A DNA stretch of 35,433 nt from Methanobrevibacter sp. (GTDB lineage: Archaea > Methanobacteriota > Methanobacteria > Methanobacteriales > Methanobacteriaceae). Each line of letters opens with the position of its first letter. Within the stretch, counting starts at the first letter, position 1. The stretch covers positions 1-35,433 of the forward strand of contig NZ_JAFUHT010000012.1 of assembly GCF_017468685.1 (NCBI RefSeq), given 5' to 3'. Made by a program: the position numbers and the translations under genes. Shown here piece by piece: positions 1 through 35,433 of the stretch. Below the pieces are notes generated by a model. That model was not told the origin of the DNA, ran no database searches, and saw nothing but the letters and a program-made list of their open reading frames with translations.

Positions 1-170
1 TCAATTTCATCAAGTATATCGACAAATTTTTTTGTATATTCATCTTGAACTAAGTTGGACCAATAAATATCCTCATTAAATTCGTCTATTAGTTTATTTG
101 CGGTTTCATGTATCTTATCATGAATAATTGAATATCCTAATGCAATATTTGTGTCTATAAAAAAAGACAT
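1..170 (-). CDS. PIN-domain protein, C-terminus cut by window edge
   Basis: This gene reads leftward off the window, so only its first 56 residues are visible. The start MSFFIDTNIALGYS is a typical PIN-domain opening: a hydrophobic strand, then the first acidic metal-ligand Asp in a DTN motif. PIN proteins are Mg-dependent RNases, often VapC-type toxins, but some act in RNA processing. The ATG at 168-170 follows AAAGGAGTGATTG, a strong ribosome binding site that contains the stop codon of the gene at 175-684. The pair is therefore probably translationally coupled. The remaining acidic residues lie outside the window, so nuclease activity cannot be judged. The PIN assignment rests on the N-terminal motif only. 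Confidence 0.6.
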   Translation of the reverse strand, partial: MSFFIDTNIALGYSIIHDKIHETANKLIDEFNEDIYWSNLVQDEYTKKFVDILDEI

Positions 171-174
171 TCAA

Positions 175-684
175 TCACTCCTTTAGGCTTTTTGCAAATT
201 CATACATTTCTTTTTCATCGAAATCTTCACTATATTCATAGATGTTCCAATAGAATTCTCGTCGATATGTGTGATATCTTTTTTTGAAGTTTGATTTGAG
301 TGTTTCATGTTTTTTTAATTCTATTTCTGAATAATTTTCGATTAATCTGATTTTTGCATTCCAGATTTCAATGAAAAAGTCGAATAATTCCAATGCAAAA
401 TCGCAATGTCCAAAAGAGGAATCTTTACAGTTTTGATTAATGATATATAATATTTCATCTGAAATTAATAGAAGGTAAGTTAACTCTTCATTTAAAAAAT
501 CATAACTTTTTAAATTATTTTCAATATCATTAAATTTATCTTTTAGTTCGTCATAAATATTGAATTTTGGAGGTTCTGAATTTACAAGGTTTTTAAGTTT
601 GTCAAATCCTTCCTGTATCATTTCTTTAATCTTATTTAATATTTCTGTGTCATAAACAATGGAAATGTTTTTGTTGATGTTCAT
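175..684 (-). CDS. Helical hypothetical protein upstream of PIN gene
   Basis: I do not recognise this 169-residue protein. It is Lys-, Glu- and Asp-rich and predicted helical, with many aromatic residues in its C-terminal third (HTYRREFYWNIYEY). There is no signal peptide, membrane segment or DNA-binding motif. I chose ATG 682-684 because AAGGTG lies six bases upstream; an earlier in-frame GTG at 691-693 falls inside that ribosome binding site. It ends four bases before the PIN-domain gene on the same strand. The pairing could be an unusual toxin-antitoxin module, but the protein is larger than usual VapB antitoxins and does not look like one. Function unknown. Confidence 0.65.
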   Translation of the reverse strand: MNINKNISIVYDTEILNKIKEMIQEGFDKLKNLVNSEPPKFNIYDELKDKFNDIENNLKSYDFLNEELTYLLLISDEILYIINQNCKDSSFGHCDFALELFDFFIEIWNAKIRLIENYSEIELKKHETLKSNFKKRYHTYRREFYWNIYEYSEDFDEKEMYEFAKSLKE

Positions 685-693
685 ATTATTCAC

Positions 694-1031
694 CTTAGGG
701 TTGGTTATGAATTAATTATATTTTGATTATATTTAAATATTTTCATTTATAAGTATTTGTCATGCTATAATTTAGATTATTGGCTATTTTAAATGCTTAT
801 TTTAGAAATTGCAGTCATTTGGTAAAATTGCAGCGACTTCGTAAAATTGTAATGAAATATTGATTGACATTAACATTTGCAATTTTCACTTTTTAGCGTA
901 TTTCAACTGTTTGATATGGTCCCAACTCAAAAATCAGGCAAGAATTTCAAAACGTTAATGTTAATGTAAGAAAGGGTCAGTTAAATTAAAAGTTAAAATA
1001 AAAAAAGAGGTTAAAATAGATAGGAATCTAT
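694..1031. other. Gene-free stretch with short repeats
   Basis: No convincing gene. On the minus strand it lies downstream of thiC and holds the promoter of the gene ending at 175. Three imperfect direct repeats of period 19 begin AATTGCAG or AATTGTAA at 807, 826 and 845. An 11-base perfect inverted repeat, ACATTAACATT at 867-877 and AATGTTAATGT at 957-967, encloses 79 bases. It could fold as a long hairpin in either transcript. No tRNA, CRISPR or mobile element was seen. Confidence 0.5.
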
Positions 1032-2330
1032 CTATTTGATTAGGTCGGAATCGGATTGGTCCAACCATTCGTTCACGATTTTTACTGCACAGAAGTTACC
1101 GCACATGGTACAGGTATCTTCTTCTTCAGGAGGTCTTTGATCTCTTTTTGCACGTGCAGCTTCAGGGAACATTGCACATTCATATTGTGCTTCCCAATCA
1201 AGTCTTTTACGAGCTTCTGCCATTGCAAGGTCTTGTGAACCGTCAATTTGGCCGGTTGCTAAATCACCAGCGTAAGCACCTATTTTAGTTGCAATGACTC
1301 CTTCTTTTACATCATCTGGGTCTGGAAGAGCTAAGTGTTCTGCTGGGGTTACGTAACAGATGAAGTCTGCTCCTGCTTTTGCAGATGATGCTGCTCCGAT
1401 TGCAGATACGATGTGGTCGTAACCTGGTGCGACATCACATACAATAGGTCCGAGCATGTAGAACGGTGCATTGGAACACATTTTCTTTTGAATCATTACG
1501 TTGGTTGGGATTTCGTTGATTGGAATGTGTCCTGGTCCTTCAATCATACATTGTACGCCTGCTTCACGGGATCTGTCAATTAATTCACCTAAAATGATCA
1601 ATTCTTGTATTTGTGCCCTGTCGGTTGAATCTGCAATGGATCCTGCTCTCATACCATTAGCTAATGATAATACGACATCGTGTTCTTTTGCTATGTCTAA
1701 GACATAATCAAAGTTTGCATATAATGGATTTTCCTTTTCGTTTTCAACAATCCATCCGGACATGAATGATCCTCCACGGGATACGAGTCCGGTTACACGG
1801 CCTTGCCTTTTGAGTCTGGTTAATGTTTCGATGTTGATACTACTGTGAACTGCCATGAAGTCAATACCATCTTTTGCTTGTTTTTCGATGGTGTTGAATA
1901 GGTCATCTTCGTCCATGTCAACTACAGAACCATTTTCTCTAATGCTTTCAATTGCAGCTTGATATACTGGTACTGATCCTACTGGTAATGGGGACATGTC
2001 CAATACTCTTCTTCTGATTACATCCAAGTCTCCGCCAATACTTAATTCCATTAAGCAGTCTGCACCGTGGTCGATTGCAACTTGTGCCTTGTATACTTCT
2101 TCATCAAAGTCTACAATATCAGTTGAGGTTCCGACAGTTGCGTTTACTTTGGTTCTAAGTCCTGCACCAATACCTGATGCTTCAATGTCTCTGTTGACGT
2201 TGCTTGGTATTACTATTGTACCTTGTGCTACTGATTTTAAAATGAAATCTTCTGAAACGCCTTCAATTTCAGCTACATGTTTCATTTCTTCGGTTAAAAT
2301 TCCCTTTTTTGCATCACTAATCTGTGTCAT
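1032..2330 (-). CDS. thiC: Phosphomethylpyrimidine synthase ThiC
   Basis: ThiC is a radical-SAM enzyme that rearranges aminoimidazole ribotide into hydroxymethylpyrimidine phosphate, the pyrimidine half of thiamine. The 432 residues match the archaeal form, which lacks the extended N-terminal domain of bacterial ThiC. Family signatures are [30 protein letters not shown] and, near the C-terminus, the cluster motif CTMCGNFC. The Cys spacing C-x2-C-x3-C is one residue tighter than the bacterial C-x2-C-x4-C. The ATG at 2328-2330 follows GGAG at eight bases. No TPP riboswitch consensus is visible in the leader. Methanogens often carry two ThiC-like proteins, so this could be either paralog. No other thiamine gene is adjacent. 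Confidence 0.93.
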
Positions 2331-2418
2331 CTTATCTCTCCAATTAAATTTAAAACGGTCAAATTTATTTTAAAAAATTTTCACATAAAGTTGATAATCA
2401 CTTATCTTTATTTAATAG

Positions 2419-2426
2419 TATTTAAA
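2419..2426 (-). promoter_or_regulatory. Possible thiC TATA box
   Basis: The minus strand reads TTTAAATA about 90 bases before the thiC start, which would place transcription start near 2395 with a leader of about 65 bases. A small inverted repeat, TTGA-TATAAG-TCAA, lies further upstream near 2457-2470 and could be a regulator site. Both are by-eye assignments in very A+T-rich DNA. Confidence 0.3.
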
Positions 2427-2562
2427 TTAGTAGGATTTTTTCTAATTCCAACTTTATTGATATAAGTCAAGTTTTTTTTAAAAAATAGTAATAATTAGTA
2501 ATGTATAATAAAAATAAGGTTATTTTGATAAAAATAAAGTAAAATTGAAAAAATGATTGGAA

Positions 2563-3477
2563 TTAATAAAATTCACTCATTCTTTCAAATGCTTCATCAA
2601 AAGTAGGCATGTTGGTTTGACAGCCTTGATGCTGAATAATAAATGAAGAAACAGATGATGCAAACTTAGCTGATTCTTCAAGAGATTCTCCATTTAAAAA
2701 TCTTGATAAAAATCCAGCTCTGTAGGAATCTCCGGCACCAGTAGGATCAATAGCTTCGGTTGGAATTGCATCAATAATTATTTTATCTTCATTTGAATAA
2801 ATTTCACAACCTTTGGCTCCACAGGTTTTAACTATGATTTTAGGACCCATTTGCCTTAAAGCAAGCAAATCAACTTCAAGAGCATCTAAAATTCTTTCAA
2901 TTTCATGATGATTACCAAAGAGGATTGTAGTGTTTTTGATAACGTCAACCAATTTTTTGGTATCATACATTCCAAGGTCTTGACCTGGGTCAAATGAAAC
3001 GAGCAAATCCTGATTTTTAGCTTCTTGAGAACATTTCCAATTAAATTCAGGATCTCCGGTAGCTAAATGAACAGCTTCAGTATTTTCAATTGATTTAACC
3101 GGAACTTTGCTTTGTGCAAATTCTTTAGCAGCTCCCCAGTAGAAGTAACTGATTTGGTCATCATTTTCATCAGTCAGGACAAATGCTGTCGGTGTTTCTT
3201 CACCCGGAACAATAATTAATGAATCAGTGTCGATACCTAAATTTTGCATGTGTTCATAGTATTCAGTTCTTTTAAAATCTCCACCTACTGCAGAAACAAG
3301 TGAAGTTTTTAATCCTAATTTTGCTCCAACACAAGCCACATTTGCAGCTGCTCCACCATTAAATGTTTTCATATTGGTAATAGGAGCTGAAAAATTAGCT
3401 TTTGGAAATTCAGGCACTCTAATAATGTAATCATGAGCAGAGTGACCAATTGCTAGTAAATCTCTGTTTTTAACCAT
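2563..3477 (-). CDS. PfkB-family carbohydrate/nucleoside kinase
   Basis: This is a 304-residue PfkB/ribokinase-family kinase. The N-terminal substrate region has the GGAAANVA motif near residues 41-48. The C-terminal signature DPTGAGDSYRAGF carries the catalytic Asp and the anion-hole glycines. Length and overall pattern resemble the methanogen nucleoside kinase typified by M. jannaschii MJ0406, which phosphorylates several nucleosides. Substrate cannot be settled by eye, and ribokinase or a sugar kinase remain possible. The ATG at 3475-3477 follows AAAGGCGAT. Upstream is a 180-base gap after the regulator gene, so it probably has its own promoter. Nearby hxlB suggests ribose-phosphate and nucleotide metabolism as a shared theme. 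Confidence 0.85.
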   Translation of the reverse strand: MVKNRDLLAIGHSAHDYIIRVPEFPKANFSAPITNMKTFNGGAAANVACVGAKLGLKTSLVSAVGGDFKRTEYYEHMQNLGIDTDSLIIVPGEETPTAFVLTDENDDQISYFYWGAAKEFAQSKVPVKSIENTEAVHLATGDPEFNWKCSQEAKNQDLLVSFDPGQDLGMYDTKKLVDVIKNTTILFGNHHEIERILDALEVDLLALRQMGPKIIVKTCGAKGCEIYSNEDKIIIDAIPTEAIDPTGAGDSYRAGFLSRFLNGESLEESAKFASSVSSFIIQHQGCQTNMPTFDEAFERMSEFY

Positions 3478-3657
3478 AATATCGCCTTTTTATCTTTCAA
3501 TTTAATATTGTGTTTCATCATTATTTAATGTTTTGAAAGTGCATATTGGTCGAGTATATGAACTTTCACAAAAACATGGTGTAACATGAGTGTAGTTGTC
3601 ATTATATAATATTATACTATTACACTTTTTCCGAGAGCATTTGAAAAGTAATCAGGT

Positions 3658-4527
3658 TCAACCCATAGGTGAAAAGCCCTGTTTTTCAATGGATTTTTGT
3701 GCGTCATTTAGTAGAAATCTGATTAAATCATCAACTTCTGCTTTATCTTCATTTACTTTGACAACACTGATTACATGTTGTGTGTCATATTTTAATAGTT
3801 CGTTTCCTTTAAAATAGCTGGCATTTAAAAAAGTATATAAATTTTCAGAGTTTCTAACCAATTTAAAGGCATCAAATTGAGAGTTAACTCTTACTTTTAT
3901 ATTAAATTCGATATCATAATGCCTTAAGCTGTTCCAGGCTAGCCTTTGGGCTGAACCGTTGACACCAACAAAATCAAGACCTTCCAAATCTGATATGCTT
4001 TCAATGTTTCTTGATTCGGGGCTTGAAACCAAAACGAGATAGTCATATGCTATCGGCATAAAGTTGATGTCCCTTTCATATGCAATCAAAGGGTCATCCA
4101 ATGTCAAAATGTCCACAGCACCTCTTCTTGCAAGCTCAAATGCATCTTCATCGCTGCTGCTGTAGATATTTGTGTTAAAAGGAGTTTGAATACTTTCCAG
4201 CAGTCCTGTACTGATATGTCCTCCGGCAATGTTGATATTGGAGGTTTTTTCAATCTGGATAATGTATTTTTTAAATTCTTCAAGTAATTTCAGTCCGTCA
4301 GAAGTAAGTATGGTTCCATTTCCAACTTTTTTGGTAATATTAACACCCAATTTCTCTTCTGCCTTAAGCAATCTTCTATTGAATACTGTATGTGAAATAT
4401 TCAATTCCTTAGCAGATTTTCTTTGGGATTTGGTTTTTGAAAGTGAATCTAAACTTTGATATAATTTATAATCAAAAATTTCACCATTTATTTCTAGACT
4501 GATCAATCCTTTACTTTCAAATTTCAT
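3658..4527 (-). CDS. ModE/LysR-like regulator with PBP-like effector domain
   Basis: This 289-residue protein has two domains. Residues about 18-90 form a winged helix of the ModE/LysR type (ITKKVGNGTILTSDGLKLL in the wing and linker). Residues about 100-285 resemble a periplasmic-binding-protein domain, seen in STGLLESI, RRGAVDILTLDDPLIAYERD and VNSQFDAFKLV. This architecture fits archaeal regulators proposed to sense molybdate, tungstate or a related small ligand. The position beside fdhD/fdhCAB and within 10 kb of moaA, mobB and the W-dependent fwd genes supports such a role but does not prove it. There is no ribosome binding site before ATG 4525-4527, so translation may be leaderless. The effector and targets are unknown. 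Confidence 0.75.
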   Translation of the reverse strand: MKFESKGLISLEINGEIFDYKLYQSLDSLSKTKSQRKSAKELNISHTVFNRRLLKAEEKLGVNITKKVGNGTILTSDGLKLLEEFKKYIIQIEKTSNINIAGGHISTGLLESIQTPFNTNIYSSSDEDAFELARRGAVDILTLDDPLIAYERDINFMPIAYDYLVLVSSPESRNIESISDLEGLDFVGVNGSAQRLAWNSLRHYDIEFNIKVRVNSQFDAFKLVRNSENLYTFLNASYFKGNELLKYDTQHVISVVKVNEDKAEVDDLIRFLLNDAQKSIEKQGFSPMG

Positions 4528-4530
4528 TAA

Positions 4531-4540
4531 TTATATATAA
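4531..4540 (+). promoter_or_regulatory. Probable hxlB TATA box
   Basis: TTATATATAA lies 45 bases before ATG 4585. Initiation about 25-30 bases downstream would give a leader of roughly 20 bases. The site sits in the 57-base divergent gap between the regulator gene and hxlB, so a regulator bound here would affect both. Confidence 0.45.
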
Positions 4541-4584
4541 AATTGTAATCATAATTAATAATATTGATTTATGGGTTAGATAAA

Positions 4585-5175
4585 ATGGAAATAATGAAAA
4601 CCTCTATTAGAGCTATATTGGATAATATTGAAAGTGCACAGGAATTTTTAGATGAAAAAGCTATTGATGAGTTTGAAGATATAATTATTAATGCTAAAAA
4701 TATTTTTGTAACTGGAGCAGGAAGATCAGGACTCGCTGCTAAAGCATTTGCAATGAGATTAATGCATTTGGGATTAAGTGCATATGTTGTAGGTGAAACC
4801 ATATCTCCGGCTATTTATGAAGATGATTGTATCATAGCTATTTCAGGTTCTGGTGAGACAAACACTATCGTATCAGCTGCTAAAATAGCTAAAAATAGAG
4901 GTTCAAAAGTTTTGGCTTTAACATCATATCCTGAATCCACTTTAGGTCAGCTTGCTGACAGTTATGTCCTTGTTAAGGGAAGAACTAAAAAGGAAGTTGA
5001 CGATGAAAATTATATGAAACGTCAAATTCATGGAAATTATACTTCCCTAACTCCATTGGGAACCGCTTTTGAACTAACAACATTAGTATTTTTAGATGCA
5101 ATAGTTTCCGAGTTAATGGAAAAGATGCATCAAACTGAAAGTGACTTGAAAGCAAGACACACAGTTTTAGAATAA
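4585..5175 (+). CDS. hxlB: 6-phospho-3-hexuloisomerase
   Basis: This SIS-domain protein is 196 residues from the chosen start. Hexuloisomerase interconverts 3-hexulose 6-phosphate and fructose 6-phosphate. In archaea lacking the oxidative pentose pathway, this is the route to ribulose 5-phosphate, working with hexulose-phosphate synthase. Motifs are FVTGAGRSGLAAKAFAMRLMHLG and AISGSGETNTIVSAAK for phosphate binding, and PLGTAFELTTLVFLDA near the end, all close to methanococcal PHI. ATG 4585 was preferred to an in-frame TTG at 4564 because homologs begin near here; ATG 4594 is also possible. The gene overlaps the end of fdhD by nine bases on the opposite strand. No partner synthase is in the window. 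Confidence 0.9.
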   Translation: MEIMKTSIRAILDNIESAQEFLDEKAIDEFEDIIINAKNIFVTGAGRSGLAAKAFAMRLMHLGLSAYVVGETISPAIYEDDCIIAISGSGETNTIVSAAKIAKNRGSKVLALTSYPESTLGQLADSYVLVKGRTKKEVDDENYMKRQIHGNYTSLTPLGTAFELTTLVFLDAIVSELMEKMHQTESDLKARHTVLE

Positions 5176-5913
5176 AATTCTGTTCTGATTATTATATATA
5201 TTACAACGTTGGCCTCTTAAAAAGCCGACTAAAGTAATATTTCCTTTTTTTGCAATATTATAACCTGAATTAGCGGGAGCTGCATTTGAAGCAAGAATCG
5301 GCACACCAGCTCTTGTCATTTTAATCACCATGTCTGCTGGCATTCTACCACTGTAAATTACATATGAGTGGTTTAAATCGAAATCATGCAATATTCCGTA
5401 TCCGATTACCTTGTCAACTGCAACATGACGACTGACATCCTCTTTTACTATAAACTGATTTTTATAAACGATTCCTGCAACATGGGTTCCGCCGGTTGCT
5501 TGCCATATTTCGGCATTGTTCTTTAACTCTTCTATTCGATCGATTAGTTCATGTACATCAACCTGAAAATCGGATTCAACTGGATTCACTTGTTTTATTT
5601 TGCTTCTCCAGCCTCCTGCAGAATCAGAGCATAAAACGGTTTCATTTGTTTTAAGTAATGTGTCATCTATTTCAACATTTATTTGTGGTCCGTCAATTTC
5701 AATTTTTTTGATGTCATCCAGGGATTTTACCATATTTTCATTAAACAAGTATCCTACAGCAAATTCCTTAAGTGAATCTTCAATTGCAGATAAGCTTCTT
5801 GAAATATCTCCGTTAATTGTTAAGGTAATTGTTTCATCTTTAACAACTTTTTCTTTTGTTTCATGTGCTTCATCATTTTTAAAATTTATTGCATCGATTT
5901 CTTCAATTTTCAT
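5167..5913 (-). CDS. fdhD: FdhD sulfur carrier for formate dehydrogenase
   Basis: FdhD passes sulfur from a cysteine desulfurase to the Mo/W-bis-pterin cofactor and is needed for active formate dehydrogenase. The 248 residues show the family motifs ATGGTHVAG, EDVSRHVAVDKVIG, YSGRMPADMVIKMTRAGVP and ITLVGFLRGQRCNIY. In E. coli FdhD a CxxC loop (Cys121/Cys124) carries the sulfur. The equivalent stretch here is LCSDSAGG, with a single Cys95, so the second Cys is absent. The gene is divergent from fdhC, with a 620-base control region between them, and this context supports the assignment. A minus-strand TATA-like TTTATATA near 5973-5980 could drive it. Confidence 0.92.
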   Translation of the reverse strand: MKIEEIDAINFKNDEAHETKEKVVKDETITLTINGDISRSLSAIEDSLKEFAVGYLFNENMVKSLDDIKKIEIDGPQINVEIDDTLLKTNETVLCSDSAGGWRSKIKQVNPVESDFQVDVHELIDRIEELKNNAEIWQATGGTHVAGIVYKNQFIVKEDVSRHVAVDKVIGYGILHDFDLNHSYVIYSGRMPADMVIKMTRAGVPILASNAAPANSGYNIAKKGNITLVGFLRGQRCNIYNNQNRILF

Positions 5914-6533
5914 TTTATATCTCCCATTTTAAATTAATTCTCGTATATGTAATAAATTTATTTCTTAAATGTTATATAAATCGATATTTTTTCTATTTTT
6001 TTAATTTGTTTTAATGGCTTTAATAATATGATATCTATATAAATACTTCTTAATTATGCATGTAATCATGAAAATTAATTATTGTAGTTATTCAGTTATC
6101 ATCGAATTTAATATTTAAAATTTATTAGTTTAATTTTGATGTGAATCTATAGATGTTTTACGGCCAAAAGAAATGATATTAACAATATTTCATATTGATA
6201 TTTTTTTTAAAATAGTGGGTTATGACATTTATATATTCATTTATTTAATCTTTAAATCGATTTATAATTGTTATAATAATTTATAATTAGTGGTATTCGT
6301 TGATTTTATAAAAAAAGAGTTTATTCACGATGTGTATATAATCCATCATGATTTATCATTATGATTAATTATGTTAATTTGTACTATTTAAATATTTCTT
6401 TTACGTTCTAATAACAAATCCTTTTTATATATAATGAACATATATAGACTCATAATACTCTTTGAACTAAATTGTGGGATTCATTCAGTATTATAAAAAA
6501 TAAAATTAAAGGGAATAAAAAGAGGTTGATAAA
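5914..6533. other. 620-base divergent fdhD/fdhC control region
   Basis: Very A+T-rich, with no credible gene. It holds several TATA-like sequences, for example near 5971, 6034 and 6229, besides the best fdhC candidate at 6424. An 8-base inverted repeat, ATAATACT at 6452-6459 and AGTATTAT at 6487-6494, would lie in the fdhC leader. The length is generous for an archaeal promoter and may allow several start sites or regulators of formate use. No palindrome matching the fwd-region operators was found. Confidence 0.5.
6424..6434 (+). promoter_or_regulatory. Probable fdhCAB TATA box
   Basis: TTTATATATAA is the strongest TATA box close to fdhC. Start of transcription would fall near 6455-6460, giving a leader of about 75 bases that contains the 6452/6494 inverted repeat. 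Assigned by eye. Confidence 0.5.
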
Positions 6534-7340
6534 ATGAGTTCATCTTTTAAAAGCCCAGTAGACACTGCGAAAGCAATTTCCGCAACTGCTGGAGCAAAAA
6601 ACTCTGCAAATATCGTTAATGTAATATTGCTCTCCTTCTTAGCAGGAGCATATATTGCATTTGGTGGTTTATTAGCAGTAGTAGCAAGTGCCGGTATGTT
6701 AAAAGCTGGTGCACCAATCGGTTTAGAAAAATTTGTATTCGGTGCAGTGTTCCCTGTAGGATTGATCATTGTAGTCCTCGCAGGATCTGAATTATTCACC
6801 GGAAACGTAATGTTTATGACTATCGGTGTTTTAGATGGTTCCGCATCTGTTGGCGGTCTCGCTAAAAACTGGGTACTCAGTTGGATTTTCAACTTCGTAG
6901 GTGCTTTATTCGTTGCATACGTTTTAGCATTTATGGGTGGAATCGCTCCTACTGACGCAACTGCTCCTGCTTATGCAATTTCCGCAAAAGCAATCGCAGT
7001 AGCTGAAGCTAAAGTTACCATGCCTTTCGAAGTAGCTGTTATTAAAGCTATTGGTTGTAACTGGCTTGTATGTTTAGCTGTATGGTTAGCTAACGCATCT
7101 GATGATATCATCGGTAAAATCGTTGGTATTTGGTTCCCAATTATGGCTTTCGTTACCATAGGATTTGAGCACAGTGTTGCAAACATGTTCTTCATACCAT
7201 TAGGTATGTTCTTAGGTGCTGAAGGTGTAAACTGGGGTAGTATTATTGTAAACAACTTAATACCAGTTACCATTGGTAACATTATCGGTGGAGCTATCTT
7301 TGTAGCATGTATCTACTGGTACACTTACTTAAAAGATTAA
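6534..7340 (+). CDS. fdhC: Formate transporter FdhC
   Basis: This 268-residue formate/nitrite-transporter (FNT) family protein is a pentameric inner-membrane channel or carrier that brings formate to FdhAB. Six hydrophobic segments are visible, starting at about residues 27, 60, 101, 160, 194 and 235. FNT patterns include [13 protein letters not shown] in the first segment, [19 protein letters not shown], and [20 protein letters not shown] before the [13 protein letters not shown] signature. The ATG follows AGAGGTTGAT at good spacing. It opens the operon fdhC-fdhA-fdhB; the 78-base gap before fdhA contains a hairpin that may tune downstream expression. Codon use is strongly biased, as expected of an abundant protein. 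Confidence 0.96.
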
Positions 7341-7357
7341 GCTAGTAAACTTAAATT

Positions 7358-7381
7358 AAGAAGCTTTTAAAAAAGCTTCTT
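7358..7381 (+). terminator. fdhC-fdhA intergenic hairpin
   Basis: AAGAAGCTTTT and AAAAGCTTCTT form a perfect 11-base inverted repeat around AA, followed by TTTAAATTATTTT. It resembles a partial terminator or an RNA-processing and stability element within the operon. A TATA-like TTTATATATA at 7391-7400 follows, but it sits too near the fdhA start (7419) to leave room for that gene's GGAG site in a transcript begun there. Confidence 0.5.
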
Positions 7382-7418
7382 TTAAATTATTTTATATATA
7401 AATTTTGGAGATTATAAA

Positions 7419-9584
7419 ATGGTTGAAATTAAATATGTTCCAACAATCTGTCCATACTGTGGTACTGGTTGTGGACTCAACTTCGTTGTAAAAGACGAAA
7501 AAATTGTTGGTGTAGAACCTTTAAAAAGACACCCTGTAAACGAGGGTAAAGTATGTCCAAAAGGAAACTTTGGATACCAATTTATTAATAGGGAAGACAG
7601 ATTAACTACTCCTTTAATAAAAGAAAACGGTGAATTCAGAGAAGCTTCTTGGGATGAAGCATTAGACTTAGTTGCTAACAAACTCAAAGAAGTATCTGAC
7701 GAAGATCCAAACAAAGTTGGATTCTACGCATGTGCTCGTTCACCTAACGAAAACATTTACATTACTCAAAAATTAGCAAGAGTAGCTTGTGGTACTCAAA
7801 ACGTAGACCACTGTGCACGTATTTGTCACGGTCCTACTGTAGCAGGTTTAGCTACCACTTTCGGTTCCGGTGCTATGACCAACGGATTCGACAGTATTAA
7901 AGAAGCAGACTACATTTTCTGTATTGGATCAAACAACATGGAAGCACACCCATTATTTGGACGTAAAATGATCCAAGCTAAACAAAACGGTGCTAAATTA
8001 GTTGTATTAGACCCAAGATTCACTCCTACTGCTAAAATCGCAGACGAATATGTTCAATTTGAAACCGGTACTGACGTAGCTTTAATGAACGCTATGATTA
8101 AAGTCATCATCGACAAAGACTTGCAAGATGATGAGTTTATTGCAAACAGAACCAAAGGTTTCGAAGAAATGAAAGAAACCGTTCAAAAATACACTTTAGA
8201 AATGGCTTCTGAAATTACCGGAATCAAACCTGAAGTAATTGAACACTTAGCTGTAGAATACGCATCTGCTGACAAAGCAGCTATCGTATACTCATTAGGT
8301 ATTACCGAACACTCTCACGGAGCAGACAACGTAATGTCCACTGCAAACCTTGCAATGTTAACTGGTAACATTGGTAGACAAGGTACTGGTGTAAACCCAT
8401 TAAGAGGACAAAACAACGTACAAGGTGCTTGTGATATGGGTGCATTACCTTCCGATTACGTAGGTTACAGAAAAGTTAAAGACCCAGAAACTACCGCATG
8501 GTTCAACGACTACTACAGTGGAGAAGGTTACGAAGTAAACTTACCAACCACTCCTGGTTTAACCTTAGTAGAAATGATGAACGCTGCTCACGCTGGTGAC
8601 TTAAAAGTATTATACATCCACGGGGAAGACCCAGTTCTCTCTGATGCAGACGTAGCTCACACCAAAGAAGCACTCGCTAACTTAGAAATGTTAGTTGTAC
8701 AAGAATGTTTCTTAACCGATACCGCACAATGTGCTGATGTTGTATTACCTGCTGCAGGTTGGGGTGAACAAGAAGGTACCTTCACCAGTGGTGAAAGAAG
8801 AGTACAATGCTTACACAAAGCACAAGAACCTCCTGAAGGCGCTTGGGTAGATTGGAAAATCATGGAAGAAATCGCTGTTAGAATGGGCGTTCCTAGAGAA
8901 TTATTCCACTACGAATCTGCTGAAGAAATCTTTGATGAAATCAGAGAATGTGCTCCTATCATGGCAGGTATGAACCGTGAAAGATTAGACACTCCTGAAG
9001 CACTTCACTGGCCTTGTCCTTCCGAAGACGACCCATGTCAACCATTAATGCACAAAGAAAAATTCGCACACCCTGATGGTTTAGGTGTCTTCCAAGCATT
9101 AGAACACAAAGGACCTGTTGAAACCGTAGATGAAGAATACCCATTATTATTAACAACTACAAGAGTATTGTTCCACTACCACGCAGCAATGACCAGAAGA
9201 TGTGAAACCTTATCCAATGAGGTAAAAACTGGATTCATCGAAATCAACACTAAAGATGCTGAAGCAAGAGGAATCTTAAACAACGAAGTAGTAAGAGCAT
9301 TCTCCAGAAGAGGAGAAATCGCTATCCCTGCACGTGTAACTGATGATATCAGAGAAGGTATCGTAAACATTCCTATGCACTTTGCAGAATGTGCTGCTAA
9401 CGTATTAACCAATTCCGATTCTTTCGATCCTAAATCCAAAATGGTTGAATTAAAAGCTTGTGCTATCCAAGTTGAAAAATTCGATGAAAAAGTCGAAATC
9501 AAAAACGAGCTTTACAAAGACGGTACTGACACCGAAGTAAAAGCTGAAGATATGTCAACTACCACTGTACAAGTAGGTAAATAA
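7419..9584 (+). CDS. fdhA: Formate dehydrogenase alpha subunit FdhA
   Basis: FdhA is the catalytic Mo/W-bis-pterin subunit that oxidises formate to CO2 and passes electrons through a [4Fe-4S] cluster to FdhB. The cluster is bound by CPYCGTGC and CPKG (first 55 residues). The active-site motif is [10 protein letters not shown] with Cys136, the position of selenocysteine in E. coli FdhF and in some methanococci. Molybdopterin-oxidoreductase signatures follow ([42 protein letters not shown]) and the C-terminal dinucleotide-binding domain (residues about 580-690). The last 35 residues form a charged tail beyond the usual family end. GGAG lies eight bases before ATG 7419. FdhD, MoaA and MobB supply and activate its cofactor. 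Confidence 0.97.
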
Positions 9585-9600
9585 ATGGGAGTAGATTTAA

Positions 9601-10806
9601 ATGAGCGCAAAAATTAATGATATGTACTACGCATACTCTGCTATCGAAGATATCAAAGAAAAAGGAGAGTACGGTGGAGTAGTAACCACAATCATGAAAT
9701 ACTTATTAGAAGAAGGTATTGTTGACGGTGTAGTTGCTGTAACCGAAGGTCACGATCTTTACGACGGTGTACCAACTCTCGTAACTGACCCTGCTGACGT
9801 TATTAAAACCGCAGGTTCCATTCACTGTGGTACTTTAAACATTGCTAAATTCGTATCCAAATACTTAGATGGTGCAAGAGACATGAAACTCGCAGTTGCA
9901 TGTAAACCTTGTGACGCAATGACCATCCGTGAATTAATGAAAAAAGGTAAAATCATCGAAGATAACGTAATTATGATTGGTGTAAACTGTGGAGGAACTA
10001 TGTCACCTGTTCCTACCATGAACATGATTAGAGATGTATACGAACTCGATCCTAAAGATGTTATCAAAGAAGAAATTTCCAAAGGTAAACTCATTATGGA
10101 AACTGCTGATGGTGAAAAAGGTATTGCTATCGGTGACTTAGAAGAACAAGGTATGGGTAGAAGAGAAAACTGTCAAAGATGTAATCTCAAAATCCCTTCC
10201 AACGCTGACTTAGCTTTAGGTAACTGGGGAGTTATCGGTCCTTTAGCTGGAAAAGCTACTTTCGTAGAAGTATTTTCCGACAAAGGTGCAGATGTATTAG
10301 GTAAAGTTATTGATGCTGGTTTAATTGCTACCGAAGAACCTATCGAAAAAGGTATCAAAATCAGAGAAAACATCAACAACTTCATGCTTAAAGAATCTCA
10401 AGAGAAAAAAGAAGTTGATTACGCAGGTACTACCGGAGATATTATTGATGTATTCTATCAATACGAAGATGAATTCTCCAAATGTATGAAATGTTACGGT
10501 TGTCGTGAAGCATGTCCATTATGTTTCTGTGAAGACTGCTGTTTAGAAGCTGAAGGTCCTGAATGGGTACCTGGTGGATACACTCCTGCTGCTCCATTCT
10601 TCCACTTAACACGTTTAGTACACATGGTTGACGCATGTACCAACTGTGGTCAATGTTCCGAAGTATGTCCATGTGAAATCCCTGTTGCTAAAGTATGGAG
10701 TACTGTAAACAACAAAGTTAGAGAAATCTACGGATACATCCCTGGTATGGGTAGTGACGAACCACTTCCATTCACCGACCACGTATCCAAAGCTAAATGG
10801 TTATAA
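9601..10806 (+). CDS. fdhB: Formate dehydrogenase beta subunit FdhB (F420-reducing)
   Basis: FdhB transfers electrons from FdhA to coenzyme F420 and, through heterodisulfide reductase complexes, toward electron bifurcation. The 401 residues follow the FrhB/FdhB/FpoF family: a flavin/F420-binding N-terminal region with [19 protein letters not shown] and VNCGGTMSP, then [26 protein letters not shown]. Two ferredoxin-type clusters are bound by C295-x2-C298-x2-C301-x3-C305 and C346-x2-C349-x2-C352-x3-C356. In place of a simple linker there is a run of extra cysteines (LCFCEDCC) after the first motif. The gene starts 16 bases after fdhA with GGGAG upstream, and ends the operon at a hairpin-T-run terminator. 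Confidence 0.96.
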
Positions 10807-10851
10807 GGTTTTTACCTTATTTCCTATTTTTTCTTTTTTTTTATCAACTTT
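10803..10851 (+). terminator. fdhCAB terminator
   Basis: ATAAGGT (10803-10809) and ACCTTAT (10814-10820) form a perfect stem around TTTT, followed by two long T-runs to about 10851. The fdhB stop codon is inside the stem. The complementary A-rich strand does not offer an equal T-run for moaA. Confidence 0.65.
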
Positions 10852-10893
10852 TTAATAACAATGTTATTTTTTTCAATAAAAAAATATAGGAAA

Positions 10894-11823
10894 TTACTGG
10901 TTGAAAGGTTCCCTTTTATTGATTCCGTTTATGAAAATTTCTTCAAGCTTTTCTTCACTTTCACCATTTCTGACATGTGAAATCAGCTCGACAAGATTAT
11001 CATTTCTCAAAAGACATGGCTTGATTTTACCGTCTGGTGTTATCCTTAATCTGGAGCATTTTGCGCAAAATTTAGCATTATCAACAGGCTTGACTACCTC
11101 GATTTCTCCACCGTCTATGTAATATTTTTTACGACCCTGCATAAATTCACGTTCACGCACATCATCAGCTATATCAGCCAACTCTTTTTCAATGTCATCC
11201 AACTTGTAATGGTAATCTTCACTGAATTTGTCGTCATCACAGTTTTCACTTTCAATCAGCTCAATCAGCTGAAGAACAATATCATTATCCTTGCAGAACT
11301 TGAACATGTCATCGATTTCATTCTGGTTAATGTCCTTCATAATTACCATATTGATCTTGACAGGATACAGACCAACTTCAACAGCCTTTAAAATTCCGGC
11401 TTTTGCATCCTCAAGGTAATCTTTTTTGGTGATGAACTCAAAGGTTTCACGATTAAGTGTATCCAAGCTAACATTAACTCTGTTAAGGCCGGCATCCTTT
11501 AGGTCCTGCGCATATTTTTCCAAAAGAATTCCGTTGGTTGTCATTGAAATGTCCTTGAATCCTAAACTGGCTATCTTTTCAACAATCTCAACAATATCCT
11601 TTTTAAGCAGAGGTTCACCACCTGACAGACGGATTTTACGAACTCCTATCTTTTTAGCTATTTTACAGATTGTATATAGTTCGTCGGCGGTCATTTCATC
11701 TTTTGATCTAACCATTCCGTCGTGATGGCAGTAAAGGCAGTTAACATTGCATCTGTTTGTAAGGGTAATTCTTAGTGAAAGAATAGGTCTTTCATACTTA
11801 TCTTTAACAACATTTTCTAGCAT
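10894..11823 (-). CDS. moaA: GTP 3',8-cyclase MoaA
   Basis: MoaA is the radical-SAM enzyme that starts molybdopterin synthesis by cyclising GTP. From ATG 11821-11823 it has 309 residues. The SAM cluster motif is C25-N-V-N-C29-L-Y-C32, followed by RLSGGEPLL and TTNGILL. The C-terminal cluster is bound within [21 protein letters not shown]. It ends KREPFNQ and lacks the C-terminal Gly-Gly of bacterial MoaA, where that tail aids catalysis. An in-frame ATG at 11844 would overlap mobB; the later start was chosen because it lies four bases after the mobB stop and fits family N-termini. Operon with mobB; the product serves FdhA and FwdB. Confidence 0.94.
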
Positions 11824-11827
11824 AGTA

Positions 11828-12862
11828 TCATTCTTCCACTTCAATTTCTATTTTATTGATTTCATCGTCAATCTTTAAGGTATTTACAATTGCATAAATT
11901 GTTTCCTTTAAAATGCCCTGAGTGAAATCATTAATCTCAACATTGTGTTCATTTGTTTTGACTGTGATGTTGGCATTAATCAGTTCATCTTCAATTTCTG
12001 ATATTTCAATATTGATTTTTCTGACATTGTCTTCGGTTTTAATAGATTTAATCATTCCTTTTATTGAATTTGCAATGATATTTTTGGTAAATCCATTTAT
12101 TTCAAGATTTTCACCGTTGATTAAGATTTTACATTCTGCTTTACCTGGGTTTTGACAGACATCTTCGTTTGGAATAACCAGTTCTATTTTTCCAATGTTT
12201 TCAACGCCAAAATCCTTAAGGTTTAATGTATTTATAATTCCAATCACGTTCTTTTTTAGATAGTCACTTACGAATCTGTTTAAGCCCACCACTTTTCCGT
12301 CAATTGACAGGTAGCTGTGTGTCTTATCCAATTCATCAACGCTTAGATTTCCTTGACGAATTTCTGAGGCTATTTTTTCACCGTCATTGTATCCGCAGTT
12401 GTTTGCAAATAATGTATCTACAATGTCATGGCCTCTTTTTTCTATTAAATCTGCCAGTTCGCTTATGCCTTCATCATCGATTGTAAATGAATTTACTTCT
12501 TTTATTGTGTATTCATCTCTTACATCTGGGGAGGTTATTATTTTTGGGTAGTTATAGCTTTTGTATCCTTCAATGATTACAAAGTCAAAATCATCAAAGT
12601 GTTTTAGCAGGTAAAGTATTCTGTTCAGGTCATGTTCTTTTCTTGCGTTAAAAAATGTTGTTGATCCAACACCAACCACCAGATTTGCTCCAGCTTGTTT
12701 ATGCTTCCAGGTGTCTGTATTTTCCTTATCCATTTCTATTGAATGGTGTGAGTGCTTAATGGAGGCAACATTGTATCCTCTTTTTGTCAACTCTTTTATG
12801 ACTTTCACGGTTAGTGAGGTTTTGCCTGTATTTTTTTTACCTACTATTGATATTATTCTCAT
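11828..12862 (-). CDS. mobB: MobB-like GTPase with three-repeat C-terminal extension
   Basis: Residues 1-160 are MobB, the GTP-binding adaptor for guanine-dinucleotide addition to molybdopterin. The P-loop is GKKNTGKTS at residues 8-16, followed by SIKHSHH and a [14 protein letters not shown] motif. MobB proteins are usually about 160-240 residues; this one has 344. The extension carries three imperfect repeats at residues about 183-230, 244-287 and 298-342. Each has a short strand pair, an N-x-F motif (LNRF, INGF, INDF), a helix with I-x-x-I-N/K-T/S, and a closing strand KI-x-I-x-I. Their role is unknown. ATG 12860-12862 follows GGGGAG. The gene is divergent from the fwd operon and upstream of moaA. 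Confidence 0.88.
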
Positions 12863-12926
12863 ACATCAACTCCCCTTATATTATTATATTATTGTTTGTA
12901 TTAATTAAAAATTTCTAATGAAAAAT

Positions 12927-12945
12927 ATGTGTAGTTACTACACAT
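12927..12945. promoter_or_regulatory. Palindromic operator candidate, copy 1
   Basis: ATGTGTAGTTACTACACAT: nine-base perfect arms around one T. It is embedded in a 23-base segment identical to that around copy 2. It lies about 65 bases upstream of mobB. The symmetry is typical of a dimeric transcription factor site. Confidence 0.65.
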
Positions 12946-12983
12946 TTTCCTGAAAAGTCATATTTTTTTCACATAATTGTCCA

Positions 12984-13018
12984 TCATGAAAAAATGAAAA
13001 TCAATTGATTTTTCATGA
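12984..13018. repeat. Nested palindromes
   Basis: AAAATCAATTGATTTT (12997-13012) is a perfect 16-base palindrome. It is enclosed by TCATGAAAAA (12984-12993) and TTTTTCATGA (13009-13018), a 10-base inverted repeat whose right arm overlaps the palindrome. The two pairings are alternatives. It could be a second regulator site or an RNA structure in the mobB leader. Confidence 0.45.
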
Positions 13019-13116
13019 ATTTCTGTGAATTTCAACAATCTCGAGAATTGATGAAATATTGGAAATTATTCTGTTTTTCAGTATTTTATCAGTTTTTATG
13101 AGTTTTTCAAATTTTT

Positions 13117-13135
13117 ATGTGTAGTTACTACACAT
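13117..13135. promoter_or_regulatory. Palindromic operator candidate, copy 2
   Basis: Identical to the 19-base palindrome at 12927, exactly 190 bases away. The identical block extends over 13116-13138. This spacing would allow looping between sites. Confidence 0.65.
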
Positions 13136-13364
13136 TTTAGGTAAACCTAAAAATTTTTTATGATTTTTCATTATTTTGTAATACTTTTTTCATAAATTTG
13201 TATTACATTTGTCAATTTATTTTTCCAGTTATTTTATAAAATTTCGACTGTTATTATTTTATTAGTTATAAAATCTTTTATTATTCTTTATTTACTTATA
13301 TAAAATCTGTAATGTTTTTTATTATTAATTTAAGATTACCATAAGTAATATTTTTAAATCTGAT

Positions 13365-13381
13365 TGTGTAGTTTTCCCACA
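13365..13381. promoter_or_regulatory. Degenerate third operator copy
   Basis: TGTGTAGTTTTCCCACA keeps the left arm and the outer right arm of the palindrome, with four changes in the inner right arm. It lies about 45 bases upstream of the fwd TATA box. It may be a weaker site for the same protein, or chance similarity. Confidence 0.4.
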
Positions 13382-13424
13382 GTAATATATAAAGATTGTG
13401 ATTTAATTCTAGTAGGCAACTATA

Positions 13425-13433
13425 TTTATATAA
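13425..13433 (+). promoter_or_regulatory. Probable fwd operon TATA box
   Basis: TTTATATAA is 41 bases before the first fwd ATG. Initiation would fall near 13455, leaving a leader of about 20 bases that includes the GGTGGT ribosome binding site. Confidence 0.55.
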
Positions 13434-13473
13434 GTAAATATATTTTATATCATTACACATTGGTGGTTTTCAA

Positions 13474-13932
13474 ATGCCGAAACATATTGCGTCTGGTCTA
13501 AAATATTTGGCTGCGGTCAAGTTGAAAGATGCAGGGGAAAGTCATCAAGCAATTGCTGACGAGTTAGGTGTTGACAGATCTACCATTTCACACTATTTGA
13601 ATGGCAGAAACTTATCTTGGAACTCAATCGACGTTGCAAGAACAATCATCGAACTATGTCCCAAGGATTTCTTGAAAATGACCGAGGCAATATTTGACGA
13701 GCCAGAACAGAGTCGAAAAATTGTGAATATTTGCAGAGAAAGAGATTTCGAAGTAATTATAGAAGATTCTTGTATTGGTTGCGGCTTATGTGTAAATGCA
13801 TGTACAATGAGAGCTATTAAATTAGAATCATTGAAAGCCCATGCAGACTCCATACAATGTTGCGGCTGTCAGCTGTGTAGCGAAGATTGCCCAACTAATT
13901 CTATAAAAATTTTGGAGATTGAGTATGATTAG
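13474..13932 (+). CDS. fwdH: HTH-ferredoxin fusion, FwdH-like
   Basis: This 152-residue protein opens the fwd operon. Residues about 14-47 form a helix-turn-helix (AGESHQAIADELGVDRSTISHYL). Residues about 92-148 are a two-cluster ferredoxin with CIGCGLCVNACT and CCGCQLCSEDCPTN; the first motif lacks the usual final Pro. A DNA-binding domain joined to Fe-S clusters suggests a redox- or iron-responsive regulator, possibly of this operon. In M. marburgensis the tungsten operon starts with fwdH, a small protein of unclear function; equating the two is my inference from position. The ATG follows GGTGGT by six bases, and the end overlaps fwdF by eight. It could instead be an electron carrier that kept an unused HTH. 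Confidence 0.75.
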   Translation: MPKHIASGLKYLAAVKLKDAGESHQAIADELGVDRSTISHYLNGRNLSWNSIDVARTIIELCPKDFLKMTEAIFDEPEQSRKIVNICRERDFEVIIEDSCIGCGLCVNACTMRAIKLESLKAHADSIQCCGCQLCSEDCPTNSIKILEIEYD

Positions 13933-15022
13933 AAATTTAAAAGAGGTTAAAGACAACAACTTTGACATCACAAGATCTGCTGAAGAAGTTAGAAACTTGT
14001 CTTTCAATGACCACGTATGTTTAGGATGTGGAATTTGTGAATCTACTTGTCCTGTTGAAGCGATTACTTTAAACGCAATTGCTGTAGATGCACGTCACAG
14101 ATTATCCAATGACATCTACTTCAGTGGTCACGAAAAAATCGCTCAAAACTTTAAAGATGATTTTGATGTTCAAAGAATAAGCATTGACGAAAGTAAATGT
14201 GTATTATGTGGTATGTGCAGCGGATTATGTCCTGTTGATGCATTAGTATTAACTATTGACGGCACTCCAATCAAAGAAATTGATGCATATCCTCATTACA
14301 ACGCTTTCTCAGAAATCGATGATGATGAATGTATTTACTGTAAAAGATGTGAAATCGCATGTCCTCGTGATGCAATTGTCATTGAAAGAGTATTACCGGA
14401 CCGTGCAAATTTAGTAACTGGTGAAATCAGTGTCGATGACAGCGAATGTATTTACTGTGGAGTATGTGAAGAATTATGTCCTGCAGAAGCTATTGTCGTA
14501 GATAAAGAAACTGGTAAAGAATCTATTGTTATTAATAAAGATGCTTGTGTATACTGTTTAGTATGTAAAAAAGCTTGTCCTACCAACGCAATTAAAGCAG
14601 TATGTAGATCATGTAGTTACGGAGAGTATGATTTAGACCCTGCTAAAGCTGTTGTTAAAGGAAACTCTATTATTGATTCTGAACTTTGTGTATTCTGTGG
14701 CTGGTGTGAAGGAGTATGTCCTACTGACGCAGCAAAACACAAAAAACCGTTTGAAGGTTCAATTGAAGTTGACGATGATAAATGTCAAGCTTGTGGAGCT
14801 TGTGTTGATATTTGTGGTTGTAATGCTTTAGCATTCCCAGTATCTTCTGGTCCAGGTTCTAGAATGGAACATGTTATTGCTAATAATGATTACTGTGTAA
14901 AATGTAAAGCATGTGCAAAAGCATGTCCTAACGGTGCAATTACTGTAAAAAGAACTGAAATCGATCACACACCTATTAACTCAACTACATGGAAAGAAGC
15001 TTTAGATGCTATTAAAGATTAG
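13925..15022 (+). CDS. fwdF: Polyferredoxin FwdF
   Basis: FwdF is the electron-wiring subunit of tungsten formylmethanofuran dehydrogenase. In the M. wolfeii complex it links the catalytic cores through a chain of clusters. Eight CxxCxxCxxxC motifs can be counted here, for example CLGCGICESTCP, CVLCGMCSGLCP, CIYCKRCEIACP and CVKCKACAKACP, matching the known eight-cluster content. The seventh, CQACGACVDICG, has Gly in place of Pro. The ATG at 13925 (365 residues) has GGAG seven bases upstream; an in-frame TTG at 13919 is less likely. The gene overlaps the previous one by eight bases, consistent with coupled translation, and is followed eight bases later by fwdG. Confidence 0.93.
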   Translation: MIRNLKEVKDNNFDITRSAEEVRNLSFNDHVCLGCGICESTCPVEAITLNAIAVDARHRLSNDIYFSGHEKIAQNFKDDFDVQRISIDESKCVLCGMCSGLCPVDALVLTIDGTPIKEIDAYPHYNAFSEIDDDECIYCKRCEIACPRDAIVIERVLPDRANLVTGEISVDDSECIYCGVCEELCPAEAIVVDKETGKESIVINKDACVYCLVCKKACPTNAIKAVCRSCSYGEYDLDPAKAVVKGNSIIDSELCVFCGWCEGVCPTDAAKHKKPFEGSIEVDDDKCQACGACVDICGCNALAFPVSSGPGSRMEHVIANNDYCVKCKACAKACPNGAITVKRTEIDHTPINSTTWKEALDAIKD

Positions 15023-15030
15023 GTGATTCG

Positions 15031-15261
15031 ATGGAACTTAAAGTAAATCAAGATAATTGTTTAGGATGCGGGATTTGTGTAATTGCATGTCCTGTTAACG
15101 CTGCTATCAGTCCAGAAAACGCTGGTGGTAATGGTGCTAAGACTGAAGAAGTTATTATGATGGTAGAAAACGGATTTATTAAACTTTTCAGTCCAGAAAA
15201 ATGTGAAGAATGTGGAACATGTCAAATGTTTTGCCCAGTAAATGCTATATGGTTAGAATAG
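15031..15261 (+). CDS. fwdG: Ferredoxin subunit FwdG
   Basis: This 76-residue two-cluster ferredoxin is a subunit of formylmethanofuran dehydrogenase. It carries electrons between FwdF and the FwdB active site. Both motifs are complete: [14 protein letters not shown] at the N-terminus and [14 protein letters not shown] at the C-terminus. The insert between them ([17 protein letters not shown]) is longer than in free ferredoxins. The ATG follows AGGTGATTCG. It lies eight bases after fwdF and eleven before fwdD. Confidence 0.92.
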
Positions 15262-15272
15262 GGGGAAAAAAT

Positions 15273-15842
15273 ATGCATTACGCTAACACTTACTTAGAAA
15301 AACCTGTAGTACCTGATGTAAAAATCACTGGTGAAGGAACAACCGATGTTTTAAAATGTATGTTAAACACTGGTTCAGACATCTACCAAGGTGCTTGTAA
15401 AAAAAGAGGATCCACCTTAAAAGAAGAATACAAAAACGCTTCCGGTACTTGTTACATGGATCCTAGAGATATGGCAAAATTAGGTGTAAACAACTGGGAT
15501 ACTGTACTTGTAAAAACTGATTTTGGTGAAGTAGTAGTAAACTGCGCAGTATCAAGAGATGCACCTCACGAAGGAACTGTATTCATTTGTAAAGGACCAT
15601 GGGCTAACACTATTGTAAGTCACGACACTTACTGCTGTTCTGACCCTACCTACAAAGGAATCAAATGTACTGTCGAAAAAACCGACAGAAAAGTATTACT
15701 CATGGCAGACTTAATGAGATGGGTATACAAAAAATACGTTGATGAAGAAGATGACGATGTTGTAGAAAACATGGAATCTTTAGGTGAATTACCTGTTTAT
15801 CACGGACGTAAATGGGAGGAGTTGATTGACCATGACTTATGA
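15273..15842 (+). CDS. fwdD: Formylmethanofuran dehydrogenase subunit D
   Basis: FwdD is the molybdopterin-dinucleotide-binding subunit. It corresponds to the C-terminal domain of molybdopterin oxidoreductases such as FdhA and completes the FwdB cofactor pocket. The chosen ATG at 15273 (189 residues) has GGGGGA upstream; a longer in-frame reading from 15210 would overlap fwdG and is unlikely. Motifs are [13 protein letters not shown], the barrel segment [17 protein letters not shown], and [18 protein letters not shown]. FwdD is often about 130 residues; here roughly 60 more follow the conserved core, ending in an acidic tail ([15 protein letters not shown]). It overlaps fwdB by 11 bases. Confidence 0.93.
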
Positions 15843-17208
15843 ACCACCTGTAACTGATTATGATTACATTGTTGAAAATTGTACCTGTGCATTCTGTGGT
15901 TGTAACTGTGACGATTTAGATTACTTAGTAAAAGATAATCACGTAGTAGCAGTTAGACACGCATGCAGATTAGGAGCAAGTAAAATTATGGAAGATATGG
16001 ATCAAAGATTACTTGTTCCAATGGTTAGGGATGAAAACGGAGAACTCAAAGAAGTAGATTGGGACACCGCTTTAGATACAGCTGCTGAATATATTGCAAA
16101 TTCCATCAGACCTGTATTCTACGGTTGGTCTGAAACCTCTACTGAATGTATGAAAGAAGGAGTAGCATTAGGTGAATACATCGGTGCAGTATTAGATAAC
16201 CAAGCTACTATCTGTCACGGTCCTTCTCTCCAAGCTGTGCAAAACGCAGGTTACCCTATTCAAACCTTAGGGGAAGTTCAAAACAGAGCAGACGTTATTG
16301 CTTACTCTGGAAGTAACGCTATGAACTCTCACCCAAGACACATGGCAAGATACGCTGTATTCTGCCGTGGATACTTCAGACAAAGAGGAAGATTCGACAG
16401 AACTGTTATTACAATGGATCCAAAATTCTCCGATACAGCAAAATGTTCAGACAAATGGATTGGATTTGAACAAAACGGAGACTACGGTTTCTACAATGCT
16501 ATTAGAGCAGTTCTCAGAGGAAAAGAATTATACCAAGACGTAATTTCCGGTATTCCTAAAGAAGACATTTACGAATTAGCAGAAGAAATGAAAAACGCTG
16601 AATTTGGTGTTCTCTTCTTCGGTTTAGGTTTAACCCACACTTTATCAAAACAAAGAAACATTGATATTGCTATTAAAATGGTACAAGACTTAAACAAATA
16701 CAGTAAATGGGGTCTTACTCCAATGAGAGGTCACTTTAACGTAAACGGATTCAACATTTTCATGGCATTCGAATGTGGATTTGCTTTCGGTGTTGACTAC
16801 TGTAGAGGTTACCCAAGATATATGTTAGGTGAAACCAACACAATCGACTTACTCGTAAGAAAAGAACCAGATTGTTTCATGGTTATTGCAGCTGACCCAG
16901 GTGCTCACTTCCCTAACGGAGCTAACCAACACTTGGCTGATATTCCTGTTATTCAAATCGATATCCACTGGGGTCCATCAACTGAACTCGCTGATGTAGT
17001 ATTACCAGGTTCATTCATCGCTGTAGAATGTGCTGGTACCAGTTATCGTATGGATGGAGTTCCTATCTACATGAAAAAAGCTATCGACAAACCAGAAACC
17101 TGTCGTGACGACGAATGGATTGTCCGTGAATTGAAAGAAAGAGTAATGAAACTCAGAGAAGAGCCAAACGTAGCTCCAAAATATGTGCCAAATCCAAACG
17201 CACTATAA
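15832..17208 (+). CDS. fwdB: Formylmethanofuran dehydrogenase subunit B
   Basis: FwdB is the catalytic tungsten (or molybdenum) bis-pterin subunit that reduces CO2 to formate, which then moves through a tunnel to FwdA. An N-terminal cluster is bound by [13 protein letters not shown] with a later Cys in RHACRLG. The metal-ligand motif is [10 protein letters not shown] with Cys128; some methanogens have selenocysteine at this position. The family pattern continues with [17 protein letters not shown] and [14 protein letters not shown] 15832 (458 residues) is preferred over TTG 15826, with GGGAGGAG upstream. In M. marburgensis I recall the order D-A-C-B; here B follows D directly. Fwd (W) rather than Fmd (Mo) is inferred from the operon, not from sequence. 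Confidence 0.94.
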
Positions 17209-17218
17209 AGGTGATATA

Positions 17219-18931
17219 ATGGAATATATTCTTAAAAATGGTATCGTCTACGACCCAGCTAATGAAGTTAATGGGGAAAAAATGGACGTTATGTTTAAAG
17301 ATGGTATTATTGTAGATAAAGTATCTGATGATGCTAAAGTCTTAGACGTTACCGATAAAATAGTCATGCCAGCAGGTGTTGACCCTCACGCACACGTTGC
17401 AGGTCCTAAATTAGTAGTAGGAAGATTATACAGACCTGAAGATTCCAGAAGAGGTGTTACTCAAAAAACTAAAGTATTAAGATCAGAATCTGGTTTCTCC
17501 ATTCCAAGTTGTCCTGCAACCGGTTACAGATATTCAAGATTAGGTTACGGTACTGTTGTAGAAGCAGCTATGCCTCCTCTTGAAGCAAAACACACTCACG
17601 AAGAAATCGCAACTATTCCACAATTAGACATTCCAGCATTACCATTATTCGGTAACAACTGGTTCGTAATGGAATACGCAAAAGATAATAATATTGAAGA
17701 CATTGCAGCATTCGTATCTGCATGGTTAAAAATATCCAAAGGTTACGGAATTAAAATCGTAAACCCATGTGGAAGTGAAGCATGGGGATGGGGTATGAAC
17801 GTACACGGTGTAAACGACAAAGCACCATACTTTGACGTAACTTCCAAAGAAGTTATCGTTGCACTCGCAAAAGCTAACGAAATGTTAAACTTACCTCACT
17901 CTATCCACATTCACCCTAACGACTTAGGACACCCAGGTAACGTACCTACAACTATTGAAACCATGGATGCAGTTAAAGGAATTAAAAAAGGTAAAGGTGC
18001 AGCTGAAGTCAGAGACCAAGTTATGCACTTAACTCACTTACAATTCCACTCCTACTTAGGTAACAGTTGGAAAGACGTAACTTCCGGTGCTGAAGAAGTT
18101 GCAAAACACTTCAACAAAGCTGACAACTTAACTTGTGATATTGGTCAAGTAACTTTCGATGAAACCACTACCATGACTGCAGACGCTCCTATGGAATACG
18201 ATTTATTCAAATTATCCGGTCTTAAATGGACCAACAAGGATATTGAATGTGAAACTGCAGCAGGTATCATCCCATGTATCTACTCCAAGAAAAGTCCTGT
18301 TAGTACCTTACAATGGGCTATCGGTCTTGAATTATTCTTGTTAATCGAAGATCCATGGAGAGTATGTTTAACCACTGACCACCCTAACGCAGGACCATTC
18401 ACAAGATATCCAAGAATCATTTCCTGGTTAATGAGTAACGAGAAAAGACAAGACATGTGTGACAATGAAGTTCACAAATGGGTACACAAAAGAACTCTTC
18501 TCCCAACTCTTGAAAGAGAATACGATTTCTACGATATTGCAACTATTACAAGAGCTGCTCCAGCTAAAATCTACGGATTCACTGACAGAGGTGCACTCAC
18601 CCCTGGTTACAGAGCAGACATTGCAGTATATGACATAAATCCTAATGAAATTGACCCATCCAGACAAGCTGCTGAAATCGAAAAAGGTTTCGATGTTGCT
18701 GAATACACTATTAAAGATGGTCAAATCTTAGTAAAAGACAAAGAAATTGTTAAAGTTAAAGAAAGTCAAAACATTTGGGTTAACGTAAAAGGATGGGAAC
18801 AAAACGAACAAAAAGTTATCGACAACATTATGCCATTCTTCACTCAATACTACTCAGTCAAATGGGAAAACTACCCAGTACACGACCACTACGTATCCAA
18901 CCCAATTAGAATAGACGTTGAAGGTAAATAG
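17219..18931 (+). CDS. fwdA: Formylmethanofuran dehydrogenase subunit A
   Basis: FwdA is the amidohydrolase-fold subunit that condenses formate with methanofuran at a dinuclear zinc site. The 570 residues show the metal motif [13 protein letters not shown] lysine near residue 179 in [14 protein letters not shown] matches the carboxylated Lys of the M. wolfeii structure, [13 protein letters not shown] provides further His ligands, and [10 protein letters not shown] has the catalytic Asp near 386. The start is ATG 17219, ten bases after the fwdB stop with AGGTGA four bases upstream; earlier in-frame codons overlap fwdB. The C-terminal region ([10 protein letters not shown] and onward) is the usual composite beta-domain of amidohydrolases. 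Confidence 0.96.
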
Positions 18932-18942
18932 GGGTGTTTAAT

Positions 18943-19809
18943 TTGAAAACAATTACATTTGATCAAATCAAAACTTCTTCAATCGCTTTAGAATTCGATG
19001 AATTAATTCCAGATGAAATTTACTCCTGGACTGAAGCTGATTTCGCAAAATACCAAGTCCCAATTGGAAACTCCAGATTCCCAATCACTGACTTCTTCAA
19101 CATAACTGTAGAAGGAGAAGCAGCAGGACCTGATGAAGTTGAAATGATTTTAAACGGTGACTTAAACAGAGTAAAATACATCGGTTGTAAAATGAGCGGT
19201 GGAAACATCGTATGTAACAGTAGCGTAGATTTACACGTAGGTGCAGAAATGTCCGGTGGATCTATTCTCGTTAAAGGTGATGCAGCTGCTCACGCTGGAA
19301 GAGAAATGTCCGGTGGATACCTTGAAATTGAAGGAAACACCAAAGAATTCACAGGTGCTTCTTACATTGGTGAATGGAGAGGTATGACTGGTGGACAAAT
19401 CGTTGTTGGCGGTAACGCTGGAAAACAATGTGGTGAATGTTTAACTGGTGGTAGAATCCACGTTAAAGGTAACTGTGATATCTTAGCAGGTATTCACATG
19501 ACCAAAGGTATCATTGAAATTGACGGTGACGTAAACCGTTGGCCTGGAGGTCAAATGAAAAACGGTAACATTGTTATCCACGGATTCCTCGGAAGATTAC
19601 TCGAAGGATTCGTTCTCAATGGTATCGTTGTAGACCCTGAAATCGAAGGATCCACTTTCGAAGGTAAATACATCCACTATACTGGAGATATCGGTCTTAA
19701 CGGTAAAGGTAACCTTTACTTAGGCGCTGAAGCTAACAAAGAAAAATTAGCTGAATACGGTGAATTAGACGACGAATATACTTCAATCAGAGAATACAGG
19801 AATTTATAA
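18943..19809 (+). CDS. fwdC: Formylmethanofuran dehydrogenase subunit C
   Basis: FwdC is a right-handed beta-helix subunit, related to the GXGXG domain of glutamate synthase, that helps assemble the Fwd complex. The core shows repeated turns with MSGG or MTGG ([69 protein letters not shown]). A TTG start at 18943 (288 residues) is chosen because GGGGTG lies seven bases upstream. GTG 18934, three residues earlier, overlaps that site but cannot be excluded. It starts 11 bases after fwdA and ends the Fwd enzyme genes; a T-run follows, then two small genes. Confidence 0.93.
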
Positions 19810-19839
19810 TTCCTTTCTCTTTTTTTCTTTTTTTTTAAA
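19810..19839 (+). terminator. T-rich terminator after fwdC
   Basis: Immediately after the fwdC stop codon are two T-runs separated by single Cs, ending in nine Ts. Archaeal RNA polymerase stops at such tracts without a hairpin. The next gene begins 12 bases later, so read-through is probably partial. Confidence 0.5.
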
Positions 19840-19851
19840 ATGTGTGATATT

Positions 19852-20142
19852 ATGGTAGAAGAAGTTGAAATGACTTTGGAAGAAGCAATTGAATACGTTA
19901 GAAACGAAGTTCATGTAACAGATGTTTTTGAAGTTTCATATAATCGTATTTTTGCTCCGGGTGAAGTTTTAGGAATCACTGAAGAGGATGAAGTCACTGG
20001 TGAAGGTCTTAGAGTTGGTTTGCAGTTGACCGGTGAAATCTTAAATCAATCCATAGAAATCGATTTGAATGAAATCGGTGACGATTTGCTTGAAATTCGT
20101 CATATCCATGACGGTAAAGAAGTAATAATTGAACTTCTTTAA
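19852..20142 (+). CDS. Hypothetical 96-residue protein, paralog A
   Basis: I do not recognise this protein. From ATG 19852 it has 96 residues, the same length as its neighbour at 20237. The two share a plan: an N-terminal helix (LEEAIEYVRNEV), a strand ending in YNRIFAPGEVLG, then acidic strands and a C-terminal beta strand (DGKEVIIELL). It is acidic, with no Cys, membrane segment or signal peptide. An earlier in-frame ATG at 19840 is less likely, since GTGTGAT precedes 19852 and the paralog length agrees. It follows the fwdC T-run and may be transcribed in part with the fwd operon. Confidence 0.75.
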   Translation: MVEEVEMTLEEAIEYVRNEVHVTDVFEVSYNRIFAPGEVLGITEEDEVTGEGLRVGLQLTGEILNQSIEIDLNEIGDDLLEIRHIHDGKEVIIELL

Positions 20143-20191
20143 TAATTCTATTTTTTTATCAAAATTTTTTTTGTTCGTTACTATACAAACA

Positions 20192-20199
20192 TTTATATA
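20192..20199 (+). promoter_or_regulatory. TATA box of paralog B gene
   Basis: TTTATATA with A-rich DNA upstream, 38 bases before the CGGAG ribosome-binding region's gene start at 20237. The preceding GTTACTATACA (20177-20187) differs by one base from one arm of the fwd-region palindrome, which may be coincidence. Confidence 0.45.
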
Positions 20200-20236
20200 C
20201 TTAAAAACATATTCATATATATCGGAGTTGATTTTA

Positions 20237-20527
20237 ATGAAAACTTTGGAATTAACAACAAAAGATGCAGTTCAATATCTAAAAGACAATGTGAAAATGC
20301 ATGACAGGATAGAAATAGCATATGATAGGATATTTGCTGAAGGTGAAGTTCTGAATGTTGACTTTTCAAAATATTTCAATGAACCGGGTTTCAAGTTGCT
20401 GATATCACTTGATGAAAGTGATCTTGGAGCTACAATTGAAATGGATGTGTATGAAGTAGAAGAAGATATTATTGAATTCATTCACTATCCGCAGGACGGT
20501 GAAGAAGTGGAAGTAACTGTAATCTAG
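20237..20527 (+). CDS. Hypothetical 96-residue protein, paralog B
   Basis: Function unknown. The 96 residues align end to end with the protein at 19852. Shared features are DAVQYLKDNVKMHDRIEIAYDRIFAEGEVLN at the start, here given only in part by its key residues Y, R, I, F, A, G and E, and a DGEEVEVTVI-type end. ATG 20237 follows CGGAG at nine bases; a longer in-frame reading back to 20129 overlaps the previous gene and is rejected. It has its own TATA box, so the two paralogs can be expressed separately. Its stop codon abuts the stop codon of convergent nrpR with no base between. Confidence 0.75.
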   Translation: MKTLELTTKDAVQYLKDNVKMHDRIEIAYDRIFAEGEVLNVDFSKYFNEPGFKLLISLDESDLGATIEMDVYEVEEDIIEFIHYPQDGEEVEVTVI

Positions 20528-22207
20528 TTACAACCTTTCCATTTTTTCAAACGGTATCAGTTTTTCAATAGCCTTAACTTCAATATCGATACCTTTTTCT
20601 TTTATAGCACCAATTGAGTTAAGACCACCACCGGTTATAACACCAAAATTATAATTGTCCACTTTTGAATTGTATACCAGTTCTCTTGGTTTTCCGATTT
20701 TATAAATGGAAAATCCTATGGTATTCAGTATTTCTAATAGGTGCACTGCATAATCCCTTGAGATGTATGGTATTTCCTTTACGCTTGCCAATATCTTGTT
20801 TGGCCCGTCTCCTGTAATTGAAGTCATATTTTTTGATAAAAATATTTTATGGGGATCCACTGTTGTTCCGTTATATGAAATCATGTCTATGAACAGTGGA
20901 GGTTCGGTAAGCTCCAGAAGTCCACTGTATTTTGGATTGCTCATTATTCCATTGTTGATTAGTATCCCGTCAATGCTTAAACTGCAGATTGTTGCAATTC
21001 CTATCTTATTTTCATCTTCAGGATGCTTTACCAATGTATAATATGGATTAATGTATTTCGGATTATCGTTATAGGTATTCTCCATGATTTCCAATGCTTC
21101 ATCAAGATTTTCCTTATTTAAGTATGATACATTGGTTATAATGTTTCCTTTCTGTTTTTCAACATCAAAATTAACTTGCTGTATTAGATTCCAGGATTTT
21201 GAAAGTAAAAATGGTAATTTTGATTGTTTTTCCACGGTTTGTGTGTTTAATGGGGATTTAATTGTTGTTGTTATTGGGGATAAGGTTTTGAAATCTCTTA
21301 TTTCTTCAGCTATTTTGATGTCAATCTTTTCTCCCAGTTCTTTGATTGCACAGAATGGGGTCATCCCTCCAATAATTGCAATTCCTACCATTCCGTCAGG
21401 AACTGGCAGGCCTAATAAATCCTTACCTTCTTCAGATATTCCGATTACTCCTCCAATTCCTATTTTATCCAGTTTATTAATGATTTCAATTGTCCTTTCT
21501 CGGGCAATGCTTGGAATTAATCTGAAATTTGCAGGTATTATTCCGCTTCCTTTTGTAATTACATCAAGCACTGATGTCAGATTGGAGTTTGAAAATGCAT
21601 CAAGCGGTGAAACGGATGTTTTTTTGTATGATATTATTTCTGTGAACTTTACTGGCTGGTAATTTTCAATTTTTAGAAGTCCTCCGTATTGGGGTTGTGA
21701 TGCAATTCCTTCATTCAAAAGTATTCCGTCAATTGTTGTTCCGCATAGTGTGGTGACTTCAATTTTACCAGTAGTTTTATCTTCATTTAAATGAACGTAA
21801 GGACTAACACAAAGGCCACTTTCAAAAATCTCTTTCATTATATTAATTGATTCTTCATTATAAATGGTTGATGTATTTACAACTACATTTCCCTTTTGTG
21901 ACATATATGTGAAATCAGTTAAATAAATCATTTCTTCAAATTTTGAATAGATGAAATCGACCTGGTCATATATAAGTCCTTTTTCAAGCTTTTCACGACC
22001 CAAATTTGTAATTACTCTTCCCGAATATCCTTTCTTCTCAGTATAACCCTTTTCGTCTAAAATCTGCATATGGTATCTGACAGCACGTTCACCTAAGTTA
22101 AAGCCTTTCTCCTTTAACTCATCAGCTATTAGTTTAGAACCAATTGGGTTTTCTTGTTTTGCAAGAATTCTTAAAATCTCTATCATTCGGTGTTCTGATT
22201 CTGACAT
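20528..22207 (-). CDS. nrpR: NrpR nitrogen-regulation repressor
   Basis: NrpR is the euryarchaeal repressor of nitrogen-assimilation genes. It binds GGAA-N6-TTCC operators and releases them when 2-oxoglutarate rises under nitrogen limitation. The 559 residues comprise a winged helix (residues about 5-70: RILAKQENPIGSKLIADEL, GERAVRYHMQILDEKGY) and two NrpR effector domains at about 85-310 and 335-555. The domains are internal copies: GTTIDGILLNEGIASQPQYGG in one and SLSIDGILINNGIMSNPKYSG in the other show this. It starts 37 bases after glnA on the same strand, with AGAGG upstream. A predicted operator in the glnA promoter makes the operon likely self-limiting. Confidence 0.95.
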   Translation of the reverse strand: MSESEHRMIEILRILAKQENPIGSKLIADELKEKGFNLGERAVRYHMQILDEKGYTEKKGYSGRVITNLGREKLEKGLIYDQVDFIYSKFEEMIYLTDFTYMSQKGNVVVNTSTIYNEESINIMKEIFESGLCVSPYVHLNEDKTTGKIEVTTLCGTTIDGILLNEGIASQPQYGGLLKIENYQPVKFTEIISYKKTSVSPLDAFSNSNLTSVLDVITKGSGIIPANFRLIPSIARERTIEIINKLDKIGIGGVIGISEEGKDLLGLPVPDGMVGIAIIGGMTPFCAIKELGEKIDIKIAEEIRDFKTLSPITTTIKSPLNTQTVEKQSKLPFLLSKSWNLIQQVNFDVEKQKGNIITNVSYLNKENLDEALEIMENTYNDNPKYINPYYTLVKHPEDENKIGIATICSLSIDGILINNGIMSNPKYSGLLELTEPPLFIDMISYNGTTVDPHKIFLSKNMTSITGDGPNKILASVKEIPYISRDYAVHLLEILNTIGFSIYKIGKPRELVYNSKVDNYNFGVITGGGLNSIGAIKEKGIDIEVKAIEKLIPFEKMERL

Positions 22208-22244
22208 GAAAAGCCTCTTAAAAAAAATAAAATAGATATTTAGA

Positions 22245-23600
22245 TTAGATATCTAAATACTTTCTCTGTTCGTATCCAAATACCTGAACACGATATTCGT
22301 CCCATTCCTGATATTTGAGCTCAAGGAACTTTTCACTTACGTGAGGTCCGAGGGCATTAAGTATTAACGGGTCTTCTTCAAGGGAATGGTAAGCTTCCCA
22401 TAAACTGGTTGGTAAAACTTTAATTCCTCTTTGTTCTCTTTCCTCTTCGCTCATGCTGTAAATGTCTGCTTCAACAGGTTCGCCAGGGTCAATCTTATTC
22501 ACGATACCGTCAATACCTGCTTCAAGCATAACTGTGAATGCTAAATATGGGTTACATGCAGGGTCAGGGGACCTGTATTCGATACGGGTTGCCTTTCCAC
22601 GAGCTGCAGGAACTCTTATTAATGCGGATCTGTTTCTAAGACCATATGCCATATATACTGGAGCTTCGTAACCCGGAACAAGACGTTTGTAGGAATTTAC
22701 AATTGGGTTTGTAATTGCGGTTATTGCTGGAGCGTGTTTGAGTAATCCTCCCATGAAATGAAGTGCATCGCTTGAAAGACCGTTTTCTGCATCAGGGTCT
22801 GAGAAAAGATTTCTGTCTCCCTTGAATACGGATTGGTGACAGTGCATACCACTGCCGCTTACTCCAAAGAAAGGTTTTGGCATAAATGTAACTCTGTAGT
22901 CTAATTGGTCAAAAGTAGCCATATTGTCTACAATAGCTTTGATAGCTTGTTTGAATGTGATTACAGCATCAGCAGTTTTAAGTGCATCTTTAAATTTGAA
23001 TGCAATCTCATTTTGACCCGGAGCCACTTCGTGGTGGGATGCTTCAACTTCAAAGTCTAAATCTTCAAGGTTTAAAGTCAATTCACGTCTGAAATCGGTA
23101 CCTTTGTCCAATGGTTCCACATCAAAGTATCCTGCCTCATCATATGGCATAGGGTATCCGTTTTCATCAATGTCTACAATAAAGAATTCCGGTTCCGGAC
23201 CTATATTGTATTGCAATCCCATGTCTGCGAGTTTTGAAAGGGATTTTTTAAGCACACCTCTTGGATCTCCTAAAAATGGTTCTCTGTCAGCTGTCCACAC
23301 ATCACAAATGAATCTGCATGTTGCTGATTCTTCAGGTCTCCATGATAATCTTGAGTATGTGTTTATATCAGGTTTTAATACTAAATCACTGTCATTCACT
23401 CCAACGAATCCTGCAATTGATGATCCGTCAAATAGCATTCCTTCATTGAATAGTTCAGACATGTCATCTCCATTGAATGGGATGACAATTGTTTTTACAG
23501 TACCATTAATGTCGACAAATTGTAATCGGATAAACTTAATGTTGTCCTCTCTCATCTGTTCTGTTATTCTCTCAATTTTTTCTTCTGGTATGTCACTCAT
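22245..23600 (-). CDS. glnA: Glutamine synthetase, type I
   Basis: GlnA makes glutamine from glutamate, ammonia and ATP and is the main ammonia-assimilating enzyme at low nitrogen. The start ATG 23598-23600 gives 451 residues beginning [12 protein letters not shown] lies upstream, and longer readings to 23660 cross the operator. Signatures are [46 protein letters not shown] and [17 protein letters not shown]. These are typical of GSI-alpha enzymes, which lack adenylylation control and are regulated transcriptionally and by 2-oxoglutarate or small proteins. An inverted repeat (TATTTAGAT 22237-22245, ATCTAAATA 22251-22259) spans its stop codon before nrpR. Confidence 0.97.
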
Positions 23601-23627
23601 TAAAATCAAGCTCCATAATAAATAGTC

Positions 23628-23641
23628 GGAAAACCTATTCC
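23628..23641. promoter_or_regulatory. NrpR operator in glnA leader
   Basis: GGAAAACCTATTCC is an exact GGAA-N6-TTCC match to the NrpR consensus known from methanogen nif and glnA genes. It lies 27 bases upstream of the glnA ATG, just downstream of the start point predicted from the TATA box at 23669, so bound repressor would block polymerase. Confidence 0.8.
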
Positions 23642-23668
23642 TATTAAAAATATATTTCAAATTCGTAG

Positions 23669-23676
23669 TATATAAA
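23669..23676 (-). promoter_or_regulatory. Probable glnA TATA box
   Basis: The minus strand reads TTTATATA about 70 bases before glnA, placing initiation near 23645 and a leader of about 45 bases. A second TATA-like run lies near 23680-23690. Confidence 0.5.
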
Positions 23677-23820
23677 CTTTTATATATATGCTATTATGTC
23701 ATTTTTGATATATTAATGTGTAAGTTTTATTTTTTTTAATAAAAATAGTTTAAAAATTTTTTAATTTTATATATTTTTGTTCAAACACATATAAAAAAGG
23801 GATATGGATTTGATTTTGTG

Positions 23821-24555
23821 TTAAAATTCTTCAACAGAAAACATATTAAAATCAAATAAATCAAATGTCAGGACTTTAGGAGAAACAGTAACTTTGCCCA
23901 CACCAGTAATTATCTTGTAGGCTTCCATTGCCTGAAGACAGGAAACAAGATTTGGAGTAGGTCCAAAAACCGGAGGTTTTCCTGATGCAATGCTTTTAAG
24001 TTCATCAACAACCTCTCCTGTCAGGTCATTTTCAAGTGAAGGCAGGTTAAACATTTCCTCATAGCTTATGGTGTTGGCCAGAAAGGTAGTTACCTGACCC
24101 AGGCTTCCATGAACTGCACCATGAACGAAGGGAATCTTATATTCCCTTGCCTTTCTTGAGACAATCACTCTTGTCAACACATTGTCCAATGCATCAATGA
24201 CAAGTCTTGAATCACTAATGAGGCTATCAACATTTCTCTCATCAACATGTTCGCTGAATGAAGTCACCTTAACATGAGGATTTACCTTTTCAACCCTCAG
24301 TTTAGCTTCCATGCTTTTTTCATTTCCGACATTGTCAATTGAGGATAATGTTTGCCTGTTTAAATTGGTGATGTCAAAAACATCCTCATCAACCACAACA
24401 AGCTCTCCAACACCCAATCTTGCAAGCATCTCGATAGTTAAACCTCCAATGCCTCCGCAACCGATAACGGTGATTTTGGCATTCTTGAACTTTTTCTGCT
24501 CATCCTCACTTACAAGCGGCATCTGTCTGGCAAGCATTTCCCAATAATCACACAT
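23821..24555 (-). CDS. ThiF/MoeB/HesA-family E1-like enzyme
   Basis: E1-like enzymes adenylate the C-terminal glycine of a ubiquitin-like sulfur carrier, as for ThiS, MoaD or archaeal SAMPs. From ATG 24553-24555 the protein has 244 residues. The nucleotide site is VIGCGGIGG, followed by VVDEDVFDITNLNRQ with the conserved Arg, and VIDALDN. The paired CxxC zinc motifs of MoeB are absent; the equivalent positions read HGAVHGSLG and TPNLVSCLQAMEA. Substrate is therefore uncertain; molybdopterin, thiamine or tRNA thiolation are all possible. Longer in-frame starts up to 24696 overlap the aldo/keto reductase gene and were rejected. It follows that gene by seven bases, so the two form an operon. Confidence 0.85.
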   Translation of the reverse strand: MCDYWEMLARQMPLVSEDEQKKFKNAKITVIGCGGIGGLTIEMLARLGVGELVVVDEDVFDITNLNRQTLSSIDNVGNEKSMEAKLRVEKVNPHVKVTSFSEHVDERNVDSLISDSRLVIDALDNVLTRVIVSRKAREYKIPFVHGAVHGSLGQVTTFLANTISYEEMFNLPSLENDLTGEVVDELKSIASGKPPVFGPTPNLVSCLQAMEAYKIITGVGKVTVSPKVLTFDLFDFNMFSVEEF

Positions 24556-24562
24556 ATTATCA

Positions 24563-25729
24563 CTAGAAATGATCAAATTCACTTCCAAAGTATTCATATA
24601 CTTTTTGAAGTTCACTTGGAATATCCAACATTTGTGTACAAAATGGAATGCACTCCTTACAGTCAATGCAGCTGTCCGCTCTTGAATCATCATCAATCAA
24701 TGAGAAATACTGCATCGCACTGGCCTTAGGGTCATTCATCATATGGGCAATGTTGTATTCGGTAAGGCAGTTAATGATGTCGACTCCATGTGGACATGGC
24801 ATGCAGTAACCGCAGCGTGTGCATCGGTTTCCTAAAAATGTTCTGTAAGTTCTTGCAACCTCACGAATCAGTTCCTGATCATTTTCAGAAATATTATCAA
24901 TTCTTGAAGCTATCTCAATGTTTTCCTTGACCTGCTCGAGACTTGTCATACCGCTCAGGACACAATCAACATCGTCCCTGTTCCACAGATATTGCAAAGC
25001 CCATTCGACAGGAGTTCTTTTGGTTTCAGCCTGGTTCCATAGATTCTGAACTTCTAAAGGTATATTGTTGACCAGCCTGCCTCCTCTCAATGGCTCCATA
25101 ATCATGCTGCCCACATTAATTTGCTTTAAGTAGTCAAGGCCCATAATTCCTGACTGGTAATACTCGTCAAGATAGTTCATCTGGGTAAGTACAACCTCCC
25201 ATTTGGGATACTCATCAAGAATTTCAATTAAATAATCAACTTCAATGTGTGATGAAAATCCCACATGCTTCACCTTTCCTGAACTCAGACAGTCATCCAG
25301 AAAGTCCAGAACATCCAAATCCCTGACCTTGAACCAGTCAGGCTCTGTTAGTGAATGGAGAAGGTAAATGTCAATGTAGTCGGTTTGCAGTTTTTCAAGC
25401 TGGATGTCCAGGTAGTAATCAAAATCAGTCCTTTTCTCCATTAGCCATGATGGAGATTTGGTTTGAAGGAGTATTTCATCCCTTAATGTGTTTTCCTTTA
25501 AAAATTCACCTACAAATTTTTCACTGTTTCCGTTACCGTCCAACTCCTTGCTGTGATAAGGGTAGGCCGTATCGATTATGTTGATTCCATTTTCAATACC
25601 GTAGCTAAGCATTTTTGACGCTTCGCTTTCATCGATATCAGCATTGTCCGCTTTTGTTGGAAGGCGCATTGTTCCAAAACCCAACCTTGAAACCTCAAGA
25701 CCGGTTTTTCCAAGTGTATTATATATCAT
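24563..25729 (-). CDS. Aldo/keto reductase with C-terminal ferredoxin domain
   Basis: Residues about 1-285 are an aldo/keto reductase barrel (LGKTGLEVSRLGFGTMRLP). The usual tetrad is visible: Asp in IDTAYPY with the Tyr just after it, Lys in LQTKSP and His in YLLHSL. Residues about 300-375 are a two-cluster Fe-S domain with CTRCGYCMPCPHG and CIDCKECIPFC. This fused architecture is common in anaerobes and methanogens, where the electron donor may be ferredoxin-linked rather than free NADPH. The substrate is unknown. The ATG follows GAGGAT by seven bases. It is the first gene of an operon with the E1-like protein. Confidence 0.88.
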   Translation of the reverse strand: MIYNTLGKTGLEVSRLGFGTMRLPTKADNADIDESEASKMLSYGIENGINIIDTAYPYHSKELDGNGNSEKFVGEFLKENTLRDEILLQTKSPSWLMEKRTDFDYYLDIQLEKLQTDYIDIYLLHSLTEPDWFKVRDLDVLDFLDDCLSSGKVKHVGFSSHIEVDYLIEILDEYPKWEVVLTQMNYLDEYYQSGIMGLDYLKQINVGSMIMEPLRGGRLVNNIPLEVQNLWNQAETKRTPVEWALQYLWNRDDVDCVLSGMTSLEQVKENIEIASRIDNISENDQELIREVARTYRTFLGNRCTRCGYCMPCPHGVDIINCLTEYNIAHMMNDPKASAMQYFSLIDDDSRADSCIDCKECIPFCTQMLDIPSELQKVYEYFGSEFDHF

Positions 25730-25821
25730 TTCAAATCCTCTAATGGTAATTTGTTAAAATAAGTATAAAATTATTATGTTTTGGAAAAAATGATTTGTAA
25801 AAATAGTTTTTAGATGGATAA

Positions 25822-25832
25822 ATTCCTGGGAT
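25822..25832. repeat. Trailer segment complementary to the tRNA intron end
   Basis: ATTCCTGGGAT here is the exact reverse complement of ATCCCAGGAAT at 25875-25885, which is the 3' end of the tRNA-Met intron. In the minus-strand transcript this segment starts seven bases past the tRNA 3' end and could pair with the intron over 11 bases. Confidence 0.6.
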
Positions 25833-25838
25833 TTAGGA

Positions 25839-25948
25839 TGCCGGGGGCGGGATTCGAACCCGCGATCTCACGGTATCCCAGGAATAAGCTAGAGCACTGC
25901 TTTATTACCCTATGAGCCGTGCGCTCTAACCAGCTGAGCCACCCCGGC
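25839..25948 (-). tRNA. tRNA-Met(CAT), intron-containing
   Basis: The minus strand folds as a tRNA: acceptor GCCGGGG/CCCCGGC with A73, D arm GCTC/GAGC, anticodon stem CACGG/CCGTG, T arm GCGGG/CCCGC with TTCGAAT. The anticodon CAT is at 25912-25914. A 36-base intron (25875-25910) interrupts the anticodon loop after position 37. At its ends a canonical bulge-helix-bulge can form: CTCA of the exon pairs with TGGG of the intron, flanked by 3-base bulges TAG and ATA. Removing it leaves 74 bases. CCA is not encoded. An intron at 37/38 of elongator tRNA-Met is common in archaea, and the ordinary acceptor stem supports elongator rather than initiator. Confidence 0.95.
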
Positions 25949-26048
25949 ATCTAACAAATATATATATTTTAATCATTACATTTAAAGTTTTTGTTTTTTA
26001 GGGATTTATTGGTGATGAATTTTAATTTGAGAAAAAATTAATTTGTAA
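25949..26048. other. tRNA upstream region
   Basis: A+T-rich; TATATATA at about 25960-25967 lies a suitable distance upstream of the tRNA 5' end and probably serves as its TATA box. Nothing else is visible. Confidence 0.4.
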
Positions 26049-26267
26049 TTATAGCAATTTTTTAATTTTTCGATTATATCTATCGGATTCGATTTGGAAT
26101 TTTCTTTGTAATTCTCTTCTTCTTGCATTTCTTTTTGCTTTTTTTAACCTATTTTCTAGGGTGGGCATTTTTTCTAATTCTTTCTGTCTTCTAACTTTTT
26201 TTGCTTCTTCAGGTGTTATTCCAAAAGTAATAGTATTTATTTTTCTTGTTTTTTTATTTATAAACAT
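26049..26267 (-). CDS. Small basic hypothetical protein
   Basis: I do not recognise this 72-residue protein. It is very rich in Lys and Arg, with a run KRNARRRELQRK, and probably forms one long helix after a short N-terminal strand. It has no Cys, no membrane segment and no known motif. The high charge suggests nucleic-acid or ribosome binding, but that is only inference. The ATG follows AAAGGGG at a normal distance, which favours a real gene. It lies 44 bases downstream of the split hydrolase on the same strand and may share its transcript. Confidence 0.6.
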   Translation of the reverse strand: MFINKKTRKINTITFGITPEEAKKVRRQKELEKMPTLENRLKKAKRNARRRELQRKFQIESDRYNRKIKKLL

Positions 26268-26311
26268 ATTTTTTCCCCTTTCTTGTTTAATATTAATTTT
26301 TATAATAATTA

Positions 26312-26848
26312 TTAATATATTTTTTCTGTACCATTTTTTAAGGATAATACAAGGAGTGTAACATTCCCACCAACTGTTTCTCTTTCGGAGGATATGATTT
26401 GTTTTAATCTGGTTATATCTATCAATGTTTTTGACATTTTAATTAATTCCTCTTTTGACATTCCATCTAATTCTTCAGAAATTCTTTTGAAATTATCAAT
26501 TTTTCGATTTTTTAGGGCATCTTCTAATTCATATTTTATAATTGAATTAGTTTTTAGTGAGTTAATTTCATTCGAGATATTTTCATATTGGCTTTTATTC
26601 AATATTTTCGTTTCTTTTATATTTTTTTGCAACTGTTTTAATGCTTTTTCATTATATTCTGCAATACTATCAGATATTTCATATTGTAAATCTTCATCAA
26701 TTCCATTCAAAAATCCTTCAATTACTTGATTTTGAGCGAATATCTTGATTTTACTCCCATTTACATTGATATCTTCATCAATATCTTCAAATATAACTTT
26801 TTCTTTTGTATTTAAAATCATTTCAAATTGAATGTATAATCCTTTCAT
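26312..26848 (-). CDS. C-terminal half of split proteasome-like protein
   Basis: This is the open frame downstream of the shift. Its first ATG (26846-26848) gives 178 residues, but the frame is open back to about 26911 and the upstream residues (SGIVISGIDKKTMKGLY) look like genuine protein. Residues about 30-50 carry KIFAQNQVIEGFLNGID, and the middle is a charged helical region. The end ERETVGG then alternating hydrophobics resembles a final strand. No ribosome binding site of note precedes the ATG, so independent expression is doubtful. It is best read as part of the 26312-27411 gene. Confidence 0.5.
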   Translation of the reverse strand: MKGLYIQFEMILNTKEKVIFEDIDEDINVNGSKIKIFAQNQVIEGFLNGIDEDLQYEISDSIAEYNEKALKQLQKNIKETKILNKSQYENISNEINSLKTNSIIKYELEDALKNRKIDNFKRISEELDGMSKEELIKMSKTLIDITRLKQIISSERETVGGNVTLLVLSLKNGTEKIY

Positions 26849-26895
26849 CGTTTTTTTGTCTATTCCTGATATTACGATTCCACTTCTGTTATCAT

Positions 26896-27411
26896 TTAGA
26901 TTTTCAAAAAAACATATTCTAAATTGTTGTTCAGTAGTTCCAATTCTTTTTTTGTTAAATTATTGGGAAGTATATCTTCAAATGTTAAACTTACATTTTC
27001 AAATTCTTTGATTTTTTGAATTTTTTCTTTTTCTAAGGTAATCTTTTTTAAATTGATATTGTCTAAATCATTTTTTATTTCCAATTTGAATTGTTTTAAT
27101 TCTTCATTAAGGTATTTTTCTATCTTTTGACTTTTTAAACTCTTATTAATAAAATTTAGTAAATCTTTCTTTACTTTTACTACAGTATCTATTTTTTTAA
27201 AGTCAGTTTTTTTCTTATATTCGCTTATAATATTTTCAAGAGGGATATTACAAAATTCAGAATTTCCATAAATCATAATGCTTATTGGAGGATCATTTGA
27301 TAACTCATGTATTTTTTCTATTCCTCCATATATTCTATTTTCTAATGTAACTGCATCATCAGCAGCCAATACAATTAATGTAGCAGTAATAATCAATATT
27401 AAACATGTCAT
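26896..27411 (-). CDS. N-terminal half of split proteasome-like protein
   Basis: This frame gives 171 residues from ATG 27409-27411, which has AAAGGTG nine bases upstream; an in-frame GTG at 27420 is inside that ribosome binding site. The second residue is Thr, which Met-aminopeptidase would expose as a possible N-terminal nucleophile. Residues 3-17 are hydrophobic, so a signal peptide is the main alternative reading. After the hydrolase-like N-terminus comes a Lys-rich helical region. The frame stops 10 codons or fewer after the T7 run with an atypical ending (VFLKI). Confidence 0.55.
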   Translation of the reverse strand: MTCLILIITATLIVLAADDAVTLENRIYGGIEKIHELSNDPPISIMIYGNSEFCNIPLENIISEYKKKTDFKKIDTVVKVKKDLLNFINKSLKSQKIEKYLNEELKQFKLEIKNDLDNINLKKITLEKEKIQKIKEFENVSLTFEDILPNNLTKKELELLNNNLEYVFLKI

Positions 27412-27471
27412 TATTTTCACCTTTCTGATTTGTAGTATTACTATTGTCCTACTTATTAATACTATTATGTG

Positions 27472-27499
27472 AAGTGCGATTTTTCATATAGTCGCACTT
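27472..27499. promoter_or_regulatory. Inverted repeat upstream of ahcY
   Basis: AAGTGCGA (27472-27479) and TCGCACTT (27492-27499) are perfect 8-base arms around 12 A+T-rich bases. G+C content stands out from the surroundings. The ahcY TATA-like TTATATTTAAT (27509-27519) lies ten bases downstream, so this could be an activator or repressor site. It also lies upstream of the split hydrolase. Confidence 0.5.
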
Positions 27500-27569
27500 T
27501 GAAAAAAGTTATATTTAATAACATTCAAGTCCTAAAATTAATTATTACTAAATTTTTAATGATGATATT

Positions 27570-28820
27570 ATGAGTAAAGTTAAAGACATGTCACTTGCAG
27601 GAGAAGGTGTACGTAAGATTGAATGGGTTCAAAAGCACATGCCTGTTTTGGAATCCATTAAAAAAGAATATGAAGAAACTCAACCTTTCAAAGGAATCAC
27701 AATCGGTTCATGTTTGCATTTGGAGCCTAAAACCATTAACTTGGGTTTGACCTTAATGGCCGGTGGTGCTGAAGTAGCAATGACCGGATGCAACCCTTTA
27801 TCCACTCATGACGATGCAGTGGCCGGAGCTGCAGATTTAGGTTTAAACGTTTACGGTTGGAGAGAACAGGATGATGAAGAGTACTATCAAACCATTAACA
27901 TGGTGCTTGACCACAAGCCTGATATAATCATCGATGACGGAGCAGACATGATTATGGTACTTCACAATGAAAGAAAAGAATTATTGAGCCATATCAAAGG
28001 AGCATGTGAGGAAACCACAACCGGTGTGCACAGATTGCAGGCAATGCATGCTGACGGCGCATTGAAATTTCCAGTAATCGCTGTAAATGACGCTTATACC
28101 AAATACCTGTTTGACAACCGTTACGGAACCGGTCAATCAAGTTTCGATGCAATAATGGGAACAACAAATATGGTAATTGCAGGTAAGACTGTTGTTGTAT
28201 GCGGATACGGCTGGTGCGGTCGTGGACTTGCACTCAGGGCAGCAGGTCTCGGTGCTGATGTAATCGTAACTGAAGTTGACCCAATCAGGGCACTTGAAGC
28301 AAGAATGGACGGATACCGTGTAATGACCATTCGTGAAGCTGTAAAACAGGCAGATTTAATCATCACTGTAACCGGTAATGCAGATATTATCTCAGGTGAT
28401 GATTTTAAGTACATGAAAGACGGTTGTATGCTTGCAAACTCAGGACACTTCAATGTGGAAATCAACAGGCCTGATCTTGAAGCGATATCCACTGGTGTTA
28501 AAGAGGTTCGTGAAAGTATTGAAGAGTTCACTACAAAAGACGGACGTAAGATTTACCTTTTAGCTGACGGAAGATTGGTTAACTTATCCGCTGCACGTGG
28601 ACAGGGACATCCTGCTGAAATTATGGACATGAGTTTTGCAGTTCAGGCATTATCTGCCAAACACATTCTTGAAAACGATTTGCCGGTTGGCGTGACCAAG
28701 GCACCTGATGAAATCGACTACACTGTAGCTAGCATGAAACTGGATGCTATGGGTATTGAAATCGACTCATTGACTGATAAGCAAAAAGCTTACATGGCAA
28801 ACTGGCAAGAAGGAACATAA
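27570..28820 (+). CDS. ahcY: S-adenosyl/S-inosyl-homocysteine hydrolase
   Basis: This 416-residue SAH-hydrolase-family enzyme recycles the product of SAM-dependent methylation to homocysteine. In methanococci the homolog MJ1388 prefers S-inosylhomocysteine after deamination of SAH, so the substrate here may be SIH. Motifs are TGCNPLSTHDDAVAGA, DDGADMI, EETTTGVHRL, the catalytic Lys/Asp region PVIAVNDAYTKYLFDNRYGTG, NAD-binding VVVCGYGWCGRGLALRA, and NSGHFNVEI. The C-terminus lacks the K-x-x-H-Y-R-Y motif of eukaryotic enzymes, as in the archaeal form. The following gene begins 22 bases later after a T-rich gap. Confidence 0.94.
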   Translation: MSKVKDMSLAGEGVRKIEWVQKHMPVLESIKKEYEETQPFKGITIGSCLHLEPKTINLGLTLMAGGAEVAMTGCNPLSTHDDAVAGAADLGLNVYGWREQDDEEYYQTINMVLDHKPDIIIDDGADMIMVLHNERKELLSHIKGACEETTTGVHRLQAMHADGALKFPVIAVNDAYTKYLFDNRYGTGQSSFDAIMGTTNMVIAGKTVVVCGYGWCGRGLALRAAGLGADVIVTEVDPIRALEARMDGYRVMTIREAVKQADLIITVTGNADIISGDDFKYMKDGCMLANSGHFNVEINRPDLEAISTGVKEVRESIEEFTTKDGRKIYLLADGRLVNLSAARGQGHPAEIMDMSFAVQALSAKHILENDLPVGVTKAPDEIDYTVASMKLDAMGIEIDSLTDKQKAYMANWQEGT

Positions 28821-28842
28821 ATTCCTTCTATCTTATTTTTTT

Positions 28843-29493
28843 ATGTCCTATTTCAGATACATTGACAACGGAGATGGACCAACCAAGCTGTTCATTGGTG
28901 GAGTCCATGGAAACGAGGGAGTGACTTCCCTTAAGTTCATCAAAAGAATCAATGAAAACGATCTGTCCTCCGGTCAATTCTATTTTTACAATTTTGATAA
29001 AACACCATATATTTCAACAATCAAAAAAGAGTACTATGAATCTGAAATCGGTTTGAAGATTCTTGATTTGATAAAATACTTTGAACCTGACTTCTACACA
29101 GAACTTCACTGCTACAACCTAAAAAATTATGAAAAGCTAACTTCAATGGAAAGATACAGGCAAACTGGAATTCCTCCATTGATAAAACTTGGAAATCATG
29201 TGCTTGTCTCTTCGGTTTCACCTCTGATTCGCATGACCTACTTTTCAACTGATACAGTATGCAAAACACTCGAGTTTCCCTGCATTGAAAAGTTAACTCC
29301 TGAAATCATTGAGAAGTATAACTTTGACAAGTCCAAGGCTTGCAGAACCTATGAGGATTTATTGAAACTGATTTTAATCTCACCGTCACGTGAATATTTT
29401 GAAAATGAAATGATGAAACATCATCAAGATCAGGTATTCCTCGCCATGAAATATGCAAAAAAAGTTTTCGGCGAAGATTTTCCACCTTATTGA
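28843..29493 (+). CDS. DUF2119 protein, predicted zinc carboxypeptidase-like
   Basis: This 216-residue protein matches the methanogen DUF2119 pattern as I remember it. The sequence suggests a zinc-peptidase or deacylase of the M14/succinylglutamate-desuccinylase type. GGVHGNEG supplies H22-x-x-E25, YTELHCYN supplies H89, and CKTLEFPC may hold the general-base Glu. No enzymatic role is known to me. There is no Shine-Dalgarno sequence before ATG 28843; the upstream bases are CTTATTTTTTT, unusual in a window where most genes have one. It is downstream of ahcY and followed three bases after its stop by a hairpin. Confidence 0.75.
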   Translation: MSYFRYIDNGDGPTKLFIGGVHGNEGVTSLKFIKRINENDLSSGQFYFYNFDKTPYISTIKKEYYESEIGLKILDLIKYFEPDFYTELHCYNLKNYEKLTSMERYRQTGIPPLIKLGNHVLVSSVSPLIRMTYFSTDTVCKTLEFPCIEKLTPEIIEKYNFDKSKACRTYEDLLKLILISPSREYFENEMMKHHQDQVFLAMKYAKKVFGEDFPPY

Positions 29494-29495
29494 TA

Positions 29496-29534
29496 TTGAT
29501 GGTTTCCGGGTTTGTGGTGGTGAGAAACCATCAA
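29496..29534 (+). repeat. Hairpin 1 with TGTGGTGGT loop
   Basis: TTGATGGTTTC (29496-29506) and GAAACCATCAA (29524-29534) form an 11-base perfect stem around a 17-base loop that contains TTGTGGTGGT. It begins just after the DUF2119 stop codon. CACCAT follows at 29535-29540 and could pair with the loop. Confidence 0.6.
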
Positions 29535-29540
29535 CACCAT

Positions 29541-29675
29541 GGATTTCATAGAATATATTGAATATTTAAATAGATTTTCACCATCCCCTTGATAGTGTCT
29601 ATTTTTAAAGTGTTTTCAATGTAATCTGGGGTGTGTGGTGGTAGATTACATTTTTATAGACAATATTTGAAATCC
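29541..29675 (+). ncRNA. Nested inverted repeats, candidate structured RNA
   Basis: Three inverted repeats are nested. The outer pair is GGATTTCA (29541-29548) with TGAAATCC (29668-29675). The middle pair is TGTCTAT (29596-29602) with ATAGACA (29656-29662). The inner pair is AATGTAATCT (29618-29627) with AGATTACATT (29643-29652) around the loop GGGGTGTGTGGTGGT. CACCATCCCC at 29579-29588 is complementary to the two ends of this loop. The loop shares TGTGGTGGT with hairpin 1 although the stems differ. Strand and transcription are unproven. Confidence 0.45.
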
Positions 29676-29776
29676 AATTAATAGTCTTTTTTAACTAGTA
29701 TTTAAAAGCATTGCAGAATCCTTTGTTATAAAATTGTTTAAATATTATGATTAACAATATTCAATTAGGTGATATG

Positions 29777-30400
29777 ATGACAAGATTTTGTAAAAATTGC
29801 GGAGCTGAATTGGAAGAAGGCTCTATTTTTTGTAATGAATGTGGAACAAAAGCAGGGGAAGTTTCTCCAAGAAAAAACATCAGTTTAGATAATGATCCGT
29901 TCAAATCCTATAAAATTAACATGATTAATGGTGAAAATATCATTAGAAGCTCTCAAATTCATATAGGGTGTTTATATTTACCGTCAATTTTAACAGTTTT
30001 AGGATTTATTCTAATTTTCATTATTGGAATACCTATGTTTCCTATTTTAATTGTAGGTTTGATATGGCTATTAATTAGATTTATAGGATATTCTAATAAT
30101 GACTTAATCCTTACAAACAAAAGAGTATTCGGTAAATGCGGACTCATTTCAACTGTACAAATGCAGTCTCCATTGAATAAAATAGATTCAGTTTCTCATA
30201 GTAACGGTCTTTTCGGTAAACTGATCGGTTACGGAACTGTTGAAATAGCAACCACCTCTTCAAAGTTCAAGTTCAGATTTATTCGTGAAGGACAATCATT
30301 CTACAATGACATCTTCAATCAGCTTGAAGCCTCTGAGGTAGAAAACAGAAACAAAAATGCCCAAGCTATTGTTGATGCAATGGCTGAAAAATTAAGTTAA
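29777..30400 (+). CDS. Zinc-ribbon membrane protein with bPH2-like domain
   Basis: From ATG 29777 the protein has 207 residues. Residues 1-24 form a zinc ribbon (FCKNCGAELEEGSIFCNECGT). Two adjacent membrane segments follow at about residues 60-105 (LYLPSILTVLGFILIFIIG, FPILIVGLIWLLIRFIG). The cytoplasmic part (NDLILTNKRVFGKCGLISTVQMQSPLNKIDSV and FGKLIGYGTVEI, shown in part) is typical of bacterial PH-like (YdbS/DUF304) domains. Function is unknown. The start is chosen because AGGTGA stands four bases upstream, the spacing seen at fwdA; ATG 29774 and 29747 are alternatives. Its end overlaps fen by four bases on the opposite strand. Confidence 0.75.
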   Translation: MTRFCKNCGAELEEGSIFCNECGTKAGEVSPRKNISLDNDPFKSYKINMINGENIIRSSQIHIGCLYLPSILTVLGFILIFIIGIPMFPILIVGLIWLLIRFIGYSNNDLILTNKRVFGKCGLISTVQMQSPLNKIDSVSHSNGLFGKLIGYGTVEIATTSSKFKFRFIREGQSFYNDIFNQLEASEVENRNKNAQAIVDAMAEKLS

Positions 30401-31380
30401 AACCATGCATCGAGGCTGCCTTGGGATGAACTTAAGTTTTTAAGTTTTGCTGAGGCTTTAGCCACACGGTCTTCGGAAAAGCCATGCTGGTAGCATAAAA
30501 ATTCAATTATTTTATCGGCTTTAGGTTTTTCCCATTTTATTTTATAGTCAGTATTGACATTATGCTTCAGAAATATGTCACGAACCTCTTCGAGGTCATG
30601 AGTTGACTGACTTTGAAGTTCAGCTATTTTTTCTTCTAATTTACCGTTATGTGCTAATTTAAGTGCAGTTTTAGCACCGATTCCTTTAAGGCCTTCACAA
30701 AAATCGGTTCCAATTAAAATTCCCATGTCAACCAGCTGTTCACGGCTAACGTTCAGCTGTCTTAAGACCTTATCCAGCTGGTAATATTCAAGGTTTCCAA
30801 GGTTTGATGATACTGCAAGGTTTCTTACAACTCTTTTTGCTCCAAAAAGCAGACAGTCATAATCTTGTGATGCAACGGCATATGCGTCACCGTTTGCTAC
30901 AAGATAAGCTGCCTGAGCTTCACCTTCACCTTTGGCTTCAACATAAGGTATTCCCATATATGTCAATAGTTTTTTTGATGATTCAATGATTTCAGGGGAT
31001 AGTTTTGATGATCTTATGGCAAATTTACGGGCCTTTTCGGTGTCGCCTTTCCTGAGTGCTTCCTTAAAAATCTGTTCGGCTTCATCTCTAACTTCCCGTC
31101 TTTTGGCCTGTGTTTCACTTTTAAGTTCAGGTGCTTTCCCGTCAAAGATATATATTGGTTTTATGCCTTTTTCAACCATTGATGAGTTTCTGTACAGTAT
31201 TCCACTCAGGTGTGAAGTGATATTTCCGTTTTCATCACTCAATGGTCTTCCGTCTCTCTGTCTGATTGTGGATAGGAACTGATAAAGTGTATTGAATGCA
31301 TCAATTGACACTACTCTTCCTTCCAAATCCTTAAAGCTTATTGTTTCCGGTTCTACTATATCCTTAAGTTTTACACCCAT
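30397..31380 (-). CDS. fen: Flap endonuclease FEN-1
   Basis: FEN-1 removes 5' flaps during Okazaki-fragment maturation and repair, acting with the PCNA clamp. The 327 residues are normal for archaea. Metal-binding acids are in VSIDAFN, YIFDGKAP, EAKGEGEAQAAYL, ASQDYDCLLFG and LIGTDFCEG. The C-terminal QGSLDAWF is a canonical PCNA-interacting motif. The ATG follows AAGGTG. It is the last gene of an operon with coenzyme B and DUF98 genes, ten bases after the previous stop; co-transcription with metabolic genes is a curiosity rather than evidence of linked function. Confidence 0.96.
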   Translation of the reverse strand: MGVKLKDIVEPETISFKDLEGRVVSIDAFNTLYQFLSTIRQRDGRPLSDENGNITSHLSGILYRNSSMVEKGIKPIYIFDGKAPELKSETQAKRREVRDEAEQIFKEALRKGDTEKARKFAIRSSKLSPEIIESSKKLLTYMGIPYVEAKGEGEAQAAYLVANGDAYAVASQDYDCLLFGAKRVVRNLAVSSNLGNLEYYQLDKVLRQLNVSREQLVDMGILIGTDFCEGLKGIGAKTALKLAHNGKLEEKIAELQSQSTHDLEEVRDIFLKHNVNTDYKIKWEKPKADKIIEFLCYQHGFSEDRVAKASAKLKNLSSSQGSLDAWF

Positions 31381-31389
31381 TTTAACACC

Positions 31390-31956
31390 TTAGATTTCTT
31401 TTGAAAAGTAACTGATAGGGAATGATTCTTTTGTCCACATCACAATTTCATCATTTTCAATCACAACGTAATCACGGGATACGAAATCTTCTGAAGTATG
31501 AAAAAGTTCTTTTAGTGTTGCGGACGGCTTTTCAATGTATACATCATTGATTTCACGTCTGCTTTCAATTTTATATTTTTTAATAATTTTGCCTATCGGC
31601 AGTTTGCCCTCTACAATGTCTGCATGAGCTTCTTTTTTGCATCTTGACAATGGGATGTATGACAGTGCATAAATCATTGGCCTTCCTCTTCCATGAATCA
31701 GGACTTCCCTGATGTGAATCTCATCATCTTTGCCGACATTTAAAAGTTCTGACTTTTCACCGCCAGCTTTTTCAAAGCTTTGTTTGATGGTGAAGATACT
31801 TACGGTACCGTATAGCACGTCAAGTATTGCTGTGATTGACCCTTCAATGGATAATAGCACTTTCTGTGTATTTGAAAATTTTATATCGTATTCCTGTTCT
31901 ATTTCTCTTATTCTGTCATGTAATTCGTTTTTAACTATACTTCCTTTATTAATCAT
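31390..31956 (-). CDS. DUF98 chorismate-lyase-like protein, copy 2
   Basis: This 188-residue protein belongs to the DUF98 (Rv2949c-like) family, related in fold to chorismate-pyruvate lyase. Family signs are FSNTQKVLLSIEGSITAILDVLYG near residues 27-50, IREVLIHG, MIYALSYIPLSRC, GKLPIGKIIKKYKIESRREI and YVVIENDEIVMW. Rv2949c makes 4-hydroxybenzoate from chorismate; whether methanogen members do so is not known to me. About half the positions match its neighbour at 31964, so the pair is a tandem duplication. AGTGAT precedes the ATG, and it begins seven bases after the neighbour's stop. Confidence 0.85.
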   Translation of the reverse strand: MINKGSIVKNELHDRIREIEQEYDIKFSNTQKVLLSIEGSITAILDVLYGTVSIFTIKQSFEKAGGEKSELLNVGKDDEIHIREVLIHGRGRPMIYALSYIPLSRCKKEAHADIVEGKLPIGKIIKKYKIESRREINDVYIEKPSATLKELFHTSEDFVSRDYVVIENDEIVMWTKESFPISYFSKEI

Positions 31957-31963
31957 TGTATCA

Positions 31964-32527
31964 CTATATTTCAGTAAAGTAACTTACTGGAAACATTTCT
32001 TTAATCCACATTAAAATTTCATCGTCGTTGATTATTACATAGTCACGTGCCAGGAAATCCTCATCTGTTTTAAACAGTTCTTTTAGTTTGGCATCTGGCT
32101 TTTCAATGAATATGTTGTTGACTTCCCTTCTTGATTCGATTTTATAGTTTTTAAGGATTCTTCCGATTGGTATGTCTGCTCTTAGCAAATCAGCACAGAT
32201 TTCTTCACTGCATCTTCCTAATGGAACGTGTGATATTGCATATATCAGAGGCTTTCCTGCCTTATGCATTATGACTTCCCTAAAATTAATCTCATCGCCT
32301 TCGCTGACATTGACCAGTTTTGCATGTTCGCTATCTGCGATTCCAAAGTGCTGGTCGAGGGTGAAAAGGTTAATCTTGCCGTATAGCACATCAAGAATTG
32401 CGGTGATTGATCCGTCTGTTGTTAAAAGAATCTTCTGGGTGTTGGAAAATTTCTGACCGTAATCCTTTTCCAAGTCATCCATCTTTTCAATCAGTCGTTT
32501 GTTTGCTTCGTTTTTGTCCTGTGTCAT
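31964..32527 (-). CDS. DUF98 chorismate-lyase-like protein, copy 1
   Basis: This is the tandem paralog of the gene at 31390, with 187 residues from ATG 32525-32527. The same family positions are visible: FSNTQKILLTTDGSITAILDVLYG, FREVIMHKAG, LIYAISHVPLGRC, ADIPIGRILKNYKIESRREVN and YVIINDDEILMW. The conserved Arg-Glu pairs probably belong to the chorismate-type acid-binding site. An in-frame GTG at 32536 is part of the ribosome binding region (AGTGATTAAA), so the ATG was chosen. It starts nine bases after the homoaconitase stop. Retention of both copies suggests divided function or heterodimer formation. Confidence 0.85.
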   Translation of the reverse strand: MTQDKNEANKRLIEKMDDLEKDYGQKFSNTQKILLTTDGSITAILDVLYGKINLFTLDQHFGIADSEHAKLVNVSEGDEINFREVIMHKAGKPLIYAISHVPLGRCSEEICADLLRADIPIGRILKNYKIESRREVNNIFIEKPDAKLKELFKTDEDFLARDYVIINDDEILMWIKEMFPVSYFTEI

Positions 32528-32536
32528 TTTAATCAC

Positions 32537-33790
32537 TTACAAATCTTTTGGATTGGTAATAACTCCAGTAATTGCTGATGCAGCAACCACTTTTGAATTT
32601 GATAAGTATACTGATGATTTAGGATCTCCCATTCTTCCTTTAAAGTTTCTGTTGGTTGTGGAAATGCATGATTCGCCTTCACTCAACACTCCCATATGTC
32701 CTCCAAGACAAGGTCCGCAACCCGGATTGCAGATAATTGCTCCTGCGTCAATGAAAGTGTCGATGTAGCCCAGATGAATTGCCTGCTGGTAGATTTCCCT
32801 TGAAGCCGGAAGAATCAAAAGGCGAATGCTGTCGTCAATTTTATTGTTTTCTAATATTTCAGCAGCATCCTTTAAGTCTGAAAGTCTTCCGTTGGTACAT
32901 GATCCAATCAGGCACTGGTCAATTGAGGTTCCCTCAATTTTTGAAATCCCTTCAACGTTGTCAACATCATTCGGACATGCAATTTGAGGCTCCAAATCTG
33001 CAATGTCAAAGTTCAGTTCCTTTTCATAAACTGCATCATCATCTGATCTGACAATGTTCAGTTCAGATTCCCTTTTACCGGTTCTTTTGCAGATGTAATC
33101 AATAACTTCCCTGTTGGGTTCCATTATACCGTTTTTAGCACCCATTTCAATAGCCATATTGCACATGGTAGCTCTTCCTTCAACACCCATGTTTTCAATT
33201 GTTTCGCCTGTAAATTCAGCGGTTTTATATGTTGCTCCGGCTATTCCGATACTTCCGATAATGTTGAGGATAATGTCTTTAGGTGCAATGTATTCATTTA
33301 ATTCACCGGTAACATTCATTTTGATTGCGCTTGGAACCATGAACCATGTTTTTCCGGTTGCCCAAACCATTGCAAGGTCTGTTGCACCCATACCGGTTGA
33401 AAAAGCACCAAATGCACCGTAGGTGCATGTATGTGAATCTGCTCCAACAATGACTTTGCCCGGTTCAACAAGTCCCATTTCAGGAACGACCTGATGGCAG
33501 ATTCCTTCTCCATGAATATAATTTTTTGTGATATTTTGCTTGTTTATAAAGTCACGGCAAACCTTCTGGAACTCGGCTGATCCTATTGTGTTTGCAGGGA
33601 CATTGTGATCAAATATAATTGCGATTTTTTCAGGGTCCCATACCTTGTCTGTTATCTTTTCAAAGGTCTTGATTGCAGGAGGGCTTGTTCCGTCATGTGA
33701 CATTGCAAGGTCAACCGGGATTTCAATTATCTCTCCTGGAGTCACTTCATGACCTGCCTTTGCTGAGAGGATTTTTTCAGTAATATTCAT
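32537..33790 (-). CDS. hacA: Homoaconitase/isopropylmalate isomerase large subunit
   Basis: The 417-residue aconitase-family large subunit shows HDGTSPPAIKTFEKI, VGADSHTCTYGAFGAFSTGMGATDLA, LIGSCTNGR and CNPGCGPCLGGHMGVL. The three Cys that hold the [4Fe-4S] cluster lie in the last two motifs. Methanogens have two such proteins: LeuC for leucine, and AksD/HacA for chain extension toward 7-mercaptoheptanoate of coenzyme B. The two large subunits are hard to separate by eye; the adjacent aksA favours HacA. The small subunit, which sets specificity, is not in the window. AGGATG precedes the ATG, nine bases after aksA. Confidence 0.9.
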   Translation of the reverse strand: MNITEKILSAKAGHEVTPGEIIEIPVDLAMSHDGTSPPAIKTFEKITDKVWDPEKIAIIFDHNVPANTIGSAEFQKVCRDFINKQNITKNYIHGEGICHQVVPEMGLVEPGKVIVGADSHTCTYGAFGAFSTGMGATDLAMVWATGKTWFMVPSAIKMNVTGELNEYIAPKDIILNIIGSIGIAGATYKTAEFTGETIENMGVEGRATMCNMAIEMGAKNGIMEPNREVIDYICKRTGKRESELNIVRSDDDAVYEKELNFDIADLEPQIACPNDVDNVEGISKIEGTSIDQCLIGSCTNGRLSDLKDAAEILENNKIDDSIRLLILPASREIYQQAIHLGYIDTFIDAGAIICNPGCGPCLGGHMGVLSEGESCISTTNRNFKGRMGDPKSSVYLSNSKVVAASAITGVITNPKDL

Positions 33791-33799
33791 AATAACATC

Positions 33800-34966
33800 C
33801 TATTTTTTGGTATTTTTAACGATTTCTCTGAAAACCTTGTCGTTGATGTATTTGCCTTCTTCCCTTTGCTTTTTGACCTGCCTTACGATTTCAATCAATT
33901 CGTCATCGGTAACGTCAAGCTCACATTCGTTCAGTTTTGCCCTGACTGCACGGCATCCTGAGTGTTTTCCCAATACAAGCTGACGTTTTTGTCCGACAAG
34001 TTCAGGCAGGTATGGCTCATAACATAAAGGCTCTTCTATAACTGCGTCCACATGGATTCCGGATTCGTGACGGAATACATTGTTTCCAACAACCGGTTTG
34101 TTGTATGGAATAGGAAGTTCACTTGCTTTTGATACAAGATCTGAAAGTTCCTTGATGTATTTGGTCTTAAAACCATAATCCTTTCCGTAAAGGATTTTAA
34201 TTGCCATGATAAGTTCTTCAAGTGAAGCGTTACCTGCTCTTTCACCAATACCGTTTACAGTGGTTGAAATACCTTTTGCCCCTGCAAGAACTCCTGTAAT
34301 TGAATTTATTACTGCAAGGCCAAAATCATTGTGGCAGTGAAGCGCAAGCATAACATCAAGGTCCTTTACAAGTTCACGAACCATATAATCAATACCCTGA
34401 GGAGTGATTGCACCTGTTGTGTCTGCAATATGAACCCTGTCGGCTCCGCATTCCTGAGCCTTGCCGTAGATTCTTTTTAAAAATTCGATGTCTGTTCTGG
34501 TAGCATCCTCTGCTGAAAACGCAACATACAAACCATGATCTTTAGCATAATCCACTGCTGTTTCACATAAATTGATTGCATCCTGTCTTGTAATGTGCAT
34601 CTTATGGTCAAGGTGTATGTCTGAAGTTCCGACAAATGTAATGATACCGTCCACATCACAGTCAAGTGCAGCGTCGATATCTTCAGGCTTTGTTCTTGCT
34701 AAAGCGAGAATATCAGCATTCAATCCTTCATTTGCAATGGTTTTCACACTTTCCTTTTCCTTTTGTGATACAATCGGAAAACCGGCTTCAATCTGATGAA
34801 TCTTAAACTGATCAAGTTTTTTAGCTATTTCTAATTTTTCATCCAAACTGAAAAACACACCGGGGGTCTGTTCACCGTCCCTTAGTGTTGTATCATAGAT
34901 GAGCAAATCATCCGGAAAATTTTCCAGTTCATATTCCTTATTGTAATGACTTATAAAATATTGCAA
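33800..34966 (-). CDS. aksA: Homocitrate synthase AksA
   Basis: AksA condenses 2-oxoglutarate, and then longer 2-oxo diacids, with acetyl-CoA in coenzyme B synthesis. The protein is a DRE-TIM metallolyase: YDTTLRDGEQTPG, IEAGFPIVS, LHCHNDFGLAV (HxH metal ligands) and VNGIGERAGNASLEEL. It has about 388 residues and lacks the regulatory C-terminal domain of 2-isopropylmalate synthase, as is typical of AksA. A TTG at 34964-34966 was chosen since GTGATATA precedes it; an in-frame TTG at 34987 gives 395 residues. It heads the operon aksA-hacA-DUF98-DUF98-fen. A leucine or isoleucine role is possible but less likely. Confidence 0.87.
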   Translation of the reverse strand: MQYFISHYNKEYELENFPDDLLIYDTTLRDGEQTPGVFFSLDEKLEIAKKLDQFKIHQIEAGFPIVSQKEKESVKTIANEGLNADILALARTKPEDIDAALDCDVDGIITFVGTSDIHLDHKMHITRQDAINLCETAVDYAKDHGLYVAFSAEDATRTDIEFLKRIYGKAQECGADRVHIADTTGAITPQGIDYMVRELVKDLDVMLALHCHNDFGLAVINSITGVLAGAKGISTTVNGIGERAGNASLEELIMAIKILYGKDYGFKTKYIKELSDLVSKASELPIPYNKPVVGNNVFRHESGIHVDAVIEEPLCYEPYLPELVGQKRQLVLGKHSGCRAVRAKLNECELDVTDDELIEIVRQVKKQREEGKYINDKVFREIVKNTKK

Positions 34967-35007
34967 TATATCACATCTCAAATTCAATAAACATTTTATA
35001 TTTATGT

Positions 35008-35433
35008 TTAGTCATTTAAATTGTTTTCTAAAAGCTCCATATATGAGGTTCTCTCAAACCCGTCTGTGATGCCCAATTGAGCAAACAATTCGAAAATTTT
35101 ATCCTGTGCATTTGAATAGTCCTCATCATCATCCAATGCTATTTCTATTTCCATATATGGTGGAAGGCCTTCAACGTCATCAAGGGAGATTTCAAAATTC
35201 CTGTATGTGTAGTATTGACGGTTTTTTCTCACAACTCTTGCGGCCTTAAATCCGACTTCCTCAAAGATGTCTTTTGCTTTATCGGCATTTTCAATTGTCA
35301 TTTCGACTTCCTTTCTTGTTTTTGCCTTGTCATTCAGTTTGGGACCCTTGTATGTTATGAAAGTGTTGTTGTTTGTGGTTCTGATTCGCAGAGCCTCATC
35401 GGTTTGGCCAAAATCAACTATGGGACTTGCAAA
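35008..35433 (-). CDS. CYTH (CyaB/thiamine-triphosphatase) protein, N-terminus cut
   Basis: The frame is open to the window edge, giving 141 visible residues, so the start is outside. Motifs fit the CYTH fold: TDEALRIRTTNN, ITYKGPK, KTRKEVEM, GFKAARVVRKNRQYY and EISLDDVEGLPPYMEIEIAL. These Lys, Arg and Glu residues line the tunnel that binds triphosphates. In archaea such proteins are usually annotated as class IV adenylate cyclase, but triphosphatase activity is just as likely. The N-terminal ExExK motif cannot be checked here. The gene is 41 bases upstream of aksA, which has a TATA-like sequence near 34994-35005. Confidence 0.85.
   Translation of the reverse strand, partial: FASPIVDFGQTDEALRIRTTNNNTFITYKGPKLNDKAKTRKEVEMTIENADKAKDIFEEVGFKAARVVRKNRQYYTYRNFEISLDDVEGLPPYMEIEIALDDDEDYSNAQDKIFELFAQLGITDGFERTSYMELLENNLND

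Follow-up and report, generated by a model that had tools for sequence, protein, structure and literature searches.

An interrupted proteasome-family hydrolase gene and its short partner gene in Methanobrevibacter: a probable two-gene accessory module

The locus described here can be read, with a probability of roughly 0.7, as a two-gene accessory module composed of: (i) a gene for a PMI-type hydrolase of the proteasome family, most like PMI-4; and (ii) a short partner gene that comes directly after it. The copy present in the window (i.e., the whole stretch of 35,433 nucleotides under analysis) is interrupted. The small partner gene appears to be previously unreported, and the hydrolase gene almost always precedes one across bacteria, archaea and their viruses. 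The coordinates of the features discussed below are given in Table 1.

Table 1. Features of the two-gene module in the window
Feature	Position	Strand	Description	Basis or comparison
Whole inserted module	26045..27501		Two genes; borders approximate within ~40 bases	Empty sites in relatives
Small partner gene	26049..26267	minus	Small basic protein of 72 residues, directly downstream of the hydrolase	Clusters with small proteins of G035 and G024
Hydrolase gene, 3' part	26312..26905	minus	Other frame; ends at stop 26314-26312	
Hydrolase gene, 5' part	26896..27411	minus	From the Met-Thr start to a premature stop (26898-26896) past the frame break	
T7 run	26906..26912	minus	Site of the frame break, one base short of an open frame	Absent from intact orthologs
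Lys32 codon	27313..27315	minus	Equivalent to Lys33 of proteasome beta	Invariant in 69 relatives
Asp17 codon	27358..27360	minus	Mature numbering	Invariant in 69 relatives
Thr1 codon	27406..27408	minus	Predicted catalytic nucleophile once Met is removed	Thr 154 / Ser 4 of 158 relatives
Start codon	27411-27409	minus	ATG of the hydrolase	
AAAGGTG	27418..27424	minus	Ribosome-binding-site-like, upstream of the ATG	Sequence itself

The two parts of the hydrolase gene lie in different frames of the same strand and, as the first-pass annotation had claimed, they can be joined by a single base. When one T is added at the T7 run, a single protein of 366 residues is obtained, the second frame being open from 26912-26906 onwards. 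Residues 1-366 of this joined protein match the intact gene of another Methanobrevibacter genome (45% identity, E = 3.8e-85) and, in consequence, the two frames belong together and do not face each other by chance. The stretch between the two listed open reading frames (26849-26905) had been taken for normal protein in the second frame, and it does read as such: its translation, ENLNDNRSGIVISGIDKKT, can be aligned with homologs, which end at neither of the two halves. The proposed Met-Thr start, with AAAGGTG ahead of it, was found in its place, and intact hydrolase copies have ribosome-binding-site-like motifs too. Regarding the T7 run, the window contains 21 runs of this kind, and one T7 by itself is unremarkable.

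The residues Thr1, Asp17 and Lys32 of the mature protein stand at the positions previously assigned to them. Threonine after the initial methionine is invariant in 11 members of the genus, as are the Asp and the Lys that correspond to Asp17 and Lys33 of proteasome beta. Residue 1 was also compared across 158 relatives belonging to many phyla: 154 have Thr and the other 4 have Ser. Asp17 and Lys33 show no variation in the aligned relatives (69/69). The lysine of the window protein falls at position 32, not at the usual 33, owing to a one-residue loop deletion. When a profile of 13 members was compared with solved chains, archaeal 20S beta was the best match, with coverage of the N-terminal region and of the C-terminal GG-DVAVI-DG strand. 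Structure prediction of a Methanobrevibacter homolog (L054; pLDDT 91.6, pTM 0.87) gave an Ntn alpha-beta-beta-alpha sandwich, and not a signal peptide plus helices; the fold is read from this homolog, not from the frame-broken window protein. The model has two long helical insertions (helices 78-160 and 257-334), and its top matches in a Foldseek search of the PDB were 20S beta subunits and Anbu. On the strength of these residues and of the modelled fold, the protein of the interrupted window gene is a genuine N-terminal-Thr hydrolase of the proteasome family.

No model of Pfam, NCBIfam or PADLOC reached its cut-off with the hydrolase. The matches to HslV and 20S proteasome beta were weak (E of ~0.006 to 0.06) and stayed below the curated cut-offs, and the PADLOC defence protein models gave no meaningful match. 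The active site, the fold and these sub-cut-off scores agree with the earlier proposal of a poorly described proteasome-like family distinct from both HslV and the 20S proteasome; the host of this member is a Methanobrevibacter. Membership of HslV or of the 20S proteasome is ruled out by model scores and fold details. Connectase membership is ruled out as well by the L054 model, in which helices follow strand 6 and the large insertions lie elsewhere.

As far as the closest known systems are concerned, 22 new proteasome homologs were described by Fuchs, Alva and Lupas in 2021 (PMC8665760). In that description, PMI-4 lacks a propeptide, carries insertions after H1/H2 and between H3/H4 and, alone among the PMI types, is listed in phages (PMC8665760). 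The hydrolase resembles PMI-4 in: (i) its proteasome fold, catalytic residues and lack of a propeptide; (ii) its long helical insertions after H1/H2 and between H3/H4 (L054 model versus the text of PMC8665760); and (iii) its occurrence in phages, many bacterial phyla and Euryarchaeota. On the other hand, PMC8665760 mentions neither a small partner gene nor a context of insertion, satellites or plasmids, and it reports that genomic context suggestive of function was not found for the new homologs. Matched on described features, the hydrolase is probably of a PMI type and most like PMI-4; PMI-3, with helical insertions after H1/H2 and between H3/H4 as in PMI-4 (PMC8665760), is also a possible match.

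The phage form corresponds to PHROG 5990, annotated as being of unknown function and not named proteasome-like; its phage members match over their full length, with E values down to 6.8e-152, and the Methanobrevibacter members match at 1e-71 to 1e-78. With 20S beta, HslV and Anbu the hydrolase shares Thr1, Asp17, Lys33 and the Ntn sandwich, its best sequence and fold matches being 20S beta and Anbu. But while those proteins have ~200-240 residues, members of the hydrolase family have ~366-440; they also carry two large helical insertions, lack a propeptide and have no gene for an AAA+ partner close by, and their profile scores stay below the curated cut-offs. Connectase (MJ0548-type) is likewise a proteasome-family enzyme of methanogens with an N-terminal Thr; it lacks the H1/H2 pair and has an insertion between strands 3 and 4 (PMC8665760), whereas in the hydrolase the H1/H2 pair is present and the insertions are found elsewhere. 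A search of the literature returned the 2021 description and no functional study, known enzymatic activity or defence phenotype.

A downstream gene was counted as a partner when it was on the same strand, had 40-85 codons and started between -30 and +60 of the hydrolase stop. Such a gene follows the hydrolase at 100 of 112 non-redundant loci, as compared to 136 of the 652 other genes at the same loci that were used as controls (21%; p = 4e-45). These short downstream genes have a median length of 61 codons. Half of the small proteins from public loci (52/104) fall into one linked cluster that spans bacteria and archaea, whose outer members are less certain due to single linkage; those outside the main cluster are mostly too diverged to align. 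A core of 20 members displays the pattern Y-x-S-x-x-E-x-x-x-x-[YF][FL]P[KE] ... DP-x-x-x-G-x-x-LA-x-x-SL, and aromatic-Pro motifs (YFPK, FFPE, FNP) are present in 36 of the 104 small proteins, against 3.6 expected from shuffles. No known family in the family libraries matches the small protein. The small genes are under purifying selection, with dN much lower than dS in each of four groups of close relatives, which indicates that these genes encode real proteins. Similarity among small proteins is correlated with similarity among hydrolases (Mantel r = 0.36, permutation maximum 0.13), as expected for genes travelling together. Because isolated small proteins were misplaced when aligned with hydrolases, folding was limited to chains in which hydrolase and small protein are joined by in-frame read-through; in them, the small part was predicted with low confidence and no confident placement. 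At one locus (L247, G065:C17), a single hydrolase appears to be followed by two similar small partner genes in a row, separated by a masked stretch.

The borders of the module can be drawn by comparison with relatives, at least 10 of which run directly from the equivalent of window ~26000-26044 to that of ~27502-27541. On one side of the module are a tRNA and an aldo-keto reductase gene and, on the other, the ahcY promoter. Since relatives without the module join these flanks directly, it must correspond to a clean insertion of ~1.46 kb with just two genes. Terminal or direct repeats marking a transposon were sought in the AT-rich stretch around the module, and none was convincing. Adjoining the insertion, on the minus strand (25839-25949), an intron-containing tRNA-Met (CAT) was recognized by eye; ARAGORN, run with default settings, reported none.

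Related Methanobrevibacter genomes, whose comparison the first-pass annotation had recommended, do contain intact orthologs: in two other species (G035 and G063), the module is intact and in the same place. This shared synteny indicates that the full-length hydrolase is ancestral. Between the window and G035, identity amounts to 84, 92 and 98% for flanking genes, 45% for the hydrolase and 25% for the small protein. Where unsaturated, the dS of the hydrolase resembles the ahcY value, but its dN is far higher (~0.45 versus 0.02-0.03), a combination suggestive of orthologs whose protein sequence has changed very fast. On either side of the break dN/dS is ~0.3 to 0.4 where dS is unsaturated, i.e., both parts are under similar constraint; a ratio of ~0.3 shows constraint, not positive selection.

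Relatives of the hydrolase were located in at least 434 stretches of species genomes and at least 157 stretches of viral contigs, both figures being lower bounds obtained with one or two short motifs. The window protein itself, used to scan the viral contigs, gave no match, and a scan with the cross-domain alignment found relatives. The hydrolase is carried by 10 plasmids and by 13 phage records, including Streptococcus satellites in which the pair is found at the element end. In E. coli, 9 of 5,426 genomes have the pair in a prophage, where it is flanked by Q and a methyltransferase gene and runs opposite to the phage genes. Of the strains E. coli H3 and FCI54 (L255 and L256), one has the hydrolase pair in this Q-methyltransferase slot and the other an unrelated pair of genes (88 and 247 residues), the latter with no clear PADLOC match. 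In Methanobrevibacter, the family occurs in 23 of 67 genomes. The orientation of the module relative to its neighbours is near random in genomes, as for a free-standing unit. When 150 neighbouring proteins were tested for a defence island, AbiE, restriction-modification and candidate systems were found as scattered hits only, hence they lend no strong support to such an island. On a plasmid of Rhizobium sp. T1473, a member (L047) is separated by a few genes from a cluster of multiubiquitin, ThiF and Clp-protease genes, with no sign of a fixed association elsewhere.

Several explanations can be put forward for the broken frame of the window copy. Among the 67 Methanobrevibacter genomes, 21 copies are uninterrupted and full-length and ~11 are interrupted. 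The breaks are at differing sites, five of them in single-base runs (T7, A9, an A run and two C4); the others are nonsense codons, truncations and deletions. A search of this type showed an uninterrupted ahcY at 43 of 44 places and an uninterrupted aldo-keto reductase gene at 38 of 39. With about a third of the genus copies broken and the control genes intact, gene loss is the likeliest explanation, and the window copy has probably lost its function recently; as the controls are under stronger selection, the comparison counters a general assembly problem but does not prove the loss of this particular copy. That sequencing or assembly introduced the break, with the organism itself having an intact gene, is rather unlikely. 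The genome is a draft of 94 contigs, the change affects one base of a homopolymer, both halves are open and equally constrained, and five breaks of the genus lie in single-base runs. All of this is compatible with an error, but the controls of the same genomes are almost never broken (not a decisive argument, given the selection on them), and the nonsense codons or truncations of other copies are not run errors. Those same breaks in single-base runs could be ascribed to slipped-strand phase variation, in which the run would switch the gene off and on in the population; this is improbable, for the runs are at different sites and no longer than the genomic background (as the T7 runs of the window illustrate), and nonsense codons and deletions occur too. 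As to the first-pass annotation, the gene is indeed interrupted as it claimed, but its suggestion of T-TTT-TTG as a -1 slippery site did not hold. The heptamer agrees with the X-XXY-YYZ pattern and the second frame is open throughout, as required for a programmed ribosomal frameshift to yield the full-length protein; nevertheless, intact orthologs lack the heptamer and need no shift, other copies are broken elsewhere and the RNA downstream shows no excess of structure over shuffles (z = -0.53), all of which makes such a frameshift very improbable.

The genome of the window (G000) contains ~8 further copies or fragments of the family (contigs C9, C10, C13, C20, C73, C81 and C93), many at contig ends and most of them broken. 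One of them (L038, C81) has a hydrolase truncated after ~120 residues, with the apparent start of a transposase-type protein immediately behind it. At three Methanobrevibacter loci (L026, G013:C126; L027, G000:C73; L245, G074:C17), ATT-ACA replaces ATG-ACA, and each of these apparent ATT starts has a good ribosome-binding site ahead of it.

With respect to function, established enzymology suggests that methionine aminopeptidase would expose Thr1, there being no propeptide, and that Thr1, with Lys33 and Asp17, would cleave or transfer a peptide bond. The small protein may be a dedicated regulator, adaptor or substrate of the enzyme and, at lower confidence, the pair might serve in the conflict between mobile elements and their hosts, for instance as prophage-encoded immunity; the two proposals together make a tentative reading. 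Slightly more tentative is a broader one, namely a widespread and unreported two-gene immunity or conflict system, carried by phages, satellites, plasmids, bacteria and methanogens; in it, a proteasome-type threonine peptidase would be controlled by, or act on, a co-encoded protein of ~60 residues. The pair could also be imagined as a toxin-antitoxin-like addiction unit, a harmful hydrolase being restrained by a short, mostly disordered protein. The shortness of the co-encoded partner, carriage by mobile elements, the presence of several copies in one genome and the frequent decay of the hydrolase would suit this idea. On the other side, the frame of the small gene has stayed open in the broken window copy and the gene persists in several broken copies, a fact compatible with an addiction unit but not diagnostic; besides, no toxicity is known and a regulator gene is absent, so an addiction unit seems unlikely. 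It is equally doubtful that the hydrolase is a specific protease or ligase with the small protein as its substrate. Connectase, a relative within the proteasome family, is a specific protein ligase of methanogens (PMC8665760), and the recurring aromatic-Pro motif could be a recognition site; but the patchy presence of the family in Methanobrevibacter argues against a housekeeping substrate, and many lineages lack the motif.

In any case, the 2021 work showed that the proteasome family holds many uncharacterised members without a context hinting at function. For one of the larger uncharacterised groups, a near-universal partner, a clean insertion, phage and satellite carriage and fast evolution now provide a testable hypothesis, and the minimal unit for cloning consists of two genes in under 1.5 kb. 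Hydrolase and small gene, considered jointly, suggest a mobile two-gene unit.
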